DNA from: Giesbergeria sp.
GTDB taxonomy: Bacteria > Pseudomonadota > Gammaproteobacteria > Burkholderiales > Burkholderiaceae_C
Assembly (NCBI RefSeq): GCF_028686475.1
Contig: NZ_JAQUCA010000012.1
Coordinates: 1-64,000, forward strand
Length of the DNA stretch: 64,000 bases
Direction of reading: 5' to 3'
Under the pieces are notes generated by a model. It searched no databases, was not told the origin of the DNA, and saw only the letters and a list, made by a program, of their open reading frames with translations. The position numbers and the translations under genes are program-made. Below are positions 1-64,000 of this stretch, piece by piece. Each line of letters starts with the position of its first letter. Positions within the stretch are counted from its first letter, which is position 1.

Positions 1-1
1 G

Positions 2-139
2 ATGCACTGCTTTAAACGCTTGGGCGAGCGGGTGATGGCGCGCACGTTTGAGCGTCAGGTGGTGGAGCTGCAAGTGCGCGTCGCTTTGCTCAACCGCTTC
101 ACGCAAATGGGCCGTCCTGTGACGGTGGCTGTGGCATAA
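2..139 (+). CDS. IS5-family-like transposase, C-terminal fragment (runs off window)
   Basis: An open frame enters from the left edge and ends at TAA 137-139. The 45 visible residues begin MHCFKRLGERVMARTF and end GRPVTVAVA, the kind of tail I know from IS5-group DDE transposases, where a conserved arginine-rich helix and a short 'ALLNRF' segment close the protein. The DDE catalytic residues would lie outside the window, so activity cannot be judged. A terminal inverted repeat follows 35 bases downstream, which supports an insertion-sequence end. Family assignment is from memory of the sequence pattern. Confidence 0.7.
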   Translation: MHCFKRLGERVMARTFERQVVELQVRVALLNRFTQMGRPVTVAVA

Positions 140-195
140 ATCCGTCTGGGGTAAGGGGAATGCCGTCTTTTTTCAGATTTGTGCAACAAAGCCCA
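140..195 (+). mobile_element. Right end of the IS5-like element with terminal inverted repeat
   Basis: Positions 174-194 read, on the complementary strand, GGGCTTTGTTGCACAAATC, a terminal repeat typical of many IS5-group elements. It lies just after the transposase stop codon, so the element boundary is placed at about 194-195. The left end and target duplication are outside the window. Confidence 0.65.
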
Positions 196-327
196 TTGAA
201 GATCAACGGTCAGCAATCTAACATGAAAGTCCTCATTTGTCTATGTTTTTGTTAACTGTTGGCAACCCCAGTGGTTGCCCTAATGGCAGGTCAACACACC
301 GCGCAATTCGGAAGTCGTAATTCGCAG

Positions 328-1038
328 TTAAAGCTGGTTGCAGCGCGCCGTAGCGGGCGGCAGTTGCGTGGCCGTGGCCGCAATATCGCTTAGCTGGCCC
401 AACACCCCCATCTGCCCCTGAAGCAAATAATACAGACTGGCTGGGGCAAAGGTGGGCACCGCCACATCGGCCCCCAGACACAAAGCGCCCCCTTGGTAGC
501 AGCGACCAATATATGGGCTATCTACTTGGGTGGGGGTGGGTTGCAACAACAAATCAGGGTAGGTGCGTTCGGCCCAATCTAGCACGCACTCTAGCGGCTG
601 CGAAATACCCATGCCGCTGATGATGCGCTCTACTTCGCTGCCATTGGCCAGTGTAAAAACCAAACGGGCCACCCGCGTGCCGATAGCAGTGGGTACAAAG
701 CCCACCAAGGTAGAGCAGCCTTGCCCCGGTTGCAAGGTTTGGCCACTGCAACCATCAGCGCCATCCATGGTGAAGTCTTCTGGGGCCACACTGGGGCAGC
801 CCAAGGCCATGCAAACCGCCATGCGGCCATCAATGCGGGCTTGCCCTAGGGTTACCGGGCTGCGGCCTTGGTTAAAGACCGAAAAATACTGCGCTGCATA
901 ATCTGCCCCCAACGGTATCTTGCCGAAGTGGTGTTCGGCAGGTGGATCGCTAATCACCACTTGGGATAGCACGGGCAGCGCGGCCGCACACAGTCCGACC
1001 GTAGTCAAAATTTGGCGCACAGCAACAGAAAAACGCAT
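328..1038 (-). CDS. Secreted protein with Hydin/ASPM-like Ig fold (function unknown)
   Basis: 236 residues if translation starts at ATG 1036-1038, which has a good GGAGG ribosome site about 8 bases upstream; an earlier in-frame start adds 11 residues with no better site. The N-terminus (MRFSVAVRQILTTVG...) is a clear signal peptide ending near residue 26. The middle has the pattern 'ISDPPAEHHFGKIPLG...VFNQGRSPVTL...CSTLVGFVPTAIG' expected of a choice-of-anchor or ASPM/SPD-2/Hydin-type beta-sandwich seen in bacterial surface proteins. Several cysteines in the C-terminal third suggest disulfides in the periplasm or outside. It stands alone, reading towards the IS end. No specific function can be assigned. 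Confidence 0.6.
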   Translation of the reverse strand: MRFSVAVRQILTTVGLCAAALPVLSQVVISDPPAEHHFGKIPLGADYAAQYFSVFNQGRSPVTLGQARIDGRMAVCMALGCPSVAPEDFTMDGADGCSGQTLQPGQGCSTLVGFVPTAIGTRVARLVFTLANGSEVERIISGMGISQPLECVLDWAERTYPDLLLQPTPTQVDSPYIGRCYQGGALCLGADVAVPTFAPASLYYLLQGQMGVLGQLSDIAATATQLPPATARCNQL

Positions 1039-1181
1039 GGCACACACCTCCGGCAGATAAAGTGTAAACAAAGTAACTTGGCTAAATTATGCTGGCCAAG
1101 TTTCAGGTAGCCCCGTATATTTTGAGCCGTTTGCTATCGTTGCCGGTCATTCAGTTTATTTTTCGCTCCCTTTTACCGAAA

Positions 1182-2576
1182 ATGCCTATGCAGGAAGCCT
1201 CTGCGCCATCGCCATCATCCTCCCCGCCCTGTGTGCCTGGTTTGCCTCTGGGCGCTTTGTTGTGGTCGCTGCTGGTGTGGTGCCCAGTGCAGGCGCAAGA
1301 GACGGATTGGGCCTCCAACCCGCCGCCACCCGCTTTCAAAATGTCGGGGTTTGCCACTTTGGGCCTGACGCACCACCACAACGATGATGCCGGGATGGTG
1401 TTCTCGTTTGACCAAAAATCGTTGGCGCGCAGTGGGGTTTCGGGCAACCTTGACTCGGTGCTGGGGCTGCAACTGAACTGGCAAGCGGGCGAGTCCACCT
1501 CGGCGGTGCTGCAAATGGTGGGGCGCGCTGGCGAGAACATGGACCCCAAACTGCGTATGGGCTACCTGCGCCAACAATGGGGGCCAGACGTCGCGGTGCG
1601 CGTAGGGCGCTACCGCAGTCCGCTGTATTTTGATTCAGATGTGACCGAAATTGGCTATGCCAACATGACGGTGCGCCCGCCGCTGCCGGTGTATTGGATT
1701 GCCAACAGCGTGATTGCGATTGATGGTGCCGATGTGCAATGGCGCCACCATACAGGCAACGCCGCTTGGTTGTTGCAAGCCTATGCAGGCAGCAGCAGTT
1801 ACAAAATCCGCTTCAACAGCATGAACCCGGTGATTGCATCGGACAACGAGGTGACCGGCCTCAAAGGCTTGGCGGCCAGCGTAGCGCTGCCGCATGTCAC
1901 GCTGCGTGCTTCGCGCACGTGGGTCGATAGCACCACCTTGCGCTCGTCCCAAGTGGACCGGCTCAATGCTGGCTTGGCACAAATGGCAGGCGGCTTATCG
2001 GCCTTGGCCGCCAATCCGATGCTGCCCGGCGCTTTGCGCGCAGGTTTGGGCAGCAAAGCACAAGCCACCTTGGGCTACATCAACCCCTTTGACAGCACCC
2101 CCATCTACACCAGCGTAGGTTTTAACGCCAACTGGGACGGCTGGACGATGCTGGGTGAATGGGCGCGTTTTGCCTCTGGCTCGGGCATGTTGGGCAGCGC
2201 CGATAGCTACCACTTGACGCTGGGGCGCAGTGTGGGCAACTTCACCCCCTACATCGGCTTAGCCCGCCAGCAGCGCAAAACGCCCGCCTTGGACACCAGT
2301 GGCTTGGGGCCTACCGGCCTGAATCCCCAGCTCGATGGCGGGCTGGCGCAGCTCAAAGGGGCGCTCGATGATGCCGCCACCGGCACCAACAAATCGTCCC
2401 ATTCGGCTACGGTGGGCGTGCGCTGGGATTTTGCAGACAATATGGCACTCAAAGTGCAATATGACCGCTTCAAAACCCCCAGCCCTTACCATCCCGGGCC
2501 GTTTGCCAACTTCAAGCCACTGCCTATCGACAACCGTGTCCATCTGGTCAGTGTGGTGTTGGATGTCGTTTTCTAA
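1182..2576 (+). CDS. Outer-membrane porin-like protein
   Basis: 464 residues from the ATG at 1182; the frame is open back to an ATG at 1089, but the later start places the hydrophobic stretch GALLWSLLVWCPVQAQ as a signal peptide ending near residue 38. The mature part alternates polar and hydrophobic residues, is rich in Trp, Tyr and Gly, and ends in phenylalanine (VSVVLDVVF), all typical of an outer-membrane beta-barrel. It resembles proteins annotated as porins in Burkholderiales, but the substrate is not evident. It is the first gene of a tight operon: the next gene starts 9 bases later and encodes a phosphate-binding-like periplasmic protein, followed by signalling genes, so barrel, binding protein and phosphatase may act together. 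Confidence 0.7.
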   Translation: MPMQEASAPSPSSSPPCVPGLPLGALLWSLLVWCPVQAQETDWASNPPPPAFKMSGFATLGLTHHHNDDAGMVFSFDQKSLARSGVSGNLDSVLGLQLNWQAGESTSAVLQMVGRAGENMDPKLRMGYLRQQWGPDVAVRVGRYRSPLYFDSDVTEIGYANMTVRPPLPVYWIANSVIAIDGADVQWRHHTGNAAWLLQAYAGSSSYKIRFNSMNPVIASDNEVTGLKGLAASVALPHVTLRASRTWVDSTTLRSSQVDRLNAGLAQMAGGLSALAANPMLPGALRAGLGSKAQATLGYINPFDSTPIYTSVGFNANWDGWTMLGEWARFASGSGMLGSADSYHLTLGRSVGNFTPYIGLARQQRKTPALDTSGLGPTGLNPQLDGGLAQLKGALDDAATGTNKSSHSATVGVRWDFADNMALKVQYDRFKTPSPYHPGPFANFKPLPIDNRVHLVSVVLDVVF

Positions 2577-2585
2577 GGTCTGGCA

Positions 2586-3041
2586 ATGAAATCCTTTCCT
2601 ATGCTGCTGTTGGGAGTGGCCTTAACGGCCCCTGTATCAACTTGGGCACAAACTTCGGCACCCGCTGGTTCGGTGGTGGTGATTGCCAACCGTGCCGTGC
2701 CGGTTGAAAAAATTGACCCCAGCCAAGCCACGCAAATTTTTCTGAAACAGGTACAAACTTGGCCCGATGGCAAGCCGATTCAACCGATTGACATCAAAGA
2801 AGGTGCGCCCTTACGCATGGAGTTTTACAGCAAGATTACTGGGCGCAGTCCGGGTCAATTGCGCTCCTATTGGGCGCGGCAAGCCTTTACTGGCATGGGT
2901 TTTCCGCCGCGCGAGGTGGCCACTGCCGCCGATGTCAACAAAGTGGTGCAAACCACCCCCGGTGCGATTGGCTACCTGGACCGCAAAAATGCCGATGCAG
3001 GGGTCAAGGTGCTGCTCGATTCCAGCAACCCCACCCCCTAA
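2586..3041 (+). CDS. PstS-like periplasmic substrate-binding protein
   Basis: 151 residues with a signal peptide (MKSFPMLLLGVALTAPVSTWAQ). The body 'VVVIANRAVPVEKIDPSQATQIFLK' and 'TPGAIGYLDRKNAD' matches the short PBP-like (PstS-like_2) family, in which a single lobe of the phosphate-binding fold is kept; full PstS is about 320-350 residues. No ABC permease or ATPase is nearby. It sits 9 bases after the porin and 6 bases before the SpoIIE-phosphatase gene, so it may be a ligand sensor for that phosphatase rather than an import component. That role is inference from gene order only. Confidence 0.7.
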   Translation: MKSFPMLLLGVALTAPVSTWAQTSAPAGSVVVIANRAVPVEKIDPSQATQIFLKQVQTWPDGKPIQPIDIKEGAPLRMEFYSKITGRSPGQLRSYWARQAFTGMGFPPREVATAADVNKVVQTTPGAIGYLDRKNADAGVKVLLDSSNPTP

Positions 3042-3047
3042 GCGCCG

Positions 3048-5018
3048 GTGTCAGTTTTTTCGGACAGAGTGTTACGTTGGTTTGCCCCGGCCATTTGGCT
3101 CTCGGGGCGCTTGAGCTTTTCGCGCAAATACCTGCTGATTGGCGTGGTAGTGTTGGTGGCCTTGGCCTCGCTCAGTATGCCGCTGTGGCAGCAAGTGCGC
3201 CAAGCGCGCCACAGTGCCGACACCGAACGCGCCGGCCTGCGCGCTTTTGCCTTGCAGGCCGAGGCGTTGGCGCACATGGTGCAACTGCGTGACCAAGCCG
3301 TGCGCGGCCCGGCACCCGATGCCCTGCCCCAAGCCAGCCAAGCCTTGGCCGCCTTGACCCCCGCATCCACCGATAGCCCAGATGCCGCTTGGACGCAACT
3401 GCAACAGCGCTGGCAGCAGGTGCAGCAACTCGATGCCAGCGCGCCTGCACAGCGGCGCTTTGCGGTGCTCAATGGGGCTATCAACGCCATGCTGGGGCTG
3501 TTGCAGGCCAGTGCGCGCACCTACCGGCTTAATGTGGACTCCGAACTCGATGCCACCTTTGAACTGCTCACCAGCCGCCTGCCCTTGGTGCTGGACACTT
3601 TGGGCAAGCAGCAAGACGCACTGGCCCTGAATACCGGCGATATGGCCTCTTATGCCTTGGGCGCGCAAGTGGTGCTTAGTGAGTCCATGCCCGGCCTGAA
3701 AGCCGGTGTGGCCCAATTGCTCGAACACCACCCACAAGCCCAAACCCTGCAAACCCAACTGCAAGCCCTGCTGGTGGGCATTGTGGCGCAACAAGATGCG
3801 GCCGATAAAACCCTGGATGACCCGCAAGCCTTGGACGAATTGCGCCTGCTGGCCAATGACAACCAACAGCGCGCGCGCGCCCTGCTGCAAGCCGTGACCC
3901 GTCTGGCCGACACCCACTTGCAAGCGCGCATCAGCCACTTGCAATACACCCAATGGACGATTGCCGCCCTGTTGGTGGGAGCGTTGGCCGCCATTGCCTA
4001 CCTGTTTGTCGGTATTTACCTGTCCACCCTGCGCTCCTTGCGTAGCCTGTCAGACGGCACCGATGCCTTTTGCGCTGGGCGCTTAGACACCCGCATCCAA
4101 ATTGACACCCAAGATGAGCTGGTGCTGGTAGCGCGCAACTTCAACACCGTGGCGGTAGAGTTTGGCCGCTTGCTGGAGGTGATTCGCGAGCAAAACGAAT
4201 CACGCGAACGCGAACTCGAAACCCAAGTGCAAGCACGCACTGCCGAGCTGGCCGAAAAAAACGAGCAACTGCGCGCCGTGGGCGACCGGGTACAAGAAGA
4301 ACTCAACTTGGCGCGCGCCATGCAATTGGCCATCTTGCCGCAGCAGTTTCCCAATGAACCGGGTTGGGCCGTCCATGCGGCCATGTTCCCGGCACGCGAG
4401 TTGGGCGGTGATTTTTACGATGGCTTCCTGTTGCCCGATGGGCGCTATGGCCTCTTGGTGGCCGATGTGTCTGGCAAGGGCGTAGGGGCAGCGTTTTTTA
4501 TGGCCGTCTCGCGCACCGTGTTGTTGGATTTGGCCATGAGCGGCCAGCCACCACACCAAGTGTTGGCCCAAGCCAATGACCTGCTGTGCGAGCGCAACCC
4601 AATGGACTTGTTCGTCACTGCCTGCTACGGTATTTTTGACCCGCGCGACGGCAGCCTGTGCTACGCCAGCGCTGGGCACCACCCACCGTTGCTGCGCCAA
4701 GCCGATGGCCAAGTGCGCGAACTGCTCAGCACCCACGATTTGGCACTGGCCGTATTTCCTGGCATGGATTACCTAGACCAGCGCACCACACTGGCCCCCG
4801 GCGACACTTTGGTGCTGTACACCGATGGTGTCACCGAAGCCTTCTCCCCCGAAGATGAAGCCTATGGCGACGAGCGCCTGCATCGCTGGCTGGCCCAAAC
4901 CCAACCGGCCCAAGGCCCAGCGGCCTTGGTGGCGGCCTTGGTGCAAGATGTGGAACAATTCGTCAATGGTGCCGAGGCTTCGGACGACCTGACCTGTCTG
5001 ATTCTCTGTAGAAAGTAA
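3048..5018 (+). CDS. Membrane sensor PP2C/SpoIIE-type serine phosphatase with HAMP domain
   Basis: 656 residues from a GTG start. A transmembrane helix near residues 27-47 and another near 304-326 flank a roughly 250-residue helical periplasmic region; a HAMP-like linker and coiled coil follow (about 327-430), then a PP2C/SpoIIE domain (about 450-655). Metal-binding motifs are intact: GGDFYDGF near 453, DVSGKGVGA near 472, SAGHHPPLL, LYTDGVTEA and the closing DDLTCLIL. Phosphatases of this type (RsbU, SpoIIE) dephosphorylate a STAS-domain antagonist, which in turn releases a partner held by an anti-sigma-type kinase. Both expected partners follow directly downstream, 10 and 492 bases away. 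The upstream porin and binding protein suggest that the sensed signal is periplasmic. Confidence 0.88.
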   Translation: MSVFSDRVLRWFAPAIWLSGRLSFSRKYLLIGVVVLVALASLSMPLWQQVRQARHSADTERAGLRAFALQAEALAHMVQLRDQAVRGPAPDALPQASQALAALTPASTDSPDAAWTQLQQRWQQVQQLDASAPAQRRFAVLNGAINAMLGLLQASARTYRLNVDSELDATFELLTSRLPLVLDTLGKQQDALALNTGDMASYALGAQVVLSESMPGLKAGVAQLLEHHPQAQTLQTQLQALLVGIVAQQDAADKTLDDPQALDELRLLANDNQQRARALLQAVTRLADTHLQARISHLQYTQWTIAALLVGALAAIAYLFVGIYLSTLRSLRSLSDGTDAFCAGRLDTRIQIDTQDELVLVARNFNTVAVEFGRLLEVIREQNESRERELETQVQARTAELAEKNEQLRAVGDRVQEELNLARAMQLAILPQQFPNEPGWAVHAAMFPARELGGDFYDGFLLPDGRYGLLVADVSGKGVGAAFFMAVSRTVLLDLAMSGQPPHQVLAQANDLLCERNPMDLFVTACYGIFDPRDGSLCYASAGHHPPLLRQADGQVRELLSTHDLALAVFPGMDYLDQRTTLAPGDTLVLYTDGVTEAFSPEDEAYGDERLHRWLAQTQPAQGPAALVAALVQDVEQFVNGAEASDDLTCLILCRK

Positions 5019-5028
5019 GGAGCTCCTG

Positions 5029-5478
5029 ATGGATAGCCCACTGCCCGAACTGCGCCAAAAGACATTGCTGCTGGATTATTCCTTGCCAGCCCAATTAGAA
5101 GAGCTAGAAAAACTGGCCACTGCCGTAGAAGATGCCCTGCCCGAGCGGCCAGATTTGGCATTCTCTGCCAATTTATGTTTAGATGAACTGATTACCAACA
5201 CCGTGCTGCACGGCCTCAAGGGGGCCGAGGGGCGCATGATTCGGGTGCGGATGAGCATCTCGGATGATTGGCTAGAAATCATCATCAAAGACGATGCGCC
5301 GCAGTTTGACCCGTTTGTCGAGGTTCCAGAACCCGACCTCGATATGGATTTAGACGAGCGCCAAGTGGGCGGTTTGGGCGTACATTTGGTCAAAACCCTG
5401 ATGGACGATGCCCGCACCTATTACGATGGCAGTGGCAATCTGATTGTGCTGCTCAAAACCCTGCGTAAAGACGACTAA
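5029..5478 (+). CDS. RsbW-like ATP-binding anti-sigma/serine kinase (HATPase)
   Basis: 149 residues with a strong ribosome site (aaggagc) before the ATG. The HATPase_c_2 signature is clear: N box 'NLCLDELITNTVLHGL' near residue 47, G1-type 'DDAPQFDPF' near 87, and G2 'GGLGVHLVKTLMDDA' near 114. In partner-switching systems this protein phosphorylates the STAS antagonist on serine and binds an output partner (a sigma factor or an enzyme). It lies between the phosphatase and STAS genes, completing an RsbU-RsbW-RsbV set. The output partner is not identified; the convergent diguanylate cyclase is one candidate, with no direct evidence. Confidence 0.87.
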   Translation: MDSPLPELRQKTLLLDYSLPAQLEELEKLATAVEDALPERPDLAFSANLCLDELITNTVLHGLKGAEGRMIRVRMSISDDWLEIIIKDDAPQFDPFVEVPEPDLDMDLDERQVGGLGVHLVKTLMDDARTYYDGSGNLIVLLKTLRKDD

Positions 5479-5510
5479 GTTGTTATTGCTTCTCTGCTAG
5501 AAAGAAAAAA

Positions 5511-5852
5511 ATGGCTCTCGAATGTACGATTTCAGAACTGGGCGCGGCGCGTGTGGCCTGCATTATGGGTCGGGTGGATAGCGCCACCGCAGGCGCATTA
5601 GAAAAATCCCTCACACCGCTGTTTGACACCCCTGGCCGCCACGCCATTATTGATTTTACAGCGTTGGATTACATCTCTAGTGCGGGTCTGCGGATTGTGC
5701 TGATGTCGGCCAAGCGCGCCAAACAGGCCCAAGCCCGCTTGGTGTTGTGCGGTATGGCCCCCCATGTGCGCGAGGTGTTTGAAATCAGCGGCTTCTTGAA
5801 AATTTTAGAAGTAGCCGCCGACCAAGCTGCTGCCCAAGCCATGTTGGCCTAA
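5511..5852 (+). CDS. STAS-domain anti-sigma factor antagonist (RsbV/SpoIIAA-like)
   Basis: 113 residues, a single STAS domain of normal length. The phospho-acceptor loop 'DYISSAGLR' puts the switch serine at residue 56 or 57, as in SpoIIAA and RsbV. Unphosphorylated antagonist is expected to bind the HATPase encoded 32 bases upstream, and the SpoIIE-type phosphatase two genes upstream would restore that state. Last gene of the operon; the following gene converges from the other strand 31 bases away. Confidence 0.88.
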   Translation: MALECTISELGAARVACIMGRVDSATAGALEKSLTPLFDTPGRHAIIDFTALDYISSAGLRIVLMSAKRAKQAQARLVLCGMAPHVREVFEISGFLKILEVAADQAAAQAMLA

Positions 5853-5883
5853 GCGCTTCAAGCTTTACGCTTTACGCAACCAC

Positions 5884-7023
5884 TTAAACCGATAGCAGCC
5901 AGCAGTTGCGTCCGGCCTCTTTGGCGCGGTACAGGGCGGCATCGGCGCTGCTGAGCAGATTTTTGTCTCCGGCTACACCTTCTGGTATTTGGCAAGCTGC
6001 CCCCACACTGACCGTGACAAAAGGGGCCGCATCCGAGGCTTTGTGTTCGCGCTCTAGCGCCAGCACGGCAGCCACCACGCGCCGGGCGACTTCGGCAGTG
6101 CCCTGCTCATCGGTGTCGGGCAAAATCACGGCCAACTCCTCGCCACCGTAGCGGGCGACCAAATCGGTGGTGCGCTGGGTGGCGCTTTGCACGGCTTTGG
6201 CAATGGCTTTCAGGCAAGCATCGCCCGCTTGGTGGCCGTAGGTATCGTTGTAGCGCTTGAAAAAATCGACATCAATCATCAACAGGCCCACCGGCTCTTG
6301 GCGCCGGGCGGCGCTGGCACAGGCTTGGGCCAGGCGGTCGTTAAAATAACCTCGGTTGGCAATTTGCAGCAGCCCATCGGTGCGCGAAAAGGCTTCTAAG
6401 CGCAAATTGGCCTGTTGCAGCTCCTCGTTGGTCAAGGCCAACTCGCGCGTGCGCCGGGCCACCCGCTCTTCTAGGCGCTGGTTGGCTTGGGCCAACTCGG
6501 TGTTTTGCGCCGATAGCACATGGTAGAGCTTGCCAATCATTTTTAGCAAGGCTTGCGTGCCGTTATCGTAGGCCGAGTTTTCTTGCTCAAAGGCTTGGGC
6601 GGGTGACATGCCTTGGCGAATCAGGGTAATTTGCCGTGCCAAAGATTGGTCTATGCCCAAAATGTGCATTCCCAACCACGAGGTCAAGAAACCGACAAAA
6701 GTCTCTGCCGGGTCCCCCATCAGGCCGCGCTGCTGCCACATGCTATGCACTTGGGCCACAAATTGCTGGTGCAAGCTTTTGTGTGCCAGCACATGGCGCT
6801 GGTCAACCCCCTCGGCCTCCATGAGCAACTCTTCATCACTGAAGTGGTAATGGGTATAGGCCACCAAGCGGTCAAAAATCTCGCTCATTACGGCCTCGCG
6901 GGAATCGTCGGTCAGAAAAAGCGAGCTGCTGAGTTCGTTAAACAAATCTACCAAAGCATGGTGCTGTTTATCGACATCGGGCAAGCCGGTGACAAAATTT
7001 TGATCCCAGACAAAGGTATCCAT
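5884..7023 (-). CDS. Diguanylate cyclase with N-terminal bacteriohemerythrin domain
   Basis: 379 residues from ATG 7021-7023 (MDTFVWDQNFVTGLP); the longer open frame has no domain upstream. Residues 5-135 form a hemerythrin domain with the spaced di-iron histidines (DKQHHALV, HYHFSDEE, HVLAHKSLH, LGMHILG), expected to bind O2 or sense redox. A coiled coil (about 175-215) links to a GGDEF domain (about 220-378). The active-site motif is GGEEL near 292, a functional variant, and an RxxD inhibitory site (RTTD) lies five residues before it, so synthesis of c-di-GMP with product inhibition is expected. It converges on the partner-switching operon, so O2-linked c-di-GMP signalling next to that module is plausible but inferred. 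Confidence 0.9.
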   Translation of the reverse strand: MDTFVWDQNFVTGLPDVDKQHHALVDLFNELSSSLFLTDDSREAVMSEIFDRLVAYTHYHFSDEELLMEAEGVDQRHVLAHKSLHQQFVAQVHSMWQQRGLMGDPAETFVGFLTSWLGMHILGIDQSLARQITLIRQGMSPAQAFEQENSAYDNGTQALLKMIGKLYHVLSAQNTELAQANQRLEERVARRTRELALTNEELQQANLRLEAFSRTDGLLQIANRGYFNDRLAQACASAARRQEPVGLLMIDVDFFKRYNDTYGHQAGDACLKAIAKAVQSATQRTTDLVARYGGEELAVILPDTDEQGTAEVARRVVAAVLALEREHKASDAAPFVTVSVGAACQIPEGVAGDKNLLSSADAALYRAKEAGRNCWLLSV

Positions 7024-7124
7024 AGCGGCGGACTCGTTTTCGGGCAAGTGGTGGGAAAAGGGCGGGCCACTGGGGCACGGAAGAAGTATGTCTCTTATTA
7101 TGGCGCGCGACCAAGACGGTTTAA

Positions 7125-7883
7125 CTACGCACTGGCCGCAACGGCGCTTAAACGCTGCAAATCTTGTGCGCTTAACCAACGCCACTGGCCGGGGGCTAAA
7201 TCTGCTGGTAACGCTAACTGGCCAATTTGGCGGCGGTGCAAACCCTCGACCCGGTTGCCCACGGCGGCCAACATGCGCTTGACTTGGTGGTATTTGCCTT
7301 CGGTCAGGGTTAAATCTAAAGTGTGTTCATCCACCAAGCTGCAAGCGGCAGCGCGCACGGGTTTGGGGTCATCGTCTAGCACCACACCGGCCAGCAGGCG
7401 TTCTATTTGCGCGGGTGTTATCGCGTGTTTGGCCGTGATGCGGTAAATTTTGGGCACATGCTTTTTGGGCGAACTCATGCGGTGGATAAACTGGCCATCG
7501 TCACTGAGCAGCAACAGGCCGGTGGTGTCTTGGTCTAACCTGCCGACGGCTTGCACGCCCTGGATGGCGCTTTTAACGGGCCTTTGGCGCAAAGGTGCGG
7601 GCAGCAGGGTGTAGATGCTGGGATAGGTGGAGGGCTTTTGCGAGCATTCGGTGCCTGCGGGTTTGTGCAGCATCACATAGGCATGGGCAAAGTAGGCCCA
7701 ATCCACACCCTGCACCCGAAAGCGCAGCCCCTCTGGCGTAAACTGGGCCGTGGCATCGAGGCACTGCACTGGTGCTTGCTCTGGGCCAGCGGCATAGACT
7801 TCTACCCAGCCCTGTTGTACCAAACCCGCGCAGACACGGCGTGTGCCAAAACCTTGAGAATACAGAATATCTTGTAATTGCAT
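7125..7883 (-). CDS. RsuA-family 16S/23S rRNA pseudouridine synthase
   Basis: 252 residues from ATG 7881-7883. An S4-like N-terminal segment (MQLQDILYSQGFGTRR...) is followed by the RsuA/RluB/E/F catalytic domain with 'GRLDQDTTGLLLLSDDG', which holds the catalytic aspartate, and the later 'LTEGKYHQVKRMLAAVGN'. Enzymes of this family isomerise single uridines in rRNA. The exact target (16S U516 for RsuA, 23S for RluE/RluF) cannot be fixed from sequence alone. It follows the parA-like gene on the same strand, 8 bases away, so the two may be co-transcribed. Confidence 0.85.
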   Translation of the reverse strand: MQLQDILYSQGFGTRRVCAGLVQQGWVEVYAAGPEQAPVQCLDATAQFTPEGLRFRVQGVDWAYFAHAYVMLHKPAGTECSQKPSTYPSIYTLLPAPLRQRPVKSAIQGVQAVGRLDQDTTGLLLLSDDGQFIHRMSSPKKHVPKIYRITAKHAITPAQIERLLAGVVLDDDPKPVRAAACSLVDEHTLDLTLTEGKYHQVKRMLAAVGNRVEGLHRRQIGQLALPADLAPGQWRWLSAQDLQRLSAVAASA

Positions 7884-7891
7884 GGGCAAAT

Positions 7892-8677
7892 TTAAGTGCT
7901 GGCAGCAGGCGTAGCCGCCAAAGATTGGTGCAGGGCGACAAAGGCTTGGGTGAGCTTGTGCCGGGGGTCGAGGTAAATCATGGGCGTGGCTTGTTGGTGC
8001 GATTCGCGCACCTTGATAGATTGCGGCAGGTAGGGTTGCAACACCGGCAGCCCTTCATCCAACAACTCTTGCACCAAGCGCTGGGGCAAGCTGGCGCGCG
8101 CCTGAAACTGGTTCACCACAATGCCGCGCACTTGCAAGCTGGCGTTGTGGTCGGCGCGGATTTCTTGCACATTGGCCAGCAGGGTATAAAGCGCTTGGCG
8201 CGAAAAATCATCACAGTCAAACGGAATCAGGCAAGCTGCTGCACCCATCAAGGCCGAGCGCGTATAAAAATTGAGCGCTGGCGGAGTGTCAATGTAGATG
8301 CGGTCGTAATCTGATGCCAAGGCTTGCAGCGCTTCGCGCAGTTTGTAGATTTTGTGCCGCGACTCGAGCTTGGTTTGCAACTCATCCAAGCGTGGGCTAG
8401 AGGCCAGCAAATCCAACTGGGCAAATGGTGTGCGCTGGATAAAGTGACTGGGCGGCAGCGGATGAAAGCTAAAACCCAAGGTTTGCTCAAAAAAATGCGC
8501 GATGCCCGGTTGCTCTGGTGCGGGCGCATGGCCCAAGAGATAGGCGCTGGAGTTGCCTTGCGCGTCCAGGTCTATCACCAAGGTGCGTAGCCCTTGGCTG
8601 GCGCTGATGGCAGCCAGATTGCAGGTGATGGTGGATTTGCCCACTCCACCTTTCTGGTTGAACACGACAAGAGGCAT
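7892..8677 (-). CDS. ParA/Soj-family P-loop ATPase (orphan)
   Basis: 261 residues from ATG 8675-8677, preceded by aaggaat. The start places the deviant Walker A motif 'KGGVGKST' at residues 8-15, as in ParA/MinD proteins; the alternative start 26 codons upstream adds unrelated residues. Further motifs are 'LVIDLDAQGNSS' (Walker A') and 'DRIYIDTPPAL' (Walker B). No parB follows: the next gene is an rRNA pseudouridine synthase. The divergent neighbour is queA. It therefore looks like one of the non-chromosome-partition ParA homologues found widely in this order; its cargo is unknown. Confidence 0.85.
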   Translation of the reverse strand: MPLVVFNQKGGVGKSTITCNLAAISASQGLRTLVIDLDAQGNSSAYLLGHAPAPEQPGIAHFFEQTLGFSFHPLPPSHFIQRTPFAQLDLLASSPRLDELQTKLESRHKIYKLREALQALASDYDRIYIDTPPALNFYTRSALMGAAACLIPFDCDDFSRQALYTLLANVQEIRADHNASLQVRGIVVNQFQARASLPQRLVQELLDEGLPVLQPYLPQSIKVRESHQQATPMIYLDPRHKLTQAFVALHQSLAATPAAST

Positions 8678-8856
8678 GGCGATGGATTCCTTAGACGCTA
8701 AACAGGCACACCACCGCCCAGCATTCAGGGTACGGCGGCACGACACCGCAGGCATGGCAGAACCACACCCGCAGCGCAGCGATTATGGGACAGGTGGGCA
8801 TGGGACAATCTGCGCTTATTTATCCTTGGTACGGGCCTGTTCGGCCCTCAAGCCCC

Positions 8857-9996
8857 ATGCCCGATTTTGCTGCTGCCGTTTCTACCGCCTTCACCCTGAG
8901 TGACTTTGATTTTGTTCTGCCGCCCGAGCAGATTGCCCAACATCCTACGCCGCAGCGCAGTGCTTCGCGCTTGCTCGATGGCCGGGGCGCGCAACCCGTC
9001 AACCGCATCTTCCGCGACCTGCCCGGCCTACTGCGTGCTGGTGATTTGCTGGTGTTCAACGATACCCGTGTGCTTAAAGCGCGCATTTTTGGCGAAAAAT
9101 CCAGTGGCGGCAAACTAGAACTGCTGATTGAGCGCGTCTTGAGCGACCACGAAGTGGTAGCGCACATGAAGGTGAGTAAAAAACCGCAGCCTGGTGCCAC
9201 CTTGCACATGGCCGGGGGCCGCCACGGCGGTGGCTTTGATGCCGTGCTGCTGGGGCGCTACCCGGACGAACACGGCCCGCTGTTCCGCTTCGCGCTGCAT
9301 GGCCCGGCCCAAGAAAGCGCTTGGCAGCTGATGGAGCGCCACGGCCACTTGCCCTTGCCGCCGTATATCGAGCGCCAACAAAACCAAGCCCACGACCCTA
9401 ACGCCGCCGAAGACACCCAGCGCTACCAAACCGTATTTGCGCGCGCTCCCGGTGCCGTAGCCGCCCCCACTGCGGCACTGCATTTTGACGAAGAGGTACT
9501 GGCCAATTTGGCCGCGCAAGGCATCGAGTGCGCCAGCGTGACGCTGCATGTGGGCGCAGGCACCTTTCAGCCAGTCAAAACCGAGAACTTGGCCGAACAC
9601 CAAATGCACAGCGAATGGTACGAAGTGCCGCTGGCCACCTTGGCCGCCTTAGAGCGCTGCCGCCAGCGCGGCGGGCGCGTGGTGGCGGTGGGCACGACCA
9701 CGGTGCGTACTTTAGAGTCTTGGGCGCGCAGCGGCCAGACCACGGGCGAGACCAATATCTTTATCACGCCGGGGTTTGAGTTCCAAGTGGTTAATTTGCT
9801 GCTGACCAATTTTCATCTGCCCAAAAGCACGCTGATGATGCTGGTGAGCGCCTTTGCCGGTTATGCGCCGGTGATGGGCTTGTACCACTACGCCATGAAG
9901 CGCAATTACCGTTTTTTTAGCTATGGCGATGCCATGCTGTTGGAGCGCTGCGCGGCCATGCCCAGCGCGACGACATTGGCCCATCGTGCCCCATAG
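8857..9996 (+). CDS. queA: S-adenosylmethionine:tRNA ribosyltransferase-isomerase
   Basis: 379 residues from ATG 8857; the typical QueA N-terminus '[19 protein letters not shown]' begins 12 residues later, so an upstream in-frame start at 8785 is unlikely. Family motifs seen are '[15 protein letters not shown]', '[11 protein letters not shown]' and '[24 protein letters not shown]'. QueA transfers the ribosyl part of AdoMet to preQ1 in tRNA during queuosine synthesis. In many bacteria tgt follows queA; here trpD follows, 53 bases downstream. Confidence 0.95.
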
Positions 9997-10049
9997 CGCA
10001 TAGACTCAGGCCACGGCCAATCGCCCTTCTTTTTTATCGCTTTACCACC

Positions 10050-11081
10050 ATGTCCATCACCCCCCAGCAGGCGCTCCAGCGCACGATTGAACACCGCGAG
10101 ATTTTTCACGACGAAATGCTGCACCTGATGCGGCTCATCATGCGCGGCGAGTTGTCGCCGGTGATGACCGCCGCCATCATCACCGGCCTGCGGGTAAAAA
10201 AAGAAACCATCGGCGAAATCACTGCCGCCGCCCAAGTGATGCGCGAGTTCTCGCACAAAGTGCAGGTGGCCGACAGCCGTCATTTGGTGGATATTGTGGG
10301 CACCGGCGGTGACGGGGCCAACACCTTCAACATCTCTACCTGCGCCACCTTTGTGATTGCCGCTGCGGGCGGTAAAGTCAGCAAGCACGGCGGACGCAGT
10401 GTCAGTAGCAAAAGCGGCAGCGCCGACGCGATGGAAGCCCTCGGGGTACACATCAACCTGTCTGCTGAACAAATTGCCCAGTGCATTGCCGAGGTGGGTA
10501 TTGGCTTTATGTTCGCCCCCAACCACCACCCCGCCATGAAAAACGTGGCCCCGGTGCGTAAAGAATTGGGCGTGCGTACCCTCTTCAACATTTTGGGGCC
10601 ACTGACCAATCCGGCCAGCGCACCCAACATTTTGATGGGCGTGTTCCATGAGGATTTGGTCGGTATCCAAGTGCGCGCTCTGCAACGCTTGGGCGCTGAA
10701 CATGCACTGGTGATTTATGGCCGCGATGGTTTGGATGAAATCAGTTTAGGGGCCAGCACTTGGGTGGGTGAACTCAAAGACGGCCAAATTACCGAGTACG
10801 AAATCCACCCGGAAGATTTTGGCCTGCCGATGGTTAGCACGCGCCAATTGCGCGTAGAAACGCCTGAGCAATCGCGCAGCATGGTGTTGGACGTGCTGGC
10901 AGGTCAACCCGGCCCCGCACGCGATATTGTTTGCCTCAATGCAGGTGCGGCTTTGTATGCCGCCAATGTCGCCCCCAGCATTGCCGCTGGGCTGGCGCTG
11001 GCGCAACAAGCGATTGACAGCGGGGCAGCCCAAGCCAAGCTAGAAGCGCTGGTGGCTTATAGCCAACAGAGGGCGGCTTAA
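10050..11081 (+). CDS. trpD: Anthranilate phosphoribosyltransferase
   Basis: 343 residues, full family length. The PRPP-binding glycine-rich loop '[14 protein letters not shown]' lies at residues 84-97, '[21 protein letters not shown]' follows, and the anthranilate-binding '[17 protein letters not shown]' is present. It makes the second committed step of tryptophan synthesis. Its usual Burkholderiales partners trpG, trpE and trpC are absent from the flanks, so it is separated from the rest of the pathway; trpB lies 52 kb away at the right edge of this window. Confidence 0.95.
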
Positions 11082-11554
11082 ACGCTAGGCCAGCGCTATA
11101 TATCCAATAGAGAGTGTATTCAGGGAAGTGGTTACTGAAAAAGTCTATGCAAATCAAGTAGTTACAAAGATGCGGGTAAGGTTCTGGGGTTTAGCCCGGA
11201 GAGGATATGAAGAAGACCGAAAACGCGCTCAGGCCCGCATCGACCCCATGCGGTAGTGCCGGTTCTTGCCCTGACGGACATCGGGCAGTTGCTCCAGCAC
11301 TTCGCGTACTCGGTGCATTAACCGGGCAAAATCAAGCCCCTTGTCCTTCACGATGGCAACCATCACAGCCTCCCCTTGCTGTGTCCAGCCCCGAGTTTGC
11401 TCCCGTTTGGTCAAATTGAGAATTGCTGCACCCCCTGTGCTTTTGTCCGACTGCCGCTGCAAACGGGCAAAATGGCGGGTTTGGCTGGACTGCGCTCCTG
11501 CCCCTGTGGTTCGCTCTAGCAGCAGCCCCCTCTATCATCCAAAGGTTTTTATCC
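11082..11554. other. 473-base gap between trpD and dnaN
   Basis: Holds the transposase remnant and about 190 bases before dnaN with no further gene I can support. dnaA, the usual upstream neighbour of dnaN, is absent, and I saw no cluster of DnaA boxes (TTATCCACA-type) here. A dnaN promoter is expected within it, but no convincing -35/-10 pair was picked out. Confidence 0.6.
11191..11363 (-). pseudogene. Frameshifted N-terminal remnant of a transposase (ISNCY-like)
   Basis: On the minus strand a frame reads MVAIVKDKGLDFARL, then VREVLEQLPDVRQGKN, and stops after RHYRMGSMRA. In the neighbouring frame the sequence carries on as AGLSAFSVFFISSPG before a stop at 11191-11193. Together these match the start of a transposase group with a 'LPD.R.GKN.rY.M.DagLsAFSVFF' signature that I associate with ISNCY-type elements. 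A frameshift and an early stop make it non-functional, and the rest of the transposase is missing. The family name is from memory and less certain than the fact of a broken coding region. Confidence 0.5.
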
Positions 11555-12664
11555 ATGATTGTCCTCAAAGCTCCCCAAGACAAATTACTGGCGGTATTGC
11601 AGTCGGTAGCGGGCATTGTCGAGCGCCGCAATACCCTGCCTATTTTGGCCAATGTGCTGCTACGCAAAACCGGCAACGCCCTGCAACTGACCACCAGCGA
11701 CTTGGAAATTCAGATTCGTACCACCGCCGATTTGGGTGGCGACACCGGCGACTTTGCCACCACCGTCAATGCGCGCAAGCTGATTGAAATTTTGCGTACC
11801 ATGCCCAACGACCAAACCGTGGCAATAGAGAACAGCCAAAGCAAGCTGCTGCTCAAGGGCGGTAAAAGCCGTTTCACCCTGCAAGCCCTGCCCGCCGAGG
11901 ATTTTCCGGTGGTGCAAGAGGCGGCCAGCTTTGGCCCCACCTTCAGCGTGCCACAGAAAACCCTCAAGAACTTGATCGGTCAAGTCGCCTTTGCGATGGC
12001 AGTGCAAGACATTCGCTACTACCTCAACGGCATTTTGTTTGTGGCCGAAGGCAAGCAGCTTAGTTTGGTCGCCACCGACGGCCACCGCTTGGCCTTTGCC
12101 AGCGCTACGCTGGACATTGAAGTACCGAACAAGCAAGAAGTCATTTTGCCGCGCAAAACCGTGCTTGAATTGCAGCGCCTGCTCAGCGACACCGACACCC
12201 CCTTGCAGATGTGCTTTGCCCACAACCAAGCCAAGTTTAATTTTGGCGTGATGGAGTTTGTCACCAAGCTGGTCGAAGGCAAGTTCCCGGATTACAACCG
12301 CGTCATTCCGCGCAACCACAAAAACGAAGTCACGCTAGGCCGCGCCCCGCTGCTGGCTTGCTTGCAACGCACCGCCATCATGACCAGCGAGAAGTTCAAG
12401 GGCGTGCGCCTCAACCTAGACCCCGGCGTGCTGCGCGTGGCCAGCAACAACGCCGAGCAAGAAGAAGCGGTGGATGAACTCGATATTGATTACAACGGCG
12501 ACAGCATCGAAATTGGCTTTAACGTCACCTACCTGATTGATGCCTTGGCCAGCATGGGCCAAGACATGGTCAAGTTGCAGCTGCAAGATGGCAACAGCTC
12601 GGCGCTGCTGACCATCCCCGAAAACGAGAGTTTCAAATACGTGGTCATGCCAATGCGTATTTAA
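11555..12664 (+). CDS. dnaN: DNA polymerase III sliding clamp (beta subunit)
   Basis: 369 residues from ATG 11555 (MIVLKAPQDKLLAVLQSV), the standard DnaN start; the longer open frame before it is non-homologous. Three clamp domains are complete, with 'GIVERRNTLPILANVLL' near residue 20 and the terminal 'YVVMPMRI'. The ring dimer tethers polymerase III to DNA. It is followed by a strong hairpin terminator and then gyrB, the usual downstream neighbour, but upstream lies a transposase remnant and trpD instead of dnaA. Confidence 0.97.
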   Translation: MIVLKAPQDKLLAVLQSVAGIVERRNTLPILANVLLRKTGNALQLTTSDLEIQIRTTADLGGDTGDFATTVNARKLIEILRTMPNDQTVAIENSQSKLLLKGGKSRFTLQALPAEDFPVVQEAASFGPTFSVPQKTLKNLIGQVAFAMAVQDIRYYLNGILFVAEGKQLSLVATDGHRLAFASATLDIEVPNKQEVILPRKTVLELQRLLSDTDTPLQMCFAHNQAKFNFGVMEFVTKLVEGKFPDYNRVIPRNHKNEVTLGRAPLLACLQRTAIMTSEKFKGVRLNLDPGVLRVASNNAEQEEAVDELDIDYNGDSIEIGFNVTYLIDALASMGQDMVKLQLQDGNSSALLTIPENESFKYVVMPMRI

Positions 12665-17095
<4,431 letters not shown>

Positions 17096-17108
17096 GGCGC
17101 AGCGCAGT

Positions 17109-17138
17109 CCCAGCGTACACACGGGTGCGCTGGGTTAC
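17109..17138 (+). terminator. Possible terminator after gyrB
   Basis: cccagcg (17109-17115) and cgctggg (17128-17134) form a 7-bp stem around a 12-base loop, followed by a weak T tract (ttacgttt). The weak tail makes this a modest candidate. Confidence 0.4.
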
Positions 17139-17171
17139 GTTTGATGCGTCTTTTGCGCTCAAAATGTGGCC

Positions 17172-20027
17172 ATGACCGTTACCCTGAACAAAGCAGAAGT
17201 TCTGCACCGCGCCTACGCCTTCGCCAAAGACTACGCCAGCGCCAGCTACGAAATGGGCCAGGCGCAAAACTTTATCCGGGATTTGTGCGAGGTGTTCGGC
17301 TTTTCGGCCAAACGCTTGGTCAGTTTTGAGCAGCGTGTTAAAAAATCCGGCGGCAGCAGTGGGCGCATGGATGGTTTCTATCCCGGCAAATTGCTGATAG
17401 AGATGAAATCGCGCGGCGCAGACTTGCAAGCCGCCTACCAGCAGGCGCTAGATTACCTGCCCGGCCTGCAAGATGCCGAATTGCCCGCTTACATTTTGGT
17501 GAGTGATTTTGAGCATCTGCACCTGTACCGGCGCGGCGATGGCAGCGCGCCGCTGTGCCATACGCTGGCCGAGTTTCCGCAGCAAATAGATGCCTATTTG
17601 TTTTTGGCCGGTTTTGAAACCCAAGCGCGCGCCGAGCAAATCAGCGTCAACGAAAGCGCCGCGCGCAACATTGCCCAGTTGCACGATGCCATGCGCGATG
17701 GCGGCTACCACGGGGCCGATTTAGAGCGCTATTTGGTGCGCCTGCTGTTTTGCTTGTTTGCCGAAGACACCGCCATTTTTGACAGCCCCGGCGCGTTCAG
17801 CCGCTATGTGCGCCAACACACGCGCGAAGATGGCAGTGATTTGGACGGTGCGCTGCAAAACCTGTTTGACACCCTGAACCGCGCCCCCAACCAGCGGCCC
17901 AAAAACCTGCCGCACGAGTTGCGCGGTTTTCCGTATATCAATGGCAGCGTGTTTGCTGGACAGTTAGAGCGGTGTTACTTTGACAGCACCGCGCGCAGTG
18001 TGCTGCTCCACTGCGCCGAACAATTTGATTGGTCACAAATCAGCCCGGCCATTTTTGGCTCCTTGTTTCAGGCGGTGATTCACCACGATGACGAGGGCGT
18101 GACGGCCAAGAGCAGCAAGCGGCGCGAACTGGGCGCACACTACACCAGCGAAATCAACATTTTGCGCGTGATTGGCCCGCTGTTTTTGCACGCTTTGCAA
18201 GCAGACCTCAAAACTGCACGCGGCAGCAAAGCCCGGCTCAAGGCTTTTTTAGCGCGTTTGCGCGGCCTGCATTTTTTTGACCCAGCCTGTGGCTGTGGCA
18301 ATTTTTTGGTATTGGCCTACCGCGAAATTCGGCGTTTGGAGTTGGATGCCGTCGAGGCTTTGCTCGAACTAGAGCAACGCCAACGCACTGTCAGTGGCAC
18401 CTTGGATGCCAAGGAGTTTGAGCAAATTCAGTGCGATGTCCACCAATGCCACGGTATTGAGATTGAAGCCAGCGCGGCCCACATTGCCACGGTGGCGCTG
18501 TGGTTGACCGACCACCAAGAAAACCTGCGCGCCAGCCAAGCATTGGGCGGCCACTTTAACCGCTTGCCGCTGGTGCGTAAGGCCAACATTGTGCAGGGCA
18601 ACGCCTTGACGCTGGATTGGGCCGAGGTGCTGCCGCCCACGCAGTGCAGTTATGTGATTGGCAACCCGCCGTTTGTCGGGGCCAAGTTTATGAGCGATGC
18701 CCAGCGTGAAGACACGCGCCGGGTGTTGGCCGATGTCAACAATGCTGGTTTGTTGGACTTGGTGGCCGCTTGGTATGTGAAGGCGGCGCGCTATCTGCGC
18801 GGCGATAGTTCTGCGGGGAGGGTGCGTTGTGCGTTTGTGTCCACCAACAGCATTACCCAAGGTGAACAGGTGGGGGTGCTTTGGGGCTGGATGTTGGCCC
18901 AAGGGATAAAAATCCAATTTGCCCACCGCACCTTCCAATGGAGCAACGATGCCAAGGGCGTGGCCGCTGTGCATTGCGTGATTGTGGGTTTTGGCTTAGA
19001 GGAGCGCACGGACAATCTGATTTACCACTACCCGGATATTCGCGGGGAGCCGGTGGCTGTATCGGCACAGAATATCAACCCTTATTTGGTGGATGCGCCC
19101 GATGTGGTGTTGCCACGCCGTAGCACGCCACTTTGTAACGTGCCCGAGATAGGTATTGGCAACAAGCCGATTGATGGCGGCCATTATTTATTTACCACTG
19201 AAGAAAAAGAAGCCTTCCTTCAGCAAGAACCTAGCGCGGCCAAATTCTTCCGCCGCTGGCTGGGGGCCGATGAATTTTTGAACGGTTACGAACGCTGGTG
19301 TCTGTGGCTGGGCCAAGCCAGCCCGAATGAACTACGCCACTTGCCCAAGTGCTTGGAACGCATACAGGCTGTGAAAGCATTGCGATTGGCGAGCAAAAGT
19401 GCGCCCACGCGCAAACTGGCTGAAACTCCAACGCGGTTTCATGTAGAAAACATCCCAGACCAGCCTTATTTGGTACTGCCCGAGGTGTCGTCGGAGCGCC
19501 GGGCCTTCGTGCCCTTCGGATTTGAGCAGCCAGAAACGTTGTGCAGCAATTTGGTCAAAATAGCTGCCGGGGCAACCCTGTACCACTTTGGTATTCTGTG
19601 CAGCACCATGCACAACGCTTGGATGCGTGCCGTCTGTGGTCGCCTAAAAAGCGATTACCGCTACTCCAAAGACATCGTTTACAACAACTTCCCTTGGCCC
19701 GATTTGCCAGAAGACACCCCGCAGCAGCCAGCGCCAGCTCCGGTACAAAAACGCCGCCTAGCCATCGCCGCTGCCGCCCAAGCCGTGCTGGATGCCCGCG
19801 CCCAATTTGCAGATAGCACCTTGGCTGACCTGTACGACCCATTAACCATGCCGGTGCAACTAAGCAAAGCCCACCAACAATTAGACAAAGCCGTCGATGC
19901 CGCCTATGGCTACCAAGGCCCACCCGACGATACCGCCCGCGTTGCCTTTTTGTTTGCCCGTTACCAAGCCCTGACAGCAGCCACCGCCCCCGTCAGCGCC
20001 AGCCGACCCAAACGGCGCAAAGCGTAG
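17172..20027 (+). CDS. MmeI-like single-chain restriction-modification enzyme (type IIL/IIG)
   Basis: 951 residues from ATG 17172 (a GTG two codons earlier is also possible). MmeI is about 920 residues. Domains in order: PD-ExK nuclease near residues 60-80 ('RMDGFYPG' with D67, then 'LLIEMKSRG' with E77/K79); helical connector ('FCLFAEDTAIF'); N6-adenine methyltransferase with motif I 'FFDPACGCGNFLVL' near 370 and motif IV 'GNPPFVGAKF' near 497; target-recognition region and C-terminal helices. The resemblance to MmeI extends along the chain ('GAHYTSEINILR', 'FVSTNSITQGEQ', 'STMHNAWMR'). Such enzymes methylate one strand and cut about 20 bases away. No separate methyltransferase or specificity gene lies beside it, as expected. 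Recognition sequence unknown. Its TAG stop lies inside a repeat element. Confidence 0.88.
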   Translation: MTVTLNKAEVLHRAYAFAKDYASASYEMGQAQNFIRDLCEVFGFSAKRLVSFEQRVKKSGGSSGRMDGFYPGKLLIEMKSRGADLQAAYQQALDYLPGLQDAELPAYILVSDFEHLHLYRRGDGSAPLCHTLAEFPQQIDAYLFLAGFETQARAEQISVNESAARNIAQLHDAMRDGGYHGADLERYLVRLLFCLFAEDTAIFDSPGAFSRYVRQHTREDGSDLDGALQNLFDTLNRAPNQRPKNLPHELRGFPYINGSVFAGQLERCYFDSTARSVLLHCAEQFDWSQISPAIFGSLFQAVIHHDDEGVTAKSSKRRELGAHYTSEINILRVIGPLFLHALQADLKTARGSKARLKAFLARLRGLHFFDPACGCGNFLVLAYREIRRLELDAVEALLELEQRQRTVSGTLDAKEFEQIQCDVHQCHGIEIEASAAHIATVALWLTDHQENLRASQALGGHFNRLPLVRKANIVQGNALTLDWAEVLPPTQCSYVIGNPPFVGAKFMSDAQREDTRRVLADVNNAGLLDLVAAWYVKAARYLRGDSSAGRVRCAFVSTNSITQGEQVGVLWGWMLAQGIKIQFAHRTFQWSNDAKGVAAVHCVIVGFGLEERTDNLIYHYPDIRGEPVAVSAQNINPYLVDAPDVVLPRRSTPLCNVPEIGIGNKPIDGGHYLFTTEEKEAFLQQEPSAAKFFRRWLGADEFLNGYERWCLWLGQASPNELRHLPKCLERIQAVKALRLASKSAPTRKLAETPTRFHVENIPDQPYLVLPEVSSERRAFVPFGFEQPETLCSNLVKIAAGATLYHFGILCSTMHNAWMRAVCGRLKSDYRYSKDIVYNNFPWPDLPEDTPQQPAPAPVQKRRLAIAAAAQAVLDARAQFADSTLADLYDPLTMPVQLSKAHQQLDKAVDAAYGYQGPPDDTARVAFLFARYQALTAATAPVSASRPKRRKA

Positions 20028-20165
20028 GTTGGGTTACGCATGTAACCCAACATCCCCCAACCCGAACCACCACCTTATCCCCAAAGGAGTGATGCAATTG
20101 CCGTTTGGTGTTGGGTTAAGCAATGTTGGATTAAGCAATGTTGGGTTGCACGCAACCCAACCTAC
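20024..20165. repeat. 142-base inverted-repeat element between two convergent genes
   Basis: Ends are perfect inverted repeats: GTAGGTTGGGTT at 20024-20035 and AACCCAACCTAC at 20154-20165. Each end also forms a local palindrome (20024-20051 and 20140-20165), and the middle has two near-identical 15-base direct repeats beginning ttaagcaatgttgg (20116-20130 and 20131-20145). The stop codons of both flanking genes fall inside the terminal repeats. It resembles the widespread 'GTAGGTTGGGTT' palindromic repeats of bacterial genomes; no coding capacity. It could also act as a bidirectional transcription terminator. Confidence 0.75.
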
Positions 20166-21751
20166 GAGGCTTTTTTCTCTTTGCCCTTGTCTTTATCCTT
20201 GCCTTTGCTGGTGTGGGCCTCTGGCTTGGTTAATTTTTTCAGGCGCTCTAGGCTGTGTTTGCTGGGTGGGGTTTGCAACTCGGCCTCTAGGCGTTCGCAC
20301 AGGGTACGCAAAATTTTGATGCGTGCATACTTTTTGTCGTTGGCCTCTACCAGCGTCCAAGGTGCCGTTCCGGTGCTGGTGCGGTCCACCATATCGCAGA
20401 CCGCTTGCTGGTAAGCGTTCCATTGTTCGCGGTTGCGCCAGTCTTCTTGGGTGATTTTGAAACGCTTAAAGGCAATCTCTTCGCGCTCTTTAAAGCGGCG
20501 CAGTTGTTCGTCTTGGCTGATTTGCAACCAAAATTTGACCACGATGGTGCCTGCCTCGGCCAGCTCGTGTTCAAAATCATTGATTTCGGTGTAAGCGCGT
20601 AGCCAATCGTGTTCGCTGCAAAAGCCCTCCACCCGCTCGACCAACACCCGCCCATACCAAGTGCGGTCAAAAATGGTGACATGGCCGTGGCGTGGCAGAT
20701 GCCGCCAAAAACGCCACAGGTGCGGCTGGGCGCGTTCTTCTTCCGTGGGGGCGGCAATCGGTACCACTTGGTACAAACGGGCATCCAGGGCGGCACAAAC
20801 GCGCCGAATGGCTCCGCCCTTGCCCGCAGCATCCGAGCCTTCAAAAGCGCATACCACTGCGCGGTGCTTGAACGCTGGCGCGCGCGACAACTCCGCCAAA
20901 CGGCCTTGCCAGTGTGCCAGCTCGTTCTCGTAGTGGTCTTGGGTTAAAGACAGTTGCTGGTTCAGCACCGACAACACGTTGCGCCCGTCAATATCGGTGC
21001 GTACCAAAGGGGCCACGGTGGTGGTCGGCAAGATGGCCGGACGGTCTAGGCGCGCGCGCATCGCTGCCAGCAAAGTTTGACCTACGGTTAAAGAGCGGTA
21101 GCAATCATCACTGCCATCCACCACCACCCACGGTGCCCAGGGGGTGTTGGTCATACGCAAGAAATGCCCAGCTACTTCTTGTAGTTTGTCGTGGGTTTTT
21201 AGGCGCTCCCAGTGCCATTTGGTGACGCGCCAAGCGGTGTGTGGGTCACTCTCTAGGTCTTTGAGGCGTTTTTTTTGCGCGTCGCGCGTGAGGTGAAACC
21301 AAAATTTGAGGACCAACGCCCCTTCGTTGACCAACATGGCCTCAAAGCGGTTGATTTGGTCGGCGTGGGCATCCACCTCTTGCAAGGAGATATTGCCCAA
21401 AATGCGCTCGCGGATGGTGTCCGAGTACCAAGAACCGGCAAAAATACCCACGCGCCCCTTGGGCGGCAAGGCGTGCCAGTAGCGCCACATGGGGGGGCGT
21501 TCGCGTTCTTCTTCGCTGGGCGGAGAAAAGGCCAGCGTGGACAAAAAGCGCGGGTCCATCCACTCGTACAGCAGGTTGATGGTCTCGCTTTTACCTGCGC
21601 CATCTTGGCCGCTGATGAGCAGCACCACTGGGATTTTTTTGCCCTCGTACAGGTCAATTTGCGCCTCTAGCAAGGCGGCGCGCAAGGCCGGGACGGCTTT
21701 TTTATAGACGGATTTTTTGACCTTGTGGGCAATTTCTGCGGATTCAAACAT
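20162..21751 (-). CDS. pap: Polyphosphate:AMP phosphotransferase (tandem PPK2 domains)
   Basis: 529 residues from ATG 21749-21751 (MFESAEIAHKVKKS). Two PPK2 domains lie in tandem: the first has the P-loop 'ISGQDGAGKS' at about 47-56 and lid 'ERERPPMWRYW', the second 'FEGSDAAGKGG' near 300 and lid 'EERAQPHLWRFW'. This fused form is typical of class II PPK2, which phosphorylates AMP to ADP with polyphosphate. The last 20 or so residues are a lysine-rich tail (SKGKDKDKGKEKKAS) ending at a TAG contributed by the inverted-repeat element, so the C-terminus may have been altered by that insertion. Confidence 0.88.
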   Translation of the reverse strand: MFESAEIAHKVKKSVYKKAVPALRAALLEAQIDLYEGKKIPVVLLISGQDGAGKSETINLLYEWMDPRFLSTLAFSPPSEEERERPPMWRYWHALPPKGRVGIFAGSWYSDTIRERILGNISLQEVDAHADQINRFEAMLVNEGALVLKFWFHLTRDAQKKRLKDLESDPHTAWRVTKWHWERLKTHDKLQEVAGHFLRMTNTPWAPWVVVDGSDDCYRSLTVGQTLLAAMRARLDRPAILPTTTVAPLVRTDIDGRNVLSVLNQQLSLTQDHYENELAHWQGRLAELSRAPAFKHRAVVCAFEGSDAAGKGGAIRRVCAALDARLYQVVPIAAPTEEERAQPHLWRFWRHLPRHGHVTIFDRTWYGRVLVERVEGFCSEHDWLRAYTEINDFEHELAEAGTIVVKFWLQISQDEQLRRFKEREEIAFKRFKITQEDWRNREQWNAYQQAVCDMVDRTSTGTAPWTLVEANDKKYARIKILRTLCERLEAELQTPPSKHSLERLKKLTKPEAHTSKGKDKDKGKEKKAS

Positions 21752-21853
21752 AGCGGGCCTCCAGCACAGGAAGCAGCCAATATAGCCTTTAGCGCGCCAT
21801 TTGGGCAGAGAGTTTGTGCCGGGCAACATGGTGCTGCTGCCCAGCTGGCCTGC

Positions 21854-23419
21854 CTAGCCTTGGCGCTGGGGCGGCAAGTGGAATACGCTCACGGCTTGTA
21901 GCAAACTTTGCGCTTGCTGCTCTAAAGATTGGGCGGCCGCTGCGGCCTGCTCCACCAGTGCCGCGTTGGATTGCGTGACCTGGTCCATCTGCGTCATGGC
22001 TTGGTTGATTTGGTCGATGCTGGTGCTTTGGTCTTGGCTGTCGCGGGCAATGTCGCCCATGATGTCGGCCACGCGGCGCACATTGACCACAATTTCATCC
22101 ATCGTGGCCCCGGCGCGCTCGACATGGGTACAGCCTGCCGTGACGTTGTTCACCGAGGCATCAATCAGCCCTTTGATTTCTTTGGCTGCACTGGCAGCAC
22201 GGCCCGCCAAGTTCCGCACCTCTGAGGCCACCACGGCAAAGCCGCGCCCTTGCTCGCCCGCACGGGCTGCTTCTACCGCTGCGTTCAGGGCCAGAATGTT
22301 GGTTTGGAAGGCAATGCCATCAATCACGCTGATGATGTCGGCAATTTTGCGCGACGATACATTGATATCGTCCATCGTATGCACCACTTGACCCACCACT
22401 TCACCGCCTTTGGCCGCCACTTGAGAGGCGGCATCGGCAATTTGGTTGGCTATTTTGCTGTGTTCAAAATTCTGTTTGACGGTGCTGGTCAGCTCGTGGA
22501 TGGAGGCCACGGTTTGCTCTAGCGCGCTGGCTTCTTCTTCGGTGCGGGAGGACAAATCAATATTGCCCGCTGCAATTTGCTGGGTAGCGCTGGCCATGCT
22601 CTCGGTGCCCAAGCGCACTTGGGTCACGATGTGAATCAGGCTATCGTCCATGTGGTGCAAGGCGCGCAACAAGTCGGCGGTTTCATCTTGGCCTTGGGCC
22701 TGAATTGGGTTGCCCAAACGCCCCGCAGCCACTTGTTGGGCCACCTGCAACGCCTGTTTGAGTGGTGCCACAATGGAGCGCGTAATCCACAGCGACAACA
22801 CCGTGCCCAGCACCAAACCGGCCAAGGCTTGCGCCAGCAGCCACCAGCGCGCACTGCCAATTTCTTCCAAAATGTAACGTCCGCCATTGTCCACGCGCTG
22901 CTTTTCTAGGGCATTGAGCGCACCGACTTTGACTTGCAGCGCATCCAAGGTAGGCAAGGTTTCTGTTTGTAATAACTGTAAAGCCTTGGCGTGGTCACCG
23001 CTTTCTACCAAAGCGCGCACATTGCTAAACGATTGCACATAACGCCCCCGTGCTTCTTGCACTTGGGCCAGCAAATCTTTGCCTTCGCTGCTGTCAATCA
23101 GCCGCTCTAGGGTGGCCAAGGCTTGGTTAATGGCCAAGCGGTTGGCCTCAATTTTTTCTTTGTTGCGCGCCAAAGAGGCATCGTCAATAAACAGCACCAG
23201 CTCCATTGTGTGGCGGGCATTGGCGCGTGTCAGGGCTTCAATCACGCTGCTGGCTTCGGCCTTGACCCATTCTTCATGCACCAATTGGTGGTTGGTATCG
23301 GCCACCCGATTCATTTGCAAGATGGCAATGGCTGCCATGAGCAACATCATGGCCATCAGCACACCAAAGCCTAGTTTGAGGCGTACACCAATACGCAAGC
23401 GGGCCAGCAAGGCATTCAT
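21854..23419 (-). CDS. Methyl-accepting chemotaxis protein
   Basis: 521 residues from ATG 23417-23419. TM1 (about 12-34), a four-helix-bundle-type periplasmic sensor (4HB_MCP-like, about 35-190), TM2 (about 194-214), HAMP, and a signalling hairpin with the conserved tip 'GIAFQTNILALNAAVEAARAG' and 'RGFAVVASEVRNLAGR'. It lacks an NWETF-type CheR tether at the C-terminus (ends HLPPQRQG). The start codon overlaps the stop of the adenosyltransferase gene by ATGA, so the two are translationally coupled. Its ligand is unknown. The che genes lie about 6 kb away on the other strand. Confidence 0.93.
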   Translation of the reverse strand: MNALLARLRIGVRLKLGFGVLMAMMLLMAAIAILQMNRVADTNHQLVHEEWVKAEASSVIEALTRANARHTMELVLFIDDASLARNKEKIEANRLAINQALATLERLIDSSEGKDLLAQVQEARGRYVQSFSNVRALVESGDHAKALQLLQTETLPTLDALQVKVGALNALEKQRVDNGGRYILEEIGSARWWLLAQALAGLVLGTVLSLWITRSIVAPLKQALQVAQQVAAGRLGNPIQAQGQDETADLLRALHHMDDSLIHIVTQVRLGTESMASATQQIAAGNIDLSSRTEEEASALEQTVASIHELTSTVKQNFEHSKIANQIADAASQVAAKGGEVVGQVVHTMDDINVSSRKIADIISVIDGIAFQTNILALNAAVEAARAGEQGRGFAVVASEVRNLAGRAASAAKEIKGLIDASVNNVTAGCTHVERAGATMDEIVVNVRRVADIMGDIARDSQDQSTSIDQINQAMTQMDQVTQSNAALVEQAAAAAQSLEQQAQSLLQAVSVFHLPPQRQG

Positions 23420-23991
23420 GGCGTAGCGCTTTCGGTGAGTTGTGCCAAGCGGCTGCTGTGCCAATAGACATCATCGCCCCCATCGACATGGTTGAGGGCG
23501 CGCGCCAGCACAAACATCAGGTCGGACAGGCGATTAAGGTAGTGGCGCGGCGTGTCGTGCAGAGATTCTTCGTTGCCCAGCGCTACTACGGCGCGTTCGG
23601 CACGGCGGGCTACGGTGCGGCAAATGTGCGCTTGGCAAGCGGCGCGTTTGCCAGCGGGCAAAATAAACTCTAGCAGACGTGGCAGCATTTCGTTGTAGTT
23701 GGCCAGTGCTTGGTCTAGTTGCAGCACCGCCTCGGGTTGGAGCAATTGATAGCCCGGAATCGACAACTCGCCCCCCAAATTGAACAATTGGTGTTGCACG
23801 TCAATCAGCAACTCGCGCATGTCTTGCGGCAGTGTTTCGCACAGTAGCAAACCAATGTGGGAGTTCAACTCATCCACATCCCCCAGCGCATGGATACGCA
23901 GGCTGTTTTTAGAAACGCGCTGGTTGTTGCCCAAGCCCGTGGTGCCGTTGTCCCCCGTGCGGGTAGCGATGGCGGTTAGACGATTGCCCAT
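23416..23991 (-). CDS. ATP:cob(I)alamin adenosyltransferase, PduO type
   Basis: 191 residues from ATG 23989-23991. PduO-family signatures: 'TRTGDNGTTGLG' at 10-21, 'ALGDVDELNSHIGLLL', and 'CRTVARRAERAVVAL' with the ATP-contacting arginines. It transfers the adenosyl group of ATP to cob(I)alamin, forming coenzyme B12. No B12-dependent enzyme or cobalamin riboswitch is recognisable nearby. It overlaps the downstream chemoreceptor gene by ATGA. Confidence 0.92.
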   Translation of the reverse strand: MGNRLTAIATRTGDNGTTGLGNNQRVSKNSLRIHALGDVDELNSHIGLLLCETLPQDMRELLIDVQHQLFNLGGELSIPGYQLLQPEAVLQLDQALANYNEMLPRLLEFILPAGKRAACQAHICRTVARRAERAVVALGNEESLHDTPRHYLNRLSDLMFVLARALNHVDGGDDVYWHSSRLAQLTESATP

Positions 23992-24043
23992 GATAAATTG
24001 TGTCTCTCTGGTCGGTGGTGGCTGGTCTGGCGTTCGGCACGCT

Positions 24044-24074
24044 AAAAAGGCCCAACCCGGCAAGGGTTGCGGCC
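24044..24074 (-). terminator. Terminator after the cytochrome c' gene
   Basis: On the minus strand GGCC-GC-AACCC, loop ttgcc, GGGTT-G-GGCC is followed by TTTTT (24044-24048 on the plus strand reads aaaaa). It lies between the cytochrome gene and the adenosyltransferase gene, so these are separate transcripts. Confidence 0.7.
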
Positions 24075-24136
24075 TCGGTGGTGGCCGCTAGAGGCCCCTA
24101 TTGTCCGGAGATGGGATTAGCGTACAGCCCAAGAGT

Positions 24137-24595
24137 TTATTTGTCCTTAAAGGCGTCATGGCAAGCCTTGCAGGTTTGCGCGGCGGGGCCAAAAGCGGCC
24201 TTGAGTTGGGCCAAATCACCGGTCTTGGAGGCGGCGGCCAGCTTGGTGGTTTCGGTCAGGAACTTCTCGGCGTGTTCCTTAAATTTGGCTTGCTCCGTCC
24301 AGATTTCGGGCTTGGCCTTGGTGGGCGCACCTTTGTCGGTGCCGGGGCCAAAACCTGCACCGGGCAACTTGGCCAGCATAGCGACCAGTTCGGCGTTTTC
24401 TTGGGCTACTTTGGCATCAAAGGGGGCTTTGCCATTGGCCATCGCACCAATGCGGCTGAAGTGTTGGCCCAACACAAAAAAGCTCGATTGGCGGTATTTG
24501 ATGGCATCTTCGGCCTTGGCAAACTGGGCCGCAGCAGGCAAAGAAGTAACGGCACCGGCAGCAGCCAAGGCCAACAGGGCAAGGGTTTTTTTCAT
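24137..24595 (-). CDS. Cytochrome c' (class II cytochrome c)
   Basis: 152 residues from ATG 24593-24595. Signal peptide of about 23 residues (MKKTLALLALAAAGAVTSLPAAA). The mature part is a four-helix bundle pattern beginning 'AEDAIKYRQSSFFVLGQHFSRIG', and the haem site CKACH lies at residues 142-146, near the C-terminus as in all class II cytochromes c. Cytochromes c' are periplasmic and bind NO and CO; many protect against nitrosative stress. Followed by its own terminator. Confidence 0.9.
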   Translation of the reverse strand: MKKTLALLALAAAGAVTSLPAAAQFAKAEDAIKYRQSSFFVLGQHFSRIGAMANGKAPFDAKVAQENAELVAMLAKLPGAGFGPGTDKGAPTKAKPEIWTEQAKFKEHAEKFLTETTKLAAASKTGDLAQLKAAFGPAAQTCKACHDAFKDK

Positions 24596-24832
24596 CGTAA
24601 ATTCCTTTAGGGGTTCAAACAAAGAGGGCCTCCAGTCTGGCTGGTGACCGACGGTATTAAACCCCGAACTTTTTTATCTTACAAACCACCCTTGCTATAA
24701 GCCCTCTATGGCTGCAATACCAGCAGGTAGCATACACAGGTCTACAATCAGCCTCCCCTTGATAGGAGTCACCGGTGCCTCCTTGGATGTCCATCAGCGC
24801 ACCGCTGCTCCACCACCCGTTGGAAAAGCACG

Positions 24833-27142
24833 ATGCCTGAATCCACCTCGGCCAATACGCCCGATAAAAAAGCCCAATTGCGCCGCGCTGCCTTGGAATA
24901 CCACGAGTTTCCCAAGCCCGGCAAAATTGCCATTGCTGCCACTAAGCAGATGGTCAACCAGCACGATTTGGCGCTGGCCTACTCGCCCGGCGTGGCCTCG
25001 CCGTGCGAAGAAATCGTTAAAGACCCAGCAGCCGCTTTCAAGTACACCAGCCGGGGTAACTTGGTGGGTGTCGTCACCAATGGCACGGCGGTGCTGGGCT
25101 TGGGCGACATTGGCCCGCTGGCAGGCAAGCCGGTGATGGAGGGCAAAGCGGTACTGTTCAAAAAGTTCTCGGGCATTGATGTGTTTGACATCGAAATCAA
25201 CGAAAAAGACCCGGAAAAGCTGGTCGAAATCATTGCCGCGCTAGAGCCTACCTTTGGTGGCATCAACTTAGAAGACATCAAAGCGCCCGATTGTTTCTAT
25301 GTTGAGCGCAAACTGCGCGAGCGCATGAAAATTCCGGTCTTTCACGATGATCAGCACGGCACCGCGATTGTGGTGGGCGCGGCCATCCTGAACGGCCTGA
25401 AAGTGGCGGGCAAAGACCCGAAAAAAATCAAGCTGGTCACTTCAGGTGCAGGCGCGGCTGCGTTGGCTTGCTTGGGGCTGCTGGTCAAATTGGGCATCCC
25501 ACGTGAGAACATCTGGGTGACGGATTTGGCCGGTGTGGTGTATCAAGGCCGCACCGAACTGATGGACGAAGACAAAATCGTCTTTGCCCAAAAAACCGAG
25601 CAACGTACCCTGAGCGAGGTGATTGAAGGCGCCGATGTGTTCTTGGGCCTGTCTGCTGGTGGCGTACTGAAAAAAGACATGGTGGCCAAAATGGCCCCCC
25701 AGCCGCTAATTTTTGCCTTGGCCAACCCCAACCCCGAAATCCAGCCCGAAGATGTTTGGGCAGTGCGCCAAGATGCCATCATGGCCACGGGGCGCTCGGA
25801 CTACCCGAACCAAGTCAACAACGTGCTGTGCTTCCCCTACATCTTCCGGGGAGCCTTGGATTGCGGTGCCACCACCATCACAGTGGAGATGGAAATTGCC
25901 GCCGTCCATGCGATTGCCGAGTTGGCGCAGGCCGAGCAAAGCGAAGTAGTGGCCGCTGCCTATGCGGGCGAGCCGCTGGCCTTTGGCCCCAATTACCTCA
26001 TCCCCAAGCCATTTGACCCGCGCTTGATGATGAAAATTGCGCCCGCCGTGGCCCAAGCTGCCGCTGCCAGTGGCGTAGCCCAGCGCCCGATTGCCGATAT
26101 GGTGGCCTACGGCGAGCAGCTAGAGAGCTTTGTCTATGCTTCGGGCACCACCATGAAGCCGATTTTTCAAGCGGCCAAAAAAGCCCAGCGCAAGCGCGTG
26201 GCCTACGCCGAGGGCGAAGAAGAGCGCGTACTGCGCGCCGCGCAAATTGTGGTGGACGAACACCTGGCCCGCCCGACCCTGATTGGTCGCCCACCCGTGA
26301 TTGCCCAGCGCATCGAAAAATTTGGCCTGCGCCTCAAGGAAGGCCAAGATTACGATGTGGTGAACGTCGAAAACGACCACCGCTACCACGACTTCTGGCA
26401 AACCTACCACCGCATGACCGAGCGCAAAGGCATCACCGTGCCGATTGCCAAAATTGAGCTGCGCCGTCGCCTGTCGCTAATTGGGGCCATGCTGTTGCAC
26501 AAAGGCGAAGTCGATGGCCTGATTTGCGGCACTTGGGGCACCAACCCGATGCACCTGAACTACATTGACCAAGTGATTGGCAAGCGCGCCGGTTGCAACA
26601 CCTATGCCTGCATGAATGGCCTGCTGCTGCCCGACCGCCAAGTATTTTTGGTCGATACCCACGTCAACTACGACCCCACCGCCGAGCAACTGACCGAAAT
26701 CACCATCATGGCTGCCGAAGAGATGATGCGCTTTGGTATCAAGCCCAAGGTAGCGCTGCTCAGCCACTCTAACTTTGGCTCTAGCAACCAACCCAGCGCT
26801 GTCAAAATGCGCGAGACGCTGGCGCTGCTGCAAGTGCAAGCCCCGTGGTTAGAGGTGGATGGCGAAATGCACGGCGATGTGGCTTTGGATGGCAAAGCCC
26901 GCGCTGCCCTGATGCCCCACAGCAGCTTGTTGGGCGATGCCAACTTGCTGGTGTTGCCCAATATTGATGCGGCCAATATCTCGTACAACCTGCTCAAAAC
27001 CGCTGCTGGTGGCAATATTGCCATTGGCCCGGTGCTGCTAGGCGCAGCGCAGCCGGTGCATATTTTGACGGCCAGCGCCACTGTGCGCCGCATCGTCAAT
27101 ATGACGGCCTTGACCGTGGCCGACGCCAACGTGCAGCGCTAG
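24833..27142 (+). CDS. maeB: NADP-dependent malic enzyme with phosphotransacetylase-like domain
   Basis: 769 residues. The N-terminal malic enzyme part (about 1-430) has '[12 protein letters not shown]', '[19 protein letters not shown]' and '[14 protein letters not shown]' for NADP binding; the C-terminal part (about 440-765) is the phosphotransacetylase-related domain ('[16 protein letters not shown]', '[16 protein letters not shown]'), which in MaeB is regulatory. The enzyme turns malate into pyruvate with reduction of NADP. Stand-alone gene followed by two hairpins. Confidence 0.95.
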
Positions 27143-27166
27143 TGCAACGCTAAATCCATGCAGCTG

Positions 27167-27192
27167 GGGGCGGTGCGCCGCCCCATTTTTTT
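27167..27192 (+). terminator. Terminator after maeB
   Basis: ggggcgg (27167-27173), loop tgcg, ccgcccc (27178-27184), then attttttt. A textbook intrinsic terminator 24 bases after the maeB stop codon. Confidence 0.9.
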
Positions 27193-27199
27193 GCCCTTA

Positions 27200-27235
27200 G
27201 GGCCTGCCTAAATATTGGGCAGGCCCTTGCTTTTT
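27200..27235 (+). terminator. Second hairpin after maeB
   Basis: gggcctgcc (27200-27208) pairs with ggcaggccc (27218-27226) around a 9-base loop, followed by ttgcttttta. It probably backs up the first terminator. Confidence 0.65.
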
Positions 27236-27428
27236 AGGGGGGTTTGCGTCACACTAGCGGCTTGATTTTTTCGGGTAAACCCGTATTTTGAGTGTGTTTT
27301 TTTACCCGTTTGTCTGCCAACCCGCCGTCTGCGCGGACTTGGTTTATGTAAGCCATCTTTCCCGACGCCACCCGTTGCAGTGGGTTGGGGCCTCCCCAGT
27401 TTTTGGACTTTAAGAAAGAGAAGCGGAG

Positions 27429-27854
27429 ATGGACATGCCACTTCGTAAAGATCAGGACAACCCATTGCAGCGTGTGCGCGCCAATATTGTGCAATCCATT
27501 CGCGCCTTCCGCGTACAGGACTTGCAAGAGGCCGCCGTAGCACTGGGACACCATTTTCTTTATGCCAACCTCGCCCATGCACAGTCTAAGCAAGATGTGC
27601 TGGATTTAATCGCCCAACAATTTACCTTTCCGGCACAGCACGGCAAAAATTTTGATGCCCTGTACGACGGCATGACCGACCCGCTGCACCGCTCGGGGCC
27701 GCAGCCCGGTTTTGTCGTGGCACTAGAGCAAATTCCTATCACTGCCAAGTTTGATAAAGAAGCGCGCGAACAACTGCTGGATATTTTCCGCGATGCCGCC
27801 GATTATTGGGCCGAGCGCAAAATTGCCTTCCGTTGCTTCTATTCTTTTCTGTAG
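27429..27854 (+). CDS. Barstar-family protein
   Basis: 141 residues as written from ATG 27429 (MDMPLRKDQD; a second ATG lies two codons later). The barstar (barnase inhibitor) fold is recognisable from 'FLYANLAHAQSKQDVLDLI' and 'HGKNFDALYDGMTDP', the segment that in barstar occludes the RNase active site. No barnase-type RNase gene is next to it, which is common for such family members. The frame stops at TAG 27852-27854 after CFYSFL, but the frame shifted by -1 stays open for another 61 codons to 28039 with coding-like composition, so a longer product may exist or have existed. Confidence 0.75.
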   Translation: MDMPLRKDQDNPLQRVRANIVQSIRAFRVQDLQEAAVALGHHFLYANLAHAQSKQDVLDLIAQQFTFPAQHGKNFDALYDGMTDPLHRSGPQPGFVVALEQIPITAKFDKEAREQLLDIFRDAADYWAERKIAFRCFYSFL

Positions 27855-28039
27855 CCCGTTCTGCATCCCTTGGCCAAGTAGAACGGGCCGTTGAGGCCAC
27901 TGATGCCCCCGCTCTGGCGTTGGGTGTCGAGCTGCCAGTCGATGAGGCACTGCCCACCGACAAGCTGGTAGATATTTCGCCGCTGGCACTGCGTATGAGC
28001 AGCCCCTTCAATGCGGGCTACTGGTTAGCTGCTGCCTGA
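27855..28039 (+). other. Coding-like continuation of the barstar gene in the -1 frame
   Basis: Reading from TTTT at 27845-27848 in the -1 frame gives SVARSASLGQVERAV..., ...DISPLALRMSSPFNA and GYWLAAA before TGA 28037-28039. A terminator follows 27 bases later, where one would expect the end of the gene. Possible explanations are a lost T in the run, a real frameshift event, or a sequence error. Confidence 0.4.
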
Positions 28040-28065
28040 TTTTTGCACTGCAACCGTGTCCTTAA

Positions 28066-28093
28066 CCCGCCCTGGTGGCGGGTTTCTTTTTTT
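28066..28093 (+). terminator. Terminator between barstar gene and radA
   Basis: cccgcc (28066-28071), loop ctggt, ggcggg (28077-28082), then tttcttttttt. It sits directly before the radA ribosome-binding site. Confidence 0.75.
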
Positions 28094-28103
28094 GGGGGGC
28101 CAC

Positions 28104-29489
28104 ATGGCCAAAGAAAAAACCATTTTTACCTGCAACGAGTGTGGCGGCACCAGCACACGCTGGTTGGGCAAATGCCCTGCCTGTGGCGCTTGGAACACCC
28201 TGACCGAATCGCTGGCGGCCAGTGCCGTGCCGTCTAAAAACCGTTATAGCGCCAGCCAACATGTGGGGCTGGCTGCTGCCCAACCGGTCACACCGCTGGC
28301 CGCCCTAGAGGCCACCGACATGGCGCGCACGCCCAGCGGCATTGAGGAGCTAGACCGCGTGTTGGGCGGCGGCATTGTCGAGGGCGGCGTGGTGCTGATA
28401 GGCGGCGACCCCGGCATTGGCAAATCCACTTTGCTGTTACAAGCCTTGGATGCGCTGCAACGCACCGGCCTACCCACCTTGTATGTGACGGGCGAAGAAA
28501 GCGGTGCCCAAGTAGCCCTGCGTGCGCGGCGGCTAGGGGTGCATCAAAGCCAAGTGCAGGTGCTGGCCGAGATTCAGCTAGAAAAAATCCTGGCCACCAT
28601 TGAGGCAGTGCAACCAGCGGTGGCAGTGATTGACTCGATTCAAACCGTGTATTCAGACCAATTGAGTTCGGCCCCCGGCTCGGTCGCCCAAGTGCGCGAA
28701 TGCGCGGCCCACCTGACGCGCATGGCCAAATCCTCTGGGGTCACGGTGGTGCTGGTGGGCCATGTGACCAAAGAAGGCGCATTGGCTGGCCCACGGGTGC
28801 TAGAACACATGGTGGACACGGTACTTTACTTTGAGGGCGATACGCACAGCAGCTTCCGCTTGGTGCGCGCCATCAAAAACCGCTTTGGCGCGGTCAACGA
28901 AATTGGCGTGTTTGCCATGACCGAAAAGGGTCTGAAAGGCGTGACGAACCCCAGCGCCATTTTTTTAAGCCAACACAGCGAGCCGGTGCCCGGCAGCTGT
29001 GTGCTGGTGACGCTAGAAGGTTCACGCCCCTTGCTGGTAGAAATCCAAGCCTTGGTCGATGGCGGTGGCCCCAGCCCTCGGCGTTTGTCGGTGGGCCTAG
29101 ACCGGGACCGCTTGGCCATGCTGCTGGCGGTGCTGCACCGCCATGCCGGTGTGGCCTGTGCCGACCAAGATGTGTTTGTCAATGCCGTGGGCGGCGTGCG
29201 TATCAGCGAGCCAGCGGCTGATTTGGCCGTCATGTTGGCCATTAGCTCCAGCTTGCGCGGTAAACCACTGCCCAAGGGCTTTTTGGCCTTTGGCGAGGTG
29301 GGGCTGGCCGGTGAAGTGCGCCCGGCACCACGCGGTCAAGAGCGCCTGAAAGAAGCGGCCAAACTGGGTTTTAGCGTGGCGGTGGTGCCCAAAGCCAACG
29401 CACCCAAAAAACCGATAGAGGGCCTGACCATCCATGCGGTGGAGCGGGTGGATGAAGCAATGGCCGTGGTGCGTAACATAAATTCTTAG
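28104..29489 (+). CDS. radA: DNA repair protein RadA (Sms)
   Basis: 461 residues from ATG 28104 (MAKEKTIFTC). Domains in order: four-cysteine zinc finger (C10, C13, C24, C27); RecA-like ATPase with Walker A 'GGDPGIGKST' near residue 103; the RadA-specific 'IKNRFGAVNEIGVF' motif near 255; and a C-terminal Lon-protease-like domain (from about 330). RadA helps branch migration during recombination. The GGGGGC before the ATG gives a purine-rich ribosome site. Complete and normal in length. Confidence 0.96.
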   Translation: MAKEKTIFTCNECGGTSTRWLGKCPACGAWNTLTESLAASAVPSKNRYSASQHVGLAAAQPVTPLAALEATDMARTPSGIEELDRVLGGGIVEGGVVLIGGDPGIGKSTLLLQALDALQRTGLPTLYVTGEESGAQVALRARRLGVHQSQVQVLAEIQLEKILATIEAVQPAVAVIDSIQTVYSDQLSSAPGSVAQVRECAAHLTRMAKSSGVTVVLVGHVTKEGALAGPRVLEHMVDTVLYFEGDTHSSFRLVRAIKNRFGAVNEIGVFAMTEKGLKGVTNPSAIFLSQHSEPVPGSCVLVTLEGSRPLLVEIQALVDGGGPSPRRLSVGLDRDRLAMLLAVLHRHAGVACADQDVFVNAVGGVRISEPAADLAVMLAISSSLRGKPLPKGFLAFGEVGLAGEVRPAPRGQERLKEAAKLGFSVAVVPKANAPKKPIEGLTIHAVERVDEAMAVVRNINS

Positions 29490-29603
29490 CATAAGTAGAT
29501 GTAACGGCTATATCCCCATGCCATTGTTAGTATAGACAACATGGTCTTTATGCTTGATAGTGGTCACCTATAGCTGTCTGTACTCAACCCCGAGGGCCGT
29601 TGC

Positions 29604-31907
29604 ATGAATCTGGACGACGCTCTGCAAACGTTTATCAGCGAAAGCCGTGAACTCCTTGACAACATGGAGCAGGCGCTGCTGCGGATTGAACAAGCCCCGC
29701 ACGACAGCGATTTGGTCAATGCCATCTTTCGGGCCGCGCACACCATCAAAGGCTCAGCTGGGCTGTTTGGCATTGACCATCTGGTGGTGTTTACCCACAG
29801 CGCCGAGAACCTGCTCGATAAACTGCGTGCTGCCGAGTTGCAAATCACGCGCGAGTTGGTGGCCCTGTTGCTAGAAGTGTGCGACCATATCGGCACCCTG
29901 ATTGAGTTGGTAGCGCAGAAGCAAGCGCCCGGCTCCGAGGTTCACCAGCACAGCCAAACCCTGATGGAGCGCATTCAACTCAGCGCCCATGCCTGCGCCA
30001 CTCCCCCTAGCGCTGAACCTGAACAAGCTGCGCCCGCCCCCGCCGCTGTGGCAACCAGCCCAGCAGCGCCGGACAACGCCAGCGATTGCGCCACCACCAG
30101 CCATTGGCATATCTCGTTGCGCTTTGGGCCGCAGGTGCTGCGCGATGGCATGGACCCGGTAGCCTTTTTGCAATACTTGGGCACGCTGGGGCAAATCATC
30201 CATATCGTCACCCTCAGTGAGGCTATCCCCAACCCCGAGGAGATGAACCCCGAAGACTGCTACCTCGGTTTTGAAATCTGCTACGACAGCCAAGCCGACC
30301 AAGCCGCGATTGAGAACGTGTTTGAGTTTGTGCGCCACGATGCCCAGATTCGCATCTTGCCGCCGCACAGCCCACTGGCTGATTACTTCATCGGCCACGA
30401 TGGCTCTGCCCAAGCCCAGCAGCAACACAGCCAGCGCTTGGTGGAATGCGCCAGCCTGACCCGCACCGAGGCCGAGGCGTATCTGCGCGCCCACCTTAGC
30501 ACCGAGGCTGACCCAGCAGTCGCCACAACCGCCACAGCAGCCCCTGCACCGCCGCCACCAGCGCCAGCGGCCACCAGTAGCTCCAGCAGCTCCAGCACCG
30601 CCGTACTGGCCCCGGCACGCCCTAAAGAGAACAAAAGCAGCCCCGATGCTGGTCTGATTCGCGTCAACGCGCAAACCTTGGATGAACATATCAACTTGGT
30701 GGGCGAACTCATCATTGCCAGTGCCAGTGTCAACCTGTGCGCGCTCAAAAGCGCCAGCCCCGAGCTGCTAGAGGCCGCCTCGGTCATGAACCGGCTGGTA
30801 GAAAACGTGCGCGATTCTGCTTTGCAGCTGCGTATGGTGCAAATTGGGGCCACCTTTAACAAATTTCAGCGCGTGGTGCGCGATGTCTCTAAAGAAATCG
30901 GCAAAGACATTGCCTTGGAAATCAGCGGCGCGGAGACTGAGCTGGATAAAACCGTCGTTGAGAAAATCAGTGACCCCCTGACGCATCTGGTACGCAACTC
31001 CATAGACCACGGCATTGAGCCAGCAGACGTGCGCTTGGCACGCGGCAAGCCAGCCCAAGGCACGCTGCGTTTGCACGCTTACCACGAGTCGGGCAGCATC
31101 GTGATAGAAGTCTCGGACGATGGGGGGGGGCTGCCCAAAGAGCGTATTTTGGCCAAAGCCATAGAGCGCGGTTTGGTCAAGCCCGAGCAAACCCTGTCCG
31201 ACAACGAAATCCACCAGCTGATTTTTGAGCCGGGCTTTTCTACCGCCGACCAAGTCAACAACCTATCGGGGCGCGGTGTTGGTATGGATGTAGTGCGGCG
31301 CAATATCACCGCACTGCGCGGCAGCACCGAAATTGACAGCACCGAAGGCGTGGGCACCACCATCCGTATCCGCCTGCCGCTTACCTTGGCCATTATTGAC
31401 GGCTTTTTGGTCGGCGTGGGTGGCTCCTCGTTTGTGATTCCGCTGGACATGCTGGATGAATGTGTCGAGCTGACCACCGAAGAAATGCAGGCCGCCCAAG
31501 GCCGCGACCAGCTTAATTTGCGTGGCGAGCTGCTGCCCTTTATCCGCCTGAAACAGTTGTTTGCCATTGCCGATACCCCGCCCCCGGTCCCATCAGAGCA
31601 AGACCTCAGCAACCTAGACCCCGAACTGGCATTTTTATTGCAGCCCGTGCTGCGCGAGAACGTGGTGGTGGTCAACTGCGCGGGCCGCCGGGCGGGCTTG
31701 GTGGTCGATACCCTGCAAGGCGAACACCAAACCGTGATTCGCCCCTTGGGGGCCGTGTTTCAGGGCATTGCATGCATCAGTGGCTTTACGATTTTGGGCA
31801 CAGGCCGCGTGGCCTTGATCATAGATGTACCCAGTTTGGTGCAATATGTGACACACCGCGATGGCCGCCAATACCACAGCAGCGGCCACAAAGCGCCCGC
31901 ACCATAG
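29604..31907 (+). CDS. cheA: Chemotaxis histidine kinase CheA
   Basis: 767 residues. P1 phosphotransfer domain with 'HTIKGSAGLFG' (phospho-acceptor H46); P2-like module from about 165 ('HWHISLRFGPQVLRDG'); a proline/alanine/serine linker (about 300-345); P3 dimerisation ('IRVNAQTLDEHINLVGELI'); P4 kinase with N box 'HLVRNSIDHGIEP', G1 'DDGGGLPKERIL' and G2 'SGRGVGMDVVRRN'; P5 CheW-like C-terminus. The G1 box is encoded by a run of nine G (31122-31130). First gene of cheA-mcp-cheW-cheR; cheY, cheB and cheZ are not in the window. Confidence 0.95.
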   Translation: MNLDDALQTFISESRELLDNMEQALLRIEQAPHDSDLVNAIFRAAHTIKGSAGLFGIDHLVVFTHSAENLLDKLRAAELQITRELVALLLEVCDHIGTLIELVAQKQAPGSEVHQHSQTLMERIQLSAHACATPPSAEPEQAAPAPAAVATSPAAPDNASDCATTSHWHISLRFGPQVLRDGMDPVAFLQYLGTLGQIIHIVTLSEAIPNPEEMNPEDCYLGFEICYDSQADQAAIENVFEFVRHDAQIRILPPHSPLADYFIGHDGSAQAQQQHSQRLVECASLTRTEAEAYLRAHLSTEADPAVATTATAAPAPPPPAPAATSSSSSSSTAVLAPARPKENKSSPDAGLIRVNAQTLDEHINLVGELIIASASVNLCALKSASPELLEAASVMNRLVENVRDSALQLRMVQIGATFNKFQRVVRDVSKEIGKDIALEISGAETELDKTVVEKISDPLTHLVRNSIDHGIEPADVRLARGKPAQGTLRLHAYHESGSIVIEVSDDGGGLPKERILAKAIERGLVKPEQTLSDNEIHQLIFEPGFSTADQVNNLSGRGVGMDVVRRNITALRGSTEIDSTEGVGTTIRIRLPLTLAIIDGFLVGVGGSSFVIPLDMLDECVELTTEEMQAAQGRDQLNLRGELLPFIRLKQLFAIADTPPPVPSEQDLSNLDPELAFLLQPVLRENVVVVNCAGRRAGLVVDTLQGEHQTVIRPLGAVFQGIACISGFTILGTGRVALIIDVPSLVQYVTHRDGRQYHSSGHKAPAP
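31122..31130 (+). repeat. Nine-G homopolymer inside cheA
   Basis: Nine consecutive G encode the glycine triplet of the CheA G1 box, about codons 507-509. Slippage by one base would truncate the kinase before its ATP-lid and CheW-binding domains. Confidence 0.9.
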
Positions 31908-31956
31908 CAAGGACTATGGGTGGCCCGCGTTATTTTGAGCAAAAAAGGGAGGTACC

Positions 31957-33918
31957 ATGAAACTGACCGTGACCAAAAAAATGAGCCTCTTGGCAGGGTC
32001 GGCCTTGATTGGCATTGCCATGCTGACCGGCTTGGCGCAAAAAGACATGCAGCATGTCTTTCAGGCTTCCAGCTTTACCAGCGAAAACACCGTGCCCGCT
32101 TTGGTGATTTTGGCCCATGTGCAAAAAGATTTCCTCAATCTGCGCCTGAGTGCCAATCGCATGATGGTGATGCACCAAGAAGAAGAGTTGATAGCCCTGG
32201 AAAAATCAGCGCGTCAAAACCGCGAAGCGCTGTTGCAAGGTCTAAAAGACTACGAAAAAACCGTCGTGGACGACAAAGACCGCGTCTTATTACAGCGGGT
32301 CAGTAAAATTTTTTCCGAATATGAGCCACTGTTGTTTGCCGTCATCAAAGAGGTACGCAATGGTGCCGAAGGCGTAGAAAAATCCAAAGCCATGTCGGTG
32401 CAGGCCAGTGTAATTGGTGCCCAACTTGAAAATGCAATTGAAGAACTCTTTGCCTACAACGTGAATTTGGGTAAAAAAGGCATGGAAGATGCCGTGGCCA
32501 CCAAAGACCGTGCGCTCACCTTGTCTTTGTTGATTGCTGCTTTAACCCTGACTGCCGTGGGCATCATCAGTTGGGTGGTAACGCGCTCGGTATTGCGCCA
32601 GCTGGGTGGCGAACCCGACGAAGCGGTTGATATTGCCAACCGGATTGCAGTGGGTGATTTAAGCAGCAAAATTAATCTACATGCTGGTGACAGCAGCAGT
32701 TTAATGGCGGCCATGCAGCGCATGACGCAATCCATTGAGGCCGTGATTGCCGACACCAATGTACTGATTCAAGCCGGAGCCAATGGCATGGTGCATGTGC
32801 GCTCCGATGCCAGTAAACACCAAGGCGATTTTAAGAATTTGGTCAATGGCATTAACCAAACCTTAGATGGTATTACGCAGCCAGTCGATGAAATCGTCAC
32901 CGTGATTGCGGCGATGGAAAACGGCGACCTGAGCAAAACCGTGCAAGGCGACTACAAGGGCGAAATTAAAACCGTCAAAGAAAGCATGAACAATATGGTG
33001 ACCAAGCTGGCACAAACGATTAGCGATGTCAGTGCCACCGCCGAAACCTTGGCTTCGGCCACGGCGCAAGTGTCTTCCACCTCGCAATCTTTGTCGCAAG
33101 CCGCCAGCGAGCAAGCCGCCTCGGTCGAAGAGACCTCGGCCTCCATCAACGAGATGGCTTCATCCATCCAACAAAACACCGAAAACGCCAAAATTGCCGA
33201 TGGCATGTCGGCACAGGGCAGCAGCAAAGCCGCCGAAGGTGGCAAGGCCGTCAACGATACCGTGCTGGCCATGAAGCAAATTGCCAAGAAAATTGGCATC
33301 ATCGACGACATCGCCTACCAAACCAATCTGCTGGCGCTCAATGCAGCCATTGAGGCCGCGCGTGCCGGTGAACATGGCAAAGGCTTTGCCGTGGTAGCCG
33401 CCGAGGTGCGCAAACTGGCCGAGCGCAGCCAAGTGGCGGCGCAAGAGATTGGCCAATTGGCCGTCAACAGCGTGGGCATGGCCGAAAAAGCGGGCAAGCT
33501 GCTGGATGAAATCGTGCCGGCCACGCAAAAAACCGCCGATGTGGTGCAAGAGATTACCGCCGCCTCCGAAGAGCAAACCGTGGGCGTGAACCAAATCAAC
33601 ACCGCCATGAGCCAGTTGAGCCAAATCACGCAGCAAAACGCCAGCGCCTCCGAAGAGCTGGCCGCCACGGCAGAAGAGATGTCCACCCAGGCCATCAGCC
33701 TGCAAGAGACCATGTCGTTCTTCTATGTGGCCGAGCAAGGGCGCAGCAACGCCAAACCTGCCAGCAATGCCAGCACCAATACCAATGCCAGCTGGAATGC
33801 AGGCAAAAAAGCCCCTGCCAGCCCATTGCGTATCGGCGGCCTGAACCGACAACCTGTCATGGCAAGCACTGCCAGCATCAGCAACCACCCTGACGAGTCC
33901 CATTTCGTGCGTTTTTAG
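31957..33918 (+). CDS. Methyl-accepting chemotaxis protein of the che operon
   Basis: 653 residues; strong ribosome site gggagg 6 bases before the ATG. TM1 near 10-30, helical periplasmic sensor (about 35-185), TM2 near 188-208, then a HAMP region and a second HAMP-like repeat ('[18 protein letters not shown]...[12 protein letters not shown]') before the signalling domain with '[21 protein letters not shown]' and '[16 protein letters not shown]'. The C-terminus has a long Ala/Ser/Asn linker and ends HFVRF, which may serve as a tether pentapeptide. Encoded between cheA and cheW, so it is likely the main receptor of this array. Confidence 0.94.
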
Positions 33919-33941
33919 TCCTTTTTGGCGGAGGTGCGGCC

Positions 33942-34499
33942 ATGACCAGCCCAAAATTGCCCAGTTTTGCCTCGCCCACAGCAGCCCAACAAGCGCTGCT
34001 GGCGGCAGGCACTGACCCACAGCAATACCTCACCTTTTATGTGGGTGAGGAAATGTTTGCGATGGGCATTTTGGCCATCCGCGAAATCATCGAGTACCAC
34101 GCCCTGACCGAGGTTCCCTTGGTGCCGCCCTTGATTCGCGGCGTGATTAATCTGCGCGGCAGCGTGGTACCCGTGGTTGATTTGGCGGTGCGCTTTGAGC
34201 GCACACCCCGGCCCAGCAGTAAGCGCACCTGCATTGTGGTGGTCGAAACCCAGCACCATGATGCCGCTTTAGAAAACACCAGCCCGCAAAAAATGGGCGT
34301 GGTGGTCGATGCTGTGTCTGAAGTGCTAGAAATTGCACCCCAAGCGATAGAGCCAGCACCCGAGTTTGGCACCCACCTGCGTAGCGATTTTATTCAGGGC
34401 ATGGCACATATCAGGCAGCAATTTGTCGTGGTCTTGGATATAGACCGCATTTTGTGGCTACCCGAAATAGCTGTGCGCTCATCTCTTCAAACCGAGTGA
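33942..34499 (+). CDS. cheW: Chemotaxis coupling protein CheW
   Basis: 185 residues. The CheW fold is shown by 'YLTFYVGEEMFAMGILAIREIIEY', 'LVPPLIRGVINLRGSVVPVVDLAVR' and 'VVLDIDRILW'. It couples receptors to CheA. A GGCGGAGG ribosome site precedes the ATG. It stops 8 bases before cheR. Confidence 0.95.
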   Translation: MTSPKLPSFASPTAAQQALLAAGTDPQQYLTFYVGEEMFAMGILAIREIIEYHALTEVPLVPPLIRGVINLRGSVVPVVDLAVRFERTPRPSSKRTCIVVVETQHHDAALENTSPQKMGVVVDAVSEVLEIAPQAIEPAPEFGTHLRSDFIQGMAHIRQQFVVVLDIDRILWLPEIAVRSSLQTE

Positions 34500-34507
34500 G
34501 GCCCACT

Positions 34508-35359
34508 ATGGAAGACTTCCTGTTGTATGGCGAAGATTCTATTTCTAGCCGGGAGTTCTCGCAGTTTCAAAAGCTGATTTTTGATATTGCGGGCATCAGT
34601 CTATCGGAGGCGAAAAAGGTGTTGCTGGTCGGGCGGCTGGCCAAGCGCTTGCGCGCATTGGGGCTACGCAGCTTTGGCGAGTATTTTCAGCACCTGAGCC
34701 AAGAGGCCCAAGCGCAGGAGCGCCAAACGATGGTGGATTTAATCACCACCAACGAGACTTATTTTTTCCGCGAGCCACAGCATTTTGATTTTTTGCGCGA
34801 GAAAGCCGCGCGCTGTGGTCGCCAAGGTGGTTTTAGGGTCTGGAGTGCCGCCTCGTCCAGCGGCGAAGAAGCTTACAGCACCGCGATGGTGTTGGCCGAT
34901 ACCTTGGGTTTGGGCCAAGGCAGCTGGGAGATTGTGGGCACGGACATCAGCACCAAAGTATTATCGGCAGCGCACCGGGGGCTGTATTCTTTAGAACGCA
35001 CCAATGGCATTCCGCCCGCGTTGCTGAAAAAATACTGCCTCAAGGGTATCTTAGACCAGCAAGGGATGTTGTTGGTGGCACGCCAACTGCGCGAACGGGT
35101 GCAGTTTATGTACTGCAACCTGCTGCAACCGCAGCGCGTGCCCGGTTTGTTTGATGTGATTTTTTTACGCAACGTGCTGATTTACTTTAACCAAGAAACC
35201 AAGCAAAAAGTGATTGCCAATTTGTTGCCCTATCTCAAGCGCGATGGGCATCTGATTATTGGCCACTCAGAATCTTTGCACGGCATCAGCAGTGCTTTGG
35301 TGGCCGAGCGCCCCACCATTTACCGGCCTGCGTACAGGGTACAGGCTGGCCAACCGTAG
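34508..35359 (+). CDS. cheR: Chemoreceptor glutamate methyltransferase CheR
   Basis: 283 residues from ATG 34508. The helical N-terminal CheR domain ('FQKLIFDIAGISLSEAKK') is followed by an AdoMet-dependent methyltransferase domain with 'TTNETYFFREPQHFDFLRE', 'RVWSAASSSGEEAYSTAM' (SAM site) and 'FDVIFLRNVLIYF'. It methylates receptor glutamates during adaptation. The matching methylesterase cheB is not downstream; the next gene is dsbA on the other strand. Confidence 0.95.
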   Translation: MEDFLLYGEDSISSREFSQFQKLIFDIAGISLSEAKKVLLVGRLAKRLRALGLRSFGEYFQHLSQEAQAQERQTMVDLITTNETYFFREPQHFDFLREKAARCGRQGGFRVWSAASSSGEEAYSTAMVLADTLGLGQGSWEIVGTDISTKVLSAAHRGLYSLERTNGIPPALLKKYCLKGILDQQGMLLVARQLRERVQFMYCNLLQPQRVPGLFDVIFLRNVLIYFNQETKQKVIANLLPYLKRDGHLIIGHSESLHGISSALVAERPTIYRPAYRVQAGQP

Positions 35360-35392
35360 CGCGCAAGGCCGCTAAACCGGCTTAGACCGGTG

Positions 35393-36034
35393 TTAAGCCT
35401 TGAGGCTGGCAAGGTGGTTGACCACCTGCAACATCGCTTGCAAGCTGCCAGCCAAGGTGCCATCGGTGTAATAACGTCCGGCCACCCCCATCGAGGGGGT
35501 GCCCTCGACGTTGTAGGCTTCTTGCAATTGCGTGACGCGGCGCACTTGGTTGGCTACGGTGAAGGATTGGTACATCTCTTTGAACTTGGCCAGGTCCAAC
35601 TCGGGCTGCTTGGCGACCCAGGCCATGATGTCCTCGTCTTTGGCCAACTTTTGCTTCTCAACGTGGATGGCACGGAACACCCGCGCGTGCAGCGGCTCGA
35701 CTTTGCCCAAGCCTTCTAAAGCGTAGTAGAGCTTTTGCGCGGGTACAAAGCTGGCATTGAAGGCCACCGGCACCCGGCGCACCACCAAATTGGCCGGTGC
35801 TGCTTTGCTCCAACTGTTGAACAGGGGTTCAAAAGTATGGCAGTGGCCACAGCTGTACCAAAAGAACTCTAGCACCTCGATTTTGCCAGCGGGTGCATCG
35901 GTATTGACCGGCTTGGTCAGCTTGTGGTAATCCTTGCCTTCTTTGGGCGTGGCAGCCTGCGCTTGGGCTGATAAAGGCAGCAGGGGAGCGGCCAAGGCCA
36001 CGGCAGCAGTCAGAGAGAAGTCACGGCGTTTCAT
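35393..36034 (-). CDS. dsbA: Thiol:disulfide interchange protein DsbA
   Basis: 213 residues from ATG 36032-36034. Signal peptide with a twin-arginine-like start (MKRRDFSLTAAVALA) cleaved near residue 27. Thioredoxin fold with inserted helical domain; redox site 'WYSCGHCHTFEP' gives C62-GH-C65, and the cis-proline loop is 'GTPSMGV'. E. coli DsbA has CPHC; CGHC is the protein-disulfide-isomerase-type dipeptide. Oxidises cysteines in the periplasm. It follows the SPOR gene by 58 bases, and the argS - SPOR - dsbA order is one I know from this order of bacteria. Confidence 0.93.
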   Translation of the reverse strand: MKRRDFSLTAAVALAAPLLPLSAQAQAATPKEGKDYHKLTKPVNTDAPAGKIEVLEFFWYSCGHCHTFEPLFNSWSKAAPANLVVRRVPVAFNASFVPAQKLYYALEGLGKVEPLHARVFRAIHVEKQKLAKDEDIMAWVAKQPELDLAKFKEMYQSFTVANQVRRVTQLQEAYNVEGTPSMGVAGRYYTDGTLAGSLQAMLQVVNHLASLKA

Positions 36035-36092
36035 TAAAAAAATACTCCAAGGAGAGTGAATGAGGTTCAGAGAGTCAGTGCGGGGCAAAAGT

Positions 36093-36815
36093 TCAGCGGT
36101 TCACGCGCACCAAGGCCGAATCCACCCCTGAGCCATCGAGCCGCCCCTTGAGTTGCTCGGCATCGCCGCGTTTGCCAAACGGCCCCAAACGCACCCGAAA
36201 CACCGTGCGCCCGCCTTGTTCGCGCTCACTGATGCGTGCTTCTAAGCCTTGCATGGCCAGTTTGGCGCGTTGGGCTTCGGCATCGTTTTGGCTGCCAAAG
36301 GAGCCAGTTTGCACGAAGTAGGTGAAGGGGTCTTCTGCGGTGCTGTTGCTGGCCGTATTGCTGGCTTGCATCCGGCTCTTGGCCAAATCGCCCAGTGGGT
36401 CGGCACTGGCCGCAGCCGAGGCGCTGGCTGGCGCTGGTGTGGGGGCGGGCTTGGCCTCGGTGGGCGGCTTGCTCTCAGCCGTTTTGACTTCTGGTTTGGC
36501 ATGGGCCGCTTTGGTGTCGGTGCTGGCCGCTGCGGGTGGGGTGGTTGTTACAGCGCTGGCCGCTGGGGCCGGTTCGGTAGGCTCGGCCGGGATGATGCGG
36601 GCCGGATTTTTGCCATACAAGGGCGCATTGGGGTCCCAAGTTTTGTTCTTTTCGTCTTCGGCGGCATCTTGGCCCGTGCCACGCACGGCACCTTTGTTCA
36701 AAAAGGGCACCGGTACTTTGGTGACATAGACGGCCACCGCAAAGGCGGCCCCCAAACCCACCACCAAGCCCAAAATAAAGCCCAGAATGGTGCCGCCTTG
36801 TTGCTGTTGTTTCAT
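36093..36815 (-). CDS. SPOR-domain membrane protein (FtsN-like)
   Basis: 240 residues. One transmembrane helix near 8-31 (GFILGLVVGLGAAFAVAVYV), a long Ala/Pro/Lys-rich periplasmic linker, and a C-terminal SPOR domain (about 165-240: 'TYFVQTGSFGSQNDAEAQR', 'VRLGPFGKRGDAEQLKG'). SPOR domains bind denuded septal peptidoglycan; FtsN and relatives act in cell division. Its ATG overlaps the stop codon of the upstream iscB (ATGA at 36812-36815 read on the minus strand), and no clear ribosome site lies in front, so translation probably depends on the mobile gene. Confidence 0.85.
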   Translation of the reverse strand: MKQQQQGGTILGFILGLVVGLGAAFAVAVYVTKVPVPFLNKGAVRGTGQDAAEDEKNKTWDPNAPLYGKNPARIIPAEPTEPAPAASAVTTTPPAAASTDTKAAHAKPEVKTAESKPPTEAKPAPTPAPASASAAASADPLGDLAKSRMQASNTASNSTAEDPFTYFVQTGSFGSQNDAEAQRAKLAMQGLEARISEREQGGRTVFRVRLGPFGKRGDAEQLKGRLDGSGVDSALVRVNR

Positions 36816-38251
36816 CAGTGTGCGCGTGAAACCTCGGCATTCATGCCGGGGAGGCAGAGCGCGGAACGCACAGCGTTCCTGGCTTGGGGCCTTGCCGGTT
36901 CACGTTTTGCGCTGTTGGCCCGGTTGAAGAAGTAGCCATAGCCATCACCACGCTGAATCACGCGACAATGTTTGTGGCTGATGCCTTGCACCACGACGGA
37001 TTGTCCGTCTTGGTAGCTTTGGATGTTAAAAGAACCACTGGCTCGAATCGCCACACGACCGATGTGGATGCCAGCTTTGACCCCCGAGGGCACTTCGGCG
37101 CGTACCATGTCGCCAGTGCCAAAACCATGCACCCGTTTACGGCGCATGAGGTAGCCCCTTGGAAAGCCAAATTTGTTCAGCCTTGTGCGTTGGTAACTGC
37201 CTCGGCCTGTGGCCTTGAGGGTTAAGGTGGGACATTGCCAGTTTTCGATGGCTTGTATTTTCCCGACGCAAGCAGCATCGAGTGCATGGGTTTTCGGGAT
37301 ACCCAGCGTACAACGGTTGAATTTGGTTTGACCACCCGAAGCCAGTTCGACCGGCAAGCCGGTGGCTTGCAGCGCATTCGCCAGCGCCCAGCGGGTAGCA
37401 TTGACGGCTGCTGCATCGCGCAAGGGCTGTTTGGCCTGTGTCAGTATTTTGGCCAGACGCTTGGGGTCTTTGGCCAAAAAATCTTCAATGCTACGCGCGG
37501 CTTTTTTCTGGTTGCAGCAGGCGCAAGCCAGCGTTAAGTTAGAAGCCCGATTGCTGCCGCCCTGCGCTTTGGGGTGGATGTGTTCGATTTGCAACGGAAC
37601 GTCTTGGGCATCGCAATACGCGCACTGGCGGCCCCATTTTTCCAGCAGGTACTCGCGCAGTTCGTAGCCGAATAAAGTGCCTTGCTGGTATTCGATGCCC
37701 GAGATTTTCGGGTTTTGCAGGGCTTGCATATCAAAGCGCACCAGCTCAGAGCTGATGGCTTTAAGTGGTACCCAGCGTTGGATGCGTCGCACCCACGCCA
37801 TGCAGGTATCGACCCGGTGTTGCAACGAGGGGGCCAGCCAACCTTCTTTTTGGTTGCCGCGATTGAGAAAACGCGGCGCACGGTGGCGCAACTGGTTTCT
37901 ACGCCGACGGCGCATCTGGCGGCGAGCGGTTAAGGCTTCGGAAATTTGTCTGCCACGATGGATTAACTCCATCAAGTTCAGCACCACGGCAGTAACTTGC
38001 ACTTCGCCGCTTTGCTGGTCAATGATTTCAGCATCGCGCACCAAAGCCAAGCCGGTAGTTTTGCTGCCGGGGTCGAGTTTCAAACGCAGTGGCTGAAAAG
38101 TGCAGGTATCCGCTGCACGGTCTGTGAGTCGGATGACCATCGGCACAAGGCGATGCACCCGCGCCCGACCACGCGCCAGCAGCAGCCGGGCGCGCTTTTC
38201 GGTGCAGGGCATCAATGCCTTACCTTGGGAATCCAACACAAAAACTGCCAC
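36815..38251 (-). CDS. iscB: IscB RNA-guided nuclease
   Basis: 478 residues from GTG 38249-38251, which has GGAG 7 bases upstream and gives the usual N-terminus (VAVFVLDSQGKALMPC); a TTG four codons earlier also fits. Order of parts: PLMP domain (about 1-55); RuvC-I 'LRLKLDPGSKTTGLAL' (D60); arginine-rich bridge helix near 108-130; RuvC-II 'AISSELVRFD' (E169); HNH with 'QIEHIHPKAQGGSNRASNL' (H224, N238) framed by CxxC pairs at 210/213 and 243/246; RuvC-III 'KTHALDAACVG' (H322, D325); and a C-terminal target-motif domain. All catalytic residues appear intact. IscB proteins, ancestors of Cas9, cut DNA guided by an omega-RNA and are carried by IS200/IS605-type elements. No tnpA is present, so the element needs help in trans. 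Confidence 0.93.
   Translation of the reverse strand: MAVFVLDSQGKALMPCTEKRARLLLARGRARVHRLVPMVIRLTDRAADTCTFQPLRLKLDPGSKTTGLALVRDAEIIDQQSGEVQVTAVVLNLMELIHRGRQISEALTARRQMRRRRRNQLRHRAPRFLNRGNQKEGWLAPSLQHRVDTCMAWVRRIQRWVPLKAISSELVRFDMQALQNPKISGIEYQQGTLFGYELREYLLEKWGRQCAYCDAQDVPLQIEHIHPKAQGGSNRASNLTLACACCNQKKAARSIEDFLAKDPKRLAKILTQAKQPLRDAAAVNATRWALANALQATGLPVELASGGQTKFNRCTLGIPKTHALDAACVGKIQAIENWQCPTLTLKATGRGSYQRTRLNKFGFPRGYLMRRKRVHGFGTGDMVRAEVPSGVKAGIHIGRVAIRASGSFNIQSYQDGQSVVVQGISHKHCRVIQRGDGYGYFFNRANSAKREPARPQARNAVRSALCLPGMNAEVSRAH
36830..36854 (-). mobile_element. Palindromic right-end hairpin of the IscB element
   Basis: cggcattcatgccg (36835-36848) is a perfect palindrome with flanking partial pairing (cct before, ggggagg after). 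It lies in the last 15 codons of iscB. IS200/IS605 elements end in subterminal hairpins, so this marks the probable right end, 20-30 bases before the SPOR start codon. The exact boundary is not visible. Confidence 0.5.
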
Positions 38252-38566
38252 GTATCTCTCCAAAAAATCAGCTGTCTTTCCAGCTAGTCAGCCCTTACGG
38301 GCCTAGTGACGGACATCTTGCGATGTCGCTCCCCTCGGGAATGTCCACAACCGGCTCCAGCTTTTACAAGCTGCGGTTTCAACCTTCGGGCTTTTACCTT
38401 GGCCCAGCATGATCAAAACCTTGCAGAGCAGCAAACTGAGGAAGCATTTGCTGGTGCGTCTCAACGACCTGTTGTCAACGTAGCGGGCTGGTTACCGCTT
38501 TCCCTGGTCAACTTGGCTTAAATCCTTTCGGCTTCAAGCCCCATCCTTCAGGATGGGGTAATTGAC
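38252..38566 (-). ncRNA. Omega-RNA scaffold region of IscB
   Basis: 315 bases without a gene, directly upstream of iscB where omega-RNA is encoded. On the minus strand it holds a series of short stems, most capped by stable tetraloops: CCCCATCC-TGAA-GGATGGGG (38539-38558), an imperfect stem with GAAA loop (about 38515-38536), AGCTT-GTAA-AAGCT (38358-38373 region), GACATC-GCAA-GATGTC (38312-38327), GCCC-GTAA-GGGC (38291-38302) and AGCTG-GAAAGA-CAGCT (38270-38285). That density of stem-loops is what a structured RNA should show. The first hairpin also fits an IS200/IS605 left end. Ends of the transcript are not known. Confidence 0.82.
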
Positions 38567-38585
38567 GGCCATGCCTGTTATCCGA
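38567..38585 (-). ncRNA. Candidate omega-RNA guide segment
   Basis: In IscB systems the guide is the flanking DNA just outside the left end, transcribed 5' of the scaffold. Here the 19 bases between the argS stop codon and the scaffold, TCGGATAACAGGCATGGCC on the minus strand, occupy that place. The guide/scaffold border (set at GTCAATTACC) may be wrong by a few bases. Confidence 0.5.
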
Positions 38586-40295
38586 TTACATGCGCTCGGG
38601 AGCTGATACCCCCAACACGGCCAAGCCATTGGCCAGCACTTGGGCGGTGGCTGCCACCAGCGCCAGCCGGGCCAGCTTCACCGCCTCGTCTTCTACCAAG
38701 ATGCGCTCGGCATCGTAATAGCTGTGGTAACTGGCGGCCAACTCGCGCAGGTAGAAGGTGACATCGTGCGGTGCGTTGCCCGCAGCGGCTGCGGTGAGCA
38801 TTTCGGGGTATTTGGCCAGCAGCAGCATCAGGGCTTGGGCTTGTGGGCCTTGCAGCGCCGATAAATCGACGTTTTGCAGTGCCGCTACACCCGCCCCGCC
38901 TTGCTCTTGCCAAGCGCGCAGCACCGAGCAGATGCGCGCATGGGCATATTGCACGTAATAGACCGGGTTGTCGTTGTTTTGCGCCACAGCCAAATCGACA
39001 TCGAAGGTGTATTCAGTATCGGGCTTGCGGCTGAGCAAAAAGAAGCGCACCGCGTCTTTGCTTGTCCATTCAATCAGGTCGCGCAGCGTGACATAACTGC
39101 CAGCACGCTTGCTGATTTTGACTTCCTCGCCGCCCTTGACCACACGCACCATCGTATGCAGCACATAGTCGGGGTAGCCTTGCGGAATGCCCACATCAGC
39201 CGCTTGCAAACCGGCGCGCACCCGCGCAATCGTGCCGTGGTGGTCGGTGCCTTGGATGTTGACCACTTTGGTAAAGCCACGCTTAAATTTTTGGATGTGG
39301 TAAGCCACATCGGGCACAAAGTAGGTGTAATTGCCGTCTTGCTTACGCATAACGCGGTCTTTGTCGTCGCCGTAGTCGGTGGACTTGAGCCACAACGCGC
39401 CATCTTGCTCGTAGGTTTTGCCATTGGCAATCAGGCGCTGCACCGTGGCCTCGACATGGCCGTTGGTGTAGAGGCTCGATTCGAGGTAATACTCGTCAAA
39501 GCGCAACTGGAAGGCTTGCAAGTCTTTGTCTTGCTCGTTACGCAGGTAGGCTACGGCAAACTGGCGGATGTTGTCGTAGTCTTCCACATCGCCATTGGCG
39601 GTAAATTCGCGGTCATCGGCCTTGACGGTGGCCTTCGCCAAAAAGGCGGCTGCAATGTCTTGGATGTAATCGCCGTTGTAGAAATTTTTGGCGGCGGGGT
39701 TTTCTGGGTCTATCGGCCAGCAGTCGTCACCGGGTTTGAAGCCTTTGGCGCGCAGTTGGGTGCTTTTGGTCAGGGTGTCGATTTGCACACCTGCATCGTT
39801 GTAATAAAACTCGCGCTGCACGCTCCAGCCTTGGCTGGCGTACAGGTTGCAAATGGCATCGCCCAAGGCGGCTTGGCGACCATGCCCGACGTGCAGTGGG
39901 CCGGTAGGGTTGGCCGAGACAAACTCGACCAAGATTTTTTCGCCACGCGCGGGTTGGTCACCAAATTGTGGCCCTTGGGCCAACACGGCTTGCACCACTT
40001 GCTGCTTGGCGGCGGGCAGTAGGCGGATGTTCAAAAAGCCGGGGCCAGCAATTTCAATTGCGGCCACCCAGCGCTGAAAGGCGGCCGTGGCTTCTAGCGC
40101 TGCTTTGAGTTGCTCACCCAAGGCGCGCGGGTGGAGCTTGAGCGGCTTGGCCAATTGCATGGCGGCCGTGCAGGCAAAATCGCCATGCGCCGCCACTTTG
40201 GGCGATTCAAACGCCGCCTTGGCACCAGCACCGGGGGAGAGTTGTTCTAGTTCAGCCGCTAAGGCGGCCAGCAGTTCGTGTTTGGCAGAGAGCAT
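38586..40295 (-). CDS. argS: Arginyl-tRNA synthetase
   Basis: 569 residues. Class I synthetase with the HIGH-type motif '[15 protein letters not shown]' (HVGH at 135-138) and a KMSKS-like '[16 protein letters not shown]' near residue 395; N-terminal Add1 domain and C-terminal anticodon-binding DALR domain ending SAPERM. It charges tRNA-Arg. The IscB element begins within 20 bases of its stop codon, so its native terminator or spacing may have been displaced. Confidence 0.96.
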
Positions 40296-40337
40296 AAGCC
40301 GATTTTACGGGGCCGCGCTGCCAGCCTGCACCGGTGC

Positions 40338-40757
40338 TTAGGGCTTGCGCCGAGGCAGCAGGGTGAAGCCATCGGCACCCGGCTTAAAGCCTAGCCGGTC
40401 TAAGTGGTCTTCGGCGGCGGAGGCAATTTGCGTGCTTAACTCTAGCCCGAGTTCATTGAGCATATTGGCCATCATGTTGCAGCGCACCACCAGCAGGCCG
40501 CGCAGTTCTTCTAGCGTGTGGCGTTCGCGCCCGTGGTCATCGGTCAGTGGCACATCGGGGTTGTGTTGGTAGCGTTGGAACAGCGGGTGGGTGCGCTCAA
40601 TCAGCTGCTCTATTACCGCCTCATTGTGCGAGGATAAATCCACATCCAAAAATAAGGCCAACCGGGCAATGCGTGCGTCCACATCGGCCAAAGAGCGCGT
40701 CATGCGCCGTGACCATTGGAACAGGGGGTCGTCTTTTTCGGGCAATCCATTGGGCAT
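40338..40757 (-). CDS. Conserved hypothetical protein
   Basis: 139 residues from ATG 40755-40757 (MPNGLPEKDD) with aaggaat upstream. No signal peptide or membrane helix; the sequence is mostly helical and charged ('SLADVDARIARLALFLDVD', 'HTLEELRGLLVVRCNMMANML'), ending in a basic tail (LLPRRKP). I do not recognise a family. It lies between argS and glcB on the same strand, 42 bases before argS. Confidence 0.6.
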   Translation of the reverse strand: MPNGLPEKDDPLFQWSRRMTRSLADVDARIARLALFLDVDLSSHNEAVIEQLIERTHPLFQRYQHNPDVPLTDDHGRERHTLEELRGLLVVRCNMMANMLNELGLELSTQIASAAEDHLDRLGFKPGADGFTLLPRRKP

Positions 40758-40819
40758 GGTAGGGCATTCCTTGCAGCGTTGCGGCACAGTGTAGTACCGC
40801 TGCCCTCGGTTGAGCGCCC

Positions 40820-40847
40820 AAAGCGGCGCCCAAAGGCACCGCTTTTT
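40820..40847. terminator. Bidirectional-type hairpin after glcB
   Basis: aaagcggcgcc (40820-40830), loop caaa, ggcaccgcttt (40835-40845) with one G-T pair, followed on the plus strand by tt. On the minus strand it falls just after the glcB stop codon. Confidence 0.55.
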
Positions 40848-40851
40848 AGGC

Positions 40852-43065
40852 TTAGGCTGCGCGTTGCGCCGCTTTGACCTTCAAACGCCAAGCGTGCAGC
40901 AGCGGTTCGGTGTAGCCACTGGGTTGCTCTTTGCCCTTGAACACCAAATCCAGCGCGGCTTGGTAGGCCATGCTGGTCTCAAAGTGACCGGCCATCGGTT
41001 GGTACAGCGCATCACCGGCGTTTTGCTTGTCCACCTTGGCGGCCATGCGTTCAAAGGTGGCGCGCACTTGTTGCTCGGTGACGATGCCGTGGTGCAGCCA
41101 ATTGGCCACATGCTGGCTGGAGATACGCAGCGTGGCGCGGTCTTCCATCAGGCCGATGTCGTTGATGTCGGGCACTTTGGAGCAGCCCACGCCCTGGTCC
41201 ACCCAGCGCACTACATAGCCCAAAATGCCTTGGATGTTGTTGTCCAGCTCTTGCTGCTTTTCAACATCGCTCCAGTTGGGGTTGCTGCTGACCGGAATGG
41301 TGAGCAGTCCGGTGAGCAGGTCGTCGCGCACGGCATCGGCGCTGGTTTTTTCCAGCTCGATTTGGATGTCGGCCACCTTGACTTGGTGGTAGTGCAGCGC
41401 GTGCAGCGTCGCGCCGGTGGGGCTGGGCACCCAAGCGGTGTTGGCACCGGCCTTGGGGTGGACGATTTTTTGTTCCAGCATGGCAGCCATCAGGTCGGGC
41501 ATGGCCCACATGCCCTTGCCGATTTGCGCCTTGCCGCGCAGACCCATCGTCAGGCCGACCAGCACGTTGCTGCGCTCGTAGGCTTGAATCCAAGCGCTGG
41601 TCTTCATGTCGCCCTTGCGAATCATCGGGCCAGCCAGCATGGCCGTGTGCATTTCGTCGCCGGTGCGGTCCAGAAAGCCGGTGTTGATAAAGGCGATGCG
41701 GCTGGCAGCAGCCGCGATACAAGCCTTGAGGTTGACGCTGGTGCGGCGCTCTTCGTCCATGATGCCCAGCTTGACGGTGCTGTCGGGCAGGCCGAGCAGT
41801 TGCTCCACGCGGCTGAACAAATCGGCGGCAAATGCCACTTCGGCCGGGCCGTGCATTTTGGGCTTGACGATATACACGCTGCCCTTGCGGCTGTTGCGGA
41901 TACCGTTGGCACCGTGGCCTTGCAGGTCGTGCAGGGCAATGGTGGTGGTGACCACGGCATCCATGATGCCTTCTGGGATTTCTTTCACGCTGCCATCGGC
42001 GGCGGTGTAGAGGATGGCCGGGTTGGTCATCAGATGGCCGACGTTGCGCACAAACATCAGGCTGCGGCCATGCAGGCGCACTTCGCCGCCTTGGGGTGCG
42101 CTGTAAACACGGTCGGGGTTGAGGCCGCGCGTGAGCTGCTTGCCACCCTTTTCAAACGATTCGGTCAGCGTGCCTTTGAGGATACCGAGCCAGTTGCTGT
42201 AACCCAGCACTTTGTCTTCGGCATCCACGGCCGCCACCGAGTCTTCTAAATCCAAAATAGTGGACAGGGCTGCTTCTAGCACCACATCGGCCACACCGGC
42301 AGCGTCCGATTGGCCAATCGGGGTAGCACGGTTGATGATGATGTCCAAATGCAGGCCATTGTTGACCAGCAACACCGAGCTGGGGGCCGCTGCTTCACCT
42401 TGGAAGCCCGCCAGTTGGGCGGCATCTTTCAGGCCGGTGCTGCTGCCGTCTTTGAGCGTTACCAGCAATTGGCCGCCCTCGATGCGGTAGCCAGCAGCAT
42501 CTTGGTGCGAGCCAGCGGCCAGCGGCGCGGCTTGGTCTAGCACATTGCGGGCAAAGGCAATTACCTTGGCGCCGCGCACGGGGTTGTAGCCTTGGCCTTT
42601 TTCGGCACCGTCGGTCTCGGGGATGGCATCGGTGCCATACAGCGCGTCGTACAGACTGCCCCAGCGCGCGTTGGCCGCGTTGAGGGCATAACGGGCGTTG
42701 AGTACCGGCACCACCAGTTGTGGGCCAGCTTGAATCGCCAGCTCATCATCGACATTGCGGGTGCTGGCGGGGGCGGTGGCGGGTTGGGGCACCAAGTAGC
42801 CAATGGTTTCCAAGAACTGGCGGTAGGCCGCCATGTTGGTGATGGGGCCGGGGTTGGCCGTGTGCCATTTGTCCAACTCGGCTTGCAGGCGGTCGCGCTC
42901 GGCCAGCAGGGCGATGTTGCGTGGGGCCAAATCGGCCACGATGGCATCAAAACCTTGCCAAAACTTGGCGCTGTCAATGCCGGTGCCGGGCAACACTTGC
43001 TCGTCAATAAAGCGTTGCAGGCTCTGGGCCACTTGCAAGCGGTGGATGGCGGTACGTGCAGTCAT
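40852..43065 (-). CDS. glcB: Malate synthase G
   Basis: 737 residues, normal for the long monomeric isoform G. Recognisable segments include '[20 protein letters not shown]', '[19 protein letters not shown]', '[14 protein letters not shown]', '[20 protein letters not shown]' (here [14 protein letters not shown]) and '[18 protein letters not shown]'. It condenses glyoxylate with acetyl-CoA to malate in the glyoxylate or glycolate pathway. Stand-alone gene; isocitrate lyase and glycolate oxidase genes are not in the window. Confidence 0.95.
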
Positions 43066-43327
43066 GCAGAAAACCTCAAAGGATGAAAAGAAAAGAACGA
43101 AATGGAGCTGCCACCGACTGTATCGAATTATTTGCCCAGATAAATAGGCAAAAAATCAAGGTTTACACGCAGTGCCAAGCCCGGCGTGCAGGCAAACGAC
43201 TGGGTGAGACCCAGCACCAAGGTCTGGCGCAGCAGCAGCCAAAGCGCAAAGCCTATCTTTTGCCATAGATACAGCCTGTTTTGCCCCCTACAATGGTTTT
43301 TTATTTTCAACCAGAGGGGTGCTGCTG

Positions 43328-43477
43328 ATGAAGCTACTAAATGACCTTTTTACCACGGACTATGGCCTGATGAGCATCATTGGCATTGGCATCATGGTGG
43401 TGGCCAGTGTGGCTTTTGTTTCTATACTCAAAAGCAAAATTGAAGCCGACCCCAAAGATACCGACAAGTCGCGCTAA
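43328..43477 (+). CDS. Small membrane protein, DUF3149 type
   Basis: 49 residues from ATG 43328, preceded by a purine-rich agagggg. The sequence MKLLNDLFTTDYGLMS, a single hydrophobic helix (about 17-35), then a charged tail ending DTDKSR fits the short DUF3149 family of betaproteobacteria. Function unknown. It reads divergently from glcB and converges on rsmE, 12 bases from that gene's stop codon. Confidence 0.75.
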   Translation: MKLLNDLFTTDYGLMSIIGIGIMVVASVAFVSILKSKIEADPKDTDKSR

Positions 43478-43489
43478 GTTCTGGCTTGT

Positions 43490-44233
43490 TTAGCACCAGC
43501 CCAGTGCCGCCAAGGCGGCCAGAGGGGCTGTTTCGGCGCGCAGCACCCGTGGCCCCAAGCTGGTGGGGATAAAGCCGTGCGCTAAGGCCAGCTGCTCTTC
43601 GGTGGCGCTTAGCCCGCCTTCGGGGCCAGACAAAAACCACACTGGCCCAGCACTGGTTGCCAGTGACGTGAGCGCTTGGCTGTCGGGGCGCAAAGACAGC
43701 ACCCGCCGCTGCCCGCTGCCTTCGGTGCTGGGGTGCTGGCCCAGCCAATCGGTCAAAGTTTGGGCTGCATGGATGCGCGGCACCCGGTTGCGTCCGCATT
43801 GCTCGCAGGCGGCCACGGCCACGGCTTGCCAGTGGGCGAGTTTTTTCTCGGCGCGTTCGCCCTTGAGTTTGAGCACACTGCGTTCGGCCAGCAGCGGCGT
43901 GATGCTGGCCGCGCCCAGTTCGGTGGCTTTTTCGACCAACCAATCCATGCGCTCGTTGGCGGTAATGCCAGCCAGCAGGTGGATGGCACGTGGGGCTTCG
44001 CGCTCGATGGCGTGGTGGGTGTCGATGCGTACTTGTACCTCACTGCGGCCCATGCGTAGCACGGTGGCCGTAAATTCGCCGCCGCCGGGGCCTGTGCCTT
44101 CTAATCCGCCATGAAACAGGGTGATGCTGTCGCCCGGTTGCAGGCGCAACACTTGCACATGGCGCGCCGCACCAGCGGGCAGGTCAATCTCGGTGCCGGG
44201 CAACAGCGTAACCGGGCAATAAAAACGTGGCAT
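43490..44233 (-). CDS. rsmE: 16S rRNA (uracil(1498)-N3)-methyltransferase
   Basis: 247 residues from ATG 44231-44233 (MPRFYCPVTLLPG). N-terminal PUA-like part with 'AARHVQVLRLQPGDSITLF' and a SPOUT methyltransferase domain with the knot residues 'FLSGPEGGLSATEEQLA' and 'LGPRVLRAETAPLAALA'. It methylates U1498 of 16S rRNA. Confidence 0.95.
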   Translation of the reverse strand: MPRFYCPVTLLPGTEIDLPAGAARHVQVLRLQPGDSITLFHGGLEGTGPGGGEFTATVLRMGRSEVQVRIDTHHAIEREAPRAIHLLAGITANERMDWLVEKATELGAASITPLLAERSVLKLKGERAEKKLAHWQAVAVAACEQCGRNRVPRIHAAQTLTDWLGQHPSTEGSGQRRVLSLRPDSQALTSLATSAGPVWFLSGPEGGLSATEEQLALAHGFIPTSLGPRVLRAETAPLAALAALGWC

Positions 44234-44270
44234 GGGGGTAGTCCTGTGGCGGGCTGGCGGTGGCGTGGGC

Positions 44271-45395
44271 TTAGACGCGACCAAAGGCATAGCCTACTGG
44301 GGCTGGCGTGCCTTCAATCTGGTCTATCAGGCGGCTGAGCGGCAGCAGCTCGCGGTAGCGCTGGCTGGTGGAGCGAATGTAGTGGATAAAGCGCGGTGCA
44401 TCGGCCAAGTATTTGGGTTTGCCATCGCGCAGCGTCAGGCGGGCAAAAATACCAGCCACCTTGAAGTGGCGTTGTAAGCCCATCCACTCCACACTGCGGT
44501 AAAACTCGCCAAAATCAGCGCCCCAACCGCTGGGGCTATTGGCCCCCAGTAGTCCGGCTTTGCGCGCTTTTTCCCAGTAGCGCACCGTGATGTCAATCAC
44601 GAAACCTTCTTCCCAGCTGATAAAGGCATCGCGCAGCAAGCTGGCAATATCGTAGGTGATGGGGCCATACAGCGCATCCTGAAAATCCAGCACGCCCAAT
44701 GGCCCGCCTGCCGTGGTGGGGGTCATCAGGTTTCGCATCATGAAGTCACGGTGGACAAACACGCTGGGCACCGAGAGGTTCTCGGCCACGATGTCATCAA
44801 AAGCACGCTGCAAAATGGCTTGTTGCTGCGCGTCCAGCGTCAGGGCGCGGTGTTGGGCGATGTACCACTCGGGAAACAGCGCCAGCTCGCGGCGCAATAC
44901 TGCCTCGTCGTAGGGAGGCAGTACGTCGGGGCGCGAGGCCAATTGCCATTGCAGCAGGGTGTCGGTGGCTTGCTGGTAGTAAGCGTAGGCGTCTTGCGGG
45001 CGCTCGGGGGCCAGCTGTTCGATGGCGGTGTGTTGGCCCAAATCGCTCAACAGCATAAAGCCGTCGGCTTCGTTCCAGGCCAAAATCTCGGGCACGTGCA
45101 AACCGGCTTGCTGCATCAGCGCTTGCACTTGCACAAAAGGCTGGCAGTTTTCTTTATCGGGTGGCGCATCCATGACGATGCAACTGTGGCCGCTGCGCGT
45201 GTCTAGGCGCAGGTAGCGCCGAAAGCTGGCATCGGCCGAAGCTGGGCGCAGGGTTTCGGGCAGCAACTGGTGGGGGCCAGCCAGTGCGGCCAGCCAAGTG
45301 GCACAGGCTGCCTGTCGGGCGCTGTCGGCCCAAGTGACGCTGGTGGCAGAAGGGGTAGAAAGGGCGAAGGGGGTGGGGGAGGAGGGGTGGCTCAT
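44271..45395 (-). CDS. amgK: Sugar kinase of the AmgK / aminoglycoside-phosphotransferase family
   Basis: 374 residues. The kinase core shows 'VFVHRDFMMRNLM' (catalytic loop, near 212), 'GVLDFQDALYGP' (metal site) and 'MLLSDLGQHTAIEQL'. The close match to AmgK, the anomeric kinase of N-acetylmuramate/N-acetylglucosamine in peptidoglycan recycling, is supported by its place next to and divergent from lptD, as in Pseudomonas. The usual partner murU (nucleotidyltransferase) is missing: rsmE follows instead. Function is inferred from family and context. Confidence 0.8.
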   Translation of the reverse strand: MSHPSSPTPFALSTPSATSVTWADSARQAACATWLAALAGPHQLLPETLRPASADASFRRYLRLDTRSGHSCIVMDAPPDKENCQPFVQVQALMQQAGLHVPEILAWNEADGFMLLSDLGQHTAIEQLAPERPQDAYAYYQQATDTLLQWQLASRPDVLPPYDEAVLRRELALFPEWYIAQHRALTLDAQQQAILQRAFDDIVAENLSVPSVFVHRDFMMRNLMTPTTAGGPLGVLDFQDALYGPITYDIASLLRDAFISWEEGFVIDITVRYWEKARKAGLLGANSPSGWGADFGEFYRSVEWMGLQRHFKVAGIFARLTLRDGKPKYLADAPRFIHYIRSTSQRYRELLPLSRLIDQIEGTPAPVGYAFGRV

Positions 45396-45446
45396 GGCGG
45401 GCTGGATTCTACAAACCCAGCCTGCACCATGCCGTGTTGGTACGGC

Positions 45447-45719
45447 TTAGTAGCGCTCGTCTTTGACCAGCACGCCGGTCTTACGCAACATTACCGCATC
45501 CCAGCTTTGGCTGTCGCGGTTGTCGTTGACCAGCTTGAGCAGCTTGTCGTCTATTTTGCGTAGCTCGGCTTGTTGTGCCGGGTTGAGTTCGCCCAGACGG
45601 TCATGGATGTGGTCGCGCAGTTTGTAGAGTTGCTCGGTATCGTTGGCATCGTCGCTCCAAAAATCAATATAACCGTCGTAGCTCTTGAGGCAGCTTTCAA
45701 TCGTTTTGCGTTCTGGCAT
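45447..45719 (-). CDS. Conserved small hypothetical protein
   Basis: 90 residues (MPERKTIESCLKSYDGYID...), acidic and helical, with no signal peptide or membrane helix; ends LVKDERY. Good start with AAGGAAC upstream. I do not recognise the family. It lies upstream of amgK on the same strand, 51 bases away. Confidence 0.6.
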   Translation of the reverse strand: MPERKTIESCLKSYDGYIDFWSDDANDTEQLYKLRDHIHDRLGELNPAQQAELRKIDDKLLKLVNDNRDSQSWDAVMLRKTGVLVKDERY

Positions 45720-45934
45720 GTGGGCGTTCCTTGGTAGATGGAATGGTAAAAAAGAGGCAACGGCCTGAGTTTTGCCGTTTCGGCGCAGACTCTACAACAG
45801 CTGGGCCTATTTTTGGGCATCTAGTGGTGTGCATGTGGATAATCGGCACCTACAAACCCGGCCTGTTTGGTGCGGGTAATGGGTGGTTGCTGGTTTTAAC
45901 GGCACCCCTGCTGCTTTCCTCTGGATGAATTCCC

Positions 45935-48352
45935 TTGCCCGACCTGCTTCGCACTCCCTTTTCATCGGTGCGTTTTTCTGCCCGTAACGCCCCCAGTTTA
46001 TTGTGGGCACCGGTGCCGCAGTGGGCGGCTGTTTGGTGTTTGTGGCCTTGTTTGGCCTTGGCCCAAGAGGGGGATGCGCCCGTGGAGCCCGCCACGCCAG
46101 CGCCCTTGGTTTTGCGCGCCAGCAGCCAGCTACAAGAGACCATTCCAGACGCAGTGCGCGCGCAGATGCCTGCCTTTGTCTCGGCAGAGCATCTCGAAGG
46201 CCAGCCCGATGTGCGCGCCGTGCTGGAGGGTGATGCCGAGTTGCGCCGCGCCGACACCGTGATTCGCGCCCAGCGCATGGAATACACCGTGCCCGAAGAC
46301 TTTTTGCAGGCGCAGGGCCAAGTGCGTATCAACCGGGCAGGCAATGTCTATGAAGGCACGCTGCTAGAACTGCGCGTGAACGCCTTTGAAGGCTTTTTTG
46401 ACCAAGCCCGCTACCAATTTTTACGCAATGCCGCCCACGGCGAGGCCGCACGGGTTGATTTTTTAGACCGTGACCGCTCCATCGTGCGCCAAGCCACCTA
46501 CACCACCTGCCAGCGCACCGACGAGGCTACTTGGAAGCCCGGCTGGATGTTGCGCGCCGACAATATCCACCTTGATATGGCCGAAGAGGTGGGCCGGGCC
46601 GAAGGCGCTGTGCTGGAGTTTCAGGGCGTGCCGATTTTGCCCTTGCCCTACATCAGCTTTCCGCTGTCGGATAAACGCAAATCGGGCCTGTTGCCGCCCA
46701 CAATTGGTATCAACAGCATCAATGGCCTAGAGTACGAGCAACCTTATTACTGGAACATCGCCCCCAACCGCGATGCCACCTTGCGCGCGGCCATTATGGC
46801 CAAGCGTGGCTTGCAAGCCGGGGCCGAGTTCCGCTACCTAGAGCCAAGCTACCAAGGCACCCTGCATGGCGAGTTTCTGCCCTCCGACCGGCTACGCCAC
46901 CGAGACCGCTGGAGCTATGGCATCAAGCACCAAGCGGGCATCCCTAGCCCTCTGGGCGGTATCGGCCTGAACCTGAATTTAGAGCGCGTCAGTGATGATG
47001 CCTACTGGCGCGATTTCTCGCGTGCGGGTACGCAACTGACCCAGCGTTTATTGCCCGCAGATGCCCAACTCAGTTGGAATGCGGGTGATATGGGCTTGCA
47101 ACTGCGTACCCTCAAATGGCAAACCTTGCAGGATGTGACGGCCCCCATCGTGCCGCCCTACGACCGGCTACCGCAATTGCACTGGCGTTATGCGCCGCCA
47201 CAGTGGGGCGTGTTCGATGTCAACCTAGAGGCTGATGCCACGCGCTTTCAGGCGCAGCGCAGCCTGACCGGCCAACCCAATGCCACCCGCAGCTATGCCT
47301 TGGCCCAAATCAGCCGCCCCTATCTGGCCGCTGCTGGGTTTTTAGTGCCCAAACTGCAACTGCACGCCACGCAATACGAGTTTGACAGCCCACTGGCCGA
47401 TGCGCGCCGCTCTTACAGCCGCGTGTTGCCCACCTTCAGCTTGGATAGCGGTTTGGTGTTTGAACGCGATGCCAGCTATTTTGGGCGCAACTTTCTGCAA
47501 ACGCTGGAGCCGCGCGCTTTTTACACCTATACCCCCTACCGCGACCAGCGCCTGTTGCCGGTCTATGACACGGCCGCCAACGATTTCAACTTTGCCACCA
47601 TCTACACCGAAAACGCCTTTGGCGGCCACGACCGCTTGGCCGACAACAACCTGCTCACTTTGGGCGTGACCACCCGCCTGCTAGACCCAAGCACCGGGGC
47701 CGAGGCAGCGCGCTTTGGCATTGCCCAGCGCCTGCGCTTTTCGGACCAAAACGTGACCTTGCCGGGCGCACCAGCGCTGGACGAGCGCCTGTCTGATTTG
47801 CTGTTGGGTGCTGGCGTGCAATGGACACCGCAGTGGGGCTTAGATTCGACGGTGCAGTTCAACCCCAAAACCAGCCAGTCCATTCGTACTACGGTGGGCG
47901 CGCGTTACAGCCCCAGCCATTACCGCACCGTCAATGCCGCCTACCGGCTGCAACGCGGCACCAGCGAGCAATTGGATGTCGGCTGGCAATGGCCGCTCAA
48001 TGATTTGTGGGGCGACAAGGGGCTAGATTTGGGGCCAGGCCGTGGCCAAGGTGGGGGCCGCTGGTACAGCGTGGGCCGCCTCAATTACAGTCTGCAAGAC
48101 CGCAAATTGGTCGATACCGTGGTCGGGCTAGAGTACGACAGCTGCTGCTGGATTGGCCGCGTGGTATTAGAGCGCCTGCAAAACACCCTCCAGAGCAGCA
48201 ACACCCGGCTGCTGTTTCAACTAGAGTTTATCGGCTTCTCGCGCCTGACGCTGGGTTCTAACCCACTCACCAGCCTGAAACAAAATATCCCACGCTACCA
48301 GTATCTGCGTGAACAAGTCAGTACGCCCAGCCGCTTCAGCAACTACGACTGA
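45935..48352 (+). CDS. lptD: LPS-assembly outer-membrane protein LptD
   Basis: 805 residues from a TTG start (no in-frame ATG is nearer). Signal peptide ends near residue 44 (CLWPCLALAQ). An OstA/LptA-like periplasmic domain (about 80-220: 'VLEGDAELRRADTVIRAQRMEY') precedes the LptD barrel ('FPLSDKRKSGLLPPTIGIN', 'EYEQPYYWNIAPNRDATL'). Conserved cysteines for the inter-domain disulfides are seen (TTCQRT near 190 and the CC pair in 'YDSCCWIG' near 733). With LptE it inserts lipopolysaccharide into the outer leaflet. First of lptD-surA-rsmA. Confidence 0.94.
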   Translation: MPDLLRTPFSSVRFSARNAPSLLWAPVPQWAAVWCLWPCLALAQEGDAPVEPATPAPLVLRASSQLQETIPDAVRAQMPAFVSAEHLEGQPDVRAVLEGDAELRRADTVIRAQRMEYTVPEDFLQAQGQVRINRAGNVYEGTLLELRVNAFEGFFDQARYQFLRNAAHGEAARVDFLDRDRSIVRQATYTTCQRTDEATWKPGWMLRADNIHLDMAEEVGRAEGAVLEFQGVPILPLPYISFPLSDKRKSGLLPPTIGINSINGLEYEQPYYWNIAPNRDATLRAAIMAKRGLQAGAEFRYLEPSYQGTLHGEFLPSDRLRHRDRWSYGIKHQAGIPSPLGGIGLNLNLERVSDDAYWRDFSRAGTQLTQRLLPADAQLSWNAGDMGLQLRTLKWQTLQDVTAPIVPPYDRLPQLHWRYAPPQWGVFDVNLEADATRFQAQRSLTGQPNATRSYALAQISRPYLAAAGFLVPKLQLHATQYEFDSPLADARRSYSRVLPTFSLDSGLVFERDASYFGRNFLQTLEPRAFYTYTPYRDQRLLPVYDTAANDFNFATIYTENAFGGHDRLADNNLLTLGVTTRLLDPSTGAEAARFGIAQRLRFSDQNVTLPGAPALDERLSDLLLGAGVQWTPQWGLDSTVQFNPKTSQSIRTTVGARYSPSHYRTVNAAYRLQRGTSEQLDVGWQWPLNDLWGDKGLDLGPGRGQGGGRWYSVGRLNYSLQDRKLVDTVVGLEYDSCCWIGRVVLERLQNTLQSSNTRLLFQLEFIGFSRLTLGSNPLTSLKQNIPRYQYLREQVSTPSRFSNYD

Positions 48353-48367
48353 GAAGAATTTTTTGCC

Positions 48368-49756
48368 ATGAACCACCGTGTCTTTGCCTTGGGACTGGCC
48401 TGTTTGGCCTCTTTTGCCACCTTGGGGGCCAACGCACAAGGCTTGCGCGCTGCGCCTGCTGGTGGCAGCAGCCCCAGTTTGTCGCGCGCCTTGTCTGCAC
48501 CGCTGGCCTTGCCCACCGCCACCGCCCGCCCTGCCGTGCGCCAAGCCGATTACATCGTGGCCGTGGTCAACTCGGAGCCTATCACCTACAACGAGCTGCA
48601 AACCCGGCTGGCCAGAGTGTTGCAACAACTGGCCGGTCAACCCAACCCACCACCGCGCGCCCTGATAGAGCGCGAAGTGCTAGAGCGCCTGATTTTGGAA
48701 AAAATCCAATTACAGCAAGCTGAGCAAAACGGCATCAAGGTCGATGACTTGGCCGTGACCCAAGCCGAGCAATTGGTGGCCAGCCAAAACAGCGTTAGCC
48801 GCGAAGAAATGCTGCACCGCTTGGCCCAAGATGGGGTGACACCCGAGCGTTTCCGCCAAGACCTGCGCCGCCAGCTATTGCAACAGCGCCTGCGCGAGCG
48901 CGAAGTCGATGCGCGCGTGCGCGTGACGGATGTCGAGGCCGATGCCTTCCTGCGCGAACAAACCGGCGGCCAAGCGCTGGCCGTAGAACTCAACCTAGGT
49001 CACATCCTGATAGCCGTACCCGAAAACCCCAGCCCCGAAGGGCTGGCCCAGCGCCAAGCCTTGGCGCAACAGGTGGCCGAGCAAGCGCGCGTTGGGGCAG
49101 ATTTTGCAGCGCTGGCGCGTGAGCATTCCGCTGGCCCCGAGCGCGCCCAAGGCGGCCTGATGGGGCTGCGCCCGGCGGAGCGTTACCCGGAACTGTTCGC
49201 TCAGGCGGTGCAAAACCTGTCTATTGGTGGCGTGGCGGGACCACTGCGTTCGGCGGCGGGTTTCCACATCCTGAAGGTGGTGGACAAGGCCAGCAACAGC
49301 AAACTGCCGCCGATTACGCAAAACCGCGCGCGCCATATCTTGCTGCGCGCCACACCGCAACTGAGCGAGGCCGCTGCTGCCGCGCGTTTGGCCGATTACC
49401 GCCGCCGCGTGCTGGCCGGACAGGCCGATTTCGCTGATTTGGCGCGCGAACACTCGCAAGATGGCAGCGCTAAAGAAGGCGGCGATTTGGGTTGGGCCGC
49501 ACCGGGGCGCTACGTGCCCGAGTTTGAAGCGGTACTCAATGCGCTGCAACCGGGCGAAATCAGCCAGCCCTTGGCATCGCGTTTTGGTGTCCACCTTATC
49601 CAACTGATGGAACGCCGCCAAGTGCAACCCAGCCCGCGTGAGCAACGCGAAATGGCGCGCTACGCCCTGCGCGAGAAAAAAACCGAAGACGCTTACCGCC
49701 AGTGGGCGCAAGAACTGCGCGCCCGCGCCTATGTTGAATACCGCGACGCCCCCTAA
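48368..49756 (+). CDS. surA: Periplasmic chaperone / peptidyl-prolyl isomerase SurA
   Basis: 462 residues. Signal peptide (MNHRVFALGLACLASFATLGANAQ region); N-terminal chaperone domain with 'DYIVAVVNSEPITYNELQ'; two parvulin domains (from about 205, 'NLGHILIAVPENPSPE', and about 320, 'ARHILLRATPQLSEA'); C-terminal helix. It escorts outer-membrane proteins, including LptD, whose gene lies 15 bases upstream. Confidence 0.95.
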   Translation: MNHRVFALGLACLASFATLGANAQGLRAAPAGGSSPSLSRALSAPLALPTATARPAVRQADYIVAVVNSEPITYNELQTRLARVLQQLAGQPNPPPRALIEREVLERLILEKIQLQQAEQNGIKVDDLAVTQAEQLVASQNSVSREEMLHRLAQDGVTPERFRQDLRRQLLQQRLREREVDARVRVTDVEADAFLREQTGGQALAVELNLGHILIAVPENPSPEGLAQRQALAQQVAEQARVGADFAALAREHSAGPERAQGGLMGLRPAERYPELFAQAVQNLSIGGVAGPLRSAAGFHILKVVDKASNSKLPPITQNRARHILLRATPQLSEAAAAARLADYRRRVLAGQADFADLAREHSQDGSAKEGGDLGWAAPGRYVPEFEAVLNALQPGEISQPLASRFGVHLIQLMERRQVQPSPREQREMARYALREKKTEDAYRQWAQELRARAYVEYRDAP

Positions 49757-49768
49757 GCGCCCATCTTG

Positions 49769-50530
49769 ATGAAACACATACCCCGCAAACGCTTCGGTCA
49801 GCATTTTCTGTCTGACCGGGGCATCATTGATGCCATCGTCGATGCCATAGACCCGCAACCGGGCCAGTCGGTGGTAGAGATTGGCCCCGGCTTGGCTGCC
49901 CTGACCCAGCCCTTGGTCGAGCGCCTAGGCCGCCTGACGGTGATTGAGCTGGACCGCGATTTGGCATTGCGCCTGCGCCTGCACAGCCAGCTCAACGTGA
50001 TTGAATCCGATGTGCTGAAAGTGGATTTTGCCCAAGTAGCGCAAACGCTGGCCGCGCCCCAAATCCGCGTGGTGGGCAACCTGCCCTACAACATCTCTAC
50101 GCCGATTTTGTTCCACCTGCTGCCCTTTGTGGATGTGATTGCCGACCAGCACTTTATGCTGCAAAAGGAAGTGATAGACCGCATGGTGGCCCACCCCGCC
50201 ACCAGCGACTATGGCCGCCTCTCGGTGATGCTGCAATGGCGTTATGCGATGGAAAACGTGCTGTTTGTCCCGCCCGAGAGTTTTGACCCGCCACCGCGTG
50301 TAGACAGCGCGGTGGTTCGCATGGTGCCGCGCGCTCAGCCCGTGGCCCTGAACCCCAAATTGCTAGAAACGCTGGTGCAGGTAGCCTTTAGCCAACGGCG
50401 CAAACTCTTGCGCCACACCTTGGGGCGCTGGCTGGACGAAAAAGGCTTTACCGGCCAGTTTGATGTGCAACGCCGCGCCGAAGAAGTGCCGGTGGCCGAA
50501 TTTGTCGCCTTGGCGGCCAGCCTGAGTTAG
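49769..50530 (+). CDS. rsmA: 16S rRNA (adenine(1518)-N6/adenine(1519)-N6)-dimethyltransferase
   Basis: 253 residues from ATG 49769 (a TTG one codon earlier is possible). Motifs: '[14 protein letters not shown]', SAM motif '[15 protein letters not shown]' and catalytic '[17 protein letters not shown]'. It dimethylates two adenines of helix 45. Third gene of the lptD operon, 12 bases after surA; pdxA, often between them, is absent. Confidence 0.96.
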
Positions 50531-50559
50531 GCCTATCAGACGGAAGTACTAGACAATCC

Positions 50560-50574
50560 TACTCCTAGGGAGTA
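50560..50574. promoter_or_regulatory. Palindrome before the toxin gene (candidate operator)
   Basis: TACTCC-TAG-GGAGTA is a perfect 6-bp inverted repeat with a 3-base centre, 11 bases before the toxin start codon. HigA-type antitoxins repress their own operon by binding such palindromes, so this is a reasonable operator candidate; the GGAG arm may also serve as the ribosome site. Confidence 0.5.
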
Positions 50575-50584
50575 TCGTCCGCGC

Positions 50585-50896
50585 ATGCTAACAGTCGTTC
50601 AAACGATGCTCTTTCAGAAGCAATGGCCGCTCTATTGGACAGAGGAAGAGAGAGGTGCTTTTGCCGCTTACATTGCTGATCACCCGACTGCCGGAGATGT
50701 TGTGCCCGAATCTGGTGGTATTCGCAAGGTGCGATGGTCTCGGACTGGTTCGGGCAAATCTGGTGGTGTGCGGGTGATTTACTTCACTCGCACAGTAAAT
50801 GGTGAGGTCGTTTTACTGACGCTTTATGCCAAGTCGAAAACAGATAACCTCACAGGCCCCAAGCTCAAGGAGATTCGACGTGCCCTCGAAGAATAA
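50585..50896 (+). CDS. RelE/HigB-type toxin
   Basis: 103 residues. The pattern 'GIRKVRWSRTGSGKSGGVRVIYF' and 'VVLLTLYAKSKTDNLT' is the core of HigB2/RelE-type mRNA interferases, which cut mRNA on the ribosome. It precedes and overlaps an HTH antitoxin gene by 17 bases, the toxin-first order of hig loci. Base composition is more AT-rich than the neighbouring lptD operon, a sign of transfer. Confidence 0.83.
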   Translation: MLTVVQTMLFQKQWPLYWTEEERGAFAAYIADHPTAGDVVPESGGIRKVRWSRTGSGKSGGVRVIYFTRTVNGEVVLLTLYAKSKTDNLTGPKLKEIRRALEE

Positions 50897-51194
50897 GCCC
50901 CTCACCGACAAAGAACTGGCTGCATACGAAGCTGAACGTGACCTTGCCGCAGACCTGCTCCAGGCTATCTACGAAATGAAGTCTAGTCAGCTCAATGTGG
51001 TGACTTCACCTGTCATCGAAGCACGCAAAAAGACGGGTCTTTCTCAATCCCAGTTTGCAGCACTCATGGGCGTTTCCGTACGAACGCTGCAAGGTTGGGA
51101 GCAAGGACGCAAGCAGCCTAGCGGTGCAGCCCGCACTTTGCTCGCAATTGCCAGCACCAATCCCAAGGCCGTGCTTGCCGTTGTAGGTCAATAG
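50880..51194 (+). CDS. HigA-type antitoxin (XRE helix-turn-helix)
   Basis: 104 residues from GTG 50880 (VPSKNKPLTDKELAAYEAERD), overlapping the toxin 3' end; an in-frame ATG at 50826 lies deep in the toxin gene and is less likely. The HTH region is 'ARKKTGLSQSQFAALMGVSVRTLQ' (split here as 'ARKKTGLSQSQFAAL' and 'MGVSVRTLQGWEQGRK'). Expected to bind and neutralise the toxin and to repress the operon. Confidence 0.83.
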   Translation: MPSKNKPLTDKELAAYEAERDLAADLLQAIYEMKSSQLNVVTSPVIEARKKTGLSQSQFAALMGVSVRTLQGWEQGRKQPSGAARTLLAIASTNPKAVLAVVGQ

Positions 51195-51262
51195 CGCAGC
51201 ATAACCAGTGCCTAACCCGGCGCTCAAGCGGACGGCCTCCAGCTGCCGCTTACCTTGATTCG

Positions 51263-52165
51263 TTAATCCCCCGCGCAGGGGCGCAAGGTTTTGCCAGCCA
51301 AAGCCGGGCGCAAAGTGCTGGCGATGCGCTGGCGGGCATCGGGGGCCACGGTGGGTAGGCGTAACACAAAAGCCGGGGTTTCGGCGCGCTCTTGCACCAC
51401 CTTGGCACTGCGTATGCCTTTGGCGTTGAGTTGAGCCAAGGCACGTTCGCCCGCCTCCTCGCTGGAGTAGCGGCCCAAAGACAGGCCCGGCTCCAGGGCG
51501 GCGATGCGTGGGCGGTCGTAGCTGATGTTGCGCTCTTGCAGCTCTTTGCGCTTTTTGTTCAGCGATTCAAGGTCCGGAAAGCGCCCCATATAGACCATCC
51601 AGCGTCCGGGCAAGGTGGCGCTGCTAAGGTTCCAACTGCCCGCAGGCAATCCACCCAAGGCTTTACGCAGCACTTCGGCTTGGGCCGTGTTGAAGGCACC
51701 CGCTTGCAAACAAATGGTGGGGGGGGCAGCAGGCTTGACTTCCTGCTTGACTTCTTTTTTGGCCACGGGTGCCGCTGCTGCCGCTGCGGCTGTGACTGCT
51801 GCCGCTGCTGGCACCGCCGCCGCCAGTGCTGGCAAGGGTGCAGGCGGCGTTGCGGGTGCGGCGCTGGCGGCCACGGGCGCAGTGGCTGGCTCTGTGGGGG
51901 GGGTAATCGTAGGCAGCTGTGGCTCTATCGTTGCAGGGGGCGCCTCCAGCGCTGGATCCGGTTCAACAGCTTCTTCTTCGGTGCTGGCGGCCAGCGCGCC
52001 TGCTTTAGGCACGATACGCAGGGCTTCGGGGTGCAGTTGCTGGGCCACGCGCTGCGGCTCAGACTCGGTGGCTGTCGTGGTGTTGCCCAGCGGCAGCAGC
52101 CCATGTGACCAAGCGTAGTAGCCAGCATTGGCCAGCGCCAAAATTAAAACGGTAGAACGTAACAT
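51263..52165 (-). CDS. SPOR-domain protein
   Basis: 300 residues from ATG 52163-52165; a GTG at 52177 is also possible and sits 4 bases after birA. One N-terminal membrane helix (STVLILALANAGYYAWSHG), a long Ala/Pro-rich low-complexity linker (about 60-160), and a C-terminal SPOR-like repeat ('CLQAGAFNTAQAEVLRKAL', 'WMVYMGRFPDLESLNKK', 'GLSLGRYSSEEAGERALAQL'). Likely a septal or cell-envelope protein. The gene has two runs of eight C on its coding strand. Confidence 0.75.
   Translation of the reverse strand: MLRSTVLILALANAGYYAWSHGLLPLGNTTTATESEPQRVAQQLHPEALRIVPKAGALAASTEEEAVEPDPALEAPPATIEPQLPTITPPTEPATAPVAASAAPATPPAPLPALAAAVPAAAAVTAAAAAAAPVAKKEVKQEVKPAAPPTICLQAGAFNTAQAEVLRKALGGLPAGSWNLSSATLPGRWMVYMGRFPDLESLNKKRKELQERNISYDRPRIAALEPGLSLGRYSSEEAGERALAQLNAKGIRSAKVVQERAETPAFVLRLPTVAPDARQRIASTLRPALAGKTLRPCAGD
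51719..51726 (-). repeat. Eight-C homopolymer in SPOR gene
   Basis: Eight G on the plus strand (C8 on the coding strand) within the linker-to-SPOR transition. A second tract of eight lies at 51896-51903. Both could slip. Confidence 0.85.
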
Positions 52166-52180
52166 GGCAACAAACACGCC

Positions 52181-53065
52181 TCAGATGGACAAAGTGGCGG
52201 CAGCATAGGCCGGGCGTACACTGACTTCAGCGCTGGTGATGTGCTGCATTCCTTGGGTCGTCATGACGCGCAAGGCCCCATCTTCGCCCACGCCGTGCGC
52301 GCTGCCGGTTTGGCCATCGCTTAACACCACGCTGCGGTTTTGCAGTGCATCACGCACCTCAAACCGTGCCTGTATCGGGGCAAAACCATAGGCTTCAAAA
52401 GATTGCAGCATCGCCACCAGCGCGGGCACGACTTGCAGCAAAGCACCAGGGGCATCCATCTCGGCATGAATTTCTTGCAGGCAAGCCGCTGGCAAAGACA
52501 GCCCGGTGCTGTCTTGGGGACGCAGGTTCAGGCCGATACCAATCACCACATAGCGGGTGGCCGCTGGGCGTGTCGGGTGGCGGGCATCGGTTTGCATCGG
52601 CACAAAATTGGCGGTCTCGACCAAAATGCCGCCCAATTTGCGGTCACTGCGGCCATCACACAGCCACAAATCATTGGGCCATTTGAGGCACAGGCGCGGT
52701 TGGCCACTGCCCAAAGGGGGCAACACGGCTTGCAGGCTCTCGGCCACGCTCACGCCCACCGCCAGCGACAAGCCCGACCAGTCTTGTGGTGCCAATGGCA
52801 ACCCCAGCGAGAACAGCAAAGAATCGCCCAGCTGGCCCAGCCATTGGCGGCCCAAGCGCCCCCGCCCGGCGGTTTGCTGTTCGGCCACCAGCAAAATCGG
52901 CTCGCACTGGCCAGCGCGCGCGCGGCGCATCAGCTCGGAGTTGCTCGAATCAATGCGCGGCAGCACTTCGACGCTAAAGCTCGGCCATTGTGGCGCGATG
53001 GCCTCCCACAGGGCTTCGGCGGGCCAGCGCAGGGGTGGAGTTTGGGTTTGAGGTTGCTGGCTCAT
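52181..53065 (-). CDS. birA: Biotin-[acetyl-CoA-carboxylase] ligase
   Basis: 294 residues. Biotin-ligase core with 'IDSSNSELMRRARAG', the ATP/biotinyl-AMP loop 'QQTAGRGRLGRQWLG' and 'LCLKWPNDLW'; a C-terminal SH3-like cap ('LSDGQTGSAHGVGEDGAL'). No N-terminal HTH, so it is a ligase without the repressor domain of E. coli BirA. Its ATG overlaps the SET gene stop (ATGA), and the SPOR gene follows directly: a three-gene operon. Confidence 0.93.
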   Translation of the reverse strand: MSQQPQTQTPPLRWPAEALWEAIAPQWPSFSVEVLPRIDSSNSELMRRARAGQCEPILLVAEQQTAGRGRLGRQWLGQLGDSLLFSLGLPLAPQDWSGLSLAVGVSVAESLQAVLPPLGSGQPRLCLKWPNDLWLCDGRSDRKLGGILVETANFVPMQTDARHPTRPAATRYVVIGIGLNLRPQDSTGLSLPAACLQEIHAEMDAPGALLQVVPALVAMLQSFEAYGFAPIQARFEVRDALQNRSVVLSDGQTGSAHGVGEDGALRVMTTQGMQHITSAEVSVRPAYAAATLSI

Positions 53066-53592
53066 ACGCTATCGCCTTGCTCCTGAAAACTGCCAGGCAT
53101 CGGGGGCCGCCAGCCGCGCTTGGGGGCCAGCAAGGTGCCCCGGCAGACACTGCTGCCACAGTAGCAAGGGTATTGGGCTTTGAGTTTGGCGGTGTAGCGC
53201 TCCTCGATGATGAGGCCATAGTCGTAGTTCAGCTCTTCGCCTGCCGCAATTGCTTGCAAGGCGGTGATAAAAATACGCCCACCGCGCTCATCGGCGTAGC
53301 AGTTGGGTTGGCAGCTGTGGTTAATCCAACGCGCGGAGTTGCCCCCCACCAAGGCATCAATCACCCGGTCTTCGTCAATGTGAAAATAAAAGGTGTGGTT
53401 GGGTTGCAGCGGGTCGTGGGGGTGGCGGTTTTGCGCCTCCTCCCAGCTGATAATTTGGCCGGTGTATTCGATAATCACTTCGCCCGGTGCAATGTCTTGC
53501 AGGGCAAATACGCCTTTGCCATGCACCCCCGAGCGGCGGGTCTGGATGCGGCGGCGCGCAGAAGGGCTGATAGGAGGCGCGGTGCGGGGCAT
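53062..53592 (-). CDS. SET-domain protein lysine methyltransferase
   Basis: 176 residues. The SET fold is complete: 'SGVHGKGVFALQDIAPGEVIIEY', then 'ARWINHSCQPNCYADE' (the NHSCxPN SAM-binding knot), 'GEELNYDYGL' with the catalytic tyrosine region, and a post-SET-like cysteine cluster 'YPCYCGSSVCRG'. Such proteins occur in several Burkholderiales and in Chlamydia and methylate lysines of DNA-binding or ribosomal proteins; the target here is unknown. Divergent from topB with 126 bases between. Confidence 0.9.
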   Translation of the reverse strand: MPRTAPPISPSARRRIQTRRSGVHGKGVFALQDIAPGEVIIEYTGQIISWEEAQNRHPHDPLQPNHTFYFHIDEDRVIDALVGGNSARWINHSCQPNCYADERGGRIFITALQAIAAGEELNYDYGLIIEERYTAKLKAQYPCYCGSSVCRGTLLAPKRGWRPPMPGSFQEQGDSV

Positions 53593-53718
53593 AGCAAAAC
53601 TCTGTTAAGTTTAATGGGCACACATGCGCGTGCGCGTGTACGCGCGAAAACCCAGATTGTAGGAGCGCCCGGCCAACATAGCCGGTGCCTCCATTTTCCG
53701 ATAGAGAGAAATTAGCCC

Positions 53719-56613
53719 ATGAGCAAGACCCTGGTCATTGCCGAGAAACCTTCGGTAGCCCAAGACATTGTGCGCGCCCTGACCCCCGTAGCGGGCAAGT
53801 TTGACAAGCACGATGACCATTTTGAGAACGAACACTACGTTGTTACCAGCGCAGTGGGCCATTTGGTCGAAATCCAAGCCCCCGAGGAGTTTGACGTGAA
53901 GCGCGGCAAATGGAGCTTTGCCCATTTGCCCGTCATTCCGCCCTACTTTGATTTGAAGCCGGTAGAAAAAACCAAGGCACGCCTGAATGCGGTGGTCAAA
54001 CAAGCCAAGCGCAAGGATGTGACGCAGCTGATTAACGCCTGCGATGCCGGGCGCGAAGGCGAGTTAATCTTCCGGCTGATTGAGCAATACGCGGGCGGCA
54101 GCAAACCGCTGGGTAAGCCGGTGCAGCGCTTGTGGTTGCAATCCATGACCCCGCAAGCGATTCGCGATGGCTTTCAGCAGTTGCGTAGCAACGCCCAAAT
54201 GCAAGGCTTGGCCGATGCAGCGCGCAGCCGCTCCGAGGCCGATTGGCTGGTCGGCATCAACGGCACGCGCGCCATGACGGCTTTCAATTCGCGCGATGGC
54301 GGCTTCTTTTTAACCACGGTGGGCCGGGTGCAAACGCCTACGCTATCGTTGGTGGTGGAACGCGAAGAAAAAATCCGCAAATTTGTCAGCCGCGATTATT
54401 GGGAAATCCATGCCAGCTTTGCCGCCCAAGCGGGCGACTACCCCGGCCGCTGGTTTGACCCCCAATGGAAAAAAACCGACGACCCCGAGCAACGCGCCGA
54501 CCGGGTTTGGTCGGCCCAGCAAGCGCAAGCGATTGCCGCTGCCGCGCGTGGCCGCCCGGCCCAAGTGACAGAAGAGAGCAAGCCCGCCACCCAAGCCAGC
54601 GCCCTGCTGTTTGACCTGACCAGCTTGCAGCGCGAGGCCAACAGCAAGTTTGGCTTTTCGGCCAAAACCACGCTGGCGCTGGCGCAAAGCCTGTACGAGC
54701 GCCACAAAGCCCTGACCTACCCGCGTACCGACTCGCGCGCCCTGCCCGAAGACTACCTGCCCGTGGCCCAGCAAACCTTTGCCATGCTGGCGGGCAGCGG
54801 CATGGGCCACTTGGCAGCGCACGCCCAAACCGCGCTCAACCAAGGCTATATCCGCCTGAACAAACGCATTTTTGACAACAGCAAAGTGTCCGACCACTTT
54901 GCCATTATCCCGACCTTGCAAGCCCCCGGTGATTTGAGCGAGGCCGAACAAAAACTCTACGATTTGGTGGCGCGCCGCTTTATGGCGGTGTTCTTTCCCA
55001 GTGCCGAATACTTGGTCACTACGCGCATCAGCAAAGTAGAACAGGCCGGACAAAGCTACCACTTCAAAACCGAGGGCAAAGTATTGGTCAAACCGGGCTG
55101 GTTGGCCATTTACGGCAAAGATGCCGCCAGCGAAACCGCCGATGCCAAAGACGGCGACAAAGGCCAACATTTGGTGCCGGTGCAAGCAGGCGAGCAGCCC
55201 TTGGCGCAACAAGTGGACCCCAAAGCCCTCAAAACCCGCCCGCCAGCGCGTTATTCCGAATCCACCCTGCTGGGGGCGATGGAAAGCGCCGGCAAGCAGG
55301 TGGAAGACGAAACCATGCGCGAGGCGATGCGCGACAAAGGCTTAGGAACGCCTGCCACGCGCGCTGCCATCATCGAAGGACTGCTGACCGAAAAATACAT
55401 GCTGCGCGAAGGGCGTGAAATCATCCCCACGGCCAAAGCCTTCCAATTGATGACGCTGCTGCGCGGCTTGGATGTCAAAGAACTCTCGCGCGCCGACTTA
55501 ACGGGCGAATGGGAATACAAGTTAGCGCAGATGGAAAAAGGCCAACTCAGCCGCGACAGCTTCATGGCCGAAATTGCCGCCATGACCGAGCGCATGGTGA
55601 AAAAAGCCAAAGAGTACGACCGCGACACCATCCCCGGCGACTATGTGCAATTGCAAGCCCCTTGCCCCAACTGTGGCGGCGCAGTGAAAGAGAACTACCG
55701 CCGCTATGCCTGCGTGGGCAAACCGGGGGCCGAGCCCTGCGGCTTCTCGTTTGGCAAATCACCTGCTGGCCGCACCTTTGAGCCGCAAGAGGCCGAGCAA
55801 CTGCTGGCGCAGCGCCGCTTGGGGCCACTGGAGGGTTTTCGCTCCAAGGCCGGTTGGCCCTTCACCGCCGAAATCGCCCTGACCTACGACGACGAAGCGC
55901 ACAACTACAAACTAGAGTTTGATTTTGGGGATGACAAAAACGCTGCCGACAGCGGCGAGCTGGTGGACTTTGCCGCTCAAGAATCTTTGGGGGCTTGCCC
56001 GCAGTGCGGCGCACCCGTCTATGAACACGGCAGCCACTATGTGTGCAGCCGCGCCGTAGCCACCGCCGCCCAGCCGGTAGCCACCTGCAACTTTAAGAGT
56101 GGCACCGTCATCTTGCAACAAGCCGTGGCGCGCGAGCAGATGCACAAATTGCTCAGCAGTGGCAAAACAGACTTGTTAGAGCAATTCTTCAGCCCGCGCA
56201 CCCGCCGCGCGTTCAAGGCCTTCTTGGTTTGGGACAAGGCCGCAGGCAAAGTGAATTTTGAATTTGAACCGCGCGTCAGCAAATACCCCCCCAAGGCCGG
56301 GGCAGCCACTGCCCCCAAAACCAGCAAAGCCGCCCCAGCCAAAAAAGCGCCTGCCAAAAAAGCGGCCAAAACCCCGCGTGCCCCTACTCCCGGCAAACTG
56401 CCCAGTGCTGCGCTGGCCGCCGTGATTGGTGCCGAACCTATGGCCCGCCTTGATGTCACGAAAAAGATTTGGGACTATGTGCGTACACACCAACTGCAAG
56501 AGGCCAGCAACAAACAGCTTATCAATGCCGATGCCAAACTGTTGCCGGTGTTTGGCAAACCCCAAATTAGCATGTTTGAGCTGGCGGGCATTGTCAGCAA
56601 ACATCTGGGCTAA
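53719..56613 (+). CDS. topB: DNA topoisomerase III with C-terminal SWIB domain
   Basis: 964 residues; E. coli TopB is 653. TOPRIM 'MSKTLVIAEKPSVAQDI' and 'CDAGREGELIFRLIEQY'; active-site tyrosine Y334 in 'LTYPRTDSRALPEDY'; C-terminal zinc ribbons ('CPNCGGAVKENYRRYAC', about 650; 'CPQCGAPVYEHGSHYVC', about 760); an Ala/Lys-rich linker (about 855-890: APAKKAPAKKAAK); and a SWIB/MDM2-like domain at about 890-964 ('LDVTKKIWDYVRTHQLQ', 'LLPVFGKPQISMFEL'). Type IA enzymes pass single strands to decatenate DNA. The SWIB fusion resembles chlamydial topoisomerase I. Confidence 0.94.
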   Translation: MSKTLVIAEKPSVAQDIVRALTPVAGKFDKHDDHFENEHYVVTSAVGHLVEIQAPEEFDVKRGKWSFAHLPVIPPYFDLKPVEKTKARLNAVVKQAKRKDVTQLINACDAGREGELIFRLIEQYAGGSKPLGKPVQRLWLQSMTPQAIRDGFQQLRSNAQMQGLADAARSRSEADWLVGINGTRAMTAFNSRDGGFFLTTVGRVQTPTLSLVVEREEKIRKFVSRDYWEIHASFAAQAGDYPGRWFDPQWKKTDDPEQRADRVWSAQQAQAIAAAARGRPAQVTEESKPATQASALLFDLTSLQREANSKFGFSAKTTLALAQSLYERHKALTYPRTDSRALPEDYLPVAQQTFAMLAGSGMGHLAAHAQTALNQGYIRLNKRIFDNSKVSDHFAIIPTLQAPGDLSEAEQKLYDLVARRFMAVFFPSAEYLVTTRISKVEQAGQSYHFKTEGKVLVKPGWLAIYGKDAASETADAKDGDKGQHLVPVQAGEQPLAQQVDPKALKTRPPARYSESTLLGAMESAGKQVEDETMREAMRDKGLGTPATRAAIIEGLLTEKYMLREGREIIPTAKAFQLMTLLRGLDVKELSRADLTGEWEYKLAQMEKGQLSRDSFMAEIAAMTERMVKKAKEYDRDTIPGDYVQLQAPCPNCGGAVKENYRRYACVGKPGAEPCGFSFGKSPAGRTFEPQEAEQLLAQRRLGPLEGFRSKAGWPFTAEIALTYDDEAHNYKLEFDFGDDKNAADSGELVDFAAQESLGACPQCGAPVYEHGSHYVCSRAVATAAQPVATCNFKSGTVILQQAVAREQMHKLLSSGKTDLLEQFFSPRTRRAFKAFLVWDKAAGKVNFEFEPRVSKYPPKAGAATAPKTSKAAPAKKAPAKKAAKTPRAPTPGKLPSAALAAVIGAEPMARLDVTKKIWDYVRTHQLQEASNKQLINADAKLLPVFGKPQISMFELAGIVSKHLG

Positions 56614-56631
56614 AGCGGCGGAGGCTGGGCG

Positions 56632-57690
56632 ATGGCACGTCGCAAACAAGAAGACCCGACCACCTGGGGCGAGCTGCAAGCCATCACGCGCAGTGCCATT
56701 GGCGTGGCCGCGTGGTTGCCGTGGTGGCTGGGGGTATTGCTGGCGCTGGCGTTTTATATCGGGCTGCACTACATTGCCAGCCAGCCCCAGCCCGACGTGC
56801 ATAGCTTGGCCAGCTTGTACCAGCACGCTGGGGCCTTGCTGGCGCGTGGGCTGGCCACGCTGGGGCAGTATCTGCTGCCTGCACTGTGCTTGGCTGGGGC
56901 TTGGTTGGCCTGGCGCGAGCAACGCAAGCGCGCCGAGCTGCTGCAACAAGTCACTGCCAACCCGGCGGCTGATGCACTCGATGACATCACCTGGCAAGAA
57001 TTTGAAGTGCTGGTGGGCGAAGTCTTTCGGCGCTTGGGCTACCAAGTCGAAGAAACCGGCGGCGGTGGTGCCGATGGCGGCATTGATTTGATTTTGCGCC
57101 GCAATGGCGAAAAATTTTTGGTGCAGTGCAAACAGTGGAAAGCCTTTCGCGTCAGTGTCGAGGTAGTGCGCGAAATGTTCGGCCTGATGACCGCCAAAGG
57201 TGCCGATGGCGGTTTTGTCGTCACTTCAGGGCGCTTTACCAAACCGGCCATCGAGTTTGCCCAAGGGCGCAACCTGTCGCTGATTGATGGCCCCGCGCTG
57301 CTGCAATGGTTGCACCAAACCCAAGCCAAAGAGATTTTTCGACAACGACCCGCGCAAACGGTGCCAGTGGCGCAAACGCCTCCGGCAGCGGTGCCTACTC
57401 CGCCCCGGCGCGCAGCGGCCCCTAGTACTACCCCTGCCGCCACCACACCCGTGCCACCCGCATCCGTGGCGCTACCAACCCGACGGCCAGCGCCAGCCGC
57501 CCCAGAGCGCACCGCGCCCCAGCGCCCCAGCCAGCCACCGCGCGCCCCAGCGGCGGCGCAAGGCGCACCGACCTGTCCAGTCTGTGCTGCCCCGATGTTG
57601 CTACGTTTGGCGCGCAAAGGGCCACAGGCGGGCCAACGCTTTTGGGGCTGCGTCCATTATCCCGACTGCAATGGCACGCGGCAGGGGTAA
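56632..57690 (+). CDS. Mrr-like membrane-anchored endonuclease with topoisomerase-type zinc ribbon
   Basis: 352 residues, 18 bases after topB. Two membrane helices (about 26-48 and 75-94); a PD-(D/E)xK nuclease domain of the Mrr_cat type (about 112-225) with 'GGGGADGGIDLIL' (D152) and 'FLVQCKQWK' (Q165-C-K167); a long Pro/Ala-rich linker (about 240-312); and a four-cysteine zinc ribbon at the C-terminus ('CPVCAAPMLLRLAR', 'WGCVHYPDCNG'), the same type as at the end of type IA topoisomerases. Mrr proteins cut modified DNA; membrane-bound homologues without proven restriction activity are common. Confidence 0.85.
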   Translation: MARRKQEDPTTWGELQAITRSAIGVAAWLPWWLGVLLALAFYIGLHYIASQPQPDVHSLASLYQHAGALLARGLATLGQYLLPALCLAGAWLAWREQRKRAELLQQVTANPAADALDDITWQEFEVLVGEVFRRLGYQVEETGGGGADGGIDLILRRNGEKFLVQCKQWKAFRVSVEVVREMFGLMTAKGADGGFVVTSGRFTKPAIEFAQGRNLSLIDGPALLQWLHQTQAKEIFRQRPAQTVPVAQTPPAAVPTPPRRAAAPSTTPAATTPVPPASVALPTRRPAPAAPERTAPQRPSQPPRAPAAAQGAPTCPVCAAPMLLRLARKGPQAGQRFWGCVHYPDCNGTRQG

Positions 57691-57759
57691 GGCCGGATAG
57701 ATAGACCCCCCCAGTTTGGCCAAAATGCTTGCTTCCATTCACCTAGCGCTGCCTTCTTC

Positions 57760-58653
57760 ATGACCGTCTGCTTTTCTGTCCAGCCCCTGCGCGGCCTTCG
57801 TATTTTGAGTTTGGCCTTGAACCTGCCTGGCCCCGCTGCCCTGTTGCGCTGCGCCGCGATGGGGGCGCACTGCACCAAGCTGGAGCCACCGCCGCCCCCC
57901 GGCTTGCCCACGGCAGACCCAATGCAGCATTACAGCCCCAGCGCCTATGCCGCCTTGCAGCAAGGCATCCAAGTGTTGCACGCCCAACTCAAAACCGAAG
58001 GCGGCCAAGCCTTGCTGCACCAAGCACTGGCCAACACCGATGTGCTGCTCACCTCGTTTCGGCACTCGGCCTTGCACAAGCTGGGCTTGGATTGGCCACT
58101 GCTGCACGAACGTTATCCACAGTTGTCGATGGTGCGGATTGTTGGGGCCACCGGAGCGCGGGCCGATGAGCCGGGCCACGATTTAACCTACCAAGCCGAG
58201 GCCGGTCTGCTACCGGGCTTGCAAATGCCCGCCACCTTGCTGGCCGACATGGCTGGTAGTTTGGCCGCCAGTGAGGCCATCTTGCAAGCGCAATTGGCGC
58301 GCAGTCAAACCGGCCAAGGCGTTTGTATGGATGTGGGTTTGGCCGAATCAGCCCAGTGGATGGCTTTGCCCGCCACTTGGGGCCTCATGGCCGCCGATAC
58401 CGACACCGGCGGAGCCCATGCGGGCTACCAGATATACGCCTGCGCCGATGGCCGGGTAGCGCTGGCCGCCTTAGAACCCCATTTTGCGGCGCGCCTGTGC
58501 CAAGCTGCCGGATTGGCCCTGCCAGTCGATGCCGCTACCTTGCGCGCCACCAGCACCCACAAGGCCATTGCCCGTTTTGTCGCCCCACAAACCCGGGCGC
58601 AACTAGAGGCGCTGGCGGCAGAGAAAGATATTCCGCTCTACACGCTGCCTTAA
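57760..58653 (+). CDS. CaiB/BaiF-family CoA-transferase-like protein
   Basis: 297 residues, shorter than the 360-400 usual for the family. Class III CoA-transferase features: 'LRGLRILSLALNLPGPAALL' at the start, 'GHDLTYQAEAGLLPG' with the aspartate expected to carry the acyl group, and 'SQTGQGVCMDVGLAESAQ'. Closest in type to alpha-methylacyl-CoA racemases. No CoA-ligase or dehydrogenase partner lies next to it, so its substrate is unknown; the short C-terminus could mean degeneration. Confidence 0.75.
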   Translation: MTVCFSVQPLRGLRILSLALNLPGPAALLRCAAMGAHCTKLEPPPPPGLPTADPMQHYSPSAYAALQQGIQVLHAQLKTEGGQALLHQALANTDVLLTSFRHSALHKLGLDWPLLHERYPQLSMVRIVGATGARADEPGHDLTYQAEAGLLPGLQMPATLLADMAGSLAASEAILQAQLARSQTGQGVCMDVGLAESAQWMALPATWGLMAADTDTGGAHAGYQIYACADGRVALAALEPHFAARLCQAAGLALPVDAATLRATSTHKAIARFVAPQTRAQLEALAAEKDIPLYTLP

Positions 58654-58687
58654 ACGCCCGTAACAAGCCCGCCACCCGCCCAGCGGG

Positions 58688-59047
58688 CTACGAGGCTTTT
58701 TTCAAAAACTCTGATTTCAGCAGCAGGCTACCGAGGTCAGTTTTGCAATCCACATTGTGGCCGTCGGCACCATCTACCAAGCGTATCCCCTTGATTTTGG
58801 TGCCTTTTTTCAGGGTAGCGCCCGCACCTTTGACTTTGAGGTCTTTCACCAGAATCACGGCGTCTCCATCGGCCAATGCGTTGCCATTGGCATCGCGCAC
58901 TACGCCATCACTGGCGGCTTCATCAGCATCGGCGTTGTTGGGCTGTGCTGGCCACTCGAAGCCGCAATCGGGGCAAACATACTGCGCGCCATCGGGATAG
59001 GTGTTTTCTAAGCTGCATTGTGGACAAGCCGGAACGGTATGGGGCAT
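58688..59047 (-). CDS. PhnA-type zinc-ribbon protein (YjdM)
   Basis: 119 residues from ATG 59045-59047. N-terminal zinc ribbon with C9xxC and C25xxC ('ACPQCSLENTYPDG', 'YVCPDCGFEWP'), then the PhnA domain ('DGDAVILVKDLKVKGAG', 'GTKIKGIRLVDGADGHNVDC'). Despite the older name, a role in phosphonate use is not established for this family. Reads towards the CaiB-like gene. Confidence 0.9.
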   Translation of the reverse strand: MPHTVPACPQCSLENTYPDGAQYVCPDCGFEWPAQPNNADADEAASDGVVRDANGNALADGDAVILVKDLKVKGAGATLKKGTKIKGIRLVDGADGHNVDCKTDLGSLLLKSEFLKKAS

Positions 59048-59166
59048 AGCATTACTGAGGTTCAAATAAAACCTGCCAGTGTGGCACAAGCCAGCAGCGG
59101 TGGCAAAAGTAGGAAAAGTGGGAAAATCAGCACCCTTTACTTTAGCCCCGCAGCGCAGGACAGCCC

Positions 59167-61131
59167 ATGTTGTATCCCCAGGAATTCGATGTCATCGTGG
59201 TCGGTGGCGGCCATGCCGGAACCGAGGCCGCTTTGGCCGCTGCCCGCATGGGTTGCCAGACCTTGCTGCTCACCCACAACATCGAAACCTTGGGCCAGAT
59301 GAGCTGCAACCCGAGCATTGGCGGCATCGGTAAAGGCCATTTGGTGAAAGAAGTGGATGCCTTGGGCGGTGCGATGGCGCTGGCCACGGACGAAGGCGGC
59401 ATTCAATTTCGCATCCTCAACAGCAGCAAAGGCCCCGCCGTGCGCGCCACGCGGGCGCAGGCCGACCGGATTTTGTACAAAGCGGCTATCCGCCGGATGC
59501 TGGAAAACCAACCCAACCTCTGGCTATTCCAGCAAGCGGTGGATGATTTGATGCTGGAAGGCGACCGGGTGGTGGGGGCTGTGACGCAAATTGGCGTGCG
59601 CTTTCGCAGCCGCAGCGTGGTACTGACCGCCGGAACCTTCTTGGATGGCAAAGTGCATGTCGGCCTGAACCACTATGCCGCTGGCCGTGCCGGAGACCCG
59701 CCCGCCATCAGCCTGTCGGCGCGCCTGAAAGAGCTACAACTGCCGCAAGCGCGCCTCAAAACCGGCACGCCACCGCGCATTGATGGCCGCACGATTGATT
59801 TTGCCCAATGCACCGAGCAGCCCGGCGACGGTATGCCCGGCGGCAATCACGAGGGCACGCTGCCGGTGTTCAGTTTTATGGGCAAGGCGGCCATGCACCC
59901 GCAGCAAATGCCGTGCTGGATTACCCACACCAACCAGCGCACGCACGACATCATTCGCAGTGGCTTTGACCGCAGCCCCATGTTCACCGGCAAAATTGAA
60001 GGCGTGGGGCCGCGCTACTGCCCTAGCGTGGAAGACAAAATCAACCGCTTTGCCGACAAAGACAGCCACCAAATCTTCTTAGAGCCAGAAGGTTTGACCA
60101 CGCACGAGTTCTACCCCAATGGCATCAGCACCAGCCTGCCATTTGACATCCAATTGGCGCTGGTACGCAGCATGAAGGGGCTAGAGAACGCCCACATTTT
60201 GCGCCCCGGTTATGCCATCGAATACGACTACTTTGACCCGCGCGCGCTCAAAAGCAATTTTGAAACCCGGCAGATTCAAGGCTTGTTCTTTGCCGGCCAA
60301 ATCAACGGCACCACGGGCTACGAAGAAGCCGCCGCCCAAGGCTTGTTTGCCGGTTTGAATGCCGCGCTGCAATGCCGGGGCCAAGACCCGTGGTTGCCCC
60401 GGCGCGATGAAGCCTATTTGGGCGTGCTGGTAGATGACCTGATTACCAAGGGCGTGACCGAACCCTACCGCATGTTCACCAGCCGGGCCGAGTTCCGCCT
60501 GCAACTGCGCGAAGACAACGCCGATATGCGCCTGACCGAGCAAGGCCGCCACATGGGCTTGGTGGACGATGCCCGTTGGGAAGCCTTCAGCCGCAAGCGC
60601 GATGCCGTGGCACGTGAAACAGAACGCCTTAAATCCACTTGGGTCAATCCGCGCATCCTGCCCGCCGCAGAATCGGAGCGCGTGCTGGGCAAAGCCATCG
60701 AACACGAATACAACTTGTTTGAATTGCTGCGCCGCCCGAACGTCTCTTATGCCGCCTTGATGGAGATGGACGGCAGCAAATACGCCAGCAGCGCTGTTTC
60801 ACGTGAAACCTTGGGCGATGCCACCGATGCGGTGTTAGAGCAGGTAGAAATTGCCGCTAAATACGCGGGCTACATCGACCGGCAAAAAGACGAGGTGCAA
60901 CGCGCGGCGCACTACGAAAGCCTGCGCCTGCCGCCCGAGTTGGATTACCTGCAAGTCTCTGCCCTGAGCATGGAAGCACGGCAAAAACTGCAAAAGCACC
61001 GCCCTGAAACCTTGGGCCAAGCCTCGCGCATTTCGGGCATTACCCCGGCCAGCGTGTCACTGCTGCTGGTGCATCTGAAAAAAGGCGGCTTTAAGGGCTT
61101 TGCCAGCAGCACCACCCCGGAGGCAGCATGA
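59167..61131 (+). CDS. mnmG: tRNA uridine 5-carboxymethylaminomethyl modification enzyme
   Basis: 654 residues. FAD-binding '[18 protein letters not shown]' at about 12-29, '[21 protein letters not shown]', '[14 protein letters not shown]', and the C-terminal '[20 protein letters not shown]' and '[20 protein letters not shown]' regions. With MnmE it modifies the wobble uridine of several tRNAs. It overlaps rsmG by ATGA, the classic gidA-gidB pair. A 14-base palindrome matching parS lies inside the gene. Confidence 0.97.
60606..60621 (+). promoter_or_regulatory. Degenerate parS-like site in mnmG
   Basis: CGTGGCACGTGAAACA shares 13 of 16 bases with the parS consensus TGTTTCACGTGAAACA; the right half is exact and the left half has three mismatches. 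It lies 189 bases before a stronger site. Confidence 0.35.
60795..60810 (+). promoter_or_regulatory. parS centromere-like site in mnmG
   Basis: TGTTTCACGTGAAACC differs from the parS consensus only at the last base, and the central 14 bases (60796-60809) are a perfect palindrome. parS sites bind ParB and cluster near the replication origin, sometimes inside genes of the gid region. Confidence 0.75.
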
Positions 61132-61859
61132 ACAGCAGCGATTTAGCAGCACCACTGCGCCAAGGCCTACACGCGCTGGGCCTGCACTTGAGCGATGCCC
61201 AAGTGCAACAACTGCTCGACTTTATGGCCTTGCTGCAAAAGTGGAACAAGGTGTATAACCTGACGGCGGTACGCAACCCGGCAGAAATGCTCACGCACCA
61301 CCTGCTCGATAGTCTGGCTGCCGTGCCGCCCTTGCAGCGGCATTTAGCCCGCTTGGCCGCAGCGGGCAGCACCGCCCCACGCCTGTTGGATGTAGGTGCT
61401 GGCGGTGGCCTGCCGGGCGTGGTGTTCGCCATTTGCTGCCCGGCGTTGGACGTGAGTTGCGTGGATACCGTGGCCAAGAAGGCAGCCTTCCTCCAGCAGG
61501 CGGCAGTCACCTTAAAACTGCCAAACCTGCATGGCATCCATGCGCGGGTGGAAGCATTAACCGGCCCGTTTGATGTGGTCAGTTGCCGCGCTTTTGCCTC
61601 CTTGCCCGATTTCACCACTTGGTCGCGGGCTGCCTTGGGGCCGCACAGCCTCTGGCTGGCCATGAAAGGCAAACACCCGCACGATGAAATCGCTGCCCTG
61701 CCCACCGAGGTGCAAGTGGTTCAGGTAGAACCCTTGACCGTGCCGGGCTTAGAGGCCGAGCGCTGTATTGTCTGGTTGCGCTTGGCCATCGTTGGGGCTG
61801 GCGCTGGCTTTGGCGGCCCGACTGCGCGCACTGTGCAAGGCGCGCACCACGGTTTGTAA
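61128..61859 (+). CDS. rsmG: 16S rRNA (guanine(527)-N7)-methyltransferase
   Basis: 243 residues; typical RsmG is about 207-220. SAM motif '[17 protein letters not shown]' and '[18 protein letters not shown]' are present. The usual end of the protein (ERCIVWLR) is followed by some 25 extra residues ([16 protein letters not shown]...) read from the antisense strand of the ProQ-like gene, giving a 111-base convergent overlap. It overlaps mnmG by ATGA. parA and parB, which often follow, are absent. Confidence 0.95.
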
Positions 61860-62666
61860 ATCCATGCCATACATCTCGGCAAAGGCGGGCAGGCTTTTTT
61901 GACCGCTGGCTTCAAAAGTGCGTAGCAGGGCTTCTTCGCGCGCTACTTTGGCGGCCAATTCGGCCAAGGCTTGGTCGAGTAAAGCCGTGGCGGCTTCGTC
62001 GCGCGTGCGGACGCGCTCGGCATAGGTTTCGCGCGCTAGGCCGCTGGCTTCGATATTGGCAATGATGCGTGCGTGCAACTTGGCAGTCAGTGCGGGCTGC
62101 TTGTAGCCTTGGCGGCGGCGGTACACCTCTAGCAAAGCGTGGTGGATATGCTCCGGGGCCATCGCCTCGACGGGCTGGCCTTGCAAGTCATAGCGCTGCT
62201 GGCCCGTGGCCACGGCTTGTAGGTAGCGCGTAGAGCGCGTATGCAGCCCCAGCGCTTGCTTGAGGGCTTCGCGCTCGAACAAATCGGGGTGGGCCGCTAT
62301 CAAATCTTGAAAAATACCCCGCTTGAGCGGGCGAAACACCGCGCCAAACAGGGCCGGATAGAGTTCGGCCAATTTTTCTAGCATGGGCGGCACCGGGCGT
62401 GGCGCACGGCGGGCCGCTTCGGTAGCGCTTGCTGGCACGGCTGTGGCATCCGCAGGGTCGGCATTGGCATGGGCTTTGGCTTTGGCACCACGTTTCCCTC
62501 CTCGACGGGTGCGCGGGCGGCGCGGTGCAGCAGCAGGGCCATCAGCTGGGCCATCAGCGGCAGCGGCCTCGGTCGGTGTAACGACCAAGCTTGCAGCCAC
62601 CTCGGTGGCAGCAAGGGGTGCCATCGAGGCAGATAAAGAAGAAGCGGCGGGCGCGGAATCGGTCAT
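61749..62666 (-). CDS. ProQ/FinO-family RNA-binding protein
   Basis: 305 residues from ATG 62664-62666 (MTDSAPAASS). A low-complexity Ala/Pro/Arg-rich N-terminus (about 1-95) with a basic patch near 'RRPRTRRGGKRGAK' is followed by the FinO/ProQ domain (about 100-205: 'LYPALFGAVFRPLKRGIFQDL', 'LHTRSTRYLQAVATGQQRYDL') and a helical C-terminal part ('[20 protein letters not shown]'). Proteins of this family are RNA chaperones for small RNAs. Its 3' end overlaps rsmG on the other strand. Confidence 0.86.
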   Translation of the reverse strand: MTDSAPAASSLSASMAPLAATEVAASLVVTPTEAAAADGPADGPAAAPRRPRTRRGGKRGAKAKAHANADPADATAVPASATEAARRAPRPVPPMLEKLAELYPALFGAVFRPLKRGIFQDLIAAHPDLFEREALKQALGLHTRSTRYLQAVATGQQRYDLQGQPVEAMAPEHIHHALLEVYRRRQGYKQPALTAKLHARIIANIEASGLARETYAERVRTRDEAATALLDQALAELAAKVAREEALLRTFEASGQKSLPAFAEMYGMDLQTVVRALHSARSRAAKASASPNDGQAQPDNTALGL

Positions 62667-62731
62667 GAAAAATTCGATTAAATCAAAGTAGCGAATGATG
62701 CCAGCCTTGGGCGCACATGGTGCAACACCTA

Positions 62732-63529
62732 TCAGCTGGATGGGGGCGGTGGGGGCGGCGGCTCCACAGCCGTCAAACGGCGTGCGGGTTGCCACAGGTA
62801 GGCGCGGTCTATCCACAAGGGCGGCAGCGCCAAGGCGAGCAAAATGAGCGCCAAGGGCACCACCGAGACAAACCCCAGATGCTTAAAACCCAGCGCCCCC
62901 ACAATGCCACCGACCAAAAACATGCCCAACAACCCCGCAAACAGACGCAAGCGCTGGAGGTTGGCGCGCACCTGCTGCTCGGGGCGGCGTGGGCTGCGGT
63001 TCCAATAGAGCATTTTGCCCAGCTCAATGCCCAAATCGGTGATGATGCCCGTCATGTGCGTAGTGCGAATTTGCGAAGACGACATTTTGGTGACGGTGGC
63101 ATTTTGCAGCCCCATGATAAAGGACAGCAACAACACCGTGACCGGCACCGCAAATGGGGTGTGCCAATCCAAGGTGATGCTGCCCACCAGCCCAAACAGC
63201 AGCATTAGCAGCGCCTCTATCAGCAAGGGCAGGGCATAAGCGCTGTGCAAGCGGTGGCGCAACGACCAATTCACCAAAATAGCCGTCAGGGCGGCCCCGC
63301 CAACAAACGACAGCAAGGCCCCCAAGGCACTCAGCACCAGCAGCATATTGCCCAGCACCAAATTGTCGGCCAGCAAAGAGACAAAGCCCGTCATGTGCGA
63401 GGTGTAGAGCCGCAACACCAAAAACCCCCCTGCATTGATAGCGCCCGCATTAAAGGCCAGCAACAAACCCAAACGGCGGTTGCTGATGTCGGTGCGGTGC
63501 TGCCCCGTTAGGTGGCGAAAGCGGCGCAT
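62732..63529 (-). CDS. DUF1275 (YoaK-like) membrane protein
   Basis: 265 residues from ATG 63527-63529; a TTG five codons earlier is possible. Six or so membrane helices and the family signatures 'FNAGAINAGGFLVL', 'TSHMTGFVSLLADNL' and 'GLQNATVTKMSSSQIRTTHMTG'. Function not established for the family. The C-terminus is a proline run. It lies between trpB and the ProQ-like gene on the same strand. Confidence 0.87.
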   Translation of the reverse strand: MRRFRHLTGQHRTDISNRRLGLLLAFNAGAINAGGFLVLRLYTSHMTGFVSLLADNLVLGNMLLVLSALGALLSFVGGAALTAILVNWSLRHRLHSAYALPLLIEALLMLLFGLVGSITLDWHTPFAVPVTVLLLSFIMGLQNATVTKMSSSQIRTTHMTGIITDLGIELGKMLYWNRSPRRPEQQVRANLQRLRLFAGLLGMFLVGGIVGALGFKHLGFVSVVPLALILLALALPPLWIDRAYLWQPARRLTAVEPPPPPPPSS

Positions 63530-63558
63530 AACAAGCAGAGGCAAGGCATAGGGCAGAA

Positions 63559-64000
63559 TTAAAGCCCCAAATGCTGCGCTACAAAATCGGCATCCTTATC
63601 GCCACGGCCCGACAGGTTGACCAAAATGGTTTGCTCGGGCGACATGGTTTTGGCGACTTTCATGGCATAGGCCACCGCATGGGCGCTTTCTAATGCCGGA
63701 ATGATGCCCTCGGTGCGCGACAGCGTCATGAAGGCATCCAGGCATTCGTCGTCGGTGACGGATTCGTACTGCACCCGGCCAATGTCTTTCAGGTAGCAAT
63801 GCTGTGGCCCCACGCCGGGGTAATCCAAACCCGAGGCAATCGAATACACCGGCAGCGGCTCGCCTTGCGCGTCTTGCAAGGTGTAGCAGGCAAAGCCGTG
63901 CAGCGCACCCTTGGTGCCGCGCGCCATCGTGGCGGCGTGGTCGGGTGTATCCAAACCCTTGCCCGCAGGCTCTACGCCCACCAGTTGCACTGCCGCATCG
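63559..64000 (-). CDS. trpB: Tryptophan synthase beta chain, C-terminal part (runs off window)
   Basis: About 146 residues are visible; the frame continues past the right edge. '[18 protein letters not shown]', '[17 protein letters not shown]', '[18 protein letters not shown]' and '[12 protein letters not shown]' are the C-terminal TrpB segments. TrpB joins indole and serine with pyridoxal phosphate. trpA, normally directly downstream, is not there: the DUF1275 gene starts 29 bases after the stop codon. Confidence 0.93.

What the first reader, a model, noticed from the sequence alone, without database searches (positions are those of the whole stretch)
36815..38585. Intact IscB nuclease with a strongly structured omega-RNA region
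The protein keeps every RuvC and HNH residue (D60, E169, H224, H322, D325) and the PLMP, bridge-helix and CxxC features. The 315 bases upstream hold at least five stem-loops, most with tetraloops. IscB is an RNA-guided DNA nuclease related to the ancestor of Cas9, so a full, apparently active locus from this lineage is worth testing. No tnpA lies next to it, so it is a non-autonomous or domesticated copy.
Basis: partly seen in the sequence, partly recalled or inferred. Interest (0 to 1): 0.75.

Follow-up and report, generated by a model that had tools for sequence, protein, structure and literature searches.

The report
IscB elements sitting on start codons
The window holds an intact RNA-guided DNA-cutting transposon gene (IscB) with its guide RNA, one copy of a family that has spread through this bacterium mostly by inserting between genes' ribosome-binding regions and their start codons, which makes it possible to test how such elements land on vital genes without killing them.

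Summary
Window 36815-38251 (-) encodes an intact IscB (NCBIfam guided_IscB 443 bits, cut-off 175) with all five named catalytic residues. The upstream RNA passes Rfam's HEARO (omega-RNA) threshold, 112.6 against 83 bits, with compensatory change in 42 of 76 predicted pairs.

It is not a lone or domesticated copy: the genome holds 14 HEARO places, 13 over cut-off, five IscB frames over the family cut-off and iscB-less derivatives. Only a fragment of an IS200-type tnpA and two RAYT-like genes were found.

All 17 right ends found in this genome abut ATGA; in 15 that ATG opens a frame of 57 or more codons, including FabH, ClpA, RuvA and the only full Ddl. Congeners show precise empty sites, so the element splits ribosome-binding region from start codon. 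The element's terminal TG plus the target's A makes TGATG, completing iscB's stop on the host start codon. Ribosome handover is inferred. On plasmids only 3 of 7 comparable copies sit on an annotated start.

The parts
36816..38566 (-). whole IscB element (1751 bp), left end GTCAATTACCCC at 38566, right end ...CACGCGCACACTG at 36816
   Evidence: left and right ends shared by the copies while flanks differ; empty site in 18 of 18 same-genus genomes with a complete argS 3' end
36815..38251 (-). iscB, 478 aa; the stop TGA is TG of the element plus A of the target ATGA
   Evidence: NF040563 443.1 bits, cut-off 175; RRXRR and HNH Pfam; residues; stop position
38256..38261 (-). Shine-Dalgarno-like GGAGAG of iscB
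   Evidence: sequence
38323..38566 (-). omega-RNA scaffold (HEARO, RF02033)
   Evidence: covariation
38567..38582 (-). DNA encoding the guide: about 16 nt (length recalled) of host sequence 5' of the omega-RNA, at the argS-ftsN-like junction
   Evidence: inferred from omega-RNA logic; no second guide+ATGA site in the own genome within 3 mismatches
38539..38558 (-). left-end hairpin CCCCATCCTGAAGGATGGGG
   Evidence: sequence; hairpin kept in the alignment
36832..36851 (-). right-end hairpin CCCCGGCATGAATGCCGAGG, inside the last iscB codons
36831..36835 (-). SD-like GAGGT; best anti-SD duplex window ends 14 nt before the host ATG
   Evidence: duplex energy -6.3 kcal/mol
36812..36817 (-). junction TG|ATGA: iscB stop and host start codon overlapping by one base; ATGA is the inferred target-adjacent motif
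36093..36815 (-). host gene whose start codon was hit: SPOR-domain, FtsN-like protein
   Evidence: PF05036; start codon conserved in congeners
38586..40295 (-). upstream host gene argS
   Evidence: TIGR00456 396.6 bits

Best explanation
A non-autonomous IS200/IS605-type mobile element made of omega-RNA plus IscB nuclease. The roughly 16 host bases 5' of the left end become the RNA's guide, and the motif 3' of the target is ATGA (TCAT on the other strand, which would be the TnpA target). When the element leaves, or meets an allele without it, IscB-omega-RNA cuts the restored guide+ATGA site, so that repair from an occupied copy puts it back. The occupied site is safe because GTCA, not ATGA, follows the guide. 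Because ATGA contains ATG, surviving insertions lie mostly on start codons. The element separates the host gene's ribosome-binding region from its ATG but mostly ends in TG, so that TG plus the target's A gives TGATG. Ribosomes finishing iscB, or other frames crossing the right end, then stop on the host start codon and can restart there. Shown here: protein, RNA, ends, precise empty sites, start-codon position, overlap, multicopy spread. Inferred: transcription, guide loading, cleavage, repair-driven retention, trans TnpA, ribosome restart.
For: Family assignment. Catalytic residues. RNA covariation. Multicopy with different flanks; the same HEARO search rang in 0 of 14 control genomes. Empty sites: in 18 of 18 same-genus genomes with a complete argS 3' end, argS is followed directly by the SPOR gene's ATGA. 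Alignments run across the joined junction for 5 of the 6 joined flanks searched, out of 15 own junctions. At clpA the 20 nt before ATG, with AAGGAG, are identical to the element's guide in 11 of 13 congeners. No unoccupied copy of the window's target within 3 mismatches in the own genome. Start-codon hits: 15 of 17 own right ends open a frame of 57 or more codons, 10 of the 17 with a profile match. Relatives: 19 of 31 distinct junctions have a profile-matched host gene at the ATG. TG|ATGA in 40 of 46 junctions. The one Ddl place over the cut-off in a 99% complete genome lies behind an element. Annotated iscB/next-gene overlap TGATG in Polaromonas and Cupriavidus plasmids.
Against: No expression, cleavage or translation data. 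Start-codon enrichment is strong against all ATGA sites (background 4.6-10.3%; P 1e-18 to 2e-13) but weak if only insertion-tolerant sites count (P 7e-4 to 0.05), so selection on survivors may explain it. On plasmids 3 of 7 copies with this end are on an annotated start. Six of 48 junctions (own genome and relatives) are not starts and 13 are undetermined. The iscB frame does not end at the junction in 2 of 8 own copies, one of them the ddl copy, nor in 9 of 24 relatives, so strict iscB coupling cannot be the only route. The SD-like GAGGT ends 14 nt from ATG, longer than usual, and the right-end fold is not exceptional. No intact IS200-type tnpA was found in the assembly. The promoter scan found no more than chance, and one of four terminator-like sites lies between omega-RNA and iscB.
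Confidence: 0.75

Rival explanations
1. The start-codon position is only survivorship. Insertions occur at any TCAT/ATGA; those inside genes are lost, and the host gene behind a surviving element is expressed from its own ATG with the SD-like GAGGT of the right end. There is no ribosome handover.
For: ATGA sites outside ORFs are about as few as ATGA starts (13 against 12-27 in the window); P only 7e-4 to 0.05 under that null; plasmid copies 3 of 7 on annotated starts; the ddl copy has a broken iscB frame.
Against: Insertions split good native SDs from ATG (clpA AAGGAG, MazE-like GGGGGG), which should hurt unless the element restores initiation; GAGGT sits far from ATG and inside a predicted hairpin.
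Confidence: 0.45
2. Domesticated IscB serving the host, for example as a regulator of the ftsN-like gene or as defence.
For: Intact ORF between housekeeping genes; guide matches the ribosome-binding region of the next gene.
Against: Multicopy family with different guides and deletion derivatives; window locus empty in 18 of 18 congeners that could be read; nuclease residues kept, unlike nuclease-dead regulators (recalled).
Confidence: 0.05
3. Decayed, no longer mobile element: the transposase is lost and the copies are relics.
For: No intact IS200-type tnpA found in the assembly; several copies with deletions or frame breaks.
Against: Copies up to 96.9% identical and B copies up to 99.1%, intact iscB; congeners G002 and G007 carry full-length Y1 matches, and IscB-right-end-like sequence lies beside some TnpA genes; an assembly in 65 contigs may lack repeats.
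Confidence: 0.25

Closest known systems
IscB/HEARO elements (NF040563, RF02033; OgeuIscB 7xht, 8csz)
   Same: PLMP-type N-terminus, split RuvC, Arg-rich bridge, HNH, HEARO RNA upstream, guide at the 5' side (recalled), few loci with tnpA (PMC9755519, section 9 read)
   Different: Multicopy in one beta-proteobacterial genome with iscB-less derivatives; right end meets the start codon ATGA and iscB's stop is completed by the target
DtIsrB and relatives (8dmb; PMC9581776, passages read)
   Same: omega-RNA-guided; NTGA-type motif 3' of the target, nearly the same letters as ATGA here; SD of the ORF in the terminal hairpin of the RNA
   Different: IsrB lacks HNH and nicks; here HNH is present
Polaromonas JS666 and Cupriavidus basilensis plasmid iscB (L220, L222)
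   Same: iscB and the next annotated CDS overlap by one base in TGATG
   Different: next CDS hypothetical; on plasmids
IStrons (PMC4227781, start of abstract in a listing only)
   Same: IS-derived element that limits harm to the interrupted gene
   Different: IStrons splice out of RNA as group I introns; here no intron was found by Rfam, and the proposed relief is at translation start

Membership tests
IscB | score above the curated family cut-off over the full model | tested here: met
   443.1 bits, cut-off 175, model 1-314/314
IscB | all RuvC (D, E, H/D) and HNH (H) residues | tested here: met
   D60, E169, H224, H322, D325; all five align in HfmIscB 9k2z and IscB 11hr, three of five in TbaIscB 9k30
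IscB | omega-RNA directly upstream | tested here: met
   RF02033 112.6 bits over gathering 83; 42 of 76 pairs with compensatory change
IscB | guide taken from the flank beside the omega-RNA and a motif on the other flank, rejoined in the empty site | tested here: met
   sequence relation only: empty sites and ATGA at 17 of 17 own right ends found
IscB | RNA-guided cleavage of DNA | not testable with these tools
   needs biochemistry
IS200/IS605 transposon | subterminal hairpins, no target duplication, fixed short target | tested here: met
IS200/IS605 transposon | Y1 tnpA in the element | tested here: not met
   no Y1 match on contig C37; hence non-autonomous
IS200/IS605 transposon | intact IS200-type tnpA elsewhere in the genome to act in trans | tested here: inconclusive
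   only a fragment and RAYT-like genes found; draft assembly of 65 contigs
domesticated IscB | single, conserved, immobile locus | tested here: not met

The most novel reading that the evidence does not exclude
This IscB clade has a built-in way of landing harmlessly. Its target-adjacent motif is the start-codon tetramer ATGA. Its right end supplies TG so that the target completes the nuclease's stop codon as TGATG, and ribosomes leaving iscB (or, in the iscB-less copies of this genome, an 18-codon leader ORF preceded by AAGGA in 8 of 9) are handed to the host gene. The transposon thereby becomes an operon member, can occupy essential genes, and its guide is a conserved ribosome-binding region that exists as an empty target in related strains.
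Probability: 0.35. Interest if true: 0.75.

Novelty: new member of a known kind. Interest (0 to 1): 0.5.

Why it matters
IscB belongs to the family from which Cas9 is thought to descend, and what IscB does for its element in nature is still mostly inferred. A genome with several near-identical intact copies, iscB-less derivatives, exact empty sites in congeners and guides readable for each copy makes retention or homing directly testable. If insertion on start codons with stop/start overlap really keeps the host gene on, it explains how an RNA-guided element can occupy essential genes. It also means that guide plus motif are ribosome-binding region plus start codon.

Tried and rejected
Domestication was rejected: multicopy, empty in congeners. 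TTG 38263 as start was set aside in favour of GTG 38251, which has an SD. A partner tnpA with matching ends in the own genome was sought and not found. In relatives some TnpA loci show IscB-right-end-like sequence beside tnpA (L196, L200, L204, L205; pattern with up to 2 mismatches), which is suggestive only. The idea that every iscB-less lineage gains a leader ORF was dropped: ATG 18 codons before the junction is in 8 of 9 own B-type right ends (GTG in the ninth), but not in the two G002 elements L146 and L147. A phylum-wide IscB search gave only two genomes over the cut-off out of 398, with at most five candidates scored per genome, so it says little about spread; the family-wide HEARO search (7 of 399 with a match) had the same limit. 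The promoter scan (1 found, 1.5 expected) and terminator scan (4 found, 6.1 expected) were at or below chance. The right-end RNA fold is not exceptional (z -1.69 and -0.81). In relatives the script took the first ATGA after the right-end motif, so 'ends at ATGA' is partly by construction there; it lay mostly 5-6 bases past CGCGCA, as in the 17 own copies (always 5). The junction of L087 was first set 3 nt too early and moved. Rows dropped: L097 (no right-end motif), L152 and L162 (contig ends), L153 (no motif found); eight loci (L148-L151, L155-L158) duplicate loci and were counted once. One search counted 46 junctions, without L154 and L164. Weinberg 2009, Kapitonov 2015, Altae-Tran 2021 and one further paper were not held. 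That HEARO elements precede ATGA/GTGA and that one IscB has an ATGA motif is recalled, not read.
Full report
WHAT IS THERE. The minus strand of 36815-38251 encodes a 478-aa IscB starting at GTG 38251 with GGAGAG upstream. It matches NCBIfam NF040563 at 443.1 bits (cut-off 175) over the whole model, and Pfam RRXRR and HNH. All five align with the same residue in HfmIscB (9k2z) and IscB (11hr); in TbaIscB (9k30) D60 and H224 face A. The RNA upstream passes Rfam's HEARO threshold at 38323-38566 (112.6 bits against 83). It folds better than all 100 shuffles, and in 15 related RNAs 42 of 76 predicted pairs show compensatory change.

ELEMENT ENDS. Fourteen HEARO places lie in the 3.39-Mb, 65-contig genome, 13 over the cut-off; the search rang in 0 of 14 control genomes. 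All 14 left ends begin with GTCAA, 12 of them with GTCAA(T/C)TACCCC (L018 and L024 differ by a base), and the flanks differ just outside. Seventeen right ends were found, each ending in CACGC(G/A)CA plus five bases followed by ATGA. In the window the element is 36816-38566, 1751 bp. Five IscB frames score over the family cut-off. Other copies are shortened or broken, and one lineage (B, 465-468 bp where whole) keeps omega-RNA and right end without iscB. DNA identity reaches 96.9% between the window copy and the C54 copy and 99.1% within lineage B.

EMPTY SITES. In 18 of 18 same-genus genomes with a complete argS 3' end, argS is followed after 11-20 bases by ATGA, the start of the SPOR gene, without insert. 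Six of 15 own junctions were searched as joined flanks in 13 congeners. Five of the six (FtsN-like, FabH, ClpA, Phenol_MetA_deg, Ddl) gave alignments running across the join; the left flank of GspG did not align. No target duplication or loss is seen. At clpA, AAGGAG ends 5 bases before ATG in 12 of 13 congeners (7 in one) and is cut off from it by the element here. The 20 bases before that ATG are the same in 11 of 13 congeners, so this copy's guide would match their empty alleles. Within 3 mismatches the own assembly holds no other target for the window's guide; the only hit is the guide itself, followed by GTCA.

LANDING ON START CODONS. Of 17 own right ends, 15 open a frame of 57 or more codons at the ATG. 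Exceptions are L026, about 100 bases before another gene, and L027, whose partner half L025 ends inside an integrase-like gene (the pairing is read by eye). Ten of the 17 have a profile match: SPOR, FabH, ClpA, Phenol_MetA_deg, Ddl, GspG, RuvA, MazE-like, carbonic anhydrase and RraA; five have none. Some domains lie far from the N-terminus (for example carbonic anhydrase 354-461, RskA_C 122-243), so for them the start rests on the frame alone. In relatives I have 31 distinct junctions (23, seven more, plus L164). Of these, 27 frames were scanned and 19 have a profile-matched gene at the ATG, among them Obg, PdxJ, a GalE-like epimerase, an exonuclease-type protein, PRAI and a GATase read by eye as HisH. 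Four (L082, L083, L098, L164) open only short frames, and eight are undetermined. In total 29 of 48 are profile-supported, 6 are not starts and 13 are undetermined.

HOW FAR BEYOND CHANCE. The window has 263 ATGA sites on both strands, of which 12 (first starts of greedy ORFs) to 27 (upper bound) could be gene starts, and 13 lie outside ORFs. Against all ATGA sites, 15 of 17 has P between 1e-18 and 2e-13. Against only those sites where an insertion would not break a gene, P is 7e-4 to 0.05. So the motif plus loss of harmful insertions explains much of the pattern. What it does not explain is why separating a ribosome-binding region from its start codon is tolerated: the genome has a single Ddl place over the family cut-off (eight other matches are partial and below it), and an element stands between its native upstream region and its start codon.

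THE JUNCTION. In 40 of 46 junctions the element ends in TG, so TG plus the target's A reads TGA overlapping ATG. The iscB frame ends exactly there in 6 of 8 own copies with a readable start. In 24 relatives it does so in 12, and 3 more (L090, L098, and L097, which lacks the right-end motif) end on the TGA inside an ATGA. Nine of 24 relatives and 2 of 8 own copies, including the ddl copy, end earlier. The right end also carries GAGGT (-6.3 kcal/mol with the anti-SD, ending 14 bases before ATG) inside a hairpin whose stability is not exceptional. The nine own B-type right ends have a possible 18-codon leader ORF ending at the junction: ATG in 8 of 9, AAGGA before it in 8 of 9. It is absent from two iscB-less elements of G002. 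I infer ribosome handover as one likely way the host gene stays on, with direct initiation from GAGGT as the main rival.

INDEPENDENT ANNOTATION. Fifty-two plasmid records encode a relative; I opened 22 of them, leaving out P. aeruginosa, P. paraeruginosa and Campylobacter by choice and others for economy. In seven (L220-L225 and L233) iscB or a similar right end runs into ATGA. In 3 of 7 that ATG is an annotated start: Polaromonas JS666 and Cupriavidus basilensis with a one-base iscB/CDS overlap, and Pseudomonas veronii. In L221, L223, L224 and L233 it is not. In the other 15 I saw no such end in the stretch printed (by eye; in several loci only the last 130 bases before the next gene); several cyanobacterial and Deinococcus copies seem to end just before the next gene's SD instead.

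TRANSPOSASE. Y1 matches in the own genome are a fragment beside a tnpB (C20) and two RAYT-like genes (labels by eye). Full-length Y1 matches exist in congeners G002 and G007 and in G350, G635, G731 and G732. Next to some of them (L196, L200, L204, L205) lies sequence like the IscB right end. Trans-mobilisation is therefore plausible but not shown. TCAT as TnpA target is inferred from the position of ATGA.

NOVELTY. The protein and RNA are an ordinary member of IscB/HEARO. IsrB's NTGA motif is in print (PMC9581776, passages), and only a few HEARO nucleases are associated with TnpA (PMC9755519, section 9). I found no statement of start-codon landing or stop/start overlap in the held library (search listings, and passages of four papers), but the founding papers are not held, so I do not claim it is unpublished.

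Noticed in passing
L229 (Trichormus plasmid C) and L230 (Deinococcus sp. KNUC1210 plasmid), also L231, L236: iscB sits between annotated parA and parB in two phyla (L229, L230); in all four loci the element seems, by eye, to end just before the SD of the next gene, not at ATGA. Other clades may use an SD-like motif.
   Followed up: partly
own genome C43, C62, C36, C46, C25, C45 (L015, L020-L023, L025): iscB-less 465-468 bp derivatives (L025 cut by the contig end) with diverged omega-RNA and a possible 18-codon leader ORF; hosts include two parA-neighbour genes, a MazE-like and a HicB-like gene (last by eye).
   Followed up: partly
L025 (C45 end) and L027 (C41 start): One copy appears to lie inside an integrase-like coding sequence, split over two contigs; the only own copy seen inside a gene.
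   Followed up: partly
window 38286-38269 (-): A stem-loop followed by a T run lies between omega-RNA and the iscB SD; a terminator-like match, but such matches are no more frequent than in shuffles. It could end the omega-RNA.
   Followed up: no
L018 (C3:86.8-88.5 kb): A diverged IscB copy (71% identical protein) in front of a 277-aa protein without Pfam or NCBIfam match.
   Followed up: no
L081-L084, L096, L098, L100 (NZ_CACSJA, titled Pantoea sp. 18069): Seven IscB matches of a type otherwise found here mostly in beta-proteobacteria, in an assembly titled Pantoea; the title may be wrong.
   Followed up: no
L031 (own genome C20:109900-113500): tnpB with a truncated IS200-type tnpA whose surviving end closely resembles the intact TnpA of congener G007 (L201), by eye.
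   Followed up: partly
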